From Gallaecimonas kandeliae (GTDB lineage Bacteria > Pseudomonadota > Gammaproteobacteria > Enterobacterales > Gallaecimonadaceae), in assembly GCF_030450055.1 (NCBI RefSeq), contig NZ_CP118480.1, forward strand, positions 1,887,415 through 1,951,414: DNA of 64,000 bases, given 5' to 3'. The stretch's first letter is position 1; each line of letters begins with the position of its first letter. A program made the position numbers and the translations under genes. The notes under the pieces were generated by a model, which was not told the origin of the DNA, did no database searches, and was given only the letters and a program-made list of their open reading frames with translations. Below are positions 1 to 64,000 of the stretch, one piece after another.

Positions 1-197
1 CCAGCTTCGGCTTCTTCGACGGCCTCAAGGTGGAAAGCGCCAGCCTGCAGAGCATCGCCCAGGGCGGAATCCAGTTCGCCACCCAAAGCGGCGGCCAGCC
101 GGTGGAGAGGCCCTTGCCGCTGTTCAAGGCGGAGCCTCAAGGCTGGGAAGACTGGTCGCCGGAGCAGGCACCACAAGAGGCCGTGCCCCAGGGCTGA
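1..197 (+). CDS. letB: C-terminal end of a LetB/YebT-type MCE protein (partial)
   Basis: Only the last 64 codons are present, in frame from base 3, ending with TGA at 195-197. The segment GFFDGL followed by a stretch ending in QGGIQFAT is the typical edge of an MCE (MlaD-like) domain, the lipid-binding ring module of PqiB/LetB proteins. A proline- and glutamate-rich tail follows. In Escherichia coli letB (yebT) lies directly upstream of rsmF (yebU), as here, which favours LetB over PqiB. The family forms long periplasmic tunnels that move lipids between the inner and outer membranes. The identification rests on a short fragment plus gene order. Confidence 0.7.
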   Translation, partial: SFGFFDGLKVESASLQSIAQGGIQFATQSGGQPVERPLPLFKAEPQGWEDWSPEQAPQEAVPQG

Positions 198-244
198 GGC
201 TTTTGCTACAATCGCGGCCTGGTTCCCCCAGCCTGGAACAGGCC

Positions 245-1654
245 GTGCATCCCAAGGTTCATATTCCCTCCGACTTCCTGGCGGCCATGGACGCCATCAT
301 GCCCGCAGAACTCAGCCGCGAGGCCTTCCTGGCCGCCTGCCAGCGGCCGCTGCGCCGGGCCATCAGGGTCAACACATTGAAGATCGGCGTCGCCGATTTC
401 GTAAAACGCATGGCCGCCAAGGGCTGGCGCCTTGACCCCGTTCCCTGGTGCGACACCGGCTTCTGGCTGCAAAGGCCCGACGAGACCCTGCCCCTGGGGA
501 GCGAACTGGATCACCTGCTGGGGCTCTTCTACATCCAGGAAGCCTCCTCCATGCTGCCGCCCCAGGCGCTTTGGCAGCAGTTGGACGAGACCCCTGCCCT
601 GGCCATGGACATGGCCGCCGCCCCCGGCTCCAAGACCAGCCAGTTGGCGGCACTGATGAACAACCAGGGACTGCTGCTGGCCAACGAGCTGTCGGCGTCG
701 CGCATCAAGGGGCTGCACGCCAACCTGCAACGGTTGGGGGTGGCCAACAGCGCCATCACCCACTTCGACGGTCGGGTCTTCGGCAGCGCTTTGCCGGAGA
801 CCTTTGACGCCATATTGCTGGACGCCCCCTGCGGCGGCGAGGGCACCATCCGCAAAGACGAAAACGCCCTCAAGAACTGGTCCCAGGCCCATATCGACGA
901 GGTCAGCACCCTGCAGCGGGAGCTGCTGCTCTCCGCCTTCAGGGCATTGAAGGTGGGCGGGGTGCTGGTCTATTCCACCTGCACCCTCAATCGCCAGGAA
1001 AACCAGGAGGTCATCGCCTGGCTGCAGGCCGAATACCCCGGCGCCGCCGAGGTACTGCCCCTGGGCGGCCTCTTCGAGGGTGCCGACAAGGCCCTGACCC
1101 CCGAGGGCTTCCTGCACATCTGGCCGCAGATCTTCGACTCGGAAGGGTTCTTCGTGGCCGCTCTTCGCAAGCAGGCCCAGGTAGCGAGCCCCGAGCCCGA
1201 CTTCAAGGTAGGGCGCTTCCCCTTCGTGCCCGCCCGCGGCAAGGAGGCGGATGCCTTCCGCCACTACCTAAAGCAGCAGTTCGGCTTCGACGCCAGTCGC
1301 CTCAACCTCTGGCAAAGGGACAAGGAGTACTGGCACTTCCCGGCAGAGGCCGAAGCCCTCATCGGCCGGGTACGGCTGGACAGGATTGGCATCAAGGTGG
1401 CCGACGTGGCCGGCAAGGAATGGAAGCTGCACCAGGACTTCGTGATGGCCTTGGGCGCCGGTTGCGCGCCTATGGCCCTCGATGAAGAGCGGGCGCGGGC
1501 TTTCTTCTGCGGCCGGGATCTGGAGGCCCCCGGTCAAAAGGCGGCAGGCGAGAAGGTACTGGCCCTGGACGGGCACCCCATTGGCTCGGCCAAGGCCCTG
1601 GCGGGCAAGCTCAAGAACCGCTTTCCCCGGGAGTTGGTGCGGGACAAGCTGTGA
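245..1654 (+). CDS. rsmF: 16S rRNA (cytosine-1407-C5)-methyltransferase RsmF
   Basis: RsmF methylates C1407 of 16S rRNA in the 30S subunit using SAM. The protein has the NOL1/NOP2/Sun fold. The SAM loop MAAAPGSKTSQ is followed by the two m5C motifs DAPCGGEG and YSTCTLNRQENQ, each with its conserved cysteine. The C-terminal third matches the extra RsmF/PUA-like region, and total length (469 aa) is close to the E. coli protein. An in-frame TTG at 203 lies inside a -10-like TACAAT (205-210), so I prefer the GTG at 245, which begins near the family's usual start (VHIPSDFL). The gene lies 48 nt after letB, the same order as in enterobacteria. Confidence 0.93.
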   Translation: MHPKVHIPSDFLAAMDAIMPAELSREAFLAACQRPLRRAIRVNTLKIGVADFVKRMAAKGWRLDPVPWCDTGFWLQRPDETLPLGSELDHLLGLFYIQEASSMLPPQALWQQLDETPALAMDMAAAPGSKTSQLAALMNNQGLLLANELSASRIKGLHANLQRLGVANSAITHFDGRVFGSALPETFDAILLDAPCGGEGTIRKDENALKNWSQAHIDEVSTLQRELLLSAFRALKVGGVLVYSTCTLNRQENQEVIAWLQAEYPGAAEVLPLGGLFEGADKALTPEGFLHIWPQIFDSEGFFVAALRKQAQVASPEPDFKVGRFPFVPARGKEADAFRHYLKQQFGFDASRLNLWQRDKEYWHFPAEAEALIGRVRLDRIGIKVADVAGKEWKLHQDFVMALGAGCAPMALDEERARAFFCGRDLEAPGQKAAGEKVLALDGHPIGSAKALAGKLKNRFPRELVRDKL

Positions 1655-1850
1655 GGGCCAGAAGGCTCCTAACTGTGTCACAAAAAGTAAATTGAGGTGC
1701 CGCCATGAAAAATGGCGGAGCTTGTTCTACCCTAAAACACAGGTTTTGCACATTTTATGCACAAGCGACACCCCTTCATTAGCGCACGGCTCTTACCAAA
1801 GAGCCATTCCCCTGAGCCCGAAACAAGGACCTCGTTTCGGGCTTTTTTTA
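1655..1850 (+). ncRNA. Structured rsmF 3' region, possible small RNA
   Basis: The stretch between rsmF and the convergent tatD gene has no convincing reading frame. It contains three successive perfect stem-loops. The first has a 7-bp stem (1700-1706 with 1712-1718). The second has a 7-bp stem (1788-1794 with 1799-1805). The third is the terminator at 1815-1843. Such a series could be the rsmF 3' untranslated region or a small RNA processed from it. I did not find a clean promoter inside the stretch. No known RNA family was recognised. Confidence 0.3.
1815..1849 (+). terminator. Intrinsic terminator after rsmF
   Basis: A perfect 10-bp stem (AGCCCGAAAC at 1815-1824 with its complement at 1834-1843) has a 9-nt loop and runs directly into seven T residues. 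The left flank has no A-run, so it terminates only rightward transcription. Confidence 0.9.
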
Positions 1851-2642
1851 TTACCCAAACAAGGCTTGGGTGGCGGGGAAGCAGCGTTGGAAGTTGGCGG
1901 TGGTCGCCTCGCTCAGCTCATCGAGGCTGACGCCTTTGAGCTTGGCGACGAACTCGGCCACGTCCCGCACAAATTGGGGTTCATTGGATTTGCCGCGGTG
2001 CGGCACAGGGGCAAGATAAGGGCTGTCGGTCTCCACCAAGAGGCGCTCTAACGGCAGCGCCTTGACCACCTCACGCAGGGCCTCGGCATTGCGGAAGGTG
2101 ACGATACCGGAGATGGAGATGTAAAAGCCCAGCTCTATGGCCTGCTGGGCCATGTCCAGATCTTCGGTGAAGCAGTGCAGCACGCCCCCCACTTCTTCGG
2201 CCTTCTCCTCGCGCAGTATGTTGAGGGTGTCTTCCTTGGCGTCGCGGGTGTGGATGATGAGCGGTAGGCCGCGCTGGCGGGCGACGCGGATATGGTGGCG
2301 GAAAGAGGCCTTCTGCAGCTCGGCCGTCTCGGGTGCGTAGAAATAGTCGAGGCCCGTCTCCCCTATGGCCACCACCTTGGGATCCAGCGACAGCTCAAAA
2401 AGCCTGTCCAGATCCTGAGCTTCCTTCTGATCAAGGGGATGCACGCCACAGCTGGCCGCCACCTCGTCGAAGTCGCGGATGGCGTCCATCATGGTCGGAA
2501 AGCCTTCCAGGGTCACGCAGACACAGAGGAAGCGTTCAATGCCGCGGTCTTTGGCCCTTTCCAGGGCGGCCGCCAGGTTGTCGCCTTCGGCCAGTTTCAA
2601 TCTTTCCAGGTGGCAGTGGGAATCAACCAACAACGCTGTCAC
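1851..2642 (-). CDS. ycfH: TatD-family metal-dependent hydrolase YcfH
   Basis: This is a 263-aa TIM-barrel metallohydrolase of the TatD DNase family. Metal-binding motifs are visible in order: DSHCHLE at the N terminus, the glutamate in GETGLDYFY, HTRDA, LHCFTE and ETDSPYLAPVPHRGK near the end. It is likely a 3'-5' exonuclease or a deoxyribonuclease acting on damaged DNA; the exact substrate of YcfH is not known. The start is a GTG with a GGAAGGA ribosome-binding sequence immediately upstream, overlapping the end of holB by 20 nt. The pabC-mltG-tmk-holB-ycfH order is the same as in E. coli. Confidence 0.92.
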   Translation of the reverse strand: MTALLVDSHCHLERLKLAEGDNLAAALERAKDRGIERFLCVCVTLEGFPTMMDAIRDFDEVAASCGVHPLDQKEAQDLDRLFELSLDPKVVAIGETGLDYFYAPETAELQKASFRHHIRVARQRGLPLIIHTRDAKEDTLNILREEKAEEVGGVLHCFTEDLDMAQQAIELGFYISISGIVTFRNAEALREVVKALPLERLLVETDSPYLAPVPHRGKSNEPQFVRDVAEFVAKLKGVSLDELSEATTANFQRCFPATQALFG

Positions 2643-3567
2643 TCCTTCCTTCGGTCAATTGCCAGGCGATGTCCATCAGCAGCCACTTGCTGTTGATGGC
2701 GGGCTGTTCCAGCAGCAATTTGCGGCTGCCCAGCACCGACTGCCAGAGGGCGGTCAAGGCGCCCTCGTCCAGCAGTTCCTGGCGGTCGAGGCGCTCATGA
2801 TACAGGGGTGGCAGGCCCCGTGCCAAACGGGCCTGGTCCAGCAGGCGGTGGGCCAGCTCGTCCAGGCACAAGAGCGCTTCCTTGTGCCAGCGGTCGGCAA
2901 ACTGTTCGGGAAAGAGATGACGGGTTTCCAGCGCCACCAGATCGGCCTGCAGCTTGGCGACCTTGTCCTGGTAGCCCGTCTCCAGGGCGGCTTTAAGGGC
3001 CAGGGGCGCGCCGTGGAAACGGCGCAGCAGGGCCACGCTGGCGCCAATGCCCTGCCCTTGCAGCCAGGCCAGGGCTTCCGCCTCAAGAGGCGCCGGCAGG
3101 TGCAGCTGCTGGCAACGGGAGAGGATGGTGGGGAGCAGCTGTCCCGGCCTGCTGCTTGCCAACAGCCAGAAGGTACCTGCCGGCGGCTCTTCCAGGGATT
3201 TGAGCAAGGCATTGGCGGCGTTGAGGTTGAGGCTGTCGGCCTCGTTCATGATCACCACCTTGGCTCCCCCCAGCAGGGGCGCGCCGTAGACAGGCCCCAT
3301 CAGGGCGCGGATGGCGTCCACCTTGATGGAGCCGTTGTCCGGCTCGACCCTGTGCAGATCCGGGTGGGTGCCGGCACGGAACAAATGGCAACCATGGCAC
3401 TGGCCACAGGCGATGCCATTGCTGCACAGCAGCCGCTGGGCCAAGGCATCGGCCAAGAGCCCCTTGCCGACCCCGGCAGGGCCTGTCAGCAGGTAGGCGT
3501 GGGCCAGGCGTCCCTGGGCCTGCCACTGACCGAACTGGTCAAGAAAGGGCGCCAGCCAGGGCAGCAT
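2623..3567 (-). CDS. holB: DNA polymerase III subunit delta'
   Basis: The delta' subunit of the clamp loader opens the beta clamp together with delta and gamma/tau. The 314-aa protein has a P-loop-like segment (TGPAGVGKG), the four-cysteine zinc module seen in CGQCHGC with an earlier cysteine, and the conserved SLEEPPAGT segment followed by LSRCQ. This is typical of the AAA+ clamp-loader fold. An upstream TTG is in frame, but the ATG at 3567 overlaps the tmk stop as TGATG, so I chose that. It is part of the tight chain of overlapping leftward genes and is probably translated by coupling to tmk. Confidence 0.94.
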   Translation of the reverse strand: MLPWLAPFLDQFGQWQAQGRLAHAYLLTGPAGVGKGLLADALAQRLLCSNGIACGQCHGCHLFRAGTHPDLHRVEPDNGSIKVDAIRALMGPVYGAPLLGGAKVVIMNEADSLNLNAANALLKSLEEPPAGTFWLLASSRPGQLLPTILSRCQQLHLPAPLEAEALAWLQGQGIGASVALLRRFHGAPLALKAALETGYQDKVAKLQADLVALETRHLFPEQFADRWHKEALLCLDELAHRLLDQARLARGLPPLYHERLDRQELLDEGALTALWQSVLGSRKLLLEQPAINSKWLLMDIAWQLTEGRSDSVVG

Positions 3568-4202
3568 CAACGCTGCTCCAGATGAGCTGCCAGGGCTTCA
3601 TGGAGAGCGGCGTGCACGGCTTCCAGGGGCTGGGCCGCATCTATCACGATGATGCTGGGATCCTGGGCGGCCAGTTCAAGGTATCGCGCCCGGGTGCGCA
3701 AGAAAAAGGCCAGCTGTTCCCGCTCGATACGGTCCAGCTCCCCCCGCGCCTTGGCGCGCTCCAGGCCAAGGGCCGGATCGATGTCGAGGTAGAGGGTCAG
3801 CACAGGCCGAAAATCCCCCAACACCGCCTGGCGGATACTGTCGATAAGGGCGCAGTCAAGGCCACGGCCGCCGCCCTGATAGGCGCGGCTGGACAGATCG
3901 TGCCTGTCACCCACCACCCAGTGGCCAGCCTGCAAGGCCGGCTTGATGACGTTCTCCACCAGTTGCACCCTGGCGGCATACATCAGCAGCAGTTCGGCCT
4001 GGGGCGTCAGGGGTTCGTCGTGCACATTTTTCACCAGGTCGCGCATGGCTTCTGCCAGGGGCGTGCCGCCCGGCTCGCGGGTCTGCACCACGGTGGCGCC
4101 ACGGTTTTCCAGGAAGGCACGCACTTGCGCCACGGCGGTGGACTTGCCGGCCCCCTCCAAACCCTCTATGACCACGAACCCCGGGGCTTTGAGCTGCTTC
4201 AT
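3567..4202 (-). CDS. tmk: Thymidylate kinase
   Basis: The enzyme phosphorylates dTMP to dTDP with ATP, an essential step for dTTP supply. The 211-aa protein opens with the P-loop [10 protein letters not shown], followed by the DRx-type motif [11 protein letters not shown] and the [13 protein letters not shown] segment that binds dTMP. The lid with the RGELDRIE segment lies near residue 150. The start ATG overlaps the mltG stop as ATGA, and its own stop overlaps holB. Length and motifs are normal for the proteobacterial enzyme. Confidence 0.96.
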
Positions 4203-5188
4203 CCACGTCCTCTCTGGTAACGGTTCACTGCGTTGTTGTGTTCGCGCAGCGTCTTGGAAAATACATGGCTGCCGTCCCCCTTGGCCACGAAGTAGAGGTA
4301 ATCGGCCTTGGCCGGGTGCAGCACCGCCAAAATGGCGGCCCTGGACGGCATGGCGATGGGGGTCGGCGGCAGTCCTTTGATCACATAGGTATTGTATGGG
4401 GTCGACTGCTTGAGGTGGGCCCGCGTCAGGTTACCGTCGAAACTGTCCCCCAGGCCGTAGATCACCGTAGGATCCGTCTGCAGCCGCATGCCCTTTTGCA
4501 GGCGGTTGATAAAGACAGAGGCGATAAGGGGCCGCTCGGCCGGCAGCGCCGTTTCCTTTTCGACGATGGAGGCCAGGATCAGCGCCTGGTAGGGGCTTTC
4601 GAACGGCAGGCCCTTGTCGCGCCCTTCCCAACTGACCTCCAGGTAATGGGCCATGGCCTTATGTGCCCGCTCAAGAAGCGCTGCCTCGGTATCACCACAG
4701 CGGTACTGGTAGGTGTCCGGCATCAACCAGCCTTCCAGCTTGGCAAGGCCCAGGGCCTTGGCCAGCTCTTGCTCGTCGGCAACGCCAGCCAGGTGCGGCG
4801 CGTCGGCCAGCCGCTGTTGCCATTCGCTGAAACGCTCGCCGTCCACCAAAGTCACCTGGTAGCTCTGCTCGCGGCCGGCGGCGGCGTCTTGCAGCAACGT
4901 CTTGGCGGTCATGCCGGGGGTCAGCTCGTAGCAGCCGGCCCGGATCTGGGCAAGATCGGGCTCAAGTTTCAGCAGCAGCCGGTATGGCCAGCCTTCCTTG
5001 ATAAGCCCCTGGCGGTTGAGATCCTTGATCAGGTGACGGGCACTGGTGCCAGGGGTCAACTCCAGGGTGCGCGGCGCATCCAGGGCCAGGGGCATCTTAA
5101 GCGCCTGGCGGTATTGCCAACTGGCCGTCAGCAGCAGGGCGCCGAGGGCGCTCAGCAGCAGGGCCGTTATCCAGAAAAGTTTCTTCAT
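4199..5188 (-). CDS. mltG: Endolytic murein transglycosylase MltG
   Basis: MltG (YceG) is an inner-membrane lytic transglycosylase that cuts nascent glycan strands and sets their length. The 329-aa protein has one N-terminal transmembrane helix (residues about 3-22), a LysM-like region and the YceG catalytic domain. The catalytic glutamate is in ASIVEKET, followed by the conserved [10 protein letters not shown] and [10 protein letters not shown] motifs. A longer start 18 nt upstream exists, but the ATG at 5188 overlaps the pabC stop as ATGA and puts the membrane helix directly at the N terminus. Confidence 0.94.
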
Positions 5189-5946
5189 GGGTTCAACTGA
5201 CGGCAAAGGGCCTGGCCGATGTGGCCAGGCGGCAGAGGCCGGCCCTCCAGTTCACGAACCGGAACCAGCCCCATCAGCGCATTGGTGATAAAGATCTCGT
5301 CGGCATCCAGCAGCACCTCGAAAGGCGCCTTGATGATGTGGACGTCAGCCTCGGCCATGACCCTGGCCCTCATGGTGCCCAGCACGCCACTGCCATCCAG
5401 CTTGGGGGTGTAGAGGCGGCCGCCCTTGGCCCAGAAGAGGTTGGCGCTGGTGACCGACACCAGCATGCCCTGCCCGTCCAGCAGCACCGCCTCGTCGCAG
5501 TCCAGGGTCTTCAGCGCCTGGGCAGCCAGCACCTGCTCCAGGCGGTTGCAGTGCTTGAGGCCGGCCAGCATGGGGCTGGTACCCAGGGTGACTGGGCTGA
5601 GGCCAAGGCGAATACCCTGCTCGCGCCAGGCCGGATAATGGGCCGGCAAGGCAAAGTGGCTCAGCCAGACTTCGGTGTCCCCCTCATTGGGGGCATAACC
5701 GCGGCCACCCTGGGCCCGTACCAACAGCACCTTTATGCCGCCCTCCCCCAGGGCCTTGGCCTGGTTTGTAACCGCCTGGGTCAGGGCAGGCCAATCGACG
5801 GGGGCCAGGTGCAGGCGGCCACAGCCTTCCTGCAGCCTGTCCAAGTGGGCAGGCCAGTCCAGGGGGGCTCCCTGGTGGACCCTCAAGGTGGTGAAATGGC
5901 CGTCGCCATACTGGAGGCGGCTGGGATGGGGTTCGAGCCTGAACAT
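5185..5946 (-). CDS. pabC: Aminodeoxychorismate lyase
   Basis: PabC is a PLP enzyme that converts 4-amino-4-deoxychorismate to 4-aminobenzoate and pyruvate for folate synthesis. The 253-aa protein belongs to the class IV aminotransferase fold. YGDGHFTTLRV lies near the N terminus, the GLKHCNRLEQV segment carries the expected PLP lysine, and SVTSANLFW and IFITNALMGLVPV follow. The ATG lies only 4 nt after the T-tract of the fabF terminator and has no recognisable Shine-Dalgarno sequence. Translation may therefore depend on read-through transcripts or a poorly initiating leader. It is followed by mltG with a 4-nt overlap. Confidence 0.93.
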   Translation of the reverse strand: MFRLEPHPSRLQYGDGHFTTLRVHQGAPLDWPAHLDRLQEGCGRLHLAPVDWPALTQAVTNQAKALGEGGIKVLLVRAQGGRGYAPNEGDTEVWLSHFALPAHYPAWREQGIRLGLSPVTLGTSPMLAGLKHCNRLEQVLAAQALKTLDCDEAVLLDGQGMLVSVTSANLFWAKGGRLYTPKLDGSGVLGTMRARVMAEADVHIIKAPFEVLLDADEIFITNALMGLVPVRELEGRPLPPGHIGQALCRQLNP

Positions 5947-5950
5947 AGGT

Positions 5951-5992
5951 AATAAAAAACGCCTGATAAGCCGCTAGGTTATCAGGCGTTTT
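5951..5992 (-). terminator. Intrinsic terminator after fabF, abutting pabC
   Basis: On the minus strand a stem of about 13 bp (AAAACGCCTGATAA with its complement, arms within 5956-5968 and 5979-5992) is followed by TTTTTTATT at 5951-5959. The pabC ATG lies only a few bases further on, so the terminator occupies the whole pabC leader. Confidence 0.88.
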
Positions 5993-6007
5993 GCCAAGTT
6001 ACATCCT

Positions 6008-7246
6008 TTAGATACGGCTGAACAGCAAGGAGCCGTTGGTACCGCCGAAACCGAAGGAGTTACAGAGCACGTGCTCCACCTTGGCCTGGCGCGCCTCGTG
6101 AGGCACGTAATCCAGGTCACACCCCTCAGACGGGTTGTCCAGGTTGATGGTGGGCGGTATGGCATTGTCCACCAGGCTCATCACAGAGATGATGGCTTCG
6201 ACCGAGCCAGCGGCACCCAGCAGGTGACCGGTCATGGACTTGGTGGAGCTCACCATCAGCTTGTAGGCATGGTCCCCGAACACGGACTTCACCGCGTTGG
6301 TCTCGGCGATGTCGCCGGCCGGGGTGGAGGTGCCGTGGGCGTTGACGTAGCCCACCTGGCTGGGATCCAACCTGGCATCGCGGATGGCGTTGGCCATGGA
6401 AGCCGCGGCCCCAGCGCCGTTGTCCGGCGGTGAGGTCATGTGGTAGGCATCGCCGCTCATGCCAAAACCGGTCAGCTCGGCGTAGATGCGGGCGCCACGG
6501 GCCTTGGCGTGTTCGTACTCTTCCACCACCATGACACCGGCACCGTCACCCAGCACGAAACCGTCGCGGTCGCGGTCCCAAGGGCGGCTGGCGGCCCTGG
6601 GATCGTCATTACGGGTGGACAGGGCGCGGGCCGCGCCGAAGCCGCCCATGCCAAGGGCGGTACAGGCCATCTCGGCACCACCGGCCAGCATGACGTCGGC
6701 ATCACCATAAGCGATCATCCGCGCCGCATGGCCGATGTTGTGAACGCCGGTAGTACAAGCAGTGGTGATGGCGATATTGGGGCCGCGCAGGCCGTACATG
6801 ATGGACAGGTGTCCTGCCACCATGTTGATGATGGTGCTGGGCACGAAGAAGGGCGACATCTTGCGCGGACCATTGGCCAGCAGGGCCTCATGGTTCTTTT
6901 CGATAAGCCCAAGGCCACCGATACCGGAACCGACGGCCACGCCGAAGCGGCTCAGATCGGTCTTGTCCAACTCGATACCACTGTCTTGCAAGGCCTGGAT
7001 ACCGGCCACGACACCATACTGGATGAACAAGTCCATCTTCTTGGCGTCCTTGCTGGACATGTACTGAGTGACATCGAATTCTTTGACGTTACCGGCAAAG
7101 TGGGTGGTAAAGGCGCTGGTATCGAAGCAGCTGATGGTATCGATACCGCTTTGACCGGCCAGCAGGGCCTGCCAGGAAGCATTGACGCTGTTGCCCACGG
7201 GGGACAGCATGCCCATACCGGTTACAACGACACGACGCTTGGTCAC
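6008..7246 (-). CDS. fabF: 3-oxoacyl-ACP synthase II
   Basis: FabF condenses malonyl-ACP with acyl-ACP during elongation and controls the temperature-sensitive C16:1 to C18:1 step. The 412-aa protein carries the full thiolase-fold active site: the cysteine in [11 protein letters not shown] near residue 163, the histidine in [12 protein letters not shown], the lysine in [14 protein letters not shown] and the phenylalanine-glycine loop NSFGFGGTN at the end. It is the last gene of the fatty-acid operon. A 9-bp hairpin without a T-run separates it from acpP, and a strong terminator follows. Confidence 0.97.
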
Positions 7247-7289
7247 GGCGTTTGCCTCCGAAAGGAAAAAATCGAGGGTCGATACAGGA

Positions 7290-7315
7290 AACAGGCGGCC
7301 CGAAGACCGCCTGTT
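7290..7315 (-). promoter_or_regulatory. Hairpin between acpP and fabF
   Basis: A perfect 9-bp stem (7290-7298 with 7307-7315, loop of 8 nt) lies just after the acpP stop. It has no T-tract, so it looks like an RNA stabiliser or processing signal that allows acpP mRNA to outnumber fabF mRNA. Function is inferred. Confidence 0.45.
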
Positions 7316-7321
7316 GAAAGA

Positions 7322-7558
7322 TTAGCCCTGGTGGGCAGTGACGTAGTCGATAGCCGCTTGAACGGTGGTGATCTTCTCGGCTTCTTCGTCCGGGATCTCG
7401 GTATCGAACTCTTCTTCCAGCGCCATCACCAGCTCAACGGTGTCCAGAGAGTCAGCGCCGAGGTCGTCAACGAAAGAAGCTTCGTTCTTGACTTCTTCTT
7501 CCTTAACGCCCAGTTGCTCGACGATGATTTTCTTAACGCGTTCTTCGATAGTGCTCAT
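7322..7558 (-). CDS. acpP: Acyl carrier protein
   Basis: ACP carries growing acyl chains on a 4'-phosphopantetheine arm. The 78-aa acidic protein is nearly identical in pattern to E. coli AcpP. The modified serine is Ser37 in [18 protein letters not shown]. It is encoded after fabG with a 157-nt gap that holds its own promoter (TTGCAA, 16-bp spacer, TACACT), which fits the very high expression needed. A good Shine-Dalgarno sequence (AAGGAAAC) lies before the ATG. Confidence 0.98.
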
Positions 7559-7605
7559 AGCTTGTTGTTTCCTTAGCAGTACGCTGTGAATAGCGAATTG
7601 GGGCT

Positions 7606-7633
7606 AGTGTATTCGATCCCCAAATCTTTGCAA
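7606..7633 (-). promoter_or_regulatory. Putative acpP promoter
   Basis: On the minus strand, -35 TTGCAA (7628-7633), a 16-bp spacer and -10 TACACT (7606-7611) give a start roughly 40 nt before acpP. It would drive acpP-fabF independently of the upstream fab operon. Confidence 0.6.
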
Positions 7634-7715
7634 GGGAAAGGAAAACCGCGAAGTTGCTGGTCAAACCACGGCATTAGGCCGGTGTTCGCCTCTTGTTCGC
7701 GCATTTTCCCATCAC

Positions 7716-8459
7716 TTACGCCATCACCATGCCGCCATTGACGTGCAAGGTTTCACCCGTGATGTAGCCGGCTTCTTCCGAGGCCAGGAAGGCTACCGCA
7801 CTGGCAATTTCAGCGGGACTTCCCAGGCGTGCCAGCGGCACTTGCCCGAAGATCCCGGATTTTTGCTCTTCGGTCAGTTCGCGGGTCATATCGGTGTCGA
7901 TAAAGCCGGGAGCGACCGCGTTGACAGTAATGTTGCGCGAGGCGACTTCACGGGCCAGGGATTTGGTGAAGCCAAGCAGGCCTGCCTTGGCGGCAGCGTA
8001 GTTGACCTGTCCCTGGTTACCCATGGTGCCCACGACTGAGCCCACGGAAATGATGCGTCCTGCGCGTTTTTTCATCATCGGCCGCAGTACGGCCTTGGAC
8101 AGACGATAGAGGGATTTGAGATTGGTGTCGATGACATCATCCCATTCTTCGTCTTTCATACGCATCAGCAGGTTGTCACGGGTGATACCGGCGTTGTTCA
8201 CCAGAATATCCAGCTCCCCTGCCCGCTCCTTGATGGCGGCAAGAGCGGCGTCGATGCTGTCGGCATCGGTGACGTTCAGGCAAAGGCCACGGCCTTCGCC
8301 CAGGAAGGCGCTGATGGCATCGGCGCCCTTATCGGAGGTGGCGGTACCGAAAACGGTGGCGCCTTGGGCGGCCAGGCGCTCGGCGATGGCACGGCCGATA
8401 CCACGGCTGGCACCGGTGACCAGGGCGATTTTGCCGGTCAGAGATAAAAAGTCAGACAT
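7716..8459 (-). CDS. fabG: 3-oxoacyl-ACP reductase
   Basis: FabG reduces 3-oxoacyl-ACP to 3-hydroxyacyl-ACP with NADPH. The 247-aa protein is a classical short-chain dehydrogenase. The nucleotide-binding [15 protein letters not shown] is near residue 15, NNAG at about residue 86, and the catalytic Ser-Tyr-Lys set in [20 protein letters not shown]. The C-terminal [17 protein letters not shown] is the usual FabG ending. The gene starts 7 nt after the fabD stop codon and belongs to the same leftward transcript. Confidence 0.97.
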
Positions 8460-8466
8460 GATTCCC

Positions 8467-9393
8467 TCACTTGACCAGGGCGCGCAGGTCGTCGCCGCTA
8501 TGCAGGGCGCTGGCGTTCAGCGCCTTGTCTATCCGTTTCACCAGGCCGCAGAGCACCTTGCCCGGGCCGCATTCAAACATTTCGGTGACGCCTTCTTTGG
8601 CCATGGCCTCGACAGACTCTGTCCAGCGCACCGGGCTGAACAGCTGGCGTACCAGCGCATCCTTGATGGCGGCAGGGTCGCTGGCCTGGGCCACGTCGAC
8701 GTTGTTCACCACCGGCACCTTGGGTGCCTTGATCTCGATTTGGTTCAGACGCTCGGCCAGCTTTTCGGCGGCCGGTTTCATCAGGGCACAGTGGCTGGGC
8801 ACTGAGACGCTCAGCGGCAATGCGCGCTTGGCGCCTTTTTCCTTGAGCACCTCGCAGGCACGGTCGACAGCCGCCTTGGAGCCGGCGATCACCACCTGGC
8901 CGGGGCTGTTGAAGTTGACCGCTTCCACGACATCGCCTTGGGCGGCTTCGCTACAACCTTCAACGACGGCGGCATCGTCCAGGCCTATGATGGCGGCCAT
9001 GGCACCGGTGCCGGCCGGCACGGCGGCCTGCATGAACTGGCCACGGGCCTCTACCAGGGCAACGGCATCCTTGAAATCCAAAGCGCCAGCGCAGACCAGG
9101 GCGGAATATTCACCGAGGCTGTGGCCTGCCATCAGCTCAGGCATAGCGCCGCCCAGGGCTTCATAGACGCGGTAAGTGGCGACAGAAGCGGTGAGCAGGG
9201 CCGGTTGGGTACGCTCTGTGGCATTCAGAACGGCCTCGGGGCCGTCCTGCACCAAAGACCAGAGGTCATAACCCAGCACGTCCGAGGCTTCCTTGAAGGT
9301 GTCCAGCACTTGCGGGAAGTCGGCGGCCAGCTCGGCCAGCATGCCAACGCTCTGAGAGCCTTGTCCCGGAAATATAAAGGCAGTTCTTTGCAT
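8467..9393 (-). CDS. fabD: Malonyl-CoA:ACP transacylase
   Basis: FabD transfers malonyl from CoA to ACP. The 308-aa protein has the nucleophile elbow GHSLGEY with Ser92, the early FPGQGSQ motif, the arginine region near residue 117 (EARGQFMQ) and the catalytic histidine in VPSHCALM. Length matches E. coli FabD. The start ATG lies 12 nt after the fabH stop. It shares an operon with fabH and fabG. Confidence 0.97.
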
Positions 9394-9405
9394 TTTTTTG
9401 GCCTT

Positions 9406-10359
9406 TTAATAACGAATCAGGGCCGCACCCCAGGCGAAGCCGGCGCCGAAGGCTTCCAGCAGCAGGAGTTGGCCACGTTGAATACGGCCGTCCCGCACCG
9501 CCTCGTCCAAGGCGATGGGCACGGAAGCGGCAGAGGTATTGCCGTACTTATGGAGATTCAGCACCACCTTATCGAGGCCCATGCCCAATTTCTTGGCGGT
9601 GGCGCTGATGATGCGCTGGTTGGCCTGATGCGGTACCAGCCAGTCCAGTTGTTGCTTCTCGAGGCCGGCCTTGTCGAGGATCTCGCTGACCACATCGGCC
9701 AGTTTGGTGACGGCGACCTTGAACACCTCGTTGCCCTTCATGTGCAGCCAGGGGTCGATGCTGGGATCGACACGGGACGGCAGGGCCGCACAGAGCAGCT
9801 CGCCGTAGCTGCCATCGGCATGGATGCAGCTGCCGAGGATGCCGGGTTCTTCACTGGCACCCAGGACCACGGCGCCGGCGCCATCACCGAAGAGGATGAT
9901 GGTGGACCTGTCTTCAGGGCCACAGACCCGGGTCAGGATATCGGCACCCACCACCAGCACGTGGCGGGCTGCGCCCGTCTTGATGAACTGTTCGGCAATG
10001 GACAGGCCATAGGTGAAGCCGGCGCAGGCGGCGGCCACGTCGAAGGCGCCGATGCCAGGCACGCCCAGTTCAGCCTGCAACCAACAGGCAGCGGAGGGGA
10101 AAGAATCGGACCCCGTGGTGGTAGCGAAGATGATGAGGTCGAGGTCGGTGGCCTTGATGCCGGCGGCCTCAAGAGCGGCCTTGGCGGCCGGTGTGGCCAG
10201 GGTGACGACAGTGTCGTCTTCAGCGGCGATACGACGCTCGCTGATCCCGGTGCGCTCCACTATCCACTGGTCTGTGGTCTCCACCATCTTTTCCAGATCG
10301 GCGTTGGTGCGCACCTTGGCAGGCAGGTAACTGCCTGTACCGAGAATTTTTGCGTGCAT
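9406..10359 (-). CDS. fabH: 3-oxoacyl-ACP synthase III
   Basis: FabH starts fatty-acid synthesis by condensing acetyl-CoA with malonyl-ACP. The 317-aa protein carries the catalytic triad: Cys112 in [13 protein letters not shown], the histidine in VPHQANQRI and the asparagine in YGNTSAAS. It ends with the standard [13 protein letters not shown]. The gene begins 9 nt after plsX and is followed by fabD, the canonical plsX-fabHDG order. Confidence 0.97.
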
Positions 10360-10368
10360 GAATAAGGC

Positions 10369-11391
10369 TCAGTGCTTGTCCAATAAAACGGTACCGATGG
10401 CATCTTCGATGCCATCCGGCAGCTTGCGCTCAGCGCTGTGCAGAGCCTGCCCAATAGCGTTGAAAAAAGCATCAACGCCGGCATTTCCGTGGCTCTTCAC
10501 GACAATACCGCGCAATCCTACCAGACTGGCCCCATTGTACTGGTCGGGGTTCACCCGGGCGTAGATGGCCTTGATGAAAGGGCGGACCAGCCTGCCCAGC
10601 AGCCGTCCCCAGAAACTGTTGCCGAAGCTGGCCTTGAGTTCGGCCAGGAAATACTGGGCTATGCCCTCGCAGGTCTTGAGGGTCACGTTACCGACAAAGC
10701 CATCGCAGACGATGACATCGGCCTTGTTGGTGAAGATGTCATGCCCCTCCAGGTAACCGACGTAATGGAGATGGGGGTTGTCCTGCAGCAGGCTGGCGGC
10801 ATGGCGCACCTGGTCGTTGCCCTTGACCTCTTCTTCGCCGATGTTGAGCAGCGCCACCCTGGGTTCGGCCAGGCCTTCGACGGTGTGGGCCATGGCCGAG
10901 CCCATGACGGCGAACTGGTAGAGGGTCTCGGAATCACAGGCCACGTTGGCACCGAGATCCAGCATATAGACCTTCTTACCGTTCATGGCCGGCATGGCGG
11001 AGATGATGGCCGGCCTGTCGATACCGGGCAGGGTCTTGAGGAAATGGCGGGACAGCGCCATCAAGGCACCGGTATTGCCGGCGCTGACACAGGCCTGGGA
11101 GCGCCCTTCGGCGACATCTTTGATGGCCTCGGCCATGCTCGAGTCGCGCTTGGAACGCAGCGCGCTGGAGGGCCGCTCGTCCATGGACACTGAGCATTGG
11201 GCCAGGTGGAGGCTGAATCTGGGATGCTTGTCCAAACCGTAGAGATGCAGCTCACGACTGATATCGCCGCAGGCAAAGGCACGGATGGATAAAGAGGGGT
11301 GAAGCGACAGTGCCCGCGCTATGGCGGGCACTGTGACGGCGGGGCCTAGGTCCCCGCCCATCGCATCTACCGAAATGGTAAACGCTTGCAA
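10369..11391 (-). CDS. plsX: Phosphate acyltransferase PlsX
   Basis: PlsX makes acyl-phosphate from acyl-ACP for phosphatidic acid synthesis with PlsY. The 340-aa protein has the family start VDAMGGDLGP, then DERPSSALRSKRDSSM, CVSAGNTGALMA, LDLGANV and VCDGFVGNVTLKT. It lies 15 nt after rpmF, the order conserved from E. coli. The protein is expected to be a peripheral membrane enzyme. Confidence 0.96.
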   Translation of the reverse strand: MQAFTISVDAMGGDLGPAVTVPAIARALSLHPSLSIRAFACGDISRELHLYGLDKHPRFSLHLAQCSVSMDERPSSALRSKRDSSMAEAIKDVAEGRSQACVSAGNTGALMALSRHFLKTLPGIDRPAIISAMPAMNGKKVYMLDLGANVACDSETLYQFAVMGSAMAHTVEGLAEPRVALLNIGEEEVKGNDQVRHAASLLQDNPHLHYVGYLEGHDIFTNKADVIVCDGFVGNVTLKTCEGIAQYFLAELKASFGNSFWGRLLGRLVRPFIKAIYARVNPDQYNGASLVGLRGIVVKSHGNAGVDAFFNAIGQALHSAERKLPDGIEDAIGTVLLDKH

Positions 11392-11406
11392 GTCAGCTAC
11401 CGGTGA

Positions 11407-11574
11407 TTAACCGATGACCTTCTTGCCACGGTAAAAACCGTCGGCAGTGACGTGGTGACGACGGTGAGTTTCACCGGAAGTCTTGTCCACGGACAGGCTG
11501 GCGGCGGTCAGAGCGTCGTGGGAACGACGCATGTCGCGGCGGGACCGGGACTTTTTGTTCTGTTGAACGGCCAT
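11407..11574 (-). CDS. rpmF: 50S ribosomal protein L32
   Basis: This short gene (55 codons plus stop TAA at 11407-11409) encodes a basic protein that starts [20 protein letters not shown] and ends [16 protein letters not shown]. This is the standard sequence of bacterial L32. It lacks the zinc cysteines found in some L32 paralogues, so it is the C-minus form typical of enteric bacteria. It sits between yceD (23-nt gap) and plsX (15-nt gap), the conserved neighbourhood. An AAGGAGAC ribosome-binding sequence precedes the ATG. Confidence 0.97.
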
Positions 11575-11597
11575 TGACTAGTCTCCTTAAAACGTGA

Positions 11598-12119
11598 TCA
11601 CTTCTTCTTTAGCTGTTCGAGAACAGCAAAGGGATTCGGACGCTCATCAGCAGGTTCGATCTTGCCGAAACTCATATCGGATGAAGACACTGCACACTGG
11701 TCTTCAGCATGCATTGCGACCAAGGGCAGTGCCAGGATCAACTCATCTTCTATTAGCTTCCGCACGTCGATCTCCCCATTTTCGTCGAGGTCGACAGGCT
11801 CATAAGCTTCCGGGAGCTCTTCTATTTCGGTTTTGGCAAAGACTGGCGTATAGGCGAAGTCTACCTCTGCGAGGAAGGGCATCAGTCCATTACAGCGTTG
11901 GCACACCAGTTCGAGCTCCGCGGCGGCTTTACCACTGGTAAAGACCAACCCCTGGGCGTCTACACCGCAATGCAGCTGGACATCCACTTCACCCTGCCGG
12001 GTCTCTGTCAATTCCATCAAACGCGTCAATTCGGTCACGGGTACCACACCGTCATAATCGTCACGACGCTGGGCAGCTTTGACCGGATCGAGAGTTAAGG
12101 GCAGCTTAACTTTTCGCAT
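11598..12119 (-). CDS. yceD: YceD/DUF177 23S rRNA accumulation protein
   Basis: YceD family proteins are needed for normal accumulation of 23S rRNA; the mechanism is not clear. The 173-aa protein aligns over its full length with E. coli YceD. It begins MRKVKLPLTLDPVKAAQRR, has LVCQRC in the middle, then LPEAYEPVDLDENGEID and ends NPFAVLEQLKKK. It is the first gene of the rpmF-fab operon. Its ATG follows the -10 box by only 9 nt with no Shine-Dalgarno sequence, so the mRNA may be leaderless. Confidence 0.93.
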   Translation of the reverse strand: MRKVKLPLTLDPVKAAQRRDDYDGVVPVTELTRLMELTETRQGEVDVQLHCGVDAQGLVFTSGKAAAELELVCQRCNGLMPFLAEVDFAYTPVFAKTEIEELPEAYEPVDLDENGEIDVRKLIEDELILALPLVAMHAEDQCAVSSSDMSFGKIEPADERPNPFAVLEQLKKK

Positions 12120-12128
12120 AAGGCGCGC

Positions 12129-12157
12129 ATCTTACTCGGGACCTAAGTCCCTGTCAA
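12129..12157 (-). promoter_or_regulatory. Promoter of the yceD-rpmF-plsX-fab operon
   Basis: On the minus strand a consensus -35 TTGACA (12152-12157) is separated by exactly 17 bp from -10 TAAGAT (12129-12134). The yceD ATG starts 10 nt after the -10 box, so the transcript would have almost no 5' leader. A 7-bp hairpin (12167-12173 with 12177-12183) and an A/T run lie just upstream of the -35. Confidence 0.8.
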
Positions 12158-12188
12158 AAAAGCCAACAGGCCCGTTGGGCCTGCAGTG

Positions 12189-12218
12189 TTGAACAAAGCA
12201 GTGACACCGCCCTGTTAT
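12189..12218 (+). promoter_or_regulatory. Putative maf promoter
   Basis: Rightward -35 TTGAAC (12189-12194), an 18-bp spacer and -10 TGTTAT (12213-12218) lie about 55 nt before the maf ATG. A hairpin (CGCATTTT paired with AAAATGCG, about 12223-12243) lies in the predicted leader. Confidence 0.45.
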
Positions 12219-12273
12219 GCCCGCGCATTTTACGGGAAAATGCGGCGGCAAGTGAAGATAAAAAGGCGCCCAG

Positions 12274-12855
12274 ATGCAACTGATTTTAGGGTCCAGCTCT
12301 CCTTTCCGTAAGAGCCTGCTGGAAAAACTGGCAATTCCCTTTTCCTGTGTCAGCCCCGACATCGACGAAAGTGCCCTGCCCGGCGAGTCCATCACCGCCC
12401 TGGTGGAAAGGCTGGCGGTGGAAAAGGCCAAGGCGGCGGCCAACATGGTTGAAGGGCCTGCCCTGGTGATAGGGTCGGATCAACTCTGTGTGGTGGAAGA
12501 AGAAGTCTGCGGCAAACCCCTGACCCGGGACAAGGCCATAGCTCAATTGCAGAGGTCCAGCGGCAAAGCGGTCACCTTTTATACGGGACTCGCCCTCTAC
12601 AACAGCCAGAGCGGCCGCTGCCAATCCCTGGTGGAACCGTTCGAGGTGCGTTTCAGGCAACTATCCGACCGCCAGATAGCGGGTTACGTGGATAAGGAAG
12701 AGCCCTTCTGGTGTGCGGGCTCTTTCAAATGCGAAGGTTTGGGCATAGCCCTTTTCGAGAGCCTTAACGGCCGGGACCCCAACAGTCTGGTCGGCCTGCC
12801 CCTCATCGCCCTGGTGAGGATGCTGGAGGCCGAAGGCCTGGATGTGCTGGCTTAA
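12274..12855 (+). CDS. yceF: Maf-family nucleotide pyrophosphatase YceF
   Basis: Maf proteins hydrolyse non-canonical nucleoside triphosphates; the YceF subgroup prefers 7-methyl-GTP. The 193-aa protein begins MQLILGSSSPFRKSLLEKL, the substrate-binding start, and contains DIDES, the GSDQLC motif and the KPLTRDKAIAQL segment. The gene is divergent from yceD, as in E. coli, and ends in the same four bases (TTAA) as the convergent HAD gene, so the two stop codons overlap. The promoter is probably the one at 12189-12218. Confidence 0.92.
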   Translation: MQLILGSSSPFRKSLLEKLAIPFSCVSPDIDESALPGESITALVERLAVEKAKAAANMVEGPALVIGSDQLCVVEEEVCGKPLTRDKAIAQLQRSSGKAVTFYTGLALYNSQSGRCQSLVEPFEVRFRQLSDRQIAGYVDKEEPFWCAGSFKCEGLGIALFESLNGRDPNSLVGLPLIALVRMLEAEGLDVLA

Positions 12856-13499
12856 GCCAGGACCTCGGCCAGGGACGGCCAGTCGCCGAGCACGGCTTCA
12901 GCACCGGCGGCCTTGAGTCGCGTTTCGTCGTGGACACCGAAGCCAACCCCCAGGGCCCGCACGCCGGCGGCCCTGGCCATTTTCATGTCCAGCTCCGAGT
13001 CGCCGATCATCAACGCCTGGTGCGCCGCGACGCCGGTCTCGCTCAAAATCTGCTCGAGCATGTCAGGGTGGGGCTTGGAGTGGGCCTCGTCGGCACTGCG
13101 GCTGGTAATAAAGAAGGGCTCAAGGCCGGTCTCGGCAAAGACCCGGGTCAGCCCTGCCCTCGCCTTGCCAGTGGCTACCGCCAGTTGCCGGCCCGACGTC
13201 TTGAGGGTCGCCAGCATGGCCTCGACACCGGGAAAAAGCGGCGTCGGCGTCGGATCCAGCTCCACGTACTGGTCGCGGTAGACGGCCAGCACCGCATCCC
13301 TGCCCGCCTCGTCGAGGCCGGGAAAGAGCGCGTCGAAGGCCGGCATCAGGCTCAGCCCTATGATGTCCCGCACCTGCTGTTCAGTGGGTACCGGCAGCGC
13401 CAGGGCCCTGGCCGTGGCCTGCATGCTGGAGACGATGCGCCCCACCGAGTCCATCAGGGTGCCGTCCCAATCGAAGATGACGAGGCGGACGTCTCTCAC
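12852..13499 (-). CDS. HAD-IA phosphatase, phosphoglycolate phosphatase-like
   Basis: This is a 215-aa haloacid-dehalogenase-type phosphatase. Motif I FDWDGTLMDS, motif II threonine in AVATGKAR, motif III lysine in KPHPDML and motif IV GDSELDM are all present, so it should be active. The substrate is not evident; relatives next to rluC in other gammaproteobacteria are annotated as Gph- or YbjI-like. The start overlaps the rluC stop as ATGA and the stop interleaves with that of maf. It is cotranscribed with rluC. Confidence 0.88.
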   Translation of the reverse strand: MRDVRLVIFDWDGTLMDSVGRIVSSMQATARALALPVPTEQQVRDIIGLSLMPAFDALFPGLDEAGRDAVLAVYRDQYVELDPTPTPLFPGVEAMLATLKTSGRQLAVATGKARAGLTRVFAETGLEPFFITSRSADEAHSKPHPDMLEQILSETGVAAHQALMIGDSELDMKMARAAGVRALGVGFGVHDETRLKAAGAEAVLGDWPSLAEVLA

Positions 13500-14455
13500 T
13501 GGCCTTTACCCAGGGCTGCCACCAAAGCGGCGAAACTGCCGTCCGGCTTGGCGGTCACCGACACAGGCTCGCCGGTATTGGGGTGGGTAAAGGAAAGATG
13601 CCAGGCGTGCAGCATCAGCCGCTCCAGGCCCTGGCCTTTCAAGCGGGCGTCGAAGTCCCTGTCGCCGTATTTGTCGTCCCCGGCGATGGGGTGGCCGGCA
13701 TATTGGGTATGGACGCGGATCTGGTGGGTACGGCCCGTGACCGGAAAGGCATTGACCAGGGTGGCGACGCCGTTGAAGCGGCGCTCGACCTTGAAACGGG
13801 TCTCGCTGGCCTTGCCTTCGGCATCCACCCGTACCATGCGCTCGCCGGATTGCAGGGTGTTTTTCTGCAAAGGTGCCCGGATCACCCGCTTGGCGCTGGG
13901 CCAATCGCCCCGCACCAGGCAGAGGTAGTCCTTCTGCATGGTCTTTTCACGCAGCGCCTCGTGCAGGCCGCGCAGGGCCGAGCGTTTCTTGGCGATGAGG
14001 ATACAGCCGGAGGTGTCGCGGTCCAGGCGGTGAACCAGCTCCAGGAAGTGGGCATCGGGGCGCAGCGCGCGCAGCCCCTCGATGAGGCCAAAGGACAGCC
14101 CGGAGCCGCCGTGCACGGCAAGGCCGGCCGGCTTGTTGACCACCATCAGGCTGTCGTCTTCGTAAAGCACGCAGTCGTTGAGGCGGGCCACCTGGCTGAG
14201 GTTGGCATTGGGCAGCGCCTTTTCTTCGGCCACCCGCAGCGGCGGAATACGGATCTGATCACCAGCCTCCAGCTTGTACTCGGGCTTGACCCTTTTCTTG
14301 TTGACCCGCACCTCGCCTTTGCGCAGGACACGATAAATAAGGCTCTTCGGCACCCCTTTGAGGAAGGTGCGCAGGAAGTTGTCGATGCGTTGCCCGGCAA
14401 GGTCCGGTTCAACGGCCACATACTGCACTGTGGCGGTGTTGTTGGCTGTGCTCAT
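13496..14455 (-). CDS. rluC: 23S rRNA pseudouridine(955/2504/2580) synthase RluC
   Basis: RluC converts three uridines near the peptidyl transferase centre to pseudouridine. The 319-aa protein has an N-terminal S4 RNA-binding domain (residues about 18-75) and the RluA-type catalytic domain with the aspartate in VHRLDRDTSG. The GRTHQIRVH motif follows. It is divergent from rne, the same pair as in E. coli. Its ATG lies 9 nt after a TAGAAT -10 box with the spacer GCGCGCCCT, so translation probably starts on a leaderless or nearly leaderless mRNA. Confidence 0.95.
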   Translation of the reverse strand: MSTANNTATVQYVAVEPDLAGQRIDNFLRTFLKGVPKSLIYRVLRKGEVRVNKKRVKPEYKLEAGDQIRIPPLRVAEEKALPNANLSQVARLNDCVLYEDDSLMVVNKPAGLAVHGGSGLSFGLIEGLRALRPDAHFLELVHRLDRDTSGCILIAKKRSALRGLHEALREKTMQKDYLCLVRGDWPSAKRVIRAPLQKNTLQSGERMVRVDAEGKASETRFKVERRFNGVATLVNAFPVTGRTHQIRVHTQYAGHPIAGDDKYGDRDFDARLKGQGLERLMLHAWHLSFTHPNTGEPVSVTAKPDGSFAALVAALGKGQ

Positions 14456-14464
14456 AGGGCGCGC

Positions 14465-14470
14465 ATTCTA
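14465..14470 (-). promoter_or_regulatory. -10 box of rluC, leaderless-type start
   Basis: TAGAAT on the minus strand is followed by nine bases (GCGCGCCCT) and then the rluC ATG. No Shine-Dalgarno sequence fits between them. The -35 region is weak. Confidence 0.5.
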
Positions 14471-14496
14471 ACACAGGGGATTTCGCCGAAGTATGC

Positions 14497-14526
14497 TTGC
14501 CGAAATTCCAAAATCAATGGGATAAT
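14497..14526 (+). promoter_or_regulatory. Putative rne promoter
   Basis: Rightward -35 TTGCCG (14497-14502), an 18-bp spacer and -10 GATAAT (14521-14526) predict a start near 14533. This would give an rne leader of about 340 nt, close to the length of the E. coli rne leader. Confidence 0.6.
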
Positions 14527-14532
14527 GCAACA

Positions 14533-14874
14533 GTCTGTATTCGGCTAGGATTAGCTGACAGACGCCAAATTTTTCCGGGGCCCGGCCAATCACCGGGGCC
14601 CGATATTGAGAAAAGGCACAGCTTCGCGCCCGATGAGCGCGTCACTGGACTTGAAAACGACTGGATGCCTTTTTGGTGAAACGCTTTGTGGCAGGCAGAA
14701 GGCCTGTCCCTTCACCAGACATCGTTCAAACGCAAAAACAAGTGGAAACGCCGACAGCGCCCCATCATCTCACCCAGCCGGGAGGCTGCTGTACTACCTG
14801 CACGGGGCCAGGCCCAGAGGATGCGCACCATCAGGGTGCGAGTGCTGTGACCATTACAAGGTAATGAGTCACTT
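14533..14874 (+). promoter_or_regulatory. Long rne 5' leader, probable autoregulatory element
   Basis: No convincing gene lies in these 340 nt before rne. Several hairpins can be drawn: GCGC pairs flanking 14627-14641, a GCACC/GGGTGC stem around 14824-14840, and CATTAC/GTAATG at 14852-14866 just before the start codon. A direct repeat of CCGGGGCCC occurs at 14575-14583 and 14593-14601. In E. coli the rne leader binds RNase E and limits its own expression; the same role is inferred here from position and length. The closing hairpin overlaps the only purine-rich sequence (AAGG) near the ATG. Confidence 0.6.
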
Positions 14875-17850
14875 ATGAAAAGAATGCTAATCAACGCAAC
14901 TCAGGCCGAAGAGTTGCGGGTGGCTTTGGTGGATGGTCAAAAACTTTATGACCTGGACATCGAGCACCCCGGCCACGAACAGAAAAAAGCCAACATCTAT
15001 AAAGGCAAGATCACCCGCGTAGAACCCAGCCTGGAAGCCGCCTTCGTCGACTATGGCGCCGAGCGTCACGGCTTCCTTCCCCTCAAGGAAATCGCCCGCA
15101 GTTACTTTGTCGAAGGCGCCAAGGTCTCAGGCCGTCCCAACATCAAGGACGTGCTCAAGGAAGGCCAGGAAGTCATAGTGCAGATCGACAAGGAAGAGCG
15201 TGGCAACAAGGGCGCGGCCCTGACCACCTTCCTGAGCCTGGCTGGTTCCTACCTGGTGCTGATGCCCAACAACCCCCGCGCCGGCGGTATTTCCCGCCGC
15301 ATCGAGGGTGATGAGCGCACCGAGCTCAAAGAAGCCCTTTCCCATCTTGAGCCGCCGGAAGGCATGGGCCTTATCGTCCGTACCGCCGGCGTCGGCAAGT
15401 CTGCCGAAGAGCTGAAGTGGGACCTGGACGTGCTGCTGCACCACTGGAACAACATCCAGGAAGCGGCGGCCAGCCGCCCTGCCCCTTTCCTGATCCACCA
15501 GGAATCCAACGTCATAGTGCGGGCCATCCGCGACTACCTGCGCCGTGATGTTGGCGAGATCGTCATCGACCACGCCCGGGTCTTCGAAGAGGTCAAGAAC
15601 CACATCCAGACCATGCGTCCCGACTTCCTGAGCCGGGTCAAGCACTACAAGGGTGAGATCCCCCTCTTCAACTACTACCAGATCGAGTCCCAGATCGAGT
15701 CGGCCTTCCAGCGCGAAGTGCGCCTGCCCTCCGGTGGTTCCATCGTCATCGACTCCACCGAGGCCCTGACCGCCATCGACATCAACTCCGCCCGCGCTAC
15801 CAAGGGTGGTGACATCGAGGAGACGGCCCTCAACACCAACCTCGAAGCGGCCGACGAAATCGCCCGCCAGCTGCGCCTGCGCGACTTGGGCGGCCTGGTG
15901 GTCATCGACTTCATCGACATGACCCCGGCCCGTCACCAGCGGGAAGTGGAAAACCGCCTGGCGGACGCCGTGCGCGCCGACCGCGCCCGGGTACAGCTCG
16001 GCCGCATCAGCCGCTTCGGCCTGATGGAGATGTCCCGCCAGCGCCTGCGCCCCTCCCTGGGTGACTCCTCCAACCATGTCTGCCCCCGCTGTACCGGCAC
16101 AGGTTACATCCGCTCCACCGAGTCCTTGGCCCTGTCCATACTGCGCCTCATCGAGGAAGAGTCCCTCAAGGACAACACCGCCCAGGTCGAGGCCCAGGTA
16201 CCGGTTTCCGTTGCCGCCTACCTGCTCAACGAGAAGCGCGGCGCCATCCGCTTCATCGAGCAGCGCCATGACGTGCGCGTCTTCATAGTTCCCAACCAGT
16301 ACCTGGAGACCCCACACTTCGAAGTGCTCCGTCACCGCGAAGACGAGGAGCTGGAAGAGCCCTCCTACGACATGACCAAGGGCCAGGACAAGCGTGCGCC
16401 TGTCTATGTTCCCCCTGTCGCCGCCAAGCACCAGAAGGCTGACGAGCCTGCCCTCAAAGGCCTGCAGGCCCCTGCCGCGCCGGCCCCCAGTGCTGCCCCT
16501 GCAGCCAAGGCGCCTGCCAAGAAGGCTCCTGTTGCAGAACAGCCTGGCCTGGTCAGCCGTCTGCTGAAGGCCCTGGGCAGCCTCTTCTCCTCCGCCGAGA
16601 AAGAAGAAGCCAAGCCGCAGCCGAAGGACAACAAGCGCCAGCAGAACCGCAAAGGCGTGGATGCCCGCCGCCAGCAGAAAGGCCGTGGCCGTGGCCGCGA
16701 CGAGCAACGCCAAGGCCGTGACGACAAGCGCGCCCAGGACGGCGAACAGCGCCGCGAGCGCCAACAGGGCCGTGGCCGTGACGAACAGCGTCAAGGTCGC
16801 GAAGAGCAGCGCGGTCGTGACGAACAGCGCCAGGGCCGTGAAGAACAGCGTGGTCGTGACGATCGCACCAGGGACAACCGTGCCCGCGACGAAAAGGCCG
16901 CCGAGCAGCGCGAAAGCCGCCGCGAGGAAGAGCGCAACAAGCGCCGCCAGCGCGACGACGAGCAGCAGAGCGCCAAGCGCCAGCAGCGTAGCCGCGAAGA
17001 CCAAACCGACAAGGTCGAGGAAACCGAAGACCAGGTCGAGGAGAAGGTGCCGCAGCAGCGCCGTGAGCGCCGCCAGCTGACCCAGTCCGTGCGTATGGAC
17101 GGTGAGCTCAAGCCCCAGCCGCCCAAGGCCGAACAGCCCAAGGTCGAGCCGGTGGAAGAGCCTCAGGCTGAACTGGAAGCCGTGGAAACCGTCACCGAGG
17201 CCCTGGTCGAGGAACGCGAAGAGCGCAATGACGACCGTCAGCGTCGCCGTGGTCCCCGCCACCTGCGTGGCCATCGCCGCCCCCGTCCCGAGCGTCAAAA
17301 TGGCGAGCAGGAAGAGGCCCTTGTTGCCGAGCCGGTTGAAGCCATGGCTCCTGTCGCCGAAGAGGCCGCTGTAGCTGTGACAGCCGAGGCCCCAGAAGCT
17401 GAGCCTGCCGTGGTTGAAACCACAGCCGCACCTGAAGCGGCCGAAGTGGTTGCCGAAGCGCCCCAAGCCGAGATAGAAGCCCAGGTCGAGGCCGTCGAAG
17501 AAGCCGCACCTGTCCTGGTCGAAAGCAAGGCCGAGGCTGAGGAGGCTGTTGTTGAGGCCGAAACAGCCGCAACTACTGCTGCTGAAGTGGTTGCAGAACC
17601 CGAGGTCGAAGCGCCTGTGGAGCCGATAGCCAAGGCCAAGCCTGCCAAGAAGGAAAAAGCCGCCCAGCCCAAGAAGGCCAAAACCCAGGGCCGTGCCCAG
17701 GCGCCCATGGCCCGTCCGGCCGAGGTCGCACTGCCGCCCGTGGTGCGTAATCCTCAGCCTTTCGAGCGCAAAGCCGTTGCCCACAGTGGCCGAGCCGGTG
17801 GCCTTGGCCAACCTGCCAGCCGGGTTTCCAGCCCCATGACCAAGGTCTGA
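14875..17850 (+). CDS. rne: Ribonuclease E
   Basis: RNase E is the main endoribonuclease of mRNA decay and rRNA/tRNA processing and the scaffold of the degradosome. The 991-aa protein has the S1 domain, the RNase E/G catalytic part with aspartates in [15 protein letters not shown] and [10 protein letters not shown], and the zinc-link CPRCTGTG at about residues 403-410. [16 protein letters not shown] (about 557-572) looks like the amphipathic membrane anchor. An arginine-rich block of repeated [10 protein letters not shown] units lies at about 600-680, then an Ala/Glu/Val-rich spacer (810-920) and a basic C-terminal tail of the kind that binds PNPase. It is followed by a terminator. Confidence 0.97.
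16674..16875 (+). repeat. Arginine-rich degenerate repeat inside rne
   Basis: Units translating to variants of [13 protein letters not shown] occur at least four times in tandem. They form the low-complexity RNA-binding region of RNase E. The DNA copies are near-identical (for example GGTCGTGACGAACAGCG), so slippage or recombination between units is possible. Confidence 0.7.
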
Positions 17851-17863
17851 TCAAGACCCATTG

Positions 17864-17890
17864 AAAAAGGCGCCGAAAGGCGCCTTTTTT
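17864..17890. terminator. Bidirectional terminator between rne and the phosphatase gene
   Basis: AAAAAGGCGCC and GGCGCCTTTTTT are separated by a GAAA tetraloop. Runs of T follow on both strands, so it can end rne and the convergent LMW-PTP transcript. Confidence 0.92.
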
Positions 17891-17908
17891 ATTAGTCGAA
17901 GTGCAGGG

Positions 17909-18388
17909 TTAGACGTGGGTCTTGAGGCTTGCCAGCAAGCCGTCGGTGGCGGACTCCACCAGATCCAGCACTTGTTCGAAGCCTTGGGCCCCGCCGTAAT
18001 AGGGATCTGGCACTTCGTCCACCCCCAGTTTGGGCGCATAGCTCAGCAGCAGCTTGATCTTGTGCTTGTGGCGTTCAGGGCAGCGGCTGGTGAGGTCGCT
18101 GAAGTTGCGCCTGTCCATGGCCAGGATCAGGTCGAAATGAACGAAGTCCTCGCTGGCCACCTGCCTGGCGAGGATACCGGAAAAGTCATAGCCCCTGGCT
18201 TCACCGGCCTGGCGGGCCCGCAGATCCGGGCTCTCGCCGGCGTGATAGCCGATGGTGCCTGCCGACTCGACCAGCACTTCGAGGCCGGCATCCTGCAGGC
18301 GCTTCCTGGCCACCGCCTCTGCCGTGGGTGATCTGCAGATGTTGCCCATGCACACAAAAAGGAGCTTCCATTTTTCCTTGCTTTTCAT
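17909..18388 (-). CDS. Low-molecular-weight protein tyrosine phosphatase
   Basis: The 159-aa protein carries the phosphate-binding loop CMGNICRSP (CX5R) near the N terminus and the C-terminal acid loop DPYYGG with the general-acid aspartate. Both are diagnostic of LMW-PTPs. Relatives dephosphorylate tyrosine kinases or small phosphorylated molecules; no kinase or capsule genes lie nearby, so the substrate is unknown. The ATG lacks a strong Shine-Dalgarno sequence. The 286-nt region upstream holds two palindromic sites described separately. Confidence 0.92.
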   Translation of the reverse strand: MKSKEKWKLLFVCMGNICRSPTAEAVARKRLQDAGLEVLVESAGTIGYHAGESPDLRARQAGEARGYDFSGILARQVASEDFVHFDLILAMDRRNFSDLTSRCPERHKHKIKLLLSYAPKLGVDEVPDPYYGGAQGFEQVLDLVESATDGLLASLKTHV

Positions 18389-18674
18389 ACGGTTAACCCC
18401 GATTTAGGCCCGTCGCGATACGTCGCAACGAATGAATTTGAATCCGTTCAAAATCAAATAGATGCAGACGGTTTTGGAGAGAATAACACGGTCAAAACCC
18501 TTGTAAATGGGCAAAATGCGACCACCGCATGCGTTATTTGACCATTTGTGGAGGCTTTAGGTACATCCCATTTGGGCCTTTATTTGAACTGTGCATATAA
18601 CCAGTTATCGGTATGCCCTATGGAACCGATCCCTCTGCAGCCGCTCCGGTTGCAGCAGCCTTAGCGGCCAGCGG
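18389..18674. promoter_or_regulatory. Intergenic region with two palindromic sites
   Basis: No supported gene lies here. An inverted repeat TTTGAA-TCCG-TTCAAA is at 18437-18452. At 18589-18604, CTGT-N8-CCAG matches the LexA consensus CTGT-N8-ACAG with one mismatch. A short direct repeat CGTCGCGATA/CGTCGCAACG lies at 18411-18430. The region forms the upstream sequence of the LMW-PTP gene and the downstream sequence of radD. Confidence 0.4.
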
Positions 18675-20354
18675 CTAACCCAGGTCCTGGTGATCGGCAA
18701 AGCGGCCCTGATAGTCGAAGATCCGCTGGCCTAGGCGCCAACCTCTCTGTTTAGAGAGCAGCAGAAAACGGGGTTGCCGCAGCCGCGCCAAGTGGGCGGC
18801 CAGGCCCTTGTCGTCGGGCAGGAACAGGGTGCCAGGCGCCGGGTTGGCCTCTGCCAGGAAGCGCCTCAGGGCCTTGGTCTTGAACTTGAGGTACTCGGTG
18901 AAGGGCTGGCCGTCCAGGTCCCGGTAACAAAGCCGCAGGCCGCTGTCGTCCAGGCCAGTCTCCATCTCGGCGACCCGGAACAAATGCTGATCGCGGCTTT
19001 TCATGGCCTCGCGCAACTGCTTGTCCACATCCACCATCACCGCCTGGCAGTGGGGGCAGTGGCGGGCCGCGATGTCGGCTTCGCCGCCGCATTGGTTGCA
19101 GAGCCGAAAGCGAAAACGGTAGTCGCACTGCTGCTCAGGCCCCGTCATGCCCTGGCAACGGCGGCCAAAGTGCTCGATGACGTCGCCATCCTCGTCCACC
19201 TTGCCCCAAAACTGGTTGGGGAAGTCGCAAACAGGGCAAGGCACTGTCACAGGCACTGTGCCGGCAGGCCTTGGCTCCCCCACCTCTGGACTGAAGAGAT
19301 CGAAGCCAGAGCCGGCATAGTCCAGCACCAGGCAGTCCGTCTTGCCTTCGAAGAGGCGCAGGCCACGGCCCACCATCTGCTGGAAAAGGGACACCGACTG
19401 GGTGGGCCGCATCAGGGCTATGACGTCCACGTGGGGGGCGTCGAAACCTGTGGTCAACACCGAGACATTGACCAGGTACTTGAGTGTCTGCGCCTTGAAA
19501 GCGGCGATCAGGGCCTTGCGCTCTGGGCCAGGGGTATCTCCCAGCACCAGGGCCGCCTCACCTTCCGGCAGCCTGGCCAGGATGTCCCAGGCGTGTTTTC
19601 GGGTGGCGGCGAAGATCATGACCCCGCGCCGGCCTTCGCAGAGCGCCACCAGGTGGTCCACTATGGCGGGGGTCAGCTGGCCTTGGCCAGCCAAGGCGCG
19701 GTCAAGAGCGGCCTCGGTCCAGCTCTCTACGGCCTCGCTGAAGTCGTAGCGGATGGCCGGGGCCGGAATGAGCCGCACCGGCGTCAGGTAGCCCTGATCG
19801 ATAAGGCGCCGCAGGGGCAGCTCGAAGATGCAGTAGTCGAAAAGCTTGGGCTCGGTACTGCGTACTTGGCCCTTGGCGTGGAAACGGTAAAGCCAGCCGC
19901 TGTCGAGGCGGTAAGGGGTAGCGGTCAGCCCCAGCACCAGGCTCTTGGCGAAATGGGCCAGCACCTGCCGGTATTGGCTCTCCTCTGTGGGGCCTATACG
20001 GTGGCACTCGTCGATGACCACAAGAGAGAAATCGTCCTCAAAGGCGTCCAGGTTGGGAGCCACGGACTGGATGGAGGCGAATACCACCTTGCCCCTGGCA
20101 TCCTTGGCCTTGAGCCCGGCCGAGAAGATGCTGCCGTCGTCCCGAAGCTGGCGATACTTGTCGGCATTCTGGGCCACCAGCTCCGCCACATGGGTCAGCA
20201 TCAACACCCGGCCCTTGGCCAGGCGGGCCAGCTCGGCGATCACCAGGCTCTTGCCGGCGCCGGTGGGCAGCACCAGCAATGCCGGTGCCCTGCTCTTCCT
20301 GAAGTAGCTCAGGGTGGCCTTGACGGCCTCCTGTTGATAGGGCCTGAGTTTCAT
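18675..20354 (-). CDS. radD: RadD (YejH) DNA repair helicase
   Basis: RadD is a superfamily 2 ATPase that helps RecA-dependent repair in E. coli. The 559-aa protein opens KLRPYQQEAVKATL, with Walker A LPTGAGKS and the DECH box in VVIDECHRIG. Motif III GLTATPYRL, motif V VLTTGFDAPHVD and motif VI QQMVGRGLRL follow. Two zinc-binding clusters follow (CPVC ... C and CNQC ... CPHC), as in the E. coli protein. Pattern agreement is close across the whole length. The upstream kfrA-like gene is 73 nt away on the same strand; no terminator is seen between them. Confidence 0.93.
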   Translation of the reverse strand: MKLRPYQQEAVKATLSYFRKSRAPALLVLPTGAGKSLVIAELARLAKGRVLMLTHVAELVAQNADKYRQLRDDGSIFSAGLKAKDARGKVVFASIQSVAPNLDAFEDDFSLVVIDECHRIGPTEESQYRQVLAHFAKSLVLGLTATPYRLDSGWLYRFHAKGQVRSTEPKLFDYCIFELPLRRLIDQGYLTPVRLIPAPAIRYDFSEAVESWTEAALDRALAGQGQLTPAIVDHLVALCEGRRGVMIFAATRKHAWDILARLPEGEAALVLGDTPGPERKALIAAFKAQTLKYLVNVSVLTTGFDAPHVDVIALMRPTQSVSLFQQMVGRGLRLFEGKTDCLVLDYAGSGFDLFSPEVGEPRPAGTVPVTVPCPVCDFPNQFWGKVDEDGDVIEHFGRRCQGMTGPEQQCDYRFRFRLCNQCGGEADIAARHCPHCQAVMVDVDKQLREAMKSRDQHLFRVAEMETGLDDSGLRLCYRDLDGQPFTEYLKFKTKALRRFLAEANPAPGTLFLPDDKGLAAHLARLRQPRFLLLSKQRGWRLGQRIFDYQGRFADHQDLG

Positions 20355-20427
20355 GACCAGACCGCGGCAAAGGTACCCTCTGACGAGATCTGTGCACCGC
20401 CGCCGTTTGCTTTAAAAAAGGGGGGCT

Positions 20428-21309
20428 TCATGAATTACCAAGGGCGTTTTTCAAGGCTTCCAGTTCAACCTTGAGCTGCTGGCGTTTGCGGACCTGGTCG
20501 GCCAGGAAGTCCACCTCCACCACCAGTTTTTCCAGCAGCTGCTGTTGCTGTTCGAGACGCTCGCCCAACTGGCCGGCCGGTGTGGCCTGCTGGCCTTGCA
20601 TCTGCCTGTCCTTCTGGCCCAGCTCGGATTGCAGGATTTGCAACTGCGCCTGGAGCTGGCTTTGCTCCTGCTGCCACTGTCGGCGGGCCTGCTCATGCTC
20701 TTCCCGCTCCTTGGCACTCAGCGCCTGCCAGCGCTCCTGGAAGTGCTGCTGCTGGTGAAAGAGATGACTGACCTGGGCGCGGTTATCCTCGGCCTCACGT
20801 TGCCACTGGCTGCTTTGCTGTTTGGCCAGGGCCAGCTGACGCTGGGTCTCGGCCAGCAGCTTCTGCTGGTGCTCCAATGCTTCCTGGCTTTGGGCCTGGG
20901 CATTTTGGCTGTCGCTGAGCCGTGCCTGCAACGCCGCCAGCTGCCCTTTGGCCTCGGCCTCGGCGGCCAGGGCCTGATCCCGCTCGGCTGCCAAGGCAGC
21001 CAAGCTGTCCTGGACCCCCTGGCCGGCGGCGGCGATGGCGTCCTGCTTCTCCTGCTCCAACTGCTGGAACAGGGCATCCAGTGACTGTTGCAGGTGTAAA
21101 GGTGTCGCCAGCCTGACACTGCGTTCTTCCTGGGAAGAGCCATGCCATTCCTGCAGGTAGCGGCTGATGGAGCTGTTGGAGCCGCCCCCCAGCCAGTTGC
21201 GCACATTGTTTACCGATGGCTGTGAACCCTGCTCTACCAGGGCCTGGGCCGCCTTCCAGACGTTGTCGCGGTTGGCCCTGAGCTGCTGGCCGAAAGGGTT
21301 ATTGGGCAT
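20428..21309 (-). CDS. KfrA-like DNA-binding coiled-coil protein
   Basis: The 293-aa protein has an N-terminal helix-turn-helix-like domain of the KfrA/plasmid-replication type (residues about 1-70). It contains NVWKAAQALVEQGSQPSVNNVRNWL and then the SNSSISRYLQEW segment. A long Gln/Glu/Ala-rich coiled coil follows (about 75-290). KfrA of broad-host-range plasmids binds its own operator and forms filaments that help plasmid maintenance. Here the gene sits among housekeeping genes, so a chromosomal role is likely but unknown. A palindrome overlaps its predicted promoter, as expected for autorepression. AAAGG lies 7 nt before the ATG. Confidence 0.82.
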   Translation of the reverse strand: MPNNPFGQQLRANRDNVWKAAQALVEQGSQPSVNNVRNWLGGGSNSSISRYLQEWHGSSQEERSVRLATPLHLQQSLDALFQQLEQEKQDAIAAAGQGVQDSLAALAAERDQALAAEAEAKGQLAALQARLSDSQNAQAQSQEALEHQQKLLAETQRQLALAKQQSSQWQREAEDNRAQVSHLFHQQQHFQERWQALSAKEREEHEQARRQWQQEQSQLQAQLQILQSELGQKDRQMQGQQATPAGQLGERLEQQQQLLEKLVVEVDFLADQVRKRQQLKVELEALKNALGNS

Positions 21310-21329
21310 ATCGTACCTTTACATCAAGC

Positions 21330-21347
21330 TGTAATAGTTACATTACA
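21330..21347. promoter_or_regulatory. Palindrome upstream of the kfrA-like gene, putative operator
   Basis: TGTAAT (21330-21335) and ATTACA (21342-21347) form a perfect inverted repeat with a 6-nt centre. It overlaps a possible -10 (TAACTA) of a leftward promoter whose -35 would be TTGGCG. The position suits an autoregulatory site. Confidence 0.5.
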
Positions 21348-21395
21348 CACAGTTTTACGCCAAGCGCCCATGCAGTCAATGCCATGAAGCGCCTT

Positions 21396-21542
21396 TCATA
21401 GAGACTTTTCTGATTGGGACAGGGGCGGCCGCAACGCGGCCAGCTGGGCAAGACACCATGGGTGATCGGGTATCAGCCAGAGTTCCCCATAGCGCTGGAC
21501 CAGTGCCCTGAGCGTCGACGCGCAGGGCATGGTCGTCGACAC
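21396..21542 (-). other. Small or decayed reading frame downstream of htpX
   Basis: A GTG-started frame of 48 codons ends at 21396 with TGA. Its C-terminal part, LVQRYGELWLIPDHPWCLAQ and onward to SEKSL, has a protein-like composition. The stretch just upstream is protein-like in a different frame (EKPLDMLFRGPWQSLEYLSV and onward, roughly 21515-21600), separated by a frame change near 21520. This looks like either a very small gene or the remains of a longer one broken by an indel. I do not recognise a family. No Shine-Dalgarno sequence supports the short frame. The rest of the 21310-21700 region shows nothing else I can support. Confidence 0.25.
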
Positions 21543-21700
21543 TCAGGTATTCCAGGCTTTGCCAGGGTCCACGAAAGAGCATATCCAAGGGCTTCTCCCA
21601 AGGGGTTTACCCGTTCAGACTAGGCGCTGTCGGCAAAGGGTGCCGGCTTTCTCGTGGTCGCCGCCCAAGACATGGCGACCCATACTGGTGAGCCCAAGGC

Positions 21701-21727
21701 AAAAAAGAGGCCGCACTTAGGCGGCCT
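21701..21727 (-). terminator. Intrinsic terminator after htpX
   Basis: On the minus strand AGGCCGC (complement of 21721-21727) pairs with GCGGCCT (complement of 21708-21714), and six T residues follow after one base. Confidence 0.85.
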
Positions 21728-21755
21728 TAAAAGGTGGGTTGACGCTGGTGAAAAA

Positions 21756-22634
21756 TCAGAGGGCGCGCAGGGCGGCGATACGTTTCTCGATGGGCGGGTG
21801 GCTCATCATCAGCTCGGCCAAAGAGCGTTTGCCCTGGATACCGAAGGCGGCCAGCTGGCCTTCCAGATGAGGTTCTTCGTGGGCCCGGCCCAGGCGCTCC
21901 AGGGCGCTGATCATCTTCTGGCGTCCGGCCAGGGCAGCACCGCCGGCATCGGCGCGAAACTCACGTTGACGGGAGAACCAGGCGACGATGAAGGAAGCCA
22001 GTATGCCGAACACCATTTCCAGCACCATCACGACTGCGAAGTAGGCAAGGCCGCCCAAGCCCTGGCCTTCTTCCTCGTCATTGCCGCGCATGGCATTGGA
22101 GATCACGCCGGCGACGACGCGGGCGAAGAAGATGACGAAGGTATTAAGTACGCCCTGGATCAGGGTCATGGTCACCATGTCGCCGTTGGCGACGTGGGAG
22201 ATCTCGTGGCCCAGTACCGCTTCGACTTCGTCCCTGTCCATCTTGTAGAGCAGGCCTGTGGACACGGCCACCAGGGAGTCGTTCTTGCTGGGGCCTGTGG
22301 CGAAGGCGTTCATGTCGGGGGAATCGTAGATGGCCACTTCCGGCATCTTGATGCCGGCCTTCTGGGCCTGGCGGGCCACGGTGTCCACCAGCCATTGCTC
22401 CATCTGGTCCCGGGGACGCTCTATCACATAGGCACCGGTGCTGCGCTTGGCCATCCATTTGGACATCAGCAGGGAAATGAAGCTGCCGCCAAAACCGAAG
22501 ACGGCGGCGATGACCAGATAGCCGGCTGTGGACTGGTTCTGGATCCCCAGCGCCGACATCACCAGGTTGAGGACGATGGACAGCACCAGGATCACGGCCA
22601 GGTTGGTGGCCAGGAACAGGACGACGCGTTTCAC
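21756..22634 (-). CDS. htpX: Membrane protease HtpX
   Basis: HtpX is an inner-membrane zinc metalloprotease that degrades misfolded membrane proteins. The 292-aa protein has two N-terminal membrane helices, the HEISH zinc motif in [14 protein letters not shown], two further helices and the third zinc ligand in [11 protein letters not shown]. The GTG at 22634 is preceded by AAGGAGT with a 6-nt spacing. It also puts the first residues ([14 protein letters not shown]) in line with E. coli HtpX, so I reject the longer upstream frame. Promoter sequences probably lie between it and the divergent pepE. Confidence 0.95.
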
Positions 22635-22765
22635 GATAGGACTCCTTAAGCCAAAGACGCGTGGGACTGATGACATAATATGTCCGAGCTTTGGCTTTTC
22701 AAGTCCACAGCCACAGAAAATTCGTTATCATCTGTGACTTTCTCCAGCCAACAAGGTTTCCTGCC

Positions 22766-23467
22766 ATGCGTGCCCTGCTGCTTTCCGCCTCCCGTGCCGG
22801 TGATACCCCTTACCTGACCCATGCCCTGCCCTTTATCGACGCTCTGCTTAAGAGCAACGAAAGGGAACTGCTGTTCGTGCCCTTTGCCGGCGTCACCATC
22901 AGCTGGGACGACTATACCGCCAAGGTCGCTGAAGCCCTGGCGCCGCTCGGGATCAGTGTCACCGGCATCCACCAGGCCGCCGACCCGGTGCAAGCCGTGA
23001 AAGACGCCAAGGCCATCGCCATCGGCGGCGGCAACACCTTCAGGCTGCTCACCGAGCTCTACGGCCGCGAGCTGGTGGCCGCCATCCGCGACCAGGTGGC
23101 CGAAGGCATGCCCTACATCGGCTGGAGCGCCGGCTCCAATGTCGCGGGCAAGAGCATTCGCACCACCAACGACATGCCCATCATCTATCCGCCGAGCTTC
23201 GACGCCATCCAGTTGGTGCCATTCCAGCTAAACCCCCATTTCACCGACTATGTGCAGCCCGGCCACAACGGCGAAACCCGCACCGAGCGCCTCACCGAGT
23301 TCCTGACCCTCAATCCCCAGGAAAGGGTGCTCTGCCTGCCGGAAGGCACTGCCCTCAGGCGCAACGGCGACAAACTGACGTTGCTGGGCGGCAAGGTCTG
23401 CTACCTGATGCGCTTTGGCGAAACCGAGAGCATCGAAGCCGGCAGCGATCTCAGCCACTGGCTCTGA
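22766..23467 (+). CDS. pepE: Dipeptidase E (alpha-aspartyl dipeptidase)
   Basis: PepE is a serine peptidase of family S51 that cleaves Asp-Xaa dipeptides. The 233-aa protein aligns through its length with E. coli PepE. It has FVPFAGVT, the IAIGGGNTFRLL loop, the nucleophile Ser121 in IGWSAGSN, RTTNDMPI and LNPHFTDY with the active-site histidine. An open frame extends further upstream, but AAGG lies 9 nt before the ATG at 22766 and the family start agrees with it. It stands alone, divergent from htpX. Confidence 0.93.
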   Translation: MRALLLSASRAGDTPYLTHALPFIDALLKSNERELLFVPFAGVTISWDDYTAKVAEALAPLGISVTGIHQAADPVQAVKDAKAIAIGGGNTFRLLTELYGRELVAAIRDQVAEGMPYIGWSAGSNVAGKSIRTTNDMPIIYPPSFDAIQLVPFQLNPHFTDYVQPGHNGETRTERLTEFLTLNPQERVLCLPEGTALRRNGDKLTLLGGKVCYLMRFGETESIEAGSDLSHWL

Positions 23468-23538
23468 CGGGTCGCGGTTAAAAGGGGGCTCTGTTAAGAT
23501 CCCCCCTCTTTTTTTTGCAATGACGGAGTGACGCCACC

Positions 23539-24153
23539 ATGGCCGATTACCAAACCACAGAACAAAAGGCCAGCTACGGCGTAGGCCGCCAGATGGGTGA
23601 CCAACTGGCCCAGCAGGCTTTCGACGGCCTGGATATCCCTGCCGTTCAGCAAGGCCTGGCCGACGCCCTGCGCGGCGAGGAATTCGCTGTTTCTCCTGAC
23701 GACATCAACGCCGCCTTCGACGTCATCCGCAGCCGCCTGGAAGAAGAAGACAAGGCCCGCAAGGCCGCCTTCACCCAGGCCAACGACGTCTTCCTGGCCG
23801 AGAACGCCAAGAAAGACGGCGTCGTGGTCACCGACTCCGGCCTGCAGTACGAAGTCCTGGCCGAAGGCGAAGGCGCTACCCCCAGCGCCGCCGACAAGGT
23901 CAAGGTCCACTACCACGGCACCCTGATCGACGGCACCGTCTTCGACAGCTCCGTCGCCCGCGGCGAGCCGATCAGCTTCCCGGTGACCGGCGTCATCAAA
24001 GGCTGGGTAGAAGCCCTGCAACTGATGAAAGTCGGCTCCAAGTGGCGCCTGACCATTCCCCACGATCTGGCCTACGGCGAGCAAGGCGCTGGCCGCGCCA
24101 TACCACCCTTTGCCGTGCTGGTGTTCGAAGTCGAACTGCTGGGTATCGAGTAA
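23539..24153 (+). CDS. fklB: FKBP-type peptidyl-prolyl isomerase FklB
   Basis: The 204-aa protein has an N-terminal dimerisation region (ASYGVGRQMGDQLAQQ) and a C-terminal FKBP domain with VKVHYHGTLIDGTVFDSS, VIKGWVEALQLM and the closing IPPFAVLVFEVELL. The layout and length match E. coli FklB (FKBP22). It lacks a signal peptide, so it is cytoplasmic, unlike FkpA. It accelerates cis-trans isomerisation of prolyl bonds. A terminator follows directly, then the esterase gene. Confidence 0.92.
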   Translation: MADYQTTEQKASYGVGRQMGDQLAQQAFDGLDIPAVQQGLADALRGEEFAVSPDDINAAFDVIRSRLEEEDKARKAAFTQANDVFLAENAKKDGVVVTDSGLQYEVLAEGEGATPSAADKVKVHYHGTLIDGTVFDSSVARGEPISFPVTGVIKGWVEALQLMKVGSKWRLTIPHDLAYGEQGAGRAIPPFAVLVFEVELLGIE

Positions 24154-24158
24154 GTCAT

Positions 24159-24186
24159 AAAGGCAGCGCAAGCTGCCTTTCTTTTT
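24159..24186 (+). terminator. Intrinsic terminator after fklB
   Basis: AAAGGCAGC and GCTGCCTTT form a 9-bp stem around a GCAA loop, followed by CTTTTT. Confidence 0.88.
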
Positions 24187-24197
24187 GGGATCGCTTG

Positions 24198-24869
24198 ATG
24201 CAATACCTGCCCTGCCTGGAACTGACCACAGGCGACAACATCGAGGCCAGCGTGATCTGGCTGCACGGCCTGGGTGCCGACGGTAACGACTTCGCCCCCG
24301 TGGTGCCGGAACTGGGCCTGCCCCAGGGCGCCGGGGTGCGTTTTATCTTCCCCCATGCTCCCGTGATGCCGGTCACCGTCAACGGCGGCTACCTGATGCC
24401 GGCCTGGTACGACATCCTCAGCCTGGATATCGACCGCAAGGTGGACGAAACCCAGCTGCGGGCCTCGGCCCAGGCGGTAAAAGATCTGATCGCGCGGGAG
24501 CTGGCCAGAGGCATCCCCAGCCAACGTATAGTGCTGGCCGGCTTTTCCCAAGGCGGCGCCGTGGCCTATGAAGCGGCCTTAAGCCTGGACAAGCCCCTGG
24601 CGGGCCTGCTGGCCCTGTCCACCTATTTTGCGACCCAGGGCAGCATTGAGCTGAACGACGCCAACAAAGCCTTGCCGGTCGCCATCCACCACGGCGTCCA
24701 GGACCCTGTGGTGCCGGAGCTACTGGGCCAAAGGGCGGCACAATGCCTCAAAGACTGGGGTTACCAGGTGGAATACCGCCGCTACCCCATGGAGCACAGC
24801 CTTTGCCTGCCCCAAATCAAGGACATAGGCCAGTGGCTGGCCCAAGTCTTGGCCCTGAAGGCGAGCTGA
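24198..24869 (+). CDS. Phospholipase/carboxylesterase family hydrolase
   Basis: This 223-aa alpha/beta hydrolase matches the acyl-protein thioesterase/carboxylesterase family. WLHGLGADGNDF forms the oxyanion region, GFSQGGAVAYEA has the nucleophile serine, HHGVQDPVVP the aspartate and YPMEHSLCL the histidine. Close relatives include Pseudomonas EstB-type esterases with broad ester activity. The ATG at 24198 lies 11 nt after the fklB terminator, so transcription may be by read-through. It is not a BioH-type esterase by sequence pattern. Confidence 0.88.
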   Translation: MQYLPCLELTTGDNIEASVIWLHGLGADGNDFAPVVPELGLPQGAGVRFIFPHAPVMPVTVNGGYLMPAWYDILSLDIDRKVDETQLRASAQAVKDLIARELARGIPSQRIVLAGFSQGGAVAYEAALSLDKPLAGLLALSTYFATQGSIELNDANKALPVAIHHGVQDPVVPELLGQRAAQCLKDWGYQVEYRRYPMEHSLCLPQIKDIGQWLAQVLALKAS

Positions 24870-24899
24870 AAAAACGGCCCCGCTGCCTTTGGCGGGGCC
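24869..24899 (-). terminator. Leftward terminator with no sense gene, end of an antisense transcript
   Basis: An 8-bp GC stem (24876-24883 with 24892-24899) is followed by G and six T residues only on the minus strand. No leftward gene lies nearby except yjjG, which begins beyond the convergent nlpC-type gene. It may end yjjG transcripts that run antisense through the lipoprotein gene. Confidence 0.5.
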
Positions 24900-24945
24900 A
24901 TAGCCCGATGCTAGGCTGGTTCCACCCTCTTCCCAGGCCGAGCCC

Positions 24946-25428
24946 ATGAACAAAGCCCTGCCCTTCCTCTGCCTGATGCTCTCGGCCTGCGCCTCGTCGC
25001 CACCGGCGCCAACGTCAACGTCAACGTCAACGTCAACGTCAACGTCAACGCCCGAGTATCAGAGCCCCGCCCTTGCCAAACTGCAAGCCCAGTACCAGGC
25101 ATGGCGCGGCGTCAGTTACCGTTTTGGGGGCACGGACAAAGGCGGCATTGATTGTTCCGCCTTCACCCAGGAGACCTTCAAGGACCAGTTTGGCCTGGCG
25201 CTGGCGCGCACCACCCAGGCCCAGGTCCGTGAAGGCAGGCCCGTCAGCCAGGCAAAGCTGGCCCCCGGAGATCTGCTGTTCTTCCGGATAGGCCGCTATC
25301 GTCATGTGGGGATCTACTTGGAGGCGGGGCGCTTCCTGCACGTGTCCACCCGCTTGGGGGTGACCATCTCGTCCCTGGCCGACCCCTACTGGCAGGCTCA
25401 TTACTGGACCGCCAGGCGGGTGCTTTAA
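24946..25428 (+). CDS. NlpC/P60-family lipoprotein peptidase
   Basis: This 160-aa protein starts with a lipoprotein signal peptide (MNKALPFLCLMLSAC, lipobox LSAC) and continues with a linker of six Thr-Ser pairs. The NlpC/P60 domain has the catalytic cysteine in GGIDCSAFTQ, the first histidine in RYRHVGIYL and the second in FLHVSTR. Such enzymes cut D,L-endopeptide bonds in peptidoglycan, like Spr/MepS. The linker is encoded by a 6-nt tandem repeat. Its last 4 nt overlap the end of the convergent yjjG, leaving no room for a terminator. Confidence 0.92.
   Translation: MNKALPFLCLMLSACASSPPAPTSTSTSTSTSTSTPEYQSPALAKLQAQYQAWRGVSYRFGGTDKGGIDCSAFTQETFKDQFGLALARTTQAQVREGRPVSQAKLAPGDLLFFRIGRYRHVGIYLEAGRFLHVSTRLGVTISSLADPYWQAHYWTARRVL
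25012..25050 (+). repeat. Hexanucleotide tandem repeat (ACGTCA), 6.5 copies
   Basis: ACGTCA is repeated six and a half times without interruption and encodes alternating Thr and Ser in the lipoprotein linker. Because the unit is 6 nt, copy-number changes keep the frame and alter only linker length. Confidence 0.95.
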
Positions 25429-26093
25429 GCCAGCAGCGCTTTCAACTCCAGCAAAGAGCCGACTTCATAGGTGGGGCTGATGCCGTCCGGCCTGGGATTG
25501 CCATGGCGGTTGAACCAACAGGTATCCAGGCCCACACCGGCGCCGCCGGCCACGTCGGCGTGGGGATTGTCCCCCACCATCAGCGCCTTCTCTGGCTTCT
25601 GGTCCATCTTGTCGAAGGTGAAATGGAAAATGGCGGGATCCGGCTTGGCCACCCCGGCTTCTTCCGAGGTCACCACCAGTTCGAAGAATTCGCTCCAGCC
25701 GGCCCTCGCCAGGCGCCCGGGTTGCAAGGCCTTGAAACCGTTGCTGATGATACCAAGCCTGGCCCGGCCCTTGAGGCTCAGCAGCAGCTCATGGGCACCG
25801 TCCATGGGCGGGCTGTTCTCCACCATGGCTTCCTGGAACTGGGCGTTCAGTGCCACTGGCTTGACCCCGAACCGCTCCCCGAAATGGGCGAAGCGCTGTT
25901 TCTGGAGGGCCAGCATGTCGATTTCGCCCTGGTGGTACTGCTCCCAGAGGGCCAGGTTCTTGCGCTGGAAGTCGCTGTAGCACTGCTCTGTCATCTCATG
26001 GCCGTAACGGGCCAAGAGGCTCTTCAAGCCCCCTTGGGAATCAAAGCGGAACAGGGTCTCATCGGCGTCAAACAGCACCCATTGATATTGCAT
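25425..26093 (-). CDS. yjjG: Pyrimidine 5'-nucleotidase YjjG
   Basis: YjjG is a HAD phosphatase that removes phosphate from non-canonical pyrimidine nucleotides such as dUMP derivatives, a house-cleaning function. The 222-aa protein matches E. coli YjjG along its length. It has FDADETLFRFD (motif I), IISNGF (motif II), the lysine in AGVAKPDPAIF and GDNPHADVAGG (motif IV). It is separated from bioD by 32 nt and may share the bio transcript. Its end overlaps the convergent NlpC lipoprotein gene. Confidence 0.9.
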   Translation of the reverse strand: MQYQWVLFDADETLFRFDSQGGLKSLLARYGHEMTEQCYSDFQRKNLALWEQYHQGEIDMLALQKQRFAHFGERFGVKPVALNAQFQEAMVENSPPMDGAHELLLSLKGRARLGIISNGFKALQPGRLARAGWSEFFELVVTSEEAGVAKPDPAIFHFTFDKMDQKPEKALMVGDNPHADVAGGAGVGLDTCWFNRHGNPRPDGISPTYEVGSLLELKALLA

Positions 26094-26125
26094 CAGCTAC
26101 TCCGGGCTCAACAAAGCGGCCAATG

Positions 26126-26767
26126 CTAACAGCCTTTCCAGTCCACTTCGATAGCGGCTGGCTCCGGGCTTTGGCCGGCCAATGCCAATAGCGGCGCCCC
26201 CATATGGCGCTTGAGGTAGGCCAGGTTGTCTTCCAGGCGATCCATCTCCCCCAGGCCGCGGTTGGCCACCCAGCCCAGCAGCTCCAGGCCGTCACTGCGG
26301 ATGGCCTCCGCCGTCAGCAAGGCGTGGTTGACGCAGCCAAGGCGCATGCCCACCACCAGCACCACGGGGCCGCCCCAGGCTTTGGCCAGATCGGCGAAGG
26401 TTTCATTGTCGTTGAGCGGGACCCGCCAGCCACCGGCGCCTTCCATCAGCAGCCAGTCGGCTTCTTGTCGTTGCCAGGGCTCGAGGCGCTTGAGCACCTC
26501 GTCCACCCCCAGGGCAACGCCGGCCTCAGCGGCGGCCAAGTGCGGCGCTATGGGCGGGGCAAAATGGAAGGGATTGTGGCTGTCGAGGGGCAGTTGCAGG
26601 CTGGAATGGCGCCAGAGCCGCTCGGCATCAATCCGGCCGCCGGAGGCGATGGGCTTGAGGCCGGCGGCCTTCAGGCCCAAGCGGCCCAGGTGCGACAGCA
26701 AGGCACAACCCATATGGGTCTTGCCCACATCGGTGTCGGTGCCCGTTACGAAGAGGCGTTTTGCCAT
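26126..26767 (-). CDS. bioD: Dethiobiotin synthetase
   Basis: BioD closes the ureido ring: 7,8-diaminopelargonate, CO2 and ATP give dethiobiotin. The 213-aa protein has the P-loop FVTGTDTDVGKTHMG, KPIASG, the EGAGGWRVPL motif and GMRLGCVNHALLTAEA. The gene overlaps bioC by 22 nt, so expression is coupled. The bioBFCD order is that of E. coli and many gammaproteobacteria. Confidence 0.95.
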   Translation of the reverse strand: MAKRLFVTGTDTDVGKTHMGCALLSHLGRLGLKAAGLKPIASGGRIDAERLWRHSSLQLPLDSHNPFHFAPPIAPHLAAAEAGVALGVDEVLKRLEPWQRQEADWLLMEGAGGWRVPLNDNETFADLAKAWGGPVVLVVGMRLGCVNHALLTAEAIRSDGLELLGWVANRGLGEMDRLEDNLAYLKRHMGAPLLALAGQSPEPAAIEVDWKGC

Positions 26768-27501
26768 TGGATGAGTCCTATACGGTAGGTCAGGGGCAGA
26801 CCCCTCTCGGTGCGCTGGGCCTCGAGGCCGGCCAGGAACTGGCGGTAACTGGCCTTGCCGGTTAGGCCCCTGGCCCGGCCCGGCACCTGGTGGGCACCTA
26901 TGCCCTTGAGGCTCTGGCGCAGTGCCTTGAGGTCGGCAAAGTGGCAGACAAAGTCCTTGAGCACCAGGCTGGCGCCAGGGGGCAAGAGGGCACGGACGGC
27001 GGAAGGTTCAGGCAGGGGCAAGAGGTGCCCCTGGCCGCCGCCCCAGGCCTCGGCCAGTTCAAAGAGGCTGCCGGCCATGGGCAGGGCGATCAGCAGCCTG
27101 CCGCCCGGCGCCAGTACCCGCTGGGCCTCAAGGAGGGCCTTATCCAGGGAAAGGCACCATTGCAAGGCCAGGCTGGAGACCAGCAGATCCACGGAATGGG
27201 ATGGCAGCGGCAAGGCTTCGGCATCCCCTTGGATGAAATCGGCCTGAGGCAGCTTCTGGCGGGCTGTGGCCAGCATGGGAGCGCTGATGTCGATGCCGAT
27301 ACGCTTGAAGGCCGGCAACCGCGCCAGGCAGTAACCGGTACCGCAGCCGAGATCCAGGGCTATGGCGGCAGCTTGGGTTACCTGCTCAAGGAGCCAATCT
27401 GCCACCCGCCGCTGCAGGGCGGCATGGGTGTCGTACTGTTCGGCCGCCAGGCCAAAGGCACGGGCCACATCGGGCCGGGGGACACTAGGCAAGGCAGTCA
27501 C
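26746..27501 (-). CDS. bioC: Malonyl-ACP O-methyltransferase BioC
   Basis: BioC methylates malonyl-ACP, which disguises it as a primer for two rounds of FabH/FabF-type elongation to pimeloyl-ACP methyl ester. The 251-aa protein has the SAM-binding motif LDLGCGTGYCL, GIDISAPML, GDAEALPLP and LALQWC. It starts with GTG and overlaps bioF by 17 nt. The partner esterase BioH is not in the window. Confidence 0.94.
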   Translation of the reverse strand: MTALPSVPRPDVARAFGLAAEQYDTHAALQRRVADWLLEQVTQAAAIALDLGCGTGYCLARLPAFKRIGIDISAPMLATARQKLPQADFIQGDAEALPLPSHSVDLLVSSLALQWCLSLDKALLEAQRVLAPGGRLLIALPMAGSLFELAEAWGGGQGHLLPLPEPSAVRALLPPGASLVLKDFVCHFADLKALRQSLKGIGAHQVPGRARGLTGKASYRQFLAGLEAQRTERGLPLTYRIGLIQWQNASS

Positions 27502-28597
27502 GGCCGGCCTCCAACAGCGCCAGCAGCCCCTGCAGCTGTGGCCATTCCAAGCCGGCGTTGAGGCTGATGCGAAGGCGGGCCTGAGCCACGGTCGGCGGCC
27601 TGATGGCCGGGCAGAAATAGCCGGCGGCCAGCAGGTGGGCGCTAAGGGTCAGGGCACTATCGCTGTCTTTGCACAGTACCGGCTGGATGGCGGTCTGGGA
27701 GGCGAGCACAGGTATGCCGCTGGCCTCACATTGGGCCTGGAAGCGGCCTACCAGCTCTACCAGCTTCTGGCGCCGCCAGGGCTGTTGCTGCACCTTGTCC
27801 AGGTTGGCCTCGACCAGGCTGACGGTGCTGAGCGGCAGGGCCGTGGAGTAGATGTACTCGCGGCAGAGGTTGTCGATGGCCTCCCCCAGTATCCTGGGGC
27901 CGGCGACGAAAGCTCCGCCCGCGCCCAAGGCCTTGCCGAAGGTGGCCATGAGGATATCGGGGCTGGCACCCTGCTCTTCCATCAGGCCGCGGCCATTGTC
28001 CCCGAGCACCCCCAAGCCATGGGCGTCATCGACATAGAGGGTCTGCCCCAGGGCCTTGAGGGCCGGCAGGTCCGCCTTGTCGCCGTCCATGGAAAAGACG
28101 CCATCGGTGACGATGAGGCTGGGTGCCTTCAGCCAGCCCTCAAGCTGGCCGACGTCCAGGTGACGGTAGCGTCGAAAACGCGCGGGGCCGCCCCGGCCTG
28201 TGCCGCCGTTGTGGCGGCTGCCGTCCAGCAGAGAGGCATGGTTCAAGCGGTCGTGAAAGACGGGCACCTCGCCGAAGAGCGACAGCGTCCCCACGTTGGC
28301 GGCAAAGCCGGAGCTGAACAGCCTGACGCTCTCGAAACCCAGCCAATCGGCCAGGCGGTCGCAAAGCCGCTGGTGCTCGCTGCTATGCCCCGACACCAGG
28401 GGCGAGGCTGCGCTGCCGCCCCCCAGGGCGCCGCCTTCGGCGGCCAGGGCCAGGTAGTCATTGCTGGCCAGATCCAGGGCCTTCTGGCCCTGAACCTCCA
28501 CCAAGCCGCCACCGAGGCGCTTGACTGGCCGGCTCTGGCGCCAGAGCCCGGCCCGGCGCACCTCATCCAGGCGCGGCGCCAGCCAATGGTCGAGCAT
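27485..28597 (-). CDS. bioF: 8-amino-7-oxononanoate synthase
   Basis: BioF is a PLP enzyme that condenses pimeloyl-ACP with alanine. The 370-aa protein has the alpha-oxoamine synthase features: SNDYLAL near the start, SGFAANVGTLSL, the cofactor aspartate-histidine motif VDDAHGLGVLG and the PLP lysine in ATFGKALGAGGAF. Its ATG overlaps the bioB stop as TGATG, so it is translated by coupling. Confidence 0.95.
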   Translation of the reverse strand: MLDHWLAPRLDEVRRAGLWRQSRPVKRLGGGLVEVQGQKALDLASNDYLALAAEGGALGGGSAASPLVSGHSSEHQRLCDRLADWLGFESVRLFSSGFAANVGTLSLFGEVPVFHDRLNHASLLDGSRHNGGTGRGGPARFRRYRHLDVGQLEGWLKAPSLIVTDGVFSMDGDKADLPALKALGQTLYVDDAHGLGVLGDNGRGLMEEQGASPDILMATFGKALGAGGAFVAGPRILGEAIDNLCREYIYSTALPLSTVSLVEANLDKVQQQPWRRQKLVELVGRFQAQCEASGIPVLASQTAIQPVLCKDSDSALTLSAHLLAAGYFCPAIRPPTVAQARLRISLNAGLEWPQLQGLLALLEAGRDCLA

Positions 28598-29631
28598 CAG
28601 CGCACTTCGTAGTAGTTGGTCGGCGCATTTTCCATGGCCACCTGGGCGGCCAGTACCGCTTCGGTGGTCTCGTCGTCGGCGCCGTGGCGCTGTTCGGCAT
28701 TGATGCCGAGGCGCTTGAAGAGCTGCAGGTCGCGGTTGGCCTCGGGGTTGCCGGTGGTCAGCAGCTTGTCACCGTAGAAAATGGAGTTGGCGCCGGCGAA
28801 GAAGCACAGGGCCTGCATCTCGTCGCTCATCTTTTCGCGGCCGGCGGAGAGGCGCACATGGCTTTTGGGCATCAGGATGCGGGCCACGGCGATGGTACGC
28901 ACGAATTCGATGGGGTCCAGATCCTCGACATTTTCCAGCGGCGTGCCTTTGACCTTGACCAGCATGTTGATGGGCACGGACTCGGGCTGCACGTCCAGGT
29001 TGGCCAGCTGTTGCAGCAGGCCGGCGCGGTCACGGGCATTCTCACCCAGGCCCACTATGCCGCCGGAGCAGATCTTCATGCCGGCGTCGCGCACATGGGA
29101 CAGGGTGTCGAGGCGGTCCTGGTAGGTGCGGGTGGTGATGATCTGGCCGTAGAATTCGGGGCTGGTATCGAGGTTGTGGTTGTAATAATCGAGGCCGGCT
29201 CCGGCCAACTGGCTGGCCTGATCGGCACTCAACATGCCGAGGGTCATGCAGGTCTCGAGGCCCAGGGCCTTGACCTCTTTGACCATGGTCATGACATAGG
29301 GCATGTCCCGCTCTTTGGGGTTCTTCCAGGCGGCGCCCATACAGAAGCGGGTCGCCCCTATGGCCTTGGCCTTGCGGGCTTCTTCCAGCACCTTCTCCAC
29401 TTCCAGCAGGCGCTCACGCTCCACGTCGGTGTGGTAGTGGCCGGATTGGGGGCAATACTTGCAATCTTCCGGGCAGGCCCCTGTCTTGATGGACAGCAGG
29501 GTGCTCACCTGGACTTCGTTGGGGGCGAAGTTTTCCCGGTGCGTGCTCTGGGCTTTGAAGAGCAAATCATTGAATGGCAATTGGAAAAGGGCTTCGATTT
29601 CGGGGATGGTCCAATCGTTACGCAGGCTCAC
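28597..29631 (-). CDS. bioB: Biotin synthase
   Basis: BioB is a radical-SAM enzyme that inserts sulfur into dethiobiotin. The 344-aa protein shows the radical-SAM cluster motif [10 protein letters not shown], the downstream CMGAAWKNP segment that binds the second cluster, [13 protein letters not shown] and the [12 protein letters not shown] end. It is the first gene of bioBFCD and diverges from bioA. A promoter with a consensus -35 is placed at 29664-29691. Confidence 0.97.
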
Positions 29632-29663
29632 GGGCAGTCCTTCTTGGTTCTCTTTGCTTGGCT

Positions 29664-29691
29664 AGTGTAGGGATAGCCCTTAAGCTGTCAA
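29664..29691 (-). promoter_or_regulatory. bioB promoter in the bioA-bioB divergent region
   Basis: On the minus strand TTGACA (29686-29691), a 16-bp spacer and TACACT (29664-29669) form a good sigma70 promoter about 25 nt before the expected bioB leader. A weak rightward pair (TTGGCT 29658-29663, 17 bp, TAAGCT 29681-29686) overlaps it and could serve bioA. A BirA operator is expected between divergent bio genes, but I could not identify a convincing two-part palindrome. Confidence 0.6.
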
Positions 29692-29729
29692 CGCCTACCA
29701 GTTAAAGTGCATTTACCATTGGTTATTTT

Positions 29730-31001
29730 GTGAGCATATCCAATTCCGACCTCGACTTCGACCGCCAGCAGATCTGGCACCCCTACACGGCCCTGCGCGA
29801 GCCCCTGCCCACCTACCCCGTGGCCAGGGCCGAAGGCGTGCGCCTCTTCTTGGAAGACGGCCGGGCCCTTATCGACGGCATGTCCTCCTGGTGGGCCGCC
29901 ATCCACGGCTACAACCACCCTGCCCTCAACGCCGCCGCCACCGAGCAGCTGGGCAAGATGAGCCACGTGATGTTCGGCGGTATCACCCACGAGCCGGCCA
30001 TCCGCCTCTGTGAAAAGCTGGTGGCCATGACCCCGGCCCCCCTGGAGAAGGTGTTCCTGGCCGATTCAGGCTCCATCAGCGTCGAAGTGGCGCTGAAGAT
30101 GGCCGTCCAGTACTGGCAGGGCCGCGGCAAGCCGGACAAATGCCGCTACCTAACCCCGCGCCGCGGCTACCACGGCGACACCTTCGGGGCCATGTCGGTG
30201 ACGGATCCGGACTCGGGCATGCACTGGATGTTCAAGGGCCTCTTGCCTGGCCACCTCTTCATGCCCATGCCTGAAGCCAAGTTTGGTGAAAGCGCCGAGG
30301 CCGACCTGGCGGTCGCCGAGCAGTATTTCGAGGCCCACCACCAGGAGCTGGCGGCGGTGATCCTCGAGCCTGTGGTGCAGGGGGCCGGCGGCATGCGCAT
30401 CTACAGCGCCGACTACGTCAAAGGCCTGCGGGCGCTCTGCGACCGTTACCAGGTGCTGCTGATCCTCGACGAAATCGCCACCGGCTTTGGCCGTACCGGC
30501 AAGTTGTTCGCCATGGAATGGGCCGGCATCAGCCCGGATATCCTCTGTCTCGGTAAGGCGCTCACCGGCGGTTACCTGACATTGGCGGCGACCCTGACCA
30601 CCCAGGACGTGGCGGACGGCATCAGTGATTCACCGGCCGGCTGCTTCATGCATGGTCCCACCTTCATGGGCAATCCCCTGGCCTGCGCCATAGCCTGCCA
30701 GAGCCTGGCGCTGTTGGAGGAAGGCCAGTGGCGGCAGCAGGTGGCGGCCATAGAGCAACAGCTCAAAGCCGAATTGCTGCCCCTCAAAGGCAAGGCCGGG
30801 GTACTGGACGTGCGGGTGCTGGGAGCCATAGGGGTGGTGGAAGTGGACAAGCCGGTGGACATGGCGGCGCTACAACGCCATTTCGTGGAGGCAGGGGTCT
30901 GGATCCGCCCCTTCGGGCGCCTCATCTACCTGATGCCGCCCTATGTGATCCAACCTGACGAGCTCAGCCAGCTGACGGCGGCCATTGCTGCCGCCTTATG
31001 A
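29730..31001 (+). CDS. bioA: Adenosylmethionine-8-amino-7-oxononanoate aminotransferase
   Basis: BioA transaminates 8-amino-7-oxononanoate to 7,8-diaminopelargonate using SAM as amino donor. The 423-aa class III aminotransferase has IWHPYTALREPLP, the SSWWAAIHGYNHP segment, GGITHEPA, the aspartate in LILDEIATGFGRTG and the PLP lysine in LCLGKALTGGYLTL. The start is GTG without an obvious Shine-Dalgarno sequence. It diverges from bioB and is followed by a bidirectional terminator. Confidence 0.96.
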   Translation: MSISNSDLDFDRQQIWHPYTALREPLPTYPVARAEGVRLFLEDGRALIDGMSSWWAAIHGYNHPALNAAATEQLGKMSHVMFGGITHEPAIRLCEKLVAMTPAPLEKVFLADSGSISVEVALKMAVQYWQGRGKPDKCRYLTPRRGYHGDTFGAMSVTDPDSGMHWMFKGLLPGHLFMPMPEAKFGESAEADLAVAEQYFEAHHQELAAVILEPVVQGAGGMRIYSADYVKGLRALCDRYQVLLILDEIATGFGRTGKLFAMEWAGISPDILCLGKALTGGYLTLAATLTTQDVADGISDSPAGCFMHGPTFMGNPLACAIACQSLALLEEGQWRQQVAAIEQQLKAELLPLKGKAGVLDVRVLGAIGVVEVDKPVDMAALQRHFVEAGVWIRPFGRLIYLMPPYVIQPDELSQLTAAIAAAL

Positions 31002-31030
31002 AAAAGCCGCCCTCGGGCGGCTTTGCTTTT
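31002..31030. terminator. Terminator between bioA and the lipoprotein gene
   Basis: AAGCCGCCC and GGGCGGCTT surround a 2-nt loop, with TTTGCTTTT to the right and an A-run (T on the minus strand) to the left. It can end both bioA and the convergent borosin-operon transcript. Confidence 0.85.
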
Positions 31031-31280
31031 AGAAGCCTTCGCGGCTGTAGACAGCGACAGTGTCCCCCAGGAACTGGACACTGATCACCTTGCTGCCGCT
31101 CTTCCATTGGCAGGATTGGGCCTTGAGTACGGCGTCGCCGCAGCTGTCCGCCTTACCGAGGATGCTTTCCACCTCGCTCCTTTTCATACCGACCTTGAGC
31201 TTGTCGTAATTTTCCACTGTGATCTTGGAGCAAGCCGCCAGGGTGGCGACCAATGCCAGGGGGAGCAACCAACGTTTCAT
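31029..31280 (-). CDS. Small DUF3862-type lipoprotein
   Basis: This 83-aa protein starts MKRWLLPLALVATLAAC, a lipoprotein signal with lipobox LAAC and Ser at +2. The mature part (ITVENYDKLKVGMKRSEVES and onward) resembles DUF3862, a small BamE/SmpA-like fold. Cysteines in DSCGDAV and AQSCQWK may form a disulfide. GGAGAT lies before the ATG at 31280, which I prefer to a longer frame. It starts 40 nt after the methyltransferase stop on the same strand and may be the last gene of that transcript. A functional link to the borosin genes is not shown. Confidence 0.75.
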   Translation of the reverse strand: MKRWLLPLALVATLAACSKITVENYDKLKVGMKRSEVESILGKADSCGDAVLKAQSCQWKSGSKVISVQFLGDTVAVYSREGF

Positions 31281-31320
31281 GCCATATCTCCTTGATAAAA
31301 CATGCACAAGCATAACCGCC

Positions 31321-32088
31321 TTACTGCAGGGGCTCCAGCCGCTGCAGCCAGAATTCGTCCCGCTCTAAAGGCGCTGTTAAGGGAGGCACGACCAGGGTTG
31401 TGATCTGGGCCGTCTGGGCCCTTGGTAGATCCTTCAGCGCCAGGCGCTGTGCCCGAAAGTCCTGTATCGGCAGTTGGGCCGCCTCGTAGAGGATCACTTC
31501 ATGGTCCGGCGGATAGTACTGGCTGAGCTTTTCCACCAGCAGGGCCAGCTTGGCTTCCTGGGTGTCGAAGCGCTTGAGGCTCAGATCGCCGCAGATCCCC
31601 ACCTGCCAAAGCAGCAGCAGGGCGGAAGGGTCTATCTGGCGCTTGAAGACGAGGAACTGGGTGGCCTCCATGCTGGCCACGCCGCGCTTGCCGGGATCCA
31701 ACCCCAGATCGGCATAGAGGCAGGCCTCGGCGGAGATGCCGGGATCCATACGGGCCTCAAGCCCCAGCGCTCGGGTGGCCTGGATGGCCATATGGGGCAC
31801 GTCGGCGAAGATCCCCGGATGGCCATAGAAGACACAGCAGACCTTAAAGCCCTGCCTCACTTCCGCCATGATGAGGTCACGCATGTCCTGGTAGGCCAGC
31901 TTGCGGGACTTGTCCCGCCCGTAACAAGGATGCAGGGAAACCAGATCGGGCCTTACCGTCTTCAACCACTCCAGCGCCACCCCGTCAACCAGCACCAATA
32001 CCTTGTCGGCATTCTGTATTTCAGACAGGGCGCGCTCGCTGACATGCTGCCCCAGGGTGATCCCCAGGCCCACTATTACCAGGCTCAT
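31321..32088 (-). CDS. Borosin-type peptide backbone alpha-N-methyltransferase (SonM-like)
   Basis: The 255-aa protein has the tetrapyrrole (corrin/porphyrin) methylase fold: VGLGITLGQ at the N terminus, YGHPGIF at 88-94 and DPGISAEACLYADLGLDPG at 115-133. It is not like CobA or CysG. The full-length pattern follows SonM, the split borosin methyltransferase of Shewanella oneidensis, which methylates backbone amides of a separate precursor with SAM. Residues matching the borosin catalytic set are visible: Tyr56, Arg62-x3-Tyr66 and Tyr88. LLLWQVGICGD and DHEVILYEAAQLPIQ are shared with SonM. The start overlaps the preceding gene as ATGA. The precursor gene lies two genes upstream. Confidence 0.85.
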   Translation of the reverse strand: MSLVIVGLGITLGQHVSERALSEIQNADKVLVLVDGVALEWLKTVRPDLVSLHPCYGRDKSRKLAYQDMRDLIMAEVRQGFKVCCVFYGHPGIFADVPHMAIQATRALGLEARMDPGISAEACLYADLGLDPGKRGVASMEATQFLVFKRQIDPSALLLLWQVGICGDLSLKRFDTQEAKLALLVEKLSQYYPPDHEVILYEAAQLPIQDFRAQRLALKDLPRAQTAQITTLVVPPLTAPLERDEFWLQRLEPLQ

Positions 32089-33845
32089 GACGTCTCCACG
32101 GATTTTTCCAGAATCTCAACGCTGCTGTAGCCCTTGTCCTGGGCTTTGACCAGCGCCTGGGCCACCTTATGCAACCCCTCTTCCAGGTTATGGCAGCCCG
32201 GCAGCGCCTCGACGATACCGAAACTGACCGACAGCAACAGGTCCAGGTGGGCATCATCCCCGGCCGGCCCCCGGCCCTGGCAGTTGCGCACCAGCTCGCG
32301 GGCCCCGGCCTTGTCCTTGCCCGGCAGTACCAGCAGGAACTCGGCACCGCTGGTGCGCCCCACCTGATCCCTCTTGCCCAGTTGGGCCTTGAGGCAGGAG
32401 GCAAAGCGTTTCAGGGCCTTGTCCCCTGTCTCCAGGCCGTATTGGCGGTTGAGCAGGTGGAACTCGTCGACGTCGGCCACCACCAGGGTCAGCGGCTCGT
32501 CCTTGGCCTTGGCCTCGTCAAAGAGCAACTTGGCCCGCTCCAGCAAGGCCGAACGGGTCAAGACGCCGGTCAGGTTATCGGTCTGGGACAGCTTGACCAG
32601 GCCCCTTTGCTGCCTGTTGTTGCGGATAAGGACGGCGGCCAGCATCAGGCAGAGGCCTCCAGCCCCCAACAGCCCCTGGATCACCAGCCAGAGCCGCTGC
32701 CGGCCATTGTTGTCCTTGAGGGTCAGCAGCTTGTTTTCCTTCTCTAGGAGGGCGATTTTCTGGCGCTGGCTGTCGACATTGAGCTTGGCCTGCAGGTAGG
32801 CCATGCGGCTGCCCTTGGCTTCTTCCAAGCCGGCCTTGGCCGCCTTGAGGTAATTGTCCTGGTACTTGATCATGGCGTCGTAGTCGCCGCCTTGGCGAGC
32901 CAGCTTGGCCAGCAAGTGATAGAGCAGTTGTTGTTCCTGCCACTGGCGGTCCCCCCCCGCCAACAGGGCCAGGGCCCGCTTGGCCCAGTTATTGGCCATG
33001 CTCTCGTCGCCCATGGCATCGAAGCTCTCGGCGATGCCGATGGCGGCGCCCAGCTGACCGTCCTTGTAGCCGGCATCGTCATAACCGTTCTGGGCCGACA
33101 TGAAGGCGGCCAGGGCGGCCTTGGTATCTTTCTTTTCCAGGTAATAACGGCCCATGAAATCCTGGGCCTCGCTGACCATCACGGGCCCACCGACTCCCTG
33201 ACAGAGGCTGAGTTGCTTCTGCTTTTCCCTAAAGGCCGCTTCCATGTCGCCCTTGATGGCGTAGACGGCGGCCAGGGCATTCTGGGCCACACATTGCCAG
33301 TAGGGCGCCGCATCCTTGGCCAGGGCGATGTCCTGTTTGGCGTGGCTGAGGGCGGCGTCATAGTCCCCGACCCTGCTGTACATGCGGGAAATGATGAGCT
33401 GGTATTCCAGCTTGGGCTGGAGCTCGGTGAGTTGGGGATAGAGGTCGGTGGCCGCCAACAGGTACTGGACACTCTGGCCGAAGTCGTCCTGGATCTCCGC
33501 CATCTGCGCCAGCAGGTAGTAGGCGCGCATCTTCTTGTTGGCATCCAGGCCGGGATCTCGCAACAGGGATTCCAGGCTCTCCCTGGCCTCCTGGTACTGT
33601 CCCTTGAGGGCCAGCTGATGGGCCACCAGCAGCTGGTAGCGCCGGCTTTCATCCTGGTTGAACTGGGCCTGCTCATTGGCAAGCTCGGCCAGCAGCGCCT
33701 GGGCCTTGGTGGGATCTTTTAAACGCAGTTGCTCAGCCTGGCTGAGCTGGGCATCGATGCCTGAAACTGGCGCCTGATCCGCCAGGCAAAAGTGGGGCAA
33801 GAGCCCCACCAATGCCAGACAGCAGAACCGGCGCCAGAACGGCAA
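32085..33845 (-). CDS. Periplasmic TPR sensor with degenerate GGDEF domain
   Basis: This 586-aa protein has a signal-like N terminus (residues 1-22), a long helical TPR-like periplasmic part (about 25-350) and a coiled coil (350-383). One transmembrane helix (about 385-407) and a C-terminal GGDEF domain follow. The domain keeps DNLTGVLTRSAL and VVADVDEFHLLNRQYG, but the signature is SGAEF (499-503) instead of GGDEF. The first glycine and the catalytic acid are lost, so diguanylate cyclase activity is unlikely. It may bind nucleotide or act as a signal receiver. It begins 4 nt after the precursor gene and overlaps the methyltransferase gene by 4 nt. Why a sensor is coupled to this pathway is unknown. 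Confidence 0.85.
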   Translation of the reverse strand: MPFWRRFCCLALVGLLPHFCLADQAPVSGIDAQLSQAEQLRLKDPTKAQALLAELANEQAQFNQDESRRYQLLVAHQLALKGQYQEARESLESLLRDPGLDANKKMRAYYLLAQMAEIQDDFGQSVQYLLAATDLYPQLTELQPKLEYQLIISRMYSRVGDYDAALSHAKQDIALAKDAAPYWQCVAQNALAAVYAIKGDMEAAFREKQKQLSLCQGVGGPVMVSEAQDFMGRYYLEKKDTKAALAAFMSAQNGYDDAGYKDGQLGAAIGIAESFDAMGDESMANNWAKRALALLAGGDRQWQEQQLLYHLLAKLARQGGDYDAMIKYQDNYLKAAKAGLEEAKGSRMAYLQAKLNVDSQRQKIALLEKENKLLTLKDNNGRQRLWLVIQGLLGAGGLCLMLAAVLIRNNRQQRGLVKLSQTDNLTGVLTRSALLERAKLLFDEAKAKDEPLTLVVADVDEFHLLNRQYGLETGDKALKRFASCLKAQLGKRDQVGRTSGAEFLLVLPGKDKAGARELVRNCQGRGPAGDDAHLDLLLSVSFGIVEALPGCHNLEEGLHKVAQALVKAQDKGYSSVEILEKSVETS

Positions 33846-33849
33846 GATG

Positions 33850-34062
33850 TTATTCCTCGTACGTAACGATGATGGAATCGATCATGTTGACGTTGTCCGA
33901 GCCCGCCAACAGCTTGACCTGTTCCGTATCGCCGGCCAGGAGTGCATCTTTTTCCTCGTCGGACAGGCCCGTCTTGGCCAATACGCCTTTGGGATCCCGT
34001 TTGTAGGCTTCGGCCAAGGCGGCATCGCTTCCCAGTTGCTTCAAAAAGTCCAGCAAGGTCAT
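33850..34062 (-). CDS. Split borosin precursor peptide (SonA-like RiPP)
   Basis: The 70-aa peptide has a helical leader: TLLDFLKQLGSDAALAEAYK, then DPKGVLAKTGLSDEEKDALLAGD. This resembles the LigA/Nif11-like borosin-binding domain of SonA from Shewanella. The C-terminal tail NMIDSIIVTYEE corresponds to the SonA core region. Residues 64-67 (IIVT) align with the methylated stretch of SonA, so Ile65 and Thr67 or their neighbours are the expected N-methylation sites. AGGAG lies about 9 nt before the ATG. It is the first gene of the operon, 4 nt before the sensor gene, and no protease or exporter is obvious nearby. Confidence 0.8.
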   Translation of the reverse strand: MTLLDFLKQLGSDAALAEAYKRDPKGVLAKTGLSDEEKDALLAGDTEQVKLLAGSDNVNMIDSIIVTYEE

Positions 34063-34109
34063 CTTTTACACTCCTGTTTCAAAAATGAAAAAATGGAACA
34101 CTCGCCTCT

Positions 34110-34137
34110 AATGTAACCCATTTTGCCGCGGTGTAAA
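34110..34137 (-). promoter_or_regulatory. Putative promoter of the borosin operon
   Basis: On the minus strand TTTACA (34132-34137), a 16-bp spacer and TACATT (34110-34115) predict a start near 34103, about 40 nt before the precursor ATG. It is divergent from the asnS promoter. Confidence 0.55.
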
Positions 34138-34154
34138 TTGCCCCCTGCTGAGCC

Positions 34155-34182
34155 TTGTCTTGGGCCACCGTGCAGGTATGAT
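34155..34182 (+). promoter_or_regulatory. asnS promoter
   Basis: Rightward TTGTCT (34155-34160), a 16-bp spacer and TATGAT (34177-34182) predict a leader of about 36 nt. Confidence 0.65.
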
Positions 34183-34224
34183 GTCTGCTCCTTATCAGAA
34201 GTTGAGCCAACAAAGGAAAAAGGC

Positions 34225-35625
<1,401 letters not shown>

Positions 35626-35630
35626 TACAA

Positions 35631-35660
35631 AAAACCCCGCGCCAGCGGGGTTTTCTTTTT
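35631..35660 (+). terminator. Intrinsic terminator after asnS
   Basis: AAAACCCCGC and GCGGGGTTTT form a 10-bp stem with a GCCA loop, followed by CTTTTT. Confidence 0.92.
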
Positions 35661-35712
35661 AGGCTCAGGGTCAGTAAAGTGACCCTAACTGTCTCACAAG
35701 GATGAAAAAACA

Positions 35713-36306
35713 ATGACTGCTTTGATAGTACTCTTGGTGATCGTCGCCGTGCTGGTGTTCTGGCTGGTATCCATCTACAACCAGTTGGTGACACTGAAGG
35801 CCCGTTTCGAGAACGCCTTTTCCCAGATCGAAGTGCAGCTCAAACGCCGTTACGATCTGATCCCCAACCTGGTGGAAACGGCCAAAGGCTACCTCAAGCA
35901 CGAGAGCGAGACCCTGACCAAGGTCACCGAAGCCCGCAACCAGGCCCTGGCCTCGCTCAAGGCCGCCGCCGCCCACCCTGGCGATGCCGGAGCCATCAAT
36001 GCCCTGGGCCAGGCCGAGCGCCAGCTGACCACCAGCCTCGCCGGCTTCAACCTGCAGGTGGAGGCCTACCCCGAACTCAAGGCCAACCAGAACATGATGC
36101 AGCTGAGCGAGGAGCTGACCGCCACCGAGAACCGGGTCGCCTTTGCCCGTCAGGCCTTCAACGACGCCGTCACATCCTACAACATCTACCGCAAGTCCTT
36201 CCCCAACGTCATGGTGGCCAACAATTTCGGCCACACCCAGGACGGCTCCCTGCTGGAATTCGAAGACAGCGCCGCCATCCAGGCCGCCCCCAAAGTCAGC
36301 TTCTAA
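35713..36306 (+). CDS. LemA family protein
   Basis: The 197-aa protein has one N-terminal transmembrane helix (residues 2-20, N-out) and a helical bundle typical of LemA: SIYNQLVTLKARFENAFSQI, KRRYDLIPNLVETAKGY, and the late ENRVAFARQAFNDAVTSYN and FPNVMVANNFG motifs. LemA function is not established. It is often paired with an M48-type protease or TPM protein, as here, where the protease gene starts 3 nt after its stop. The two are surely cotranscribed. Confidence 0.92.
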   Translation: MTALIVLLVIVAVLVFWLVSIYNQLVTLKARFENAFSQIEVQLKRRYDLIPNLVETAKGYLKHESETLTKVTEARNQALASLKAAAAHPGDAGAINALGQAERQLTTSLAGFNLQVEAYPELKANQNMMQLSEELTATENRVAFARQAFNDAVTSYNIYRKSFPNVMVANNFGHTQDGSLLEFEDSAAIQAAPKVSF

Positions 36307-36309
36307 GCC

Positions 36310-38091
36310 GTGGACTTTTTCAGCCACCAGGATCAGGCCAGGAAGAAGACCACCCAGCTGCTGGTGCTCTTCATCCTGGGTTTGCTGCTGCTCTCCTTGG
36401 TCACCGCCGCCCTTCTGGGTTTTGGCCTGAGGGCCGAGCAGCAGCAGGGTGAAGCTCCCCTGCCTCTGCTCAGCTGGAGCCTCTACGGCTGGGTGACGGC
36501 CGGTATCGGCACCGCCGCCTTCCTGGCCGCCTTCGTCAAGTACATGAGCCTGCGCGGCGGCGGCCGCAAGGTGGCAGAAGCCCTGGGCGGGCGCCGGGTC
36601 AGCCCCCATACCCAGGATCCTGACGAGCGCAAGCTGCTGAACGTGGTGGAGGAGATGGCCATCGCCGCCGGTATGCCGGTGCCCCCCGTCTATCTCCTCG
36701 ACCAAGAGCCTGGCATCAACGCTTTCGCCGCCGGCTTCACCGTCAATGACGCCGTCATCGGCGTCACCAGGGGCGCCGTGGAGCAATTCGACCGGGCCGA
36801 GCTGCAGGCCGTCATCGGCCACGAATTCAGCCATATCTTCAACGGCGACATGCGCCTCAACCTGCGCCTGGTGGCGCTGCTGTTCGGGCTGCTGTTCGTC
36901 GGTGAGCTGGGCAGGCTGTTGCTCTACAGCGGCGGCTCCGGCCGCAACAAGAAGGACGGCAACAGCATCGCCCTGCTGGGCCTGGGGCTGGTGATCATGG
37001 GCTATCTCGGCGTGCTCTGGGCCCGCATCATGCAGGCGGCCATCAACCGGCAGCGGGAATACCTGGCGGACGCCTCCTCGGTGCAATTCACCCGCCTGCC
37101 GGACAGCCTGGCTTCAGCCCTCAAGAAGGTGGGTGGCCATGCCCAGGCCTCGGTGATGCTGGGTGACGGCGTCCAGAACTACAGCCACCTCTTCTTCGGG
37201 CCGGCCCTGACGGCCCAGTTCGCCGGCCTCTTGGCCAGCCATCCGCCCTTGGCTGATCGCATCCGCCGCCTGGAGCCAAACTGGGACGGCCAGTACATCC
37301 GCTCCACCCCCAACCACGGCGAGACGGTAAGCCCCAGGGTCAAGCGCAGCGCTGCCCCTGAGGCGTTAGTACAGGCGGGAGTGGCCTTGGCCGCCCTGCC
37401 CCAGGCGCTGATCGAGTCCAGCCGCGATCCCCTGGACGCCTGCTACCTGATGTTCGCCCTGCTGCTCGATGACAACGAAACCGTGCGGGAGCGGCAGCTG
37501 GCGCTGCTGGCCAAGCCGCAACTGGCTCTCTACCACCACAGGCAACTGGGCCAGCTGCAAGAAGGCCAGCGGCTGCTCTTGGTGGAAAAGGTGCTGCCCA
37601 GCCTCAAGGCCATGTCCGACGACCAGTACCGGATCTTCCGGGATCTGCTGATGAAACTGGCCCAGGCCGACGGCAAGCTGGATCTCTTCGAGTGGCTGCT
37701 CTACCGACTGGTTGACCATCACCTTGGCCGCCAGTACCACAAGCGGGTGGAACCCAAGGTGCGCTTCAAAAAACTCAGTGCCCTGGAGCCCGAAGCCCTG
37801 CTGCTGCTCTCGGCCCTGGCCTGGCAAAGCGGTAGCCAAGAGAAAGCCGAAAGGGCCTTCGGCATGGGGACTAACAGCATGGGCCTTTACAGCGGCCAGC
37901 TGCTGGATAACCCCGAGCCCAGCCAGCTTGGCGCCGCCCTCAACAAGCTGCAGGAGGCCAGCGAGCCGGTGCGCCAGCAGTTTTTGCGCGGTGCCTTGAA
38001 GGCGGTACAGCAGGACGGGGAGATAACCCCGCGGGAGGCGGAGTTCTTCCGGGTATTGGCGGTCTGCCTGGATTGCCCAATAGCCCTATGA
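36310..38091 (+). CDS. M48-family membrane metalloprotease with long C-terminal domain
   Basis: This 593-aa protein starts with GTG right after lemA. Two membrane helices (about 16-40 and 58-75) precede the M48 domain, with the zinc motif HEFSH at 171-175, further helices (about 185-235) and the third ligand in NRQREYLADASS. The SHPPLADRIRRLEP segment is typical of HtpX-like proteases. The remaining 260 residues (about 335-593) form a helical region not present in HtpX, with a late TerB-like KLAQADGKLDLFEWLLYRLV. It probably works with LemA in membrane protein turnover; the substrate is unknown. Confidence 0.88.
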   Translation: MDFFSHQDQARKKTTQLLVLFILGLLLLSLVTAALLGFGLRAEQQQGEAPLPLLSWSLYGWVTAGIGTAAFLAAFVKYMSLRGGGRKVAEALGGRRVSPHTQDPDERKLLNVVEEMAIAAGMPVPPVYLLDQEPGINAFAAGFTVNDAVIGVTRGAVEQFDRAELQAVIGHEFSHIFNGDMRLNLRLVALLFGLLFVGELGRLLLYSGGSGRNKKDGNSIALLGLGLVIMGYLGVLWARIMQAAINRQREYLADASSVQFTRLPDSLASALKKVGGHAQASVMLGDGVQNYSHLFFGPALTAQFAGLLASHPPLADRIRRLEPNWDGQYIRSTPNHGETVSPRVKRSAAPEALVQAGVALAALPQALIESSRDPLDACYLMFALLLDDNETVRERQLALLAKPQLALYHHRQLGQLQEGQRLLLVEKVLPSLKAMSDDQYRIFRDLLMKLAQADGKLDLFEWLLYRLVDHHLGRQYHKRVEPKVRFKKLSALEPEALLLLSALAWQSGSQEKAERAFGMGTNSMGLYSGQLLDNPEPSQLGAALNKLQEASEPVRQQFLRGALKAVQQDGEITPREAEFFRVLAVCLDCPIAL

Positions 38092-38117
38092 AAAAAGGCG
38101 CCCTAGGGCGCCTTTTT
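38092..38117. terminator. Bidirectional terminator between the M48 protease gene and cyoE
   Basis: AAAAAGGCGCCC and GGGCGCCTTTTT with a 2-nt centre (TA) form a near-perfect palindrome, T-rich on both strands. Confidence 0.9.
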
Positions 38118-38131
38118 ACTTTTTTCCACAC

Positions 38132-38992
38132 TTAAACAGCGACAGTCGCGTCGATGGACATCATCAAGCTCAGCAGGGTCACCGTCAGGATAGAGAAACC
38201 GAACACCTTGCGCGCCCAGCTGACATCATCCTGGGCCTTGTAGCCGCGCACGGCCAGGCACAGCCAGTACCCCCCCAGTACCATGGCCGCAGCCAGGTAG
38301 AAGTAACCGGTATAGCCGGTGAGGGTCAGGGCCAGGCTGGCCATGACGAACAGCACTATGTAGGCGACGATGTGGTGCTTGGCCACCAAGATCCCCTTGG
38401 CCACCGGCAGCACCTTGATGGAAGCGGCCGAGTAGTCCTTGAGGCGGAAGATGGCGATGGCGTAGGAGTGCGGCATCTGCCAGAGGCTGAAGATGAGGAA
38501 CAGGATCCCGGCCCCCAGATCCAGCTGGTTGGTCACGGCCACGTAGCCCGCCAGGGGCGGCGCCGCGCCGGAGAAACTGCCGATCAGGGTGCCATGCACC
38601 GAGTTCCGCTTGAACAGCAGGCTGTAGAAACCCACGTAGATCACCAGGCCACCAAAGGCTACGCCCACCGCCAGCAGGTTGCTGGTGAGGTAGAGCGTGG
38701 TGAGGCCCACTATGCCCAGCCACTGGGCGTAGATCAGGGCCAAGCCCAGAGGCATTTCGCCTTGGGCAAGCACCCTGGTGCGGGTCCTTTCCATCTTCTT
38801 GTCGATGTCCCTGTCGATACAGTTGTTCAACACGCAACCGCAGGCCACCACCAGGGAGACCCCCACCAGGGTGCCGACCAGGGTAACCCAGTCAAAAGTG
38901 CCCTTGGCGGCCAGGAAGAAACCGCCGGCAACGGAAATCAAGTTGCCGAAAATGATCCCTGGCTTGGTGATGGTAATGAACTTCTTAATCAT
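38132..38992 (-). CDS. cyoE: Protoheme IX farnesyltransferase (heme O synthase)
   Basis: CyoE adds a farnesyl group to heme B to give heme O for the bo3 oxidase. The 286-aa membrane protein of the UbiA fold shows the prenyl-diphosphate-binding aspartate motif [17 protein letters not shown], seven or more hydrophobic helices and the family start [21 protein letters not shown] use the ATG three codons inside the longest frame because it matches E. coli CyoE. It lies after a strong terminator within the operon, so its expression is probably lower than that of the oxidase subunits. Confidence 0.95.
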
Positions 38993-39014
38993 GGGATGCA
39001 CCGGTTAAGGGTGG

Positions 39015-39041
39015 AAAAAAGGGGGCAGCGTCGCTGCCCCC
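39015..39041 (-). terminator. Internal terminator between cyoD and cyoE
   Basis: On the minus strand GGGGGCAGC and GCTGCCCCC form a 9-bp GC stem with a 3-nt loop, followed directly by six T residues (39015-39020). The cyoE start is about 22 nt further on, so cyoE needs read-through or its own promoter. Confidence 0.88.
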
Positions 39042-39057
39042 TGTTGGCCCTGGGGCC

Positions 39058-39396
39058 TTACATGCCGGGCATGGTGAGACCGTAGAGGTACCACATGATC
39101 CAGACGGAACCGGCGATCAGGATGAGCGCGATCAGGATCGTGAAGACGAAGGCGATCACGTTCCACTGCTGCTCGGAGCTGGTGTTCATGTGCAGGAAGT
39201 AGACCAGCTGCACCAGCACCTGGGCCAGGCCCAGCACCACCATGGTCACGATGGCGACGGTGGGGGAAACCACGCCGGGGAACATCACCATGCCGAAGGG
39301 GATCACTGTCAGGATGATGGACAGGATGAACCCGTTCAGGTAGGTCTTGAAATCACCGTGGCTGGCGCCGGCGGCGGTATGGGAATGTCCGCTCAT
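39058..39396 (-). CDS. cyoD: Cytochrome o ubiquinol oxidase subunit IV
   Basis: CyoD is the small fourth subunit of cytochrome bo3, needed for stable assembly. The 112-aa protein has three transmembrane helices (about 20-42, 48-68, 80-102). It shows the family segments [13 protein letters not shown] and [13 protein letters not shown]. The ATG overlaps the cyoC stop by one base (TAATG), which supports this start over a longer frame. Confidence 0.94.
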
Positions 39397-40010
39397 TAGA
39401 TAACCCCCATCAGGTAGACGACGGTGAATACGCAGATCCAGACGATGTCCAGGAAGTGCCAGAACAGGCTCAGGCACTGCAGACGGGTGCTGTTGACGTC
39501 GGTCAGGCCTTCACGGGCAACCTGAACCATCATCAGTACCATCCAGACCAGACCGCAGCTCACGTGGAAACCGTGGGTGCCGACCAGGGTGAAGAAGGCA
39601 GACAGGAAGGCGCTGCGATCCGGACCCATCCCCTCTTCGATGAGGTGGTGGAACTCGTTGATTTCCATGCCCACGAAGCCCGCGCCCAGGAGCGCGGTGA
39701 CGACCAGCCAGAAGATGGTCTTCTGCTTGTTGCCGGCGTGTACGGCCAGCATGGACAGACCGCTGGTAAAGGAGGAGACCAGCAGCAGGAAGGTTTCGAC
39801 CAGCACATAGGGCAGTTCGAAGATGTCCTTGCCGCTGGGGCCGCCGGCGGTATGGGTGTAGAGCACCGCGTAGGTCGCAAACAGGGTCGCGAACAGGACG
39901 CAGTCGGTCATGATGTAGATCCAGAAGCCGAAAACCTTCAGGGCTCCTGCATCGTGATGCTCATGGTCATGAGCATCGACGTTGAGTACTTCACTCGACA
40001 TGTTAGACAT
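39396..40010 (-). CDS. cyoC: Cytochrome o ubiquinol oxidase subunit III
   Basis: CyoC is the heme-copper oxidase subunit III homologue. The 204-aa protein has five helices and the motifs [48 protein letters not shown] and [19 protein letters not shown]. It starts 3 nt after cyoB and overlaps cyoD by one base. It stabilises the complex in the inner membrane. Confidence 0.95.
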
Positions 40011-40013
40011 GGC

Positions 40014-41993
40014 TTACCCCTGTACTGCTGCAAGCTGTTCGTGATTGGCACCTTCGATGCGCTCGATTTCGTCAACCTGGACGTAGTAGTCCACGTCCTT
40101 GACGAAGGAACGTACGATGACGGTGCCGAGGATGCCCAGGGCGCTGACGGCGGCCATCCACCAGATGTACCAGATCAGGGCGAAGCCGAGGGTCAGGCTG
40201 AACAGGCCAATGAAGACACCGGCAGCAGTGTTCTTAGGCATGTGGATAGGTGCATAGGAAGCCGGCTTGGCGTACGCGGTGCCCTTCTCTTTCTCGTCAT
40301 ACCAGGCGTCCACGCTGTGGACGTGCGGGGTGGTGGCGAAGTTGTAGAAAGGCGGCGGAGAGGAGATGGACCACTCCAGGGTACGGGCGTTCCACGGGTC
40401 ACCGGTCAGGTCGCGGTTCTGCTCACGTTGACGGAAGCTGACGTAGAGCTGGACCACCTGGAAGATGATACCCAGGAAGATGACGGCGGCACCGACCACG
40501 GCAACGTTCAGCCAGGGAGTCCAGGCCGGGTTGTCATAGTGGTTCAGACGACGGGTCATGCCCATGAAGCCCAGGGCATACAGCGGCATGAAGGCCAGGT
40601 AGAAGCCGGTGAACCAGCACCAGAAGGCGGCCTTGCCCAGCTTGTCGTTGAGCTTGTAACCGAAGGCTTTCGGGAACCAGTAGGAGAAGCCTGCCAGGTA
40701 ACCGAATACCACGCCGCCGATGATGACGTTGTGGAAGTGGGCGATCAGGAAGAGGCTGTTGTGCAGCAGGAAGTCAGCGCCGGGAACAGCCAGCAGTACG
40801 CCGGTCATACCACCGATGGAGAAGGTGATGATGAAGCCCAGGGTCCACATGACAGGGGCGGTGAATTCCACACGGCCACGGAACATGGTGAACAGCCAGT
40901 TGAAGATCTTCAGACCGGTCGGGATCGCGATGATCATGGTAGCGATACCGAAGAAGGCGTTGACGTTGGCGCCGGCGCCCATGGTGAAGAAGTGGTGCAG
41001 CCATACGACGAAGGACAGCACAGTGATGGCTACGGTGGCGTAGACCATGGAGTTGTAACCGAACAACGGCTTGCGGCTGAAGGTGGAGATCACCTCAGAG
41101 AAGACACCGAAGGCCGGCAGGATCAGGATGTACACCTCGGGGTGACCCCAAGCCCAGAAGATGTTGACGTACATCATCGGGCTACCGCCCAGGGCATTGG
41201 TGAAGAAGTGGAAATCCAGGTAGCGGTCGAAAGTCAGCAGGGCCAGACAGACGGTCAGCATGGGGAAGGCGGCCATGATGATGACGCTGGTACAGAGGAT
41301 GGTCCAGGTGAAGACCGGCATCTGCATCAGTTTCATGCCAGGGGCGCGCATCTTGATGATGGTGGTGAAGAAGTTCACACCGGTCAGCAGGGTACCGAGG
41401 CCCGATATCTGCAGCGACCAGATGTAGTAGTCGACACCGACCCCGGGACTGAAGATCTTCTCGGACAGCGGCGGATAGGCTACCCAGCCGGTCCTGGCGA
41501 ATTCACCTACACCCAGGGAAATGTTGACCAGGGCCACACCCACCAGGAACAGGTAGAAGGAAATGCTGTTCAGGAAGGGGAAGGCCACGTCACGGGCGCC
41601 GATCTGCAGCGGCACGACGATGTTCATCAGGCCGACCATGAAAGGCATGGCCATGAAGATGATCATGATGACGCCGTGGGCGGTGAAGATCTGGTCGTAG
41701 TGCTCGGGGGGCAGGAAGCCCTTGGCACCGTCGTGAGCCACGGCCAGCTGGGAACGCATCATGATGGCGTCAGCAAAGCCGCGGATCAGCATCACCAGGG
41801 CGACGATGATATACATCACCCCGATCTTCTTGTGGTCAACGGAGGTGAGCCACTCTTTCCAGAGATAGCCCCATTTCTTGTAATAGGTCAGAGCGGCCAC
41901 CAGGGCCAGACCGAGGACCGCAACCACTGCCAATGTGCACATGACAATCGGCACATGAAACGGTATTGCGTCCCAAGTTAATTTTCCAAACAT
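40014..41993 (-). CDS. cyoB: Cytochrome o ubiquinol oxidase subunit I
   Basis: CyoB carries low-spin heme b, heme o3 and CuB and pumps protons. The 659-aa protein has about 15 helices. Visible ligands and channel residues include the heme ligand region [23 protein letters not shown] (CuB histidine, cross-linked tyrosine), WLHHFFTMG (two CuB histidines) and [14 protein letters not shown] with the heme ligands. [12 protein letters not shown] is the usual N-terminal start of the core. The gene begins 2 nt after cyoA. Confidence 0.97.
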
Positions 41994-41995
41994 CG

Positions 41996-42913
41996 TTATT
42001 CCTCAGCGCCCATTTCTTCAGCCATCTCGTGCTTGCCTTCATGGTGCATCTGGCCTTTGGCAGAGCCGTGCATGATGCTGGCAACGATTTGGTCGTACAT
42101 CTGCGGCTTAACAGCAGAGAAGTATTCCACCGGGTTGTTCTCGCTCGGCTTCAGCAGCTTTTGATAGCTGGCATTGTCGAGCACCGCGGAACCTGCTTTG
42201 ACCTTGGCCACCCAGTTGTCGAAGTCCTGGTCGGTGGGGGTCGCAATGGCGCTGAACTTCATGTCGGAGAAGCCAGCACCGCTGTAGTTGGCGGAGAGGC
42301 CGGCATAGGTGCCCGCTTCATCAGCCTGCAGGTGCAGCTGGGTAGTCATACCGGCCATGGCGTAGATCTGGCCGCCCAGTTGCGGAATGAAGAAGGAGTT
42401 CATCACTGTGCCCGAGGTGATCTCGAACTTGACGGGTACACCCTTGGGGAATACCAGTTCGTTGACAGTGGCGATCTTCTGTTCGGGGTAGATGAAAAGC
42501 CATTTCCAATCCAGGGAAACCACTTGGATGGTCATCGGCTTCTTATCGGAGTCCAGGGGACGGTAGGGATCCAGCTCGTGGCTGGATTTCCAGGTCAGCA
42601 CCGCCAGGATGGCGATGATGATGAGAGGAATACTCCAGACGGTCGCCTCGATGGCGGTGGAGTGGTTCCACTTGGGAAGATAGGTAGCTTTGGTGTTGGA
42701 GGCGCGGTAACGCCAAGCGAATGCGATGGTCATGATAATGACGGGAACCACTACCAGCAGCATCAGCCAGGTCGCGGTCAGGATCAGGGATTTTTCGCCC
42801 TGGCCCACAGGCCCTTTCGGGTCCAGCAATACCATGTTGTCACACCCAGCCAATAAGAATGCACCGCCAAGCGATAGCATCTTAACCAGACTGGTTAACC
42901 TCTTATTTTTCAT
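41996..42913 (-). CDS. cyoA: Cytochrome o ubiquinol oxidase subunit II
   Basis: CyoA is the lipid-anchored subunit II of the quinol oxidase. The 305-aa protein has a lipoprotein signal (FLLAGC), two membrane helices and a cupredoxin-like periplasmic domain. The domain lacks the CuA ligands, as expected for a quinol rather than cytochrome c oxidase. [36 protein letters not shown] and [12 protein letters not shown] are the family motifs. It is the first gene of cyoABCDE; the upstream region is about 340 nt long. Confidence 0.96.
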
Positions 42914-43160
42914 ATCATAACCTCACCTCAAATGACTGCCTCGAGGAACACGGAAGCTCGCTACGGGGGGCTGGCGTTCTAATTATTAGCCGCGGAATGT
43001 ACCAAGAAATTCCCCTGGATTTCCAGTGGAAAAGGGAACTTTTGCCTGGGAATGCCCCCAGTGGTACAAAAAAGGATAACTCGAGGTAAAATTCGTTAAC
43101 GCACGGTAAATTTCGGGGCTTGCGGAAGGCCTTTTCGCGCAATATACAACCAACCACGGT

Positions 43161-43189
43161 TTAAAATTTGACCGTTTTCGTCTTGTCAA
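43161..43189 (-). promoter_or_regulatory. Candidate cyo promoter with ArcA-like box
   Basis: On the minus strand a consensus TTGACA (43184-43189) and TTTTAA (43161-43166) are 17 bp apart, about 250 nt before cyoA. TGTTAATTGA at 43193-43202, just upstream of the -35, resembles the ArcA-P core GTTAATTA. ArcA represses cyo in E. coli, so the site would make sense, but both calls are weak. The rest of 42914-43160 shows no gene. Confidence 0.4.
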
Positions 43190-43257
43190 CTTTGTTAATT
43201 GAGCACCTCCTCTTAAGTTGGCACACTCTGTCCCCTAATCCACATTTTGGAGTCGTG

Positions 43258-44148
43258 ATGGCTGTCGAAATCGCCCCCAATGGTCCCCTGCTCTCCCCCA
43301 TCGTCGCCGGCATGTGGCGCCTCAACGACTGGCGGCTCAATGTCCAGGCCAGGGTGCGTTGGCTTGAAGAGGCCCTGGCCCTAGGGGTGACCAGCTTCGA
43401 CCACGCCGACATCTACGGCGACTACGGCTGCGAGGCGCTGTTCGGCGAGGCCCTCAAGGCGGCGCCCCACCTCAAGGGCCAGATCCAAGTCATCAGCAAG
43501 TGCGGCATCCGCCTCAAGGGCAAGGCCCACCCTTACCTGGTCAATCATTACGACACGTCCGCCGCCTATGTGCGCGCCCAGGTGGACGCGTCACTGAAAC
43601 GGCTCGATGTGGAACGGCTGGATCTACTGCTGATCCACAGGCCCGACTACCTGATGGATGCGGCCGAGCTGGCCGAGTCTTTCCACGCTTTGAAAAAGGA
43701 AGGCAAGGTGGCCCACTTCGGGGTGTCCAACCACAGCGCCAGCCAGTTCGAACTGCTGGACCGCCAGTGGCCCTTGGCCACCAACCAGCTGGAGTTGTCG
43801 GTGCTGGAGCACAAGGCCCTGGACGACGGCACCCTGGAGCAGTGCCAGGCAAAAAGGATAAGGCCGATGATCTGGTCACCCTTGGGTGGCGGTAGGCTCT
43901 TCACCGGCAAGGACGCCCAGGCGCTGAGGGTGCGGGCCTTGCTGGAAGCCCTGGCAAAAGATTATGGGGTCTCACCGGCGACTTTGGCCTATGCCTGGAT
44001 CTTGCGCCACCCCAGCAAGCCGCTGCCGCTCACCGGCTCAGGACGCATTGCCGCCGTCAAGGAAGCGGTTGACGCCCTGAAGGTGGACCTCAGCCGCGAA
44101 GACTGGTACCGGCTCTGGGTGGCCTGTCGCGGCCACGACGTACCCTAG
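43258..44148 (+). CDS. ydhF: Aldo/keto reductase YdhF-like
   Basis: The 296-aa protein follows E. coli YdhF through its length: FDHADIYGDYGCEALFGEAL (catalytic Asp and Tyr), SKCGIRLK with the active lysine, DLLLIHRPDYLMDA, HFGVSNHSASQFELL and SPLGGGRLF. The natural substrate is not known. An alternative GTG lies directly before the chosen ATG; TTTTGGAG precedes both. Its last 4 nt overlap the convergent lipoprotein gene. Confidence 0.92.
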   Translation: MAVEIAPNGPLLSPIVAGMWRLNDWRLNVQARVRWLEEALALGVTSFDHADIYGDYGCEALFGEALKAAPHLKGQIQVISKCGIRLKGKAHPYLVNHYDTSAAYVRAQVDASLKRLDVERLDLLLIHRPDYLMDAAELAESFHALKKEGKVAHFGVSNHSASQFELLDRQWPLATNQLELSVLEHKALDDGTLEQCQAKRIRPMIWSPLGGGRLFTGKDAQALRVRALLEALAKDYGVSPATLAYAWILRHPSKPLPLTGSGRIAAVKEAVDALKVDLSREDWYRLWVACRGHDVP

Positions 44149-44588
44149 GGCTTCGGCTTGACCCTGACCAGCTCCAGCTGGATAAGGCTGATCCCGAAGG
44201 GTTCTACCGTCACCTCTTCGGGGGTGGCGAAGGCCAGGGTGCCGTCCGGAACCCGGATCTCGGCGCTCAGGCCATAGTGGTGGCCTTTCTGGATGCTGTT
44301 GGGGTTCATGCTGAGTTGGAAGGGGATGGGTACCTGGCCGTCAACCGCCACCTGATCTTCCGCCAGGGGTTTGCTGTTCGGGTCGTCGAGGTCCCGCATC
44401 CAGACTCTGGCCTTGCTGCCTTGCGGCAGGGCAATACGCTCCTTGTAGCTCATCATCCCCTTGAGGGTCAGGGCCGCCTTCTCGAAAGTCGCCTCCGACT
44501 CGTCGTCTCCCTGGGGTGAGCAACCCGGCAACGCCGACAGCGGCAAAAACAGGCACAACAACAGCCAGGGTTTTCTTAAGCTCTTCAT
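44145..44588 (-). CDS. YbaY-family lipoprotein
   Basis: The 147-aa protein has a lipoprotein signal ending LPGC (lipobox) and a mature domain of the YbaY/type III secretion lipochaperone-like family. It contains KERIALPQGSKARVWMRDL, PIPFQLSMNP and GLSAEIRVPDGTLAF. Function is unknown; relatives are periplasmic outer-membrane lipoproteins. The start MKSLRKPW gives a normal signal length. It ends inside the convergent ydhF gene by 4 nt. Confidence 0.82.
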   Translation of the reverse strand: MKSLRKPWLLLCLFLPLSALPGCSPQGDDESEATFEKAALTLKGMMSYKERIALPQGSKARVWMRDLDDPNSKPLAEDQVAVDGQVPIPFQLSMNPNSIQKGHHYGLSAEIRVPDGTLAFATPEEVTVEPFGISLIQLELVRVKPKP

Positions 44589-44751
44589 CTTACAGGCCTC
44601 TGGGTAAGACAACCGTTAAGTTGCGCAACGCGACCATTAAGCTAAACCGTCCTGGCGGCCGGGGTAAAGCGCATTAAACTAAAGTCTCACAGACAAATAG
44701 CCAGATCTTCATAAACTGGCAGAGATCACAATACCCAGAAGGAAATCCACT

Positions 44752-45684
44752 ATGACCCCCTGGTTGAAACGCGCCCTGGTGACCCTGTCTTTCGCCGTGG
44801 CCCTGCCCGCAGCTGCCGCCAATTACACCATAGGCACAGGTAGCCAAAGCGGCACCTACTATCCCTTTGGCGGCATGCTTGCCAAAGTCTGGAGCGAGAA
44901 CATCGACGGCTTCAACATGCGCGCCGAAGTCACAGCCGCTTCCGTCGAGAACATCATCAAGGTGGCCGCCGGCCAGCAGCTGGCCGGTATCGCCATGGGC
45001 GACTCAGTAGTCGCCGCCATCAAGGGTGAGCCGCCCTTCCGCCGCCCCGTGGACGTGGCCGTGCTCTTCGCCCTCTACCCCAACGTGGTGCAGTTCATGG
45101 TGCCGGCCAATTCAGACATCCATTCCGTGGCTGATCTGAAAGGCAAGAAGGTGTCGGTCGGCGCCCCCGGCTCAGGTACCCGCGTTGGCTCCACCGCCAT
45201 CCTCAAGGCGCTGGGCATCAACGACGGTGACTACAAGGCCCAGAGCCTGAACTACACCGCCACCACCGAGGCCCTGGCCAACGGCCAGATCGACGCCGGT
45301 GTCATCATAGGCAGTGCCGGTGTCGGCGCCATCACCGAGCTGGCCCTGACCCGCGACATCCGCATCCTCTCCTTCAGCAAGGACGAGCTGGCCAAGATCC
45401 ACGAGGCCCTGCCCGCCTATGCCGGCATGGACATCCCCGCCAACACCTACAACAAGGTACCGGCCTTCACCGCCCCCGCCGTCTGGAACGTGCTGGTGGT
45501 GAAGAAGGACATGGATCCCAAGCTGGCCGGCGAGATGCTCAAGACCGCTTTTGCCAACATGGACAAGATCCAGAACGTCATCGCGGATGCCAAGAACACC
45601 ACCATCGCCAATATCGACAGGCTGCAAGGCGTGCCGCTGCATCCGGCCAGCGTCGCTTTCATGAATGAGATGAAAGGCAAGTAA
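44752..45684 (+). CDS. TAXI-family TRAP transporter substrate-binding protein
   Basis: The 310-aa periplasmic protein has a signal peptide (cleavage after PAAAA, about residue 23) and starts NYTIGTGSQSGTYYPFGGML, the hallmark of TAXI receptors. DLKGKKVSVGAPGSGTRVGST and GSAGVGAITELA follow. TAXI receptors bind amino acids or dicarboxylates and pass them to DctQM-type permeases. The ligand here is unknown. The permease gene begins 5 nt after the stop, so they form one unit. GAAGGAAA precedes the ATG. Confidence 0.92.
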   Translation: MTPWLKRALVTLSFAVALPAAAANYTIGTGSQSGTYYPFGGMLAKVWSENIDGFNMRAEVTAASVENIIKVAAGQQLAGIAMGDSVVAAIKGEPPFRRPVDVAVLFALYPNVVQFMVPANSDIHSVADLKGKKVSVGAPGSGTRVGSTAILKALGINDGDYKAQSLNYTATTEALANGQIDAGVIIGSAGVGAITELALTRDIRILSFSKDELAKIHEALPAYAGMDIPANTYNKVPAFTAPAVWNVLVVKKDMDPKLAGEMLKTAFANMDKIQNVIADAKNTTIANIDRLQGVPLHPASVAFMNEMKGK

Positions 45685-45689
45685 GCTCC

Positions 45690-47582
45690 ATGCAGCAAAC
45701 AGAAGCCGTAAAAGAACCCGTCAAGCTTGGCGGGTTCGATTATTTGATTGGGGCTGTGGCCATAGCCCTTACCTGTTTCCAGATCTGGCAGGGCCTGACG
45801 GCGGAGCTGTCGGCCCCCATCTTCCTGCCCATTCACCTGAGCTGGGTGCTGGTGCTGATCTTCATGGTCAAACCCAGTTTCGCCCCCTCGGCGCCCAAGC
45901 CCCTATACCAGTTCGGCCGCTTGCTTGACTTGCTCTTCGCCGTCATCGCCGTCTGGGCCGGCTTCGACCTGTCGCGCTTCGACTACGACGATCTCAGCTT
46001 CCTGCTCGAGGGTCTGCAGAAGGTCGACCTCTACACCGGCACTGCCCTGATCCTGCTGCTGCTCGAAGCCACCCGCCGCACCGTGGGCTGGGTGATGAGC
46101 GGCATCGCCATCCTCTTCCTGGTCTACGCCATGTGGGGCAACCACCTGCCTGACGAGTTCGCCAGCAAGGGCTTTGACCTCCAGGAGATCATCCGCTTCC
46201 ACATCTTCTCCACCAACGGCGTCTTCGGCGCGCCGCTCGCCATCTCCGCCGGCGTGGTGTTCGTGTTCGTGCTCTTCGGTGCCCTGCTGCAGGTCACGGG
46301 CGCCGGCCAGTTCTTCATCGACTGCGCCTTCGCCCTGGCCGGCCGTTATCGCGGCGGCCCCGCCAAGGCCTCGGTACTGGCCTCGGCGGCCCTTGGCTCC
46401 ATCACGGGTTCGGCCATCGCCAACACCGTGACCACGGGCGCCCTGACCATCCCCATGATGAAAAAGCTCGGCTACAAGCCTGAGCAGGCGGCCGGCATAG
46501 AGGCGCCCCCCTCCACCGGCGGCCAGATCATGCCCCCCGTCATGGGCGCCGGCGCCTTCGTCATGGCCCAGTTCACCGGCCTGCCCTACTCCGAGATCCT
46601 GCTGGTCTCCATAGCCCCGGCCATCCTCTACTTCTTCTGCACCCTGATGTACGTGCACCTGATGGCCTGCAAGTTGGGCCTCAAGGGCATGGACAACGTC
46701 GAGAAGGTCGGAAAAGTGGTCAAGGAGGGCTGGCACTACCTGGTGCCCCTGGTGTTCATCACAGTGCTGTTGCTGATGAGCTACTCGCCGGTACTGGTGG
46801 GGTTGGCGGGCTGCCTGGCCATCGTCGTTGCCACCTTCAGCCGCCGCAAGACCTGGATCCCCTTGCGCGCCCTGCTGTCGGGCCTGCGTGACGGCGCCCT
46901 GATGATACTGCCCATCAGCGCCGCCTGTGCCACCGCCGGCATAGTCGTCGGCGTGGTGGGCCAGACCGGCATAGGCTTGCAGTTCACCCAGGCGCTGCTG
47001 GCCCTGTCCGGCGGCTACCTGCTGGGGGCCTTTGCCCTCATCGCCCTGGCCGCCGTCGTGCTGGGCATGGGCCTGCCGGTCACAGCCGCCTACATAGTGC
47101 TGTCGGTGATGGCGGTACCGGCCCTCAACCAGTTCGGACTGCCGGTGCTGACCGCCCACCTCATCGTCTTCTGGCTGTCCCAGACCTCCAACGTCACGCC
47201 CCCCATAGCCCTGGCCGCCTTTGCCGGGGCTGGCATCGCCGGCGCCTCCCCCATGAAGTCCGCCGTCGAGGCCTTCAAGCTGGCCTTCGGCTTCTTCATC
47301 ATCCCGCTGATGATGGCCTACTCAGGACTGCTGTGGCGTGCCGACGAGACGGGCTGGGAATTCCTGCTGGCTATCCTCGCCACCATAGGCCTGATCGTCG
47401 CCTTTGCCTGTGGCGTGGAAGGACGGCTGGTGAACCGCCTCAAACCCTGGACCCGCGTCCTGCTGCTGGCCATCGCCGTGGTGATGCTGGTGCATTACCC
47501 GCTGCTGCGCATCGCCGGCCTTATCCTGCTGGTGCTGGTCATCCTCTGGGATTGGAAAAGGGGCACCCCGGACCCGGCCTGA
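45690..47582 (+). CDS. TRAP transporter fused permease (DctQM)
   Basis: This 630-aa inner-membrane protein fuses the small DctQ and large DctM subunits. About 16 hydrophobic helices are visible. Typical DctM segments include GSITGSAIANTVTTGALTIP, EAPPSTGGQIMPPVMGAGAF, LGMGLPVTAAYIVL and SNVTPPIALAAFAGAGIAG. It imports its substrate by sodium-driven secondary transport together with the TAXI receptor encoded just upstream. It is followed by a strong terminator. Fused permeases are usual for TAXI systems. Confidence 0.93.
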   Translation: MQQTEAVKEPVKLGGFDYLIGAVAIALTCFQIWQGLTAELSAPIFLPIHLSWVLVLIFMVKPSFAPSAPKPLYQFGRLLDLLFAVIAVWAGFDLSRFDYDDLSFLLEGLQKVDLYTGTALILLLLEATRRTVGWVMSGIAILFLVYAMWGNHLPDEFASKGFDLQEIIRFHIFSTNGVFGAPLAISAGVVFVFVLFGALLQVTGAGQFFIDCAFALAGRYRGGPAKASVLASAALGSITGSAIANTVTTGALTIPMMKKLGYKPEQAAGIEAPPSTGGQIMPPVMGAGAFVMAQFTGLPYSEILLVSIAPAILYFFCTLMYVHLMACKLGLKGMDNVEKVGKVVKEGWHYLVPLVFITVLLLMSYSPVLVGLAGCLAIVVATFSRRKTWIPLRALLSGLRDGALMILPISAACATAGIVVGVVGQTGIGLQFTQALLALSGGYLLGAFALIALAAVVLGMGLPVTAAYIVLSVMAVPALNQFGLPVLTAHLIVFWLSQTSNVTPPIALAAFAGAGIAGASPMKSAVEAFKLAFGFFIIPLMMAYSGLLWRADETGWEFLLAILATIGLIVAFACGVEGRLVNRLKPWTRVLLLAIAVVMLVHYPLLRIAGLILLVLVILWDWKRGTPDPA

Positions 47583-47592
47583 GCCAACCAAT

Positions 47593-47618
47593 AAAAAAGC
47601 GCCCTAGGGCGCTTTTTT
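47593..47618. terminator. Bidirectional terminator between the TRAP permease gene and ycfJ
   Basis: AAAAAAGCGCCC and GGGCGCTTTTTT form a palindrome with a 2-nt centre. The ycfJ stop codon lies inside the right arm. Confidence 0.9.
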
Positions 47619-48147
47619 ATTGGCCATCCAGCACCAGCTGGCCGTCCTTGAGGGGGATCCGGTCGCCAGGCTTATGGTCCATGCGGATATGGTCGACCTT
47701 GTCGCCTATCTGGTAGCTCACGTCATAACCCACCAGTTTCTGGGACTTGTCGTAGACGGTCTGGCACTGGTGCTCGGTAACAGTGGTCAGGTCCTGCTGC
47801 TGCAGGTTCTTCTGCACCTGGTTGCCGGCATAACCGCCAGCCGCCGCAGCGGCGACAGTGGCCAGCTTCTTGCCGTCCCCGCCACCGACTTGGTGGCCCA
47901 GTACGCCGCCAACCACGGCCCCTATCACTGAGCCCGCCACCCTGTTCTGGTCCTGCACCGGCTTTGGCACTGTGCGGGTCACGTCTTGGCAGTCCTGGCG
48001 CGGGGTGCGGACATTCTGCATCACTGCTTTGGCGCTCAGCACCTTGGCATAAGCCGGGCCCTTCTCCCCCAGGCTGTAGGCAGCGACGCCGCCGCCGGCG
48101 GCTACCGCCACGCCAAGGGCCATACCGACCATCATGGACTTGTTCAT
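47617..48147 (-). CDS. ycfJ: YcfJ-like glycine-zipper protein
   Basis: The 176-aa protein matches E. coli YcfJ: MNKSMMVGMALGVAVAAGG signal/anchor, TPRQDCQDV, a glycine-zipper stretch NRVAGSVIGAVVGGVLGHQV and GGYAGNQVQ, then CQTVYDKSQKLVGYDVSYQIG. Proteins of this type sit in the envelope and influence surface properties or biofilm; the mechanism is not known. The chosen ATG follows AGAGGA with an 8-nt spacing. That ribosome-binding sequence lies within the right arm of a 10-bp inverted repeat, so translation may be regulated by the leader structure. Confidence 0.88.
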   Translation of the reverse strand: MNKSMMVGMALGVAVAAGGGVAAYSLGEKGPAYAKVLSAKAVMQNVRTPRQDCQDVTRTVPKPVQDQNRVAGSVIGAVVGGVLGHQVGGGDGKKLATVAAAAAGGYAGNQVQKNLQQQDLTTVTEHQCQTVYDKSQKLVGYDVSYQIGDKVDHIRMDHKPGDRIPLKDGQLVLDGQ

Positions 48148-48155
48148 AGGCTTAT

Positions 48156-48217
48156 CCTCTTCGTTTCTCCCGGGCAACCCTAGCAAGGCCCTGCCCTGGC
48201 CAGGCTGAACGAAGAGG
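48156..48217 (-). promoter_or_regulatory. Leader inverted repeat that can mask the ycfJ ribosome-binding site
   Basis: CCTCTTCGTT (48156-48165) and AACGAAGAGG (48208-48217) are perfectly complementary with a 42-nt loop. In the leftward transcript the second arm contains the AGAGG of the ycfJ Shine-Dalgarno sequence. Confidence 0.5.
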
Positions 48218-48276
48218 GGCCTGGGGTGTGGAAAGGGAGAGGACGTTCAGCTTGGCCGCAGCAAGCGGTGAAATAA

Positions 48277-49137
48277 TCAGCGCCAGAGCTGGTCCAGAGC
48301 CTGCCACTTCGCCTCCAACGCCGCCTGCTGGGCCAGGGCGGCGTCCCTGTCGTAATAGGGCAGATCCTTGATCCCGTCCTCCAGCCCGGGCGCAGAAAAG
48401 CCCGGCAGCAATGCTTTAAGGAAATCCAGGTATGCCAGGGCCTTGACCGGGTGGTAGAACTCGCCGCTGTCAGGATCGGCATACTCGCTGGCCAGCACTG
48501 CCAGCGCCATGATGACCCCTTGGTCGGCTGCCTTTTCGAACCAGGCCAGCGATTGGCCCCGCAATTCGGAGGCGCTGCCCTCCCCCCTCAACGCCGCCCT
48601 GTCCGCCTGGTAACTGAGTTCGAAACCCAGCATCAGCTGCGCCAGCAAAAAGCCCCCTTCCGCAGACTGCTTTTGCAGCTGCTCGATGAAATCCCGGCTG
48701 CGCCACTGCCCCGGCAGGCCGGCACAGCGCGCCGTCCACTGGCTGAGCCCGGGGCTGGGCTTGGCGACGTCTTTGGGTTGGTTGAGGCAGTACTGGATAC
48801 CTTCGGCCAGGCGATAGGCCTGTTCGGCATCCAGGTTGGGCCAGGCTTCGAGGGCGGAAAGGCTCAGGGCAGGATCGAAATCATGATGCAGTTCCACTAC
48901 CTTGGCCCTGAGGTAAGCCATGGGATCTGGGGGAGCTTCCTTGGACTGTCCACGCCGGGAAGGGGCGGACTCGGCAAGGGGCGGCGTGGCCGAAGGTGAC
49001 GCAGCGCCGGGCAGGGTTGGAGGTTCAACAGGGGATGGCGCAGGAGGGCTCTTTTTTGCCCCAGGCGACAGCTGCTGGTACCACCAGAGCCCTACCAGCA
49101 GCAGCGCCACCAGCAGGGCCGGGAAACGCCAGTTCAT
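48277..49137 (-). CDS. Membrane-anchored protein with Sel1/TPR-like region, unknown function
   Basis: The 286-aa protein has an N-terminal membrane anchor (residues 4-20), a Pro/Ser/Ala-rich linker (25-70) and a helical domain. The part AWFEKAADQGVIMALAVLASEYADPDSG with a following LAYLDFL looks like a single Sel1-type repeat. Four cysteines (about 118-160 and nearby) could form disulfides in the periplasm. No function can be named. It starts 2 nt after the upstream gene, also encoding a membrane protein, so the two are probably one unit. Confidence 0.7.
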   Translation of the reverse strand: MNWRFPALLVALLLVGLWWYQQLSPGAKKSPPAPSPVEPPTLPGAASPSATPPLAESAPSRRGQSKEAPPDPMAYLRAKVVELHHDFDPALSLSALEAWPNLDAEQAYRLAEGIQYCLNQPKDVAKPSPGLSQWTARCAGLPGQWRSRDFIEQLQKQSAEGGFLLAQLMLGFELSYQADRAALRGEGSASELRGQSLAWFEKAADQGVIMALAVLASEYADPDSGEFYHPVKALAYLDFLKALLPGFSAPGLEDGIKDLPYYDRDAALAQQAALEAKWQALDQLWR

Positions 49138-49139
49138 GC

Positions 49140-49790
49140 TCAGGGCAAGGCCCGCACCTTGTCCCTGCCGTGCGGCAACTGCCAGTCCATGACCTCGTCA
49201 AGCAAGGGGCTGTTGGCACTGACAAAATCCACCAGTTGGAAGATGTCCGGCAGTAATTGGTGGAACTGCTGGCGGCCGCGTTGCAGGACGACGGCAATGC
49301 CGTCCTTATGCACTTCGGCCTTGAGATCGTACCCCAGGGTCTTGAGGTGCAGTTGGCCCTGGCTGTCGAACTGGCCGGCCAGCCAATAAGCGCATTGGCC
49401 CTTGGGGCTCTTGAGCCAGGCAGGGTGTTGCCAGTCGCCGTAGCGCAGCATCAACGCCACCCAGGGCACCAACAAAGTCAGCTGCAGCAGATAGGTGGAG
49501 AGGCTGCTGGAGTCTGAAAAATCATGCCAGGCGCCATTGGGGGTGAGGATGTGGTCCTGCCAGGCACCCAGCCCCATGAACAGCAGCAGCATCAGCAGTG
49601 CCACAGCCATCAGTTGCCAGCTGCCTGGGGTCAGCAACGGGATACGGCGGCCATGGCCGAAGAGGCCAAGCCAGAGCAGCGGCAGCAAGACGGCAAAGTA
49701 GGGGTTGAACGCCAGGTAGGGCGTGACCAGAGCCACCAGGGGATAGACACCCAGCAGCAGGCCATAACAGATAAAGAGGAGGCTTCTCAT
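49140..49790 (-). CDS. Membrane protein of unknown function
   Basis: The 216-aa protein has four predicted transmembrane helices in the first 125 residues (starting LLFICYGLLLGVYPLVALV) and a C-terminal soluble domain of about 90 residues (YWLAGQFDSQGQLHLKTLGY and onward). I do not recognise a family. It is followed within 2 nt by the Sel1-like gene on the same strand; tyrA lies 115 nt further downstream on the other side with no terminator visible between. Confidence 0.7.
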   Translation of the reverse strand: MRSLLFICYGLLLGVYPLVALVTPYLAFNPYFAVLLPLLWLGLFGHGRRIPLLTPGSWQLMAVALLMLLLFMGLGAWQDHILTPNGAWHDFSDSSSLSTYLLQLTLLVPWVALMLRYGDWQHPAWLKSPKGQCAYWLAGQFDSQGQLHLKTLGYDLKAEVHKDGIAVVLQRGRQQFHQLLPDIFQLVDFVSANSPLLDEVMDWQLPHGRDKVRALP

Positions 49791-49905
49791 AATCCAATCC
49801 TTGATGTCGAGGGCGCCATCCTGGCACCGACCATATGTTAATCCTGGATCTGTTTTGATGCGAGCTGCCTGGGCGGAAAGAGCATGGCAAGTGCAAGGTA
49901 TCGAC

Positions 49906-51015
49906 TCAACCGCGGCGGCTATCCTTGCTCTGAGCTAAGAGTAGCCGACTTTCCCGCAAAAATTCCTGGGCCCGGGGGCCGAAGAAAGCCGCCACTTCTT
50001 TAAAGCGTGCGACCAGGGCGGCCTTGTCGCGGCTTTCCAGCAGCTCCGTCACTTTTGCCAACCTGAGCTGAAAACGCCTGATGAGTTCAAGATGTGATCC
50101 GTTGCTCAAAATGATGTCGGCGTAGAGTTCGGGGGACTGGGCGAAGAGGCGGCCGACCATGGCCAGCTCCAGCCGGTAGATGGGGGAACTCATGGTCAGC
50201 AGGGCCGGAATATCCGCGCCCTCTTCCATCAGGTGAATGCCGTAGGCCAGGCTGGTGAAGTGGCGCAGCGCCTGGATAAAGCCCATGGCGCCGTCGTGCT
50301 CGGCGGCCTCCACGGCCACCATCTTGACGCCCCACAGCATCATCTGCTCGACAAGCCATTGGTTGTCGCCCCTGCCCTGGCAATAGAGCACCACCTCCTT
50401 GGCAAAGCTGGATACATCAGGGCCGAACATGGGGTGCAGTCCCAGCACGGGGCCGGGATGCTTGGCCAGCATGGCGGCCAGGGGGCCGACCTTGGTGGAG
50501 GTGAGATCCACCAGGGTGCAGCCTTCAGGCAAAGGTGGCAGGGCCTCGATCACCGCCAGGGTCTGGTCGATGGGCACGCTCAGCACCACCAGGCCGGCAC
50601 CGGCCAGCAAGGCCTCGGCCCTTGGCCAGTCGTCCTTCTCCAGCACGGTAACCTCATAGCCTGAAGCCTGGAAATACTGGACGAAGCGGTGGCCCAGGCG
50701 GCCCGCCCCCCCGACCACCACCACCTTGCCCAGGCCAGGCCGCAGGCACTTGCTGCCGGCCCCCACCTCCTGCTGGTAGGACTCGCGCATGCAGCGGCGC
50801 AATATGTCTTCGATAAGGTCGGGGTTAAGCCCCCGGTCTTCGGCTTCGGCCCGGCGCTGGGCCAGCATGCTGGCTTCTCGGTCGGGGGCGTAGATGGGCA
50901 GGCCCTGCTCCCGCTTCACCTCACCCACTTCCCGCACCAAGGCCAGGCGCTGCTCCAGCAGGGTCAGCAGTTGCTGGTCCAACTGGTCAATCTGGCCACG
51001 CAGTTCCTCCAGCAT
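49906..51015 (-). CDS. tyrA: Bifunctional chorismate mutase/prephenate dehydrogenase
   Basis: TyrA makes prephenate from chorismate and then 4-hydroxyphenylpyruvate with NAD, the tyrosine branch. The 369-aa protein has an AroQ-type chorismate mutase (residues about 1-90, LRGQIDQLDQQLLTLLEQRLALV) and a dehydrogenase domain with VVVVGGAGRLGHRF and GLHPMFGPDVSS. The ATG at 51015 overlaps the aroF stop as TGATG; two codons upstream lies a TTG that I reject. The fused enzyme and aroF-tyrA order match E. coli, where tyrosine represses both through TyrR. Confidence 0.96.
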   Translation of the reverse strand: MLEELRGQIDQLDQQLLTLLEQRLALVREVGEVKREQGLPIYAPDREASMLAQRRAEAEDRGLNPDLIEDILRRCMRESYQQEVGAGSKCLRPGLGKVVVVGGAGRLGHRFVQYFQASGYEVTVLEKDDWPRAEALLAGAGLVVLSVPIDQTLAVIEALPPLPEGCTLVDLTSTKVGPLAAMLAKHPGPVLGLHPMFGPDVSSFAKEVVLYCQGRGDNQWLVEQMMLWGVKMVAVEAAEHDGAMGFIQALRHFTSLAYGIHLMEEGADIPALLTMSSPIYRLELAMVGRLFAQSPELYADIILSNGSHLELIRRFQLRLAKVTELLESRDKAALVARFKEVAAFFGPRAQEFLRESRLLLAQSKDSRRG

Positions 51016-52076
51016 CAGCAAGCCTCCGCCACAGCCTGCAAGCCGCCGTGCAGCTCGGCCAGCAGGCCGGCGGTCGCCTCCCAGCCGATGCAGGCATCGG
51101 TGATGGACTGGCCGTAGATCAGCTGAGCCTTGGGACCAGCGGCCTGGGCCCCCTCCACCAGGTTGGATTCGAGCATGATCCCCATCAACGCCTTTTGGCC
51201 ATTCTGGCGCTGGCGCAAGACCTCACGCGCTACCAGGGGCTGGCGGCGATGATCCTTGCCGGAGTTGGCGTGGGAGCAGTCCACCATGATGGCTTGATTG
51301 AGGCCGGAATTCACCAGCATTTGTAGCGATTCATTTACAGCGACTTCGTCATAATTAGGCTCGGCGCCTCCCCGCAAGATCACATGGCCATCGGGGTTGC
51401 CTTCGGTCTGCATCACCGCCACCTGGCCTTCCTGGTTGATGCCCATGAAACAGTGTGGCTGGGAGGCAGCCTGAAGGGCATTGATGGCCGTCGCCAGGCT
51501 GCCGTCGGTGCCGTTCTTGAAGCCCACCGGCATGGACAGGCCCGACGCCATTTCCCTGTGGGTCTGGGATTCGGTGGTGCGGGCGCCGATGGCCGACCAG
51601 GCAAAGAGATCGGCCAGGTATTGGGGGCTGATGGGGTCCAGCGCCTCCGTGGCCACCGGCAGGCCAAGATCGGCCAGCCACACCAGTAGCTCCCTGGCCA
51701 GGCGCAGGCCGCCTTCCAAATCAAAGCTGCCGTCAAGGTGCGGGTCGTTGATAAGACCCTTCCAGCCCACTGTGGTGCGCGGCTTCTCGAAATAGACCCG
51801 CATCACGATATAGAGCCGGTCCTGGTAACGATCGTGGAGGGCCTTGAGGCGGGTTGCGTAGGCCTTGGCCGCCTCCAGATCGTGGATGGAGCAGGGACCG
51901 CAGATCACCAGCAGGCGGGGATCGCGCCCCTGGACTATGTCGGCGATGGCCTGGCGAGCCTCGATGATCCGCGCCAGGGAGGCGCTGGCGACGGGGAGCT
52001 GTGCCTTGAGTTGCTGGGGGGAGATCAGGACCTGTTCGGCCTTGATATGGACGTTATTGAGGGCATCCTTTTGCAT
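51015..52076 (-). CDS. aroF: 3-deoxy-7-phosphoheptulonate synthase, AroF type
   Basis: DAHP synthase condenses phosphoenolpyruvate and erythrose 4-phosphate, the first step of the shikimate pathway. The 353-aa class I enzyme follows E. coli AroF closely: MQKDALNNVHIKAEQVLISP, the metal cysteine in CGPCSIHD, MRVYFEKPRTTVGWKGLIND, GARTTESQTHREMASGLS, and VDCSHANSGKDHRRQP. The MQKDALNN start and linkage to tyrA indicate the tyrosine-sensitive isozyme. A TyrR-like box lies between 13 and 30 nt before the ATG. AAGGTG gives a good ribosome-binding site. Confidence 0.96.
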   Translation of the reverse strand: MQKDALNNVHIKAEQVLISPQQLKAQLPVASASLARIIEARQAIADIVQGRDPRLLVICGPCSIHDLEAAKAYATRLKALHDRYQDRLYIVMRVYFEKPRTTVGWKGLINDPHLDGSFDLEGGLRLARELLVWLADLGLPVATEALDPISPQYLADLFAWSAIGARTTESQTHREMASGLSMPVGFKNGTDGSLATAINALQAASQPHCFMGINQEGQVAVMQTEGNPDGHVILRGGAEPNYDEVAVNESLQMLVNSGLNQAIMVDCSHANSGKDHRRQPLVAREVLRQRQNGQKALMGIMLESNLVEGAQAAGPKAQLIYGQSITDACIGWEATAGLLAELHGGLQAVAEAC

Positions 52077-52088
52077 GCTTACACCTTG

Positions 52089-52106
52089 CTTAAAGTTTTG
52101 TTTACA
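52089..52106 (-). promoter_or_regulatory. TyrR-like box before aroF
   Basis: On the minus strand TGTAAA-N6-TTTAAG matches the TyrR consensus TGTAAA-N6-TTTACA except for two bases. It lies close to the aroF start, where repression would be effective. Confidence 0.5.
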
Positions 52107-52117
52107 GAAAATGGCAA

Positions 52118-52154
52118 GGTTTTAATTTTGTGAATATTGACTTTGATTAAAACC
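52118..52154. promoter_or_regulatory. Perfect inverted repeat upstream of aroF
   Basis: GGTTTTAAT (52118-52126) and ATTAAAACC (52146-52154) are exact complements with a 19-nt AT-rich centre. They could be an operator or UP-like sequence near the aroF promoter. The remaining 52155-52310 shows no gene. Confidence 0.5.
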
Positions 52155-52310
52155 AGCCTACGCAACAGCTGCACACTAACACCCGCGCCCCTGACTGCCT
52201 AGCCCCGTCCCCCGCTTTTCACCCGTTTTGGTCCACCTTTTCCCTCACCTTTCCCAGGCAGGCACTTTCGCCGACAGCACAAACACATTTGCTCATTTTT
52301 TTATCTTTAG

Positions 52311-52339
52311 TTGACTTGCCTCAATATGTTGCCTAGATG
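52311..52339 (+). promoter_or_regulatory. Putative promoter of the M4 protease gene
   Basis: Rightward TTGACT (52311-52316), a 17-bp spacer and TAGATG (52334-52339). The predicted leader is about 55 nt and contains a CGTCC/GGACG hairpin before the AAGGA ribosome-binding sequence. Confidence 0.5.
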
Positions 52340-52386
52340 TAAACGCGTCCGTTCTAAGGGAGGACGGATAAGGAAAAAACCTATAA

Positions 52387-54546
<2,160 letters not shown>

Positions 54547-54547
54547 C

Positions 54548-54577
54548 AAAAAAGGCCGGGGCAACCCGGCCTTTTTT
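54548..54577. terminator. Bidirectional terminator between the protease and CDF genes
   Basis: AAAAAAGGCCGGG and CCCGGCCTTTTTT surround a GCAA loop, with T-runs on both strands. Confidence 0.92.
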
Positions 54578-54578
54578 C

Positions 54579-55472
54579 TCAGTGGGGATGAGGCTCTGCC
54601 ATGCGACAGGCCTCGTCGGCAAATTCGACCTCGAAGGTGGTGTGGGACAAGGCATGGCGCCGGCTGAGGCCGGCCAACTGATTTTTCAGCCGGGCATAAG
54701 CGGTAACGTCAAAGCCATCGTCGGTCACCACATGGCCTGTGAGCACATGGTGCTCGCCGTCAAAAGACCAGGCATGGAGGTGGTGCACTCCCCTGACCCC
54801 ATCCAGAGCCAGGATCTCCGCCTCTATGACGGCCATGTCCAAGTCCTCCGGGGTGGCCTGCAGGAACAGCATCACCGTCGCCCAAAGGGACTTGACCACG
54901 TTGTAGAGAATAAAGCCGGTGTAAAGCACCGACAGCAGCGGGTCCAGTATGGGCCAGTCGACAAACAGCATCACCACCGCTATCACCAACACCGCCACCC
55001 AGCCCAGCACGTCTTCCAGGAGGTGCCAGCTCACCACCTTGGCATTCTGACTGCGGGCTCCCTTTAAGCGAAAGACCGCTGCCCCGTTGACCAGTACTCC
55101 CAGCACCGCCAGCCAAATCATGCCGCTGGCGTTGGGCATCTGAGGTGCCCAGAGCCGCGGTATAGCCTGGCTCAGCACCAAGACGGCCCCTGCCACCAAC
55201 ACCAGGGCATTGATGAAGGCCGCCAGCAGGCTGAGCCGCCTGGGCCCGTAGCTGAAACGCCCCTTGGGGCCTTCTTTGGCCTTGTCTCCCAGCCACCAGC
55301 CGAGGCCAAGGGCCAGGCTGTCCCCCAGGTCATGAACGGCATCGCTCAGTATGGCCACAGAGTTGGTCAGCAGCCCCCCCACGAACTCCACCAGAGTGAA
55401 AACCAGGTTGAGGAAGAAGGCGGCCTTGATGTTGGCCACGTCGTCGTGCTCATGGTGATGATGGTGATGCAA
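54579..55472 (-). CDS. Cation diffusion facilitator (ZitB/CzcD-like exporter)
   Basis: The 297-aa protein is a proton-driven exporter of Zn2+ or related ions. It begins with a histidine run (HHHHHH then EHDD) and has six membrane helices. DAVHDLGDSLALGLGWWL (helix II) and LLEDVLGWVAVLVIAVVMLF (helix V) carry the metal-site acidic and histidine residues. The cytoplasmic C-terminal domain has GVHHLHAWSFDGEHHVLTGHV. I chose the TTG at 55472 because AAGGAGG lies exactly 6 nt upstream; a longer frame beginning with GTG at 55508 has no such signal. Confidence 0.9.
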   Translation of the reverse strand: MHHHHHHEHDDVANIKAAFFLNLVFTLVEFVGGLLTNSVAILSDAVHDLGDSLALGLGWWLGDKAKEGPKGRFSYGPRRLSLLAAFINALVLVAGAVLVLSQAIPRLWAPQMPNASGMIWLAVLGVLVNGAAVFRLKGARSQNAKVVSWHLLEDVLGWVAVLVIAVVMLFVDWPILDPLLSVLYTGFILYNVVKSLWATVMLFLQATPEDLDMAVIEAEILALDGVRGVHHLHAWSFDGEHHVLTGHVVTDDGFDVTAYARLKNQLAGLSRRHALSHTTFEVEFADEACRMAEPHPH

Positions 55473-55616
55473 GGCGTCCCTCCTTGATGCATGGGCGGCC
55501 TTTGACACAGTACGCCAAGGCTTGCCGCCATTAAAGCCGGAAGCTCACAGACATCATGGCCATGGCCTTTAGCGGCCAGCGAAGGCAAACTAAAAAGATA
55601 ACAACAGGAGAACTCC

Positions 55617-55895
55617 ATGCTTGCCGCCCTGCTGCTACTCAGCCAGACAACAGTCCCCTTGCATCCCTTCCAGCAGGAGGCCAGCCGCCTTTGCGAGCTG
55701 GCCGTTCATGCCCGCCTCGGCATGGTGCCCACCGACTACATCAATGTGCAGCAAAAAGATCAGCTGGTGGTGGCCAGCGGCCAGGCCCTGCGCCAGGAAA
55801 AGCCCCTCACCTTCATCTGCGAGTTCAAACTGGACGATCACCAGCGTCTCAAGCTGGTGAAATTTGAGCTGTTGGACCTGAAGCAAGACCACTGA
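55617..55895 (+). CDS. Small secreted protein of unknown function
   Basis: The 92-aa protein starts with a short hydrophobic stretch (MLAALLLLSQTTV) that may be a signal peptide. A domain with FQQEASRLCELAVHARLGM, two cysteines and a terminal run of charged residues (KLVKFELLDLKQDH) follows. CAGGAGAA lies 6 nt before the ATG. No family is recognised. It is divergent from the CDF gene and followed by a terminator, so it is probably its own unit. Confidence 0.65.
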   Translation: MLAALLLLSQTTVPLHPFQQEASRLCELAVHARLGMVPTDYINVQQKDQLVVASGQALRQEKPLTFICEFKLDDHQRLKLVKFELLDLKQDH

Positions 55896-55919
55896 GCGGC
55901 CTTGTCCAACCCATGAAAA

Positions 55920-55947
55920 AAGGCGGCCCAGGGGCCGCCTTCTTTTT
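55920..55947. terminator. Bidirectional terminator after the small secreted protein gene
   Basis: AAGGCGGCCC and GGGCCGCCTT have a 2-nt centre; CTTTTT follows on the plus strand and a T-run on the minus strand. Confidence 0.88.
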
Positions 55948-55960
55948 ATCGGGAAAGCTA

Positions 55961-56377
55961 TCAGCGCAGTGACGCCGTCAAGCTGTCCCGCTTTGCAGGC
56001 CGCGTCTCGGTTTCTATGGCTTTGGCCAACCAGGCACTGCTGTCGAAAGGGTCAACCAGGCTGTAGGAAAGGGCCAACTCGCAGTGGTAAGCCAGATCCT
56101 GCCGCTCCCCCAGGTAGTTTTCCCGGGACAGGGTGCCTTGGATACGGAAACGGCGTTCGTCCTGCTCCATTACGTCCGTAGTCCTGAGGGAGACTTGGCG
56201 GGTGAAGGCCCCTTTCTCCAATTGCTTGACCTGGGTCTCACATTGCCTGGCAGCCAGGCCCTGCCAGCTGATGGTCTGGTAGCCGGCCCTGTTGCCGTAA
56301 TAGTTTTCCATCACGGCGGCCATCCAGAGACCGTATCCCAATACCAAGACTGTTCCCACTGAGGTGCGCAAATCCAT
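55961..56377 (-). CDS. Membrane-anchored protein of unknown function
   Basis: The 138-aa protein has one N-terminal transmembrane helix (residues about 5-23, TVLVLGYGLWMAAVMEN) and a soluble part with two cysteines (QCETQVKQL and YHCELALSY) and many Arg/Glu residues. No family was recognised. It lies between two terminators with a 300-nt upstream region, so it is a single-gene unit. Confidence 0.6.
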   Translation of the reverse strand: MDLRTSVGTVLVLGYGLWMAAVMENYYGNRAGYQTISWQGLAARQCETQVKQLEKGAFTRQVSLRTTDVMEQDERRFRIQGTLSRENYLGERQDLAYHCELALSYSLVDPFDSSAWLAKAIETETRPAKRDSLTASLR

Positions 56378-56439
56378 ATGTCCGTCCTTGTCAAAAAAAG
56401 GGGTTCCTCCCCGATAGGCAAATGTAGCCCAGGCCTTGG

Positions 56440-56604
56440 CCCTTTGCCCTTTTGTTGATACTGAATCGCTGTTAAACAGCGCCCCGCATCACACTTCCCA
56501 GCGATGCTTTGCTGAGTAAACTTAGTTCTGCAAGCAAGGTAATCGACCCTGTCGAGACCCCTCTTATTCAGGCCGCTTTTCCCACCTCTGCGGCCTTCTT
56601 TTTT
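56440..56604 (+). ncRNA. Candidate small RNA or sbcB leader ending in a terminator
   Basis: No reading frame is supported in 56378-56680. A rightward element ends in a clear intrinsic terminator at 56570-56604. A hairpin CGCTGTT-A-AACAGCG lies at about 56467-56481. A weak promoter (TTGGCC, 15 bp, GATACT at about 56457) would start RNA near 56470, giving about 135 nt. It may be a small RNA or an attenuator in front of sbcB, which starts 77 nt after the terminator. Family not recognised. Confidence 0.35.
56570..56604 (+). terminator. Intrinsic terminator upstream of sbcB
   Basis: AGGCCGC (56570-56576) pairs with GCGGCCT (56590-56596) across a 13-nt loop, followed by TCTTTTTT. No gene ends before it on this strand. 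Confidence 0.75.
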
Positions 56605-56680
56605 GCCCTTTTCCCGGCCTTTGGCTCACAAGCCTCCTTTAAGATAGACTGTGTTTTTCGCCCACTGAAAATCCCCACCG

Positions 56681-58096
56681 ATGACCGCCAGCCTTTTATT
56701 CCATGATTTTGAAACCTTTGGCGCCGATCCCAAGAGGGACAGGCCTTGCCAGTTCGCGGCCATCCGTACCGACGAAGATCTCAACCCCATAGCAGAGCCG
56801 CTCACCTGGTACAGCCAGCCCACGGACGACTACCTGCCTCATCCCTTGGCCTGTCTTATCACCGGCATCACCCCACAGCAGGCCCTGGCCAAGGGCCTGC
56901 CGGAGCCGGAGTTCATCCGCCGCATCCATGCCGAGATGAGCCAGCCCCAGACCTGCAGCCTGGGTTACAACAGCCTGCGCTTCGACGACGAAGTGACCCG
57001 CTTCACCCTCTATCGCAACTTCTTCGACCCCTACGAGCGGGAATGGCAGAACGGCAACAGCCGCTGGGATCTTATCGATCTGGTCAGGGCCACCTATGCC
57101 CTGAGGCCAGAAGGCATCCACTGGCCTGAAAACGAGGACGGCAGCCCCAGCTTCAAACTGGAGCTGCTGAGCGCCGCCAACGAGCTGGCCCACCAGCGCG
57201 CCCACGACGCCCTCTCTGACGTCGAGGCCACCATAGGCCTGGCCAAACTGATCCGCGAGCGCCAGCCCAAGCTCTACGACTATTTCTTCAAGCTGCGCCG
57301 CAAGCAGGCCGTGGCCCAGCTCATCGACGTCATCAACCTCCAACCTCTGGTGCACACCTCCAGCCGTTTCCCCGCCCTCCAGGGCTGCACCACCTACGTG
57401 GTGCCCTTGGCCTGGCACCCGGTCAACAAGAACGCCGTCATCGTCGTCGACCTCAACGGCGACCTCGCGCCCCTGCTGGAGCTGGAAGGCGAGGCCCTCA
57501 AGGCGAGGCTCTACACCCGCAACGCCGACTTGGAAGCCGGCCAGTCGCGGCTGCCGGTCAAGCTGGTGCACATCAACAAGTGCCCCATACTGGCCCCCGC
57601 CAAGACTCTGGGCCCTGAGCGGGCTGACGAGCTCGGCATAGACCGCGGCCGCTGCCGCGACAACCTGGAGCAGCTGAAGCAGCGGCCACAACTGCGCGAC
57701 AAGCTGGTCGAGCTCTTTGCAGCTGAAGGGGAGTTCGCCAGCCAGGATGCCGAGGAAGCCCTCTATGGCGGCTTTATCAGCGATGCCGACAAAGCCGCCA
57801 TGGCCCTGGTCCGCGACAATCAGGATCCGAACCAGCTTGGCCAGATCCGGTTCAAGGATGAGCGGCTCAACACCTTGCTGTTCCGTTACCGGGCCCGCCA
57901 CTTCGCCCAGACCCTGACCGAGCAAGAACAGCAGCGCTGGCGCTGCTACCGCCAGGAAGTGCTGGTGGAGGGCAGCCGCGGCTTCAGCTTGCAGGACTTC
58001 ATGCTGGAGCTGGAGAGCCTGGCCGAAGAGCGGGCCCAAGACGAAAAGGCCATGGCCATCCTCAAGAGCCTCTACCAGTACGCCCAAAGCCTCTAA
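56681..58096 (+). CDS. sbcB: Exodeoxyribonuclease I
   Basis: ExoI digests single-stranded DNA 3' to 5' and acts in mismatch repair and recombination. The 471-aa protein (475 in E. coli) has the DEDDh exonuclease domain: FHDFETFGADP (motif I), GYNSLRFDDEVTRF (motif II) and RAHDALSDVEATIGLAKLI (motif III with the histidine). The SH3-like and C-terminal ExoI regions follow (LVHINKCPILAPAKTL and LFRYRARHFAQTL). It precedes a convergent M23 peptidase gene with a 4-nt overlap. Confidence 0.95.
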   Translation: MTASLLFHDFETFGADPKRDRPCQFAAIRTDEDLNPIAEPLTWYSQPTDDYLPHPLACLITGITPQQALAKGLPEPEFIRRIHAEMSQPQTCSLGYNSLRFDDEVTRFTLYRNFFDPYEREWQNGNSRWDLIDLVRATYALRPEGIHWPENEDGSPSFKLELLSAANELAHQRAHDALSDVEATIGLAKLIRERQPKLYDYFFKLRRKQAVAQLIDVINLQPLVHTSSRFPALQGCTTYVVPLAWHPVNKNAVIVVDLNGDLAPLLELEGEALKARLYTRNADLEAGQSRLPVKLVHINKCPILAPAKTLGPERADELGIDRGRCRDNLEQLKQRPQLRDKLVELFAAEGEFASQDAEEALYGGFISDADKAAMALVRDNQDPNQLGQIRFKDERLNTLLFRYRARHFAQTLTEQEQQRWRCYRQEVLVEGSRGFSLQDFMLELESLAEERAQDEKAMAILKSLYQYAQSL

Positions 58097-58932
58097 GGTT
58101 GCTGGCCAAGGGCCTGGTTATCGTCGCCGGCTGCGCTGTACCAATGGCCTGGCACAGGCCCAAAGACGGGCCCTTGCGCTGTCTCGAACTTAAAAGGCAG
58201 CGACTGGGGCCTGGCATCCTTGTTGGCGGTCTTGACCACGAAATGCAGGTGCGGCTCGGTGGAAAAGCCGGTATTGCCTGACAGCGCCAGCACCTGCCCC
58301 ACCTGCACCTGGTCGTCCACCTTGACCCTGGCGCTGTGGGGCATCAGGTGGAAATATTCCCCCAGGGTGCCGTCGTCGTGTTCTATCACCACGTAGTTGG
58401 CCTCCTCGATGCAGCGCTTGTCGCCGCAGCCCTGGGTCGAGTCCATCCGTACCATGGCCACCCGCCCTGCCCTCGCCGCCACCACAGGGGTGCCTTGGGG
58501 CATGGCAAAGTCCACGGCGTAAAAACTGTGGGGCTCGTCGTGGCTGAAGCGGCCGCCCCAGCCCTGGATCACCTTGAAGCGGCCTTTTTGCCAGGGCAGG
58601 CGGTAGAGGATCTGGGTATCCTGGCGGGCGCTGGCCGAGCCCCTTGACCACTGGGACCAGTAGCGCAGCTTCCAGCTGGTCAGCTTGGTGAAGACCACCA
58701 ATGCCCGGCTCTCCCTTGGCGCCAGCTCCGCCACCAGCGGCAGTTCAGGAGCGGCCTTGAGGCCGCTGAACACCGCCTGGATCTTCACCGTCATGGGAGC
58801 GGCGCTGCGGTTCTGCGCCACCAGGGTCATCTGGTGCGTACGTTCGTCCAAGTCGAGGCAAAGGGCCTGATCACAGGCCAGGGTTACGACTGGGCAAAGC
58901 AGGAGCAACAACCCTAAAAGGCGGCGTAACAT
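58093..58932 (-). CDS. M23-family (LytM) peptidase, secreted
   Basis: The 279-aa protein has a signal peptide (MLRRLLGLLLLLCPVVTLA), an Ig-like N-terminal part (about 20-110) and an M23 metallopeptidase domain. HSFYAVDFAMPQGTPVVA carries the first zinc ligands (H, D), and EPHLHFVV gives the HxH motif. The enzyme or a degenerate relative would act on peptidoglycan cross-links. Cysteines flank a loop (GCGDKRC). I use the internal ATG at 58932 because the earlier codons precede a normal signal peptide. Confidence 0.85.
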   Translation of the reverse strand: MLRRLLGLLLLLCPVVTLACDQALCLDLDERTHQMTLVAQNRSAAPMTVKIQAVFSGLKAAPELPLVAELAPRESRALVVFTKLTSWKLRYWSQWSRGSASARQDTQILYRLPWQKGRFKVIQGWGGRFSHDEPHSFYAVDFAMPQGTPVVAARAGRVAMVRMDSTQGCGDKRCIEEANYVVIEHDDGTLGEYFHLMPHSARVKVDDQVQVGQVLALSGNTGFSTEPHLHFVVKTANKDARPQSLPFKFETAQGPVFGPVPGHWYSAAGDDNQALGQQP

Positions 58933-59055
58933 CGAAGCAAAATCCAGGCAAATCAAATGCTTTGTTAAACAAATGTAGTACAAATACGGACGTGAACTCG
59001 GGGCGAAAATATGCTTTACTCAGACGTCATTCTGTAACGGCGTGTTTCGGTCCTG

Positions 59056-59553
59056 ATGCAGACAGCAGTGTCTCCCAACAACGATAGTCGATGGCTGCAG
59101 CGCCTCCTGCTGGTGCCCTTCGTGGTCTTTGCGATCATCGCCTTGTTGATGGCCGTCAAATTCGCCTTTTCCCTCCACGACAGGTTCAGTTGGTTAAACC
59201 AGGCCGAGATGACCCGTGGCGTGGTGCGCCAGCACCTCATCAAGCACGTTCCCCAGCGTTTCGGCATGAAGGAAAAGCTGCAGCTGGCCATCTACTACAA
59301 CGACAAGAAGGGCCATTGGCACGAGTTCGTGTCCAAGAGCGATCTCACCGAATACAACCCCTTCGCCACCCCGCCCCAGGTCGGTGAGCGGCTCTGGCTC
59401 TATTACCTGCCCAACACCCCCAACCAGGCCCGTCTGGCCGGCTTCAACGCCTTCTGGCTGCCGGTGATCCTCGAAGGGGTCTTCCTGTTGTTCTCCGCCC
59501 TGCTGGGCTTCGTACCGCTCATCTACATCTGGCTGCAACGGCGCCACGACTGA
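59056..59553 (+). CDS. DUF3592-type membrane protein
   Basis: The 165-aa protein has two transmembrane helices (about 15-38 and 137-158) flanking an extracytoplasmic beta-rich domain. The domain shows YYNDKKGHWHEFVSK and VGERLWLYYLPNTPNQARL, the usual pattern of DUF3592 proteins. Function is unknown. It stands between the divergent M23 gene and efpL; the gap to efpL is 57 nt and no terminator is seen. Confidence 0.75.
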   Translation: MQTAVSPNNDSRWLQRLLLVPFVVFAIIALLMAVKFAFSLHDRFSWLNQAEMTRGVVRQHLIKHVPQRFGMKEKLQLAIYYNDKKGHWHEFVSKSDLTEYNPFATPPQVGERLWLYYLPNTPNQARLAGFNAFWLPVILEGVFLLFSALLGFVPLIYIWLQRRHD

Positions 59554-59610
59554 CTGGCAAAAAGGGCTTTTCCTGGCTTAAGATGCGCCATCTTTCCAGG
59601 AGAAATACCC

Positions 59611-60180
59611 ATGCCAAGGGCTAACGAAATCAAGAAAGGCCTGGTCGTCGAACTGGACGGCAAGCTGCTGATAGTGCGCGACGTGGAAGTGCAGAACCCC
59701 AGCGCGCGCGGCGCCACCACCCTCTACAAGATGCGCTTTTCCGATCTGCGCACCGGCCTCAAGGTGGAGGAGCGCTTCAAGGGCGACGATATCCTCAACA
59801 CCGTCGAGATGGTGCGCCACAACGTGGTGCTGTCCTATGCCGACGGCGACGAGCACGTCTTCATGGACGAGGCCGACTACAGCCAGTTCCCCCTCAAGAG
59901 CAAGGACATCAGCGACGAGCTGCTGTTCATCGACGAGAACACCAAGGGCATGATGCTGCTGATGGTGGACGACCAGGTGGTGGGCCTGGAGCTGCCCCAG
60001 ACGGTGGAAATGACCGTCGTCGATACGGCCCCCGAGATGAAGGGCGCCTCCGCCACGGCCCGCACCAAGCCGGCCAGCTTCGCCAGCGGCCTCAGCATCC
60101 AGGTGCCGGAATACATCAAGGTGGGTGACAGGGTGCGGATCCACACCGGCGAAAAGCGTTTCATGGGCCGGGCCGACTGA
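59611..60180 (+). CDS. efpL: Elongation factor P-like protein EfpL (YeiP)
   Basis: EfpL is an EF-P paralogue that relieves ribosome stalling, in particular on proline-containing motifs. The 189-aa protein matches E. coli Yei[43 protein letters not shown] and [19 protein letters not shown]. The tip of the first domain has Arg33 in [12 protein letters not shown] instead of the modified lysine of EF-P, which is the mark of the EfpL branch. AGGAGA precedes the ATG, and a bidirectional terminator follows. Confidence 0.93.
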
Positions 60181-60196
60181 GCCCCAAGAACCCAAG

Positions 60197-60224
60197 AAAA
60201 GGGCCGCGAATGCGGCCCTTTTTT
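60197..60224. terminator. Bidirectional terminator between efpL and the YbaK gene
   Basis: AAAAGGGCCGC and GCGGCCCTTTT with a GAAT loop, extended by further T residues to 60224. Confidence 0.9.
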
Positions 60225-60709
60225 CAATGCCAGGTTTGTTCCTCGAAGGCGATGGCCCCCTGCTTGGCGTGGGGCAACAGGGCCCTAAAATGTTCCCCCT
60301 TGATGTGCAGCAGATCCTTGTGATCGCCGCTTTCCAGGAAGACATCGTCACGCCACCAGAGGCTTTCATCCACCAGGGTTTCCATGGAGAAGGCTTCGCC
60401 CAGGGCCGGTATGGCGCCCAGCTCGCAATCGCGGAAGCGATCGGCCAGTTCCCGCTCGGTCAACAGCCGGCAATCCCTTTCCAACAACAAATTGACCCTG
60501 GAGAGGCTGACCTTATGGCTGGCCGGCACCACCGCCATGATCTGGCGGCCTTCGTGATCTTCCAGCACCACCGCCTTGGCCATGTATTTCAATGGCACCT
60601 GGCTGGCGATGGCGCTCTGTAGCGCCCCTTCGCTGTACGGATGGTGGATGTGTTCCGCCCTGATGTTCCGTGCCGCGAGGTAATTGCGCAAGGACTCTGA
60701 CATGCTCAT
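60224..60709 (-). CDS. YbaK/EbsC-type aminoacyl-tRNA deacylase
   Basis: The 161-aa protein belongs to the YbaK/ProX editing-domain family. It has LKYMAKAVVLEDHEGRQIMAVVPASHKV with the catalytic lysine, and CELGAIPALGEAF and DVFLESGDHKDLLHIKG. Such proteins hydrolyse mischarged tRNAs in trans; which tRNA is not clear from sequence. GGAGG lies about 6 nt before the ATG at 60709, so the upstream frame is not used. It is an isolated leftward gene. Confidence 0.85.
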   Translation of the reverse strand: MSMSESLRNYLAARNIRAEHIHHPYSEGALQSAIASQVPLKYMAKAVVLEDHEGRQIMAVVPASHKVSLSRVNLLLERDCRLLTERELADRFRDCELGAIPALGEAFSMETLVDESLWWRDDVFLESGDHKDLLHIKGEHFRALLPHAKQGAIAFEEQTWH

Positions 60710-60783
60710 AGCAACCTCCTTCGTCAACGCCCAGCATTGAGTATAGGCAGTGCCAGGCCAGGCAGGACGCGGCTTCAGGGACC

Positions 60784-61608
60784 CTAAAGGCCCAGCAGCT
60801 GGTCGAAGTTGAACTTTGGCCTGTAGCCGAGCAGGCGTTCGGCCTTGGCGGTGACATAAACCCTGTCGATGCTGGCTGGCAGCTGCCAGCCTCTTTGCCG
60901 ATAAAGGGCTTTGGCATCAGGGTAATAGCGGAGTACGACGGCGGCGGCGTCCCGCTTGAGCTCGCCAAGGTCGGCCTGCTGGAAGGGTGAGCGGTTGGAG
61001 ATGTTGAATATTTCAAAGCCTGCCAAGGGGGCCGACAAGGCCTTGAGATGGGCCAAGGCACCGTCGCGCTCGTCCAGGCCGCGGTAAAGCCGGTAGTTGG
61101 CCATGGCGTTGGCCGGCTCGTCCATGAAGCGCGACACCCGCAGCACGGCCGTGGTGAAGCCCGGGGCGAAGAAGTCCCGGCACAGGTGCTCCGCGGCCTG
61201 CTTGCTGATGTCGTAGATATCCCTGGGCCTGGGCGCGAGGTCTTCGTCGACCCAGACGGCTCTGTCAGGGCAGTCCATGGCGGCGCCGTAGATGGAGGTG
61301 GTACTGGTGTAGAGAAAGCGCCCCACCCCGGCCGCCTTGGCCGCTTCCAAGAGGCGCAGGGTACCGCTGACGTTGGTGTCGATGAAGGCCTGGCGGGAAA
61401 GCCCCAGATCCAGGTGGCGGCCATGGAGGGCGGCGCTGTGGATGACGGCGTCGCAACCGTCGAGCCAGGGCGCCAGATCATCGCGGCGGATGTCCACAGG
61501 CTCTTGCCCGGCCAAGTCCAGGCTCACCACCTGGTGGCCCTCGGCCAGGGCGGCCTGAACCAGGTGGCGGCCAAGGCGCCCGGAGGCGCCCGTGACCGCC
61601 AGCCTCAC
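60784..61608 (-). CDS. NAD-dependent epimerase/dehydratase family protein
   Basis: The 274-aa extended short-chain dehydrogenase has the Rossmann motif VTGASGRLGRHLV, DVHSAALHG-like region AVIHSAALHGRHLD, the catalytic serine/threonine in YTSTTSIYGAAMD and the YDISKQAAE tyrosine-lysine pair. The substrate is unknown; nucleotide sugars or aldehydes are possible. The start GTG overlaps the upstream mgtC-type stop as GTGA, so the two genes are coupled. Confidence 0.85.
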   Translation of the reverse strand: MRLAVTGASGRLGRHLVQAALAEGHQVVSLDLAGQEPVDIRRDDLAPWLDGCDAVIHSAALHGRHLDLGLSRQAFIDTNVSGTLRLLEAAKAAGVGRFLYTSTTSIYGAAMDCPDRAVWVDEDLAPRPRDIYDISKQAAEHLCRDFFAPGFTTAVLRVSRFMDEPANAMANYRLYRGLDERDGALAHLKALSAPLAGFEIFNISNRSPFQQADLGELKRDAAAVVLRYYPDAKALYRQRGWQLPASIDRVYVTAKAERLLGYRPKFNFDQLLGL

Positions 61609-62108
61609 TGACCTTCTTCCCAGGGGTCGACGGGGGGCTTTTGCCGCCAACTCTGGTAGCGCTGGTGCACGCCCCGGCGCAGGGACTTGAAGCTGGCCTC
61701 CAGCATGTCCACTCCCACCAGTACCGTCACTATCACCAGGCTCAGCTTGAGAGCTGTGCTGTCATGGTGGATGGCGATGACCACCCCTATGCTGGCCAGG
61801 GTCCAGATGGCGGCGGCCGAGGTGACCCCTATCACCACCCCGTCCCTGGCCATCATGACGCCGGCCCCGAGGAAGCCGACCCCTGTGACGACCTGGCCGA
61901 TGATCCGGGACGGATCAGTGCTGCTGTTGGTGATGGACAGGGAGGCCATCACGAAGAAATAGGTGCCCAGCACCACCAGCGCCGAGGTGCGGATCCCCAC
62001 CGGCTTGCCGCGCAGTTGCCGCTCCAGGCCTATGATGGCGCCGCACAGCACCGACATGCCGATATCGGTCCAGGAAAAGGGGGTAATGCTCAGCCAGTCC
62101 GCTTGCAT
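61605..62108 (-). CDS. MgtC/SapB-family membrane protein
   Basis: This 167-aa protein has four to five transmembrane helices and the family motifs CGAIIGLERQLRGKPVGIRT, SRIIGQVVTGVGFLGAGVMM and VIGVTSAAAIWTLASIGV. MgtC proteins affect Mg2+ homeostasis and ATP synthase in some pathogens, but this shorter YhiD-like form lacks the C-terminal ACT-like domain, so that role is not assured. The start is uncertain: further in-frame starts lie at 62141 (ATG) and 62156 (TTG), none with a clear ribosome-binding sequence. Confidence 0.8.
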   Translation of the reverse strand: MQADWLSITPFSWTDIGMSVLCGAIIGLERQLRGKPVGIRTSALVVLGTYFFVMASLSITNSSTDPSRIIGQVVTGVGFLGAGVMMARDGVVIGVTSAAAIWTLASIGVVIAIHHDSTALKLSLVIVTVLVGVDMLEASFKSLRRGVHQRYQSWRQKPPVDPWEEGQ

Positions 62109-62199
62109 CGGAGGTTCCGAAAAGGGGGGAAGTAACGGCATTGTAATGCCGTCCAAGCCCTGCTGTGCAAGGCCGCCTGGAAAAAAAACGGAGCCCTGC

Positions 62200-62721
62200 T
62201 CAGCCCTCGGGGCTGAGGGGCAAGGGCCTGGGGTCGATATCGACGCCGGCCTGGTGGCGGCCTTGGCGGCCGGCCTCGATAAGGGCCAATGGCGCCAGGC
62301 TACCCTGGGCCGGCCAGGCCAGGGGGGCCGGCAGCGCCTTCAGTTTTTGCCCTTCCAGGCCCAGGGCCAGGCAGCGCAGCAGCAGTGCCCTGGCCTCGCC
62401 CTGTTTCGACTTGGCCTTGTCCAGAGTCAGGGCCAGCCAGGGGTCGGTCAGCAGCCCCAGCTTCTCGGGCATCGGCAGATCCAGGCGGGCAGAGAGCCAG
62501 GCGCAATCGAAGGTGCTGTCGTCACTGGCACCGAGGGCGAAGAGGGTATCGGCAGGCAACCACAGCAGATCGCCGGTCCGGAGCGGATGGTAGGCCTTGC
62601 CGAGGCGAAGCGCCCCAAGGCCGGCTTGCCAATGCACCAGAAGGCCTGTGGCCAGGCGTTGGCGGGCAGAGAGTCTGGCCTTGGCGTAATGGCGGCTTTC
62701 CAGGGTGACGGGCAGGTACAT
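62200..62721 (-). CDS. Cupin-like protein of unknown function
   Basis: The 173-aa protein resembles the N-terminal cupin domain of AraC-type regulators: LVHWQAGLGALRLGKAYHPL, then RTGDLLWLPADTLFAL. No helix-turn-helix follows; the rest is helical and ends PRPLPLSPEG. The start overlaps the upstream methyltransferase gene as TGATG, so the two are coupled. It could be a sensor or binding partner; no function can be named. Confidence 0.6.
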   Translation of the reverse strand: MYLPVTLESRHYAKARLSARQRLATGLLVHWQAGLGALRLGKAYHPLRTGDLLWLPADTLFALGASDDSTFDCAWLSARLDLPMPEKLGLLTDPWLALTLDKAKSKQGEARALLLRCLALGLEGQKLKALPAPLAWPAQGSLAPLALIEAGRQGRHQAGVDIDPRPLPLSPEG

Positions 62722-63887
62722 CAGGCATCTCCTCTGCGCGCGTCGATAAGGGCGTTGCGCGGGCTGTTGTGTTTGTCGGTAAAGGTGCCGAGCCGGACTT
62801 CATAGCCCTGCTCCTCCAGGAAGCAGACCCTGTCGAGCAGCAACCACAGTTCCAGGGGCCAGCGATACCAGTGCCTCACCCATTCCAGTTGGCGCACGAA
62901 GCGCTGGCGCTCGGCGCCGCGCGCCAGGCAAGGGGCTAAGTCGATGCCGGCGGGCAGGGCCAGGCCCTTCTGGCCGGCGGCCCAGGCGGCAAAGTCGGCG
63001 AAGGGCCCCGAAAAGAGGGACTGGGGAGCAGGAGGGACAGGCAGGTAGCTGTCGCGCCCCAGCAGCTGCCGTTGCAAGGCGTCGAAGGCCAGGCGGTAGT
63101 GCTGTTCTGTGTGGCGCAGCCTCGCTATGCGGGCGCCCCCCGTCACCTGTTCCTGCAGGGGCAGGCGCAGATCAAAAGGCGTGAGGCCCAGATCCCCTTC
63201 CCTGCCCACCCTGGACAAAGGCTGGTAGCGCTCCGTCTTGATAAGGTGGTAACAGCAGGGGGACAGGCTGATGGCGGCCGCGCCGGCGCTGCTGGCCTGG
63301 CGCAGCAGGCTCAGGTGCAGCTCGCCACAGGCATGGAGGGCAACGGCATGGATGTCCTGCTTGAAGAACTGGCTGCTGTCGGGGGCCAGGGCGTCGGCAC
63401 AGACAAAGCTGTGTGGCAGCTGCCAACGCTGCGCCTCGGCCTCGCCCTGGCGGCACAGCTCGGCCTGCCATTCGATGGCCGTCACCCGCTGCCCCTGGCT
63501 GGCCAGCAGCCTCCCCAGGTGGCCCTTGCCGGCGCACCATTCCAGCACAGGACCAAGCGGGCTTATGGCACCGGCAAAGTCCCGCACCTGGGCCCATTTG
63601 CGCCCCGGCATGCCCACTTCGATACGGGGCGGCAGCTTGAGCTGCGCCTGCGGTAGCCTCGGCAGGGACATGGCCAACCAGGGGGCCAGGGCTGGCCTGA
63701 CACGCCGGACCAGGGCCAGGTGCTCGGCGACGCCCATGGCCTCCAGGGCATCGGGCTCCAGGTCGGTGACAAAAGCCAGCTCCGGCCAGGGCCAGTGGAA
63801 GCGGTCGAAGGGCAGGAACTGCCAATCCGCCTTGTGGGCGGACAGCACCTGGCTGAGTTGGCGAAGTTCGGCGGCGTGGTTTTGCAT
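62721..63887 (-). CDS. GSTCD-type SAM-dependent methyltransferase
   Basis: The 388-aa protein has a Rossmann methyltransferase core: VLEWCAGKGHLGRLLASQG (SAM motif I), TAIEWQAEL, HSFVCADAL and HAVALHACGEL. The cysteine pair in SLSPCCYHLI, followed by late helical segments, matches the Methyltransf_32 family that includes human GSTCD. The substrate is unknown, with RNA as one possibility. The ATG lies 8 nt after a perfect TATAAT box with the spacer GCGCCGCC, giving a leaderless-type start. Its stop overlaps the cupin-like gene. Confidence 0.82.
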   Translation of the reverse strand: MQNHAAELRQLSQVLSAHKADWQFLPFDRFHWPWPELAFVTDLEPDALEAMGVAEHLALVRRVRPALAPWLAMSLPRLPQAQLKLPPRIEVGMPGRKWAQVRDFAGAISPLGPVLEWCAGKGHLGRLLASQGQRVTAIEWQAELCRQGEAEAQRWQLPHSFVCADALAPDSSQFFKQDIHAVALHACGELHLSLLRQASSAGAAAISLSPCCYHLIKTERYQPLSRVGREGDLGLTPFDLRLPLQEQVTGGARIARLRHTEQHYRLAFDALQRQLLGRDSYLPVPPAPQSLFSGPFADFAAWAAGQKGLALPAGIDLAPCLARGAERQRFVRQLEWVRHWYRWPLELWLLLDRVCFLEEQGYEVRLGTFTDKHNSPRNALIDARRGDA

Positions 63888-63895
63888 GGCGGCGC

Positions 63896-63901
63896 ATTAT
63901 A
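63896..63901 (-). promoter_or_regulatory. -10 box of the GSTCD-type gene, leaderless-type start
   Basis: A perfect TATAAT on the minus strand is followed by eight bases and the ATG at 63887. The -35 region is not convincing. Confidence 0.6.
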
Positions 63902-63918
63902 CGCAAGGGCCGCCGATT

Positions 63919-64000
63919 TTACCGCTTTTCGAAAAAGAGGGTCACTTCCCCCACCGCCAGGCCGAATTTCTTCATCACGGAGCGGTTCAAGAGGTGCTTG
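63919..64000 (-). CDS. C-terminal end of an unidentified protein (partial)
   Basis: Twenty-six codons and a TAA stop are visible; the translation ends FGLAVGEVTLFFEKR and is preceded by KHLLNRSVMKK. Codon use looks real and in line with its neighbours, but the fragment is too short to assign to a family. Its stop lies 18 nt before the TATAAT of the following gene. Confidence 0.5.
   Translation of the reverse strand, partial: KHLLNRSVMKKFGLAVGEVTLFFEKR

Follow-up and report, generated by a model that had tools for sequence, protein, structure and literature searches.

The question raised by this locus of Gallaecimonas kandeliae is what a gene for a TPR/GGDEF-like membrane protein is doing between the gene for a borosin precursor peptide and the gene for the methyltransferase. 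In the window, by which is meant the whole stretch of 64,000 nucleotides analysed, three open reading frames, called from stop to stop, lie on the minus strand exactly where the initial annotation had placed them: those of a 70-aa precursor (33850..34062), of a TPR/GGDEF-like protein of 586 aa with a TTG start (32085..33845), and of a methyltransferase of 255 aa (31321..32088). The first two are 4 bp apart, the second and third overlap in ATGA, and a purine-rich stretch, which we read as a probable ribosome-binding site, precedes the start of each of the three. Upstream of the precursor gene there is a possible promoter on the minus strand (34110..34137), a weak candidate that matches the consensus in 9 of 12 positions (a consensus scan found three sites of that grade in the region, where 0.7 are expected). 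A profile search with PF00026 gave no match in the genome of the window, nor did it give one in the control genomes. Related loci include a pepsin-like gene, whose product may be a maturation protease.

The Enzyme and Its Precursor

When the enzyme is compared with PDB sequences (phmmer), SonM comes first (E 5.3e-67), followed by dbOphM/OphMA (E 2e-44 to 6e-39) and MroMA (E 1e-37), which bears out the likeness to the Shewanella enzyme that had been claimed from motifs. The residues singled out at that time, Tyr56, Arg62, Tyr66, and Tyr88, align in the same search with SonM Y58, R67, Y71, and Y93, which are active-site residues according to the part of PMC8429565 drawn on here, and all four are invariant in 18/18 aligned relatives. 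Pfam assigns the enzyme to TP_methylase, and NCBIfam gives weak matches to YabN (38.7 of 525 bits) and CobM (20.6 of 259.65 bits), as would be expected if it were a tetrapyrrole-type methylase rather than a borosin methyltransferase. However, the NCBIfam scores are far under the cut-offs, there is no corrin/porphyrin methylase among the 26 PDB sequences matching at E ≤ 0.1, and the match to SonM, the conserved catalytic residues and the SonA-like peptide in the same operon leave that assignment practically no probability.

The genome carries one copy of the enzyme and one clear precursor. Among PDB sequences the 70-aa peptide is closest to the SonA chains (phmmer, E 2.7e-11 to 8.2e-11), again in agreement with the initial annotation; the alignments cover residues 3–62 or less, so that the resemblance of approximately residues 3–58 to the helical borosin-binding leader of SonA is one of sequence. 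The hydrophobic core at the C-terminus probably comprises approximately residues 60–67. A Pfam match to LigA (22.6 bits) is under the cut-off of 25.3 and the SonA chains carry the same label; the peptide is therefore not considered a LigA dioxygenase subunit.

Type IV split borosins are those in which methyltransferase and precursor are encoded by separate genes (PMC8429565, section 6). Since there are two open reading frames in one operon, homologous to SonM and SonA, the pair is, judged by homology, almost certainly a type IV split borosin of the SonMA clade. It should be noted that backbone N-methylation can no longer be called unique to borosins among the RiPPs, a statement now outdated: EreM of the pathway for the proteusin pythonamide does likewise, as described in the parts of PMC11285071 and PMC9505594 that concern it.

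The Third Gene

Neighborhoods of borosin enzymes were compared in two samples, an order set of 137 loci with 142 enzyme copies, drawn from the taxonomic order, and a named set of 80 loci with 82 copies. The two share five loci and their counts are therefore not added up; the named set was taken from 550 confirmed stretches, of which it keeps the best 80, and thus favors near relatives. A gene of the TPR family is found on the same strand within 3.5 kb of 136/142 enzyme copies in the order set and of 78/82 in the named set. The search model for the precursor found none near 18/142 and 4/82 enzymes. Conversely, 99 genomes contain 41 TPR matches of at least 150 bits, and for 37 of them an enzyme is encoded no more than 6 kb away, a count which is partly circular. 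The association does not extend to all borosin enzymes: beside five distant ones (L275–L278, L282) there is no TPR-family gene, while three closer ones of the same sample (L279–L281) have it.

Nor is it only proximity that is conserved. The nearest gene upstream of the TPR gene is the precursor gene in 111/160 and 85/93 cases (in the 160, it is the enzyme gene in 23 and another TPR gene in 17), the order precursor, TPR protein, enzyme is common in the clade of the window, and several loci have two copies each of the precursor and the TPR gene around one enzyme. In 18 of the 82 copies of the named set, within this same clade, TPR-GGDEF protein and enzyme are fused; this number was obtained by the nearest-gene rule, which labeled the second fused copy of L066 "TPR after enzyme", and by eye it is 19. 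That the three genes are neighbors by chance or share no more than a promoter might be supported by the one in five members of the genus that is without the enzyme, but the best TPR match of that same member is only 118.6 bits, and the co-location and fusions refute chance as a general account; for this operon it is very improbable. From comparative genomics, then, the TPR protein is, with high confidence, a functional and dedicated partner rather than a chance neighbor.

This changes how the operon is to be described. It had been annotated as a simple pair into which a sensor gene is inserted. That a TPR membrane protein is encoded in the same operon as the pair holds, and the gene order does differ, but an insertion that would distinguish this operon is incompatible with the 136/142 and 78/82 enzymes accompanied by the family. 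Indeed, the TPR-GGDEF gene is also present at loci whose enzyme is 98–99% identical to SonM, and SonMA-type loci are therefore not simple pairs either. A literature search joining borosin with tetratricopeptide or with Gallaecimonas found nothing; the split-borosin surveys of Imani et al. (2022) and Cho et al. (2022) fell outside its scope and may already show the TPR-GGDEF neighbor.

Fold, Topology, and Outputs of the TPR Protein

The protein matches Pfam TPR_12 (E 6.3e-11) and GGDEF (E 2.3e-22). Its residues 24–382 (32700..33776, minus strand) are modeled by AlphaFold2 as a TPR solenoid (pLDDT 94.5, pTM 0.91), for which the best Foldseek match is 8rsv_A, a Rap pheromone receptor with its pheromone (E 7.1e-8, TM-score 0.60). 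Among the matches listed by a second aligner, the eukaryotic TPR proteins APC5 and APPBP2 (Z 29) are above Rap (Z 25), with RapF at 25.6, NprR at 23.2, and AimR at 21.9. Cys185 and Cys215 (codons within 33201..33293, minus strand) are probably disulfide-bonded: in the 249 TPR domains with more than 280 residues aligned, which include repeats from the five shared loci, both are present in 223, neither in 26, and one alone in none. On visual inspection the N-terminus is signal-like, and a hydropathy scan gives one clear transmembrane segment at approximately residues 384–402 (32640..32696, minus strand), followed by the GGDEF-like domain; the solenoid is probably periplasmic and membrane-anchored.

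The label "GGDEF-like" for the domain (residues 421–572; 32130..32585, minus strand) hides that its catalytic motif is lost. The domain contains SGAEF in place of GG[DE]EF (32337–32351, minus strand) and DVDEFHLLNR, which does not have the metal-binding Asp motif with ND. The motif is degenerate in 4/4 members of the genus, and a working diguanylate cyclase is consequently rejected there. Without the catalytic motif, the output in the genus would act by binding or contact rather than by making c-di-GMP.

Across the family the TPR part is constant and the outputs vary, being GGDEF, histidine kinase, hybrid kinase, or none. Some relatives have TPR proteins with neither a transmembrane segment (by inspection and hydropathy) nor an output, and these are often arranged in tandem next to the enzyme; they would fit a part in binding or scaffolding no less than that of a receptor. 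Together with the fusions to the enzyme and the output activity not expected in this genus, they agree with the TPR protein being a scaffold, chaperone, or export/maturation factor, which keeps the enzyme membrane-bound and takes the peptide in the periplasm, the output serving only for feedback. Most relatives, however, have typical signaling outputs (GGDEF in 92/142 and kinase in 24/142 of the order set), and GG[DE]EF is intact in 181 of 189 GGDEF open reading frames of the family (again including repeats from the five shared loci). Such a role appears rather unlikely.

Covariation of Precursor and TPR Domain

Distances between precursors track those between TPR domains when enzyme and GGDEF domain are partialled out (Mantel r 0.27, with permutations that ignore shared ancestry). 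The calculation was limited to complete sets with a GGDEF output, of which there were 159, or 149 after reduction by near-identity. Over all sets, the divergence of the precursor is coupled more closely to the TPR domain than to the GGDEF domain present in that protein. Between core and GGDEF domain, too, the partial correlations are positive (0.12 to 0.31); in 22 Shewanella-like sets they exceed those between core and TPR domain.

These data bear on the envelope sensing proposed by the initial annotation. Close to that proposal, the TPR protein could tune the pathway in response to a cue from the envelope or the environment that has no relation to the peptide, a role that would suit its signal-like N-terminus, its transmembrane segment, its cytoplasmic output, and the place of its gene in the operon. 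Against this are the joint doubling of precursor and TPR gene around a single enzyme and the closer coupling of precursor divergence to the TPR than to the GGDEF domain. We consider such a sensor improbable, slightly more so than a scaffold; a receptor for the peptide fits the comparative data somewhat better.

A Possible Peptide-Receptor Module

By homology, the enzyme would bind the 70-aa precursor by its leader and methylate backbone amides in the C-terminal hydrophobic core. The core would then be released and reach the periplasm, where it would bind the Rap-like TPR solenoid anchored by one transmembrane helix, and the solenoid would relay the signal to an exchangeable output in the cytoplasm, which in relatives is a GGDEF domain, a kinase, or a hybrid kinase. 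That the TPR domain binds the peptide has, in our estimate, an even chance. For the operon as a whole to be a signaling module of peptide and receptor, as comparative data and fold suggest, the chance is a little under even. More tentative still is a generalization to the SonMA clade, whose split borosins would serve Gram-negative bacteria as peptide-signal systems, with a backbone-N-methylated ligand, a periplasmic Rap-like TPR receptor, and interchangeable outputs; in these systems the receptor would sometimes be fused to the enzyme making its ligand.

Counted for the module were the homology of the pair, the co-location, the fusions, the precursor upstream, the joint doubling, the constant TPR part, the Rap/NprR/AimR fold, the cysteines, and the r of 0.27. 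Counted against it were the commonness of the TPR fold, the eukaryotic TPR proteins ranking above Rap, the core-GGDEF correlations, the upstream genes other than the precursor, the TPR proteins lacking transmembrane segment and output, the five distant enzymes without TPR gene, and that no exporter or protease is evident in the operon of the window.

As of 2021, no split borosin pathway had been linked to a final natural product (discussion of PMC8429565). Since the third gene has kept company with enzyme and peptide while loci were rearranged, duplicated, and fused, it offers a concrete candidate for the target of the peptide. If the peptide-signal reading is true, bacterial split borosins acquire a function and receptors of the Rap/NprR/AimR type a transmembrane counterpart; and should the methylated peptide be a ligand of the TPR domain, both signal and receptor are open to reconstitution and testing in a laboratory strain of Shewanella.

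Comparison with Known Systems

The closest characterized system is SonM/SonA from Shewanella oneidensis, a type IV system with homologous enzyme and precursor from separate genes and with catalytic residues common to both (PMC8429565, in the part used here). Loci with an enzyme 98–99% identical to SonM resemble the window in having the TPR-GGDEF gene. They differ in gene order, which is enzyme, precursor, TPR protein rather than precursor, TPR protein, enzyme, and in the GGDEF motif, which is degenerate in the window. The fusions from Lysobacterales and Rubrivivax (L047, L050, L060, and others) have the same three domains, TPR, GGDEF, and methyltransferase, in the same order and directly after the precursor, and they share a strongly supported clade with the enzyme of the window, which in contrast is separate (ATGA overlap) and preceded by a degenerate GGDEF domain. 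In the fused OphMA borosins of fungi, the methyltransferase domain is homologous to the enzyme (E 3e-40 to 6e-39).

The RRNPP receptors (Rap, NprR, AimR) have the TPR solenoid fold in common with the TPR domain of the window. They are cytoplasmic, bind short signal peptides, and have at the N-terminus an effector domain of helical or HTH type, whereas the TPR protein is probably periplasmic and membrane-anchored, with a C-terminal output and no N-terminal effector domain. The TPR fold alone does not establish membership. Because of the signal-like N-terminus, the transmembrane segment near residue 384, and the C-terminal GGDEF-like domain, the TPR protein is regarded, on the predicted structure, as alike in fold to the RRNPP receptors and is not filed as one of them.

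Identity of the Split Borosin Pair

The 255-aa methyltransferase and the 70-aa peptide had been taken in the initial annotation for a pair of the SonM/SonA type (the type IV split borosin enzyme and precursor of Shewanella oneidensis), and PDB sequence searches bear this out: SonM is the best solved relative of the enzyme (E 5.3e-67), the fungal OphM/OphMA group ranking after it (E 2e-44 to 6e-39), and SonA is the best match of the peptide (E 2.7e-11). Corrin and porphyrin methylases are absent from the 26 PDB sequences matching the enzyme at E ≤ 0.1. The enzyme residues named there also hold: Tyr56, Arg62, Tyr66, and Tyr88 are the counterparts of Y58, R67, Y71, and Y93 of SonM, four active-site residues probed by mutation (PMC8429565), and their equivalents are invariant in 18/18 aligned relatives. 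With separate genes, a match to SonM/SonA and these residues kept, the pair fits, as judged by sequence, the type IV split borosin as defined in section 6 of PMC8429565.

In transcription order, the ORFs on the minus strand are those for the precursor (33850–34062), a 586-aa TPR/GGDEF-like membrane protein (32085–33845), and the methyltransferase (31321–32088). Since the first two genes are only 4 bp apart, the last two overlap in an ATGA, and a purine-rich stretch precedes the start of all three, one coupled transcript is likely. The divergent gene upstream looks like one for asparaginyl-tRNA synthetase and the genes downstream like a small lipoprotein gene and a biotin operon, as read from the ORFs. 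The lipoprotein-like gene (31029–31313, minus strand), directly 3′ of the enzyme gene, has counterparts next to the enzyme in the genus's three other carriers (67–80% identity); its product scored below the cut-offs of the BamE and OsmE models.

The TPR Gene as Third Gene

A SonM search of 394 genomes of the order gave 142 matches at E ≤ 1e-20 in 94 genomes, and the regions around them form an order set of 137 loci, including the window, with 142 enzyme copies. For 136 of these copies, a same-strand gene from the TPR family of the window is present no more than 3.5 kb away. The six exceptions are the second enzyme copy at L185; L216, where a GGDEF fragment comes after the enzyme; L225, whose TPR gene is divergent; L239; L273, which reaches a contig end; and L274, whose enzyme is distant. 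In a named set, the best 80 of 550 confirmed stretches, which shares five loci with the order set, the family is found near 78/82 copies; L051, L053, and L074 end with the contig and only L124 is a real miss. Reciprocally, a profile built from 16 TPR regions was searched in 99 genomes with a limit of 6 kb to a borosin enzyme. All 25 matches of at least 200 bits were within this distance (16 of the 17 above 300 bits come from profile-building genomes and are thus circular, 7 of the 8 at 200–300 bits from other genomes), as were 37/41 of at least 150 bits, 3/9 at 120–150 bits, and 2/12 at 89–120 bits; 37 of the 39 enzymes in these genomes have such a match nearby. The TPR gene is thus a near-constant third gene of SonMA-type split-borosin loci. 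In L155 and L156, whose enzymes are 98–99% identical to SonM, the order is enzyme, precursor(s), TPR/GGDEF.

The limits of the trait were examined in eight loci sampled more broadly from the class and the phylum. Where the enzyme is close to the model (L279–L281), 3/3 loci have the TPR gene, whereas it was found in 0/5 loci with distant borosin enzymes (L275–L278, L282); the trait belongs to the SonMA clade and not to borosins at large. In L282 (2943–6473, minus strand), from another class of the phylum, the borosin-like domain lies inside a 1177-aa ORF.

A Possible Peptide Receptor

By homology, the enzyme would methylate the precursor; the peptide might then be released, exported, and bound by the TPR protein, which would signal. 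Upstream of the TPR gene, the precursor is the closest gene in 111/160 cases of the order set (otherwise the enzyme in 23, another TPR gene in 17, none of the three in 9) and in 85/93 of the named set. A lone enzyme is accompanied by duplicated precursor and TPR genes in L075, L081, L100 (identical to L195), L116, and L119, with extra precursors in L113 and L120, and with the enzyme in the middle in L054 and L237; the remaining multi-copy loci double the TPR gene alone, the precursor alone, or the enzyme as well.

The TPR domain model (pLDDT 94.5, pTM 0.91) has as best Foldseek match the phage Phi3T Rap with pheromone (E 7.1e-8, TM-score 0.60), with LGN and other TPRs close behind. A second structural aligner places APC5 and the degron-binding APPBP2 on top (Z 29), followed by RapF, Rap, NprR, MalT, and AimR (Z 20–26). 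Many of these matches are peptide binders, but the TPR fold is a widespread one. The protein may instead sense other cues. Of 249 domains, 223 have both cysteines (Cys185 and Cys215 in the window), 26 neither, and none a single one; both are kept in 31/33 ORFs below 400 aa. Their joint retention or loss would point to a disulfide and hence to a periplasmic TPR domain.

After controlling for enzyme and GGDEF, precursor and TPR distances correlate (r 0.27; 0/500 permutations as high), the partial correlations of the precursor with GGDEF and enzyme being 0.005 (234/500) and 0.034 (74/500). With leader and core split, core–TPR is positive in 4/4 groupings (0.22–0.32); core–GGDEF is also positive (0.12–0.31) and exceeds core–TPR in 22 Shewanella-like sets. 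This tracking argues weakly for a receptor, because the statistics ignore shared ancestry.

Variation in Output, Gene Order, and GGDEF Motif

The domain C-terminal to the TPR is swappable among relatives: in the order set it is GGDEF for 92 copies, a kinase for 24, and none called for 20, with no TPR gene for 6. HisKA/HATPase, receiver, or Hpt domains were found by Pfam in, for example, L037, L040, L042, L044, and L054. Many output-less proteins end once the TPR domain is complete; some have a TM segment, some lack one, and tandem copies are frequent. In further cases a frame or contig end truncates the protein. Two to four consecutive TPR-family proteins, each about 350 aa long, hydrophobic at the N-terminus and lacking an output domain, adjoin the enzyme in L181, L183, L199, L207, L208, L217, and L221. 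L043 (7137–8775, plus strand) has two tandem enzyme genes, then one precursor and one TPR-kinase gene.

TPR-GGDEF and enzyme form a single ORF in 18/82 copies of the named set of the best 80 of 550 stretches (confirmed by Pfam for L047). In a quick enzyme tree of 219 rows, the window's genus sits in a 38-row set (SH-aLRT 99) with all 18 fused rows, 15 with the TPR gene before the enzyme, 3 without it, and 2 with it after; the window therefore has the gene order of the fusion, with the enzyme left separate. The TPR-only and fused forms would be accounted for almost as well by a TPR protein acting as a scaffold or in export as by a receptor.

The GGDEF motif is canonical in 181/189 TPR-GGDEF ORFs and degenerate in 4/4 carriers of the window's genus (SGAEF, CGAEF, GAAEF, GAAEL), namely the window (domain at 32130–32585, minus strand), L029, L030, and L031; the first Asp motif is also altered. 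This suggests a genus-wide loss of the presumed cyclase activity in these carriers. A fifth member of the genus gave no enzyme match and no strong TPR match (best 118.6 bits).

Candidate Maturation Genes and Published Systems

A pepsin-like aspartyl protease (in L033 at 8541–9863, minus strand; Pfam Asp, PF00026, E 1.9e-15) is encoded near 22/142 enzyme copies of the order set and 5/82 of the named set, in 24 distinct loci including L033, L185, L201, L202, L204, and L218, and is a candidate leader protease. In every case it is accompanied by a small gene resembling GNAT acetyltransferases; such genes are found near 44/142 and 23/82 copies (e.g., L034, 7049–7528, and L036, 1913–2419, both plus strand); judged by eye, GNAT-bearing loci often have acidic-tailed precursors. 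The window's operon has neither gene. The protease genes may offer a clue to what bacterial pepsins of the shewasin kind do; shewasin D of Shewanella denitrificans is presented in PMC4814920 as a mostly cytoplasmic pepsin homolog for which detailed functional studies are wanting. In the borosin literature searched, tetratricopeptide and borosin are mentioned together in no paper. The legend of Figure 1 in PMC11395268 names a "GGDEF-sequence-containing domain" for borosin, and some GGDEF-bearing borosin architecture is therefore already in print.
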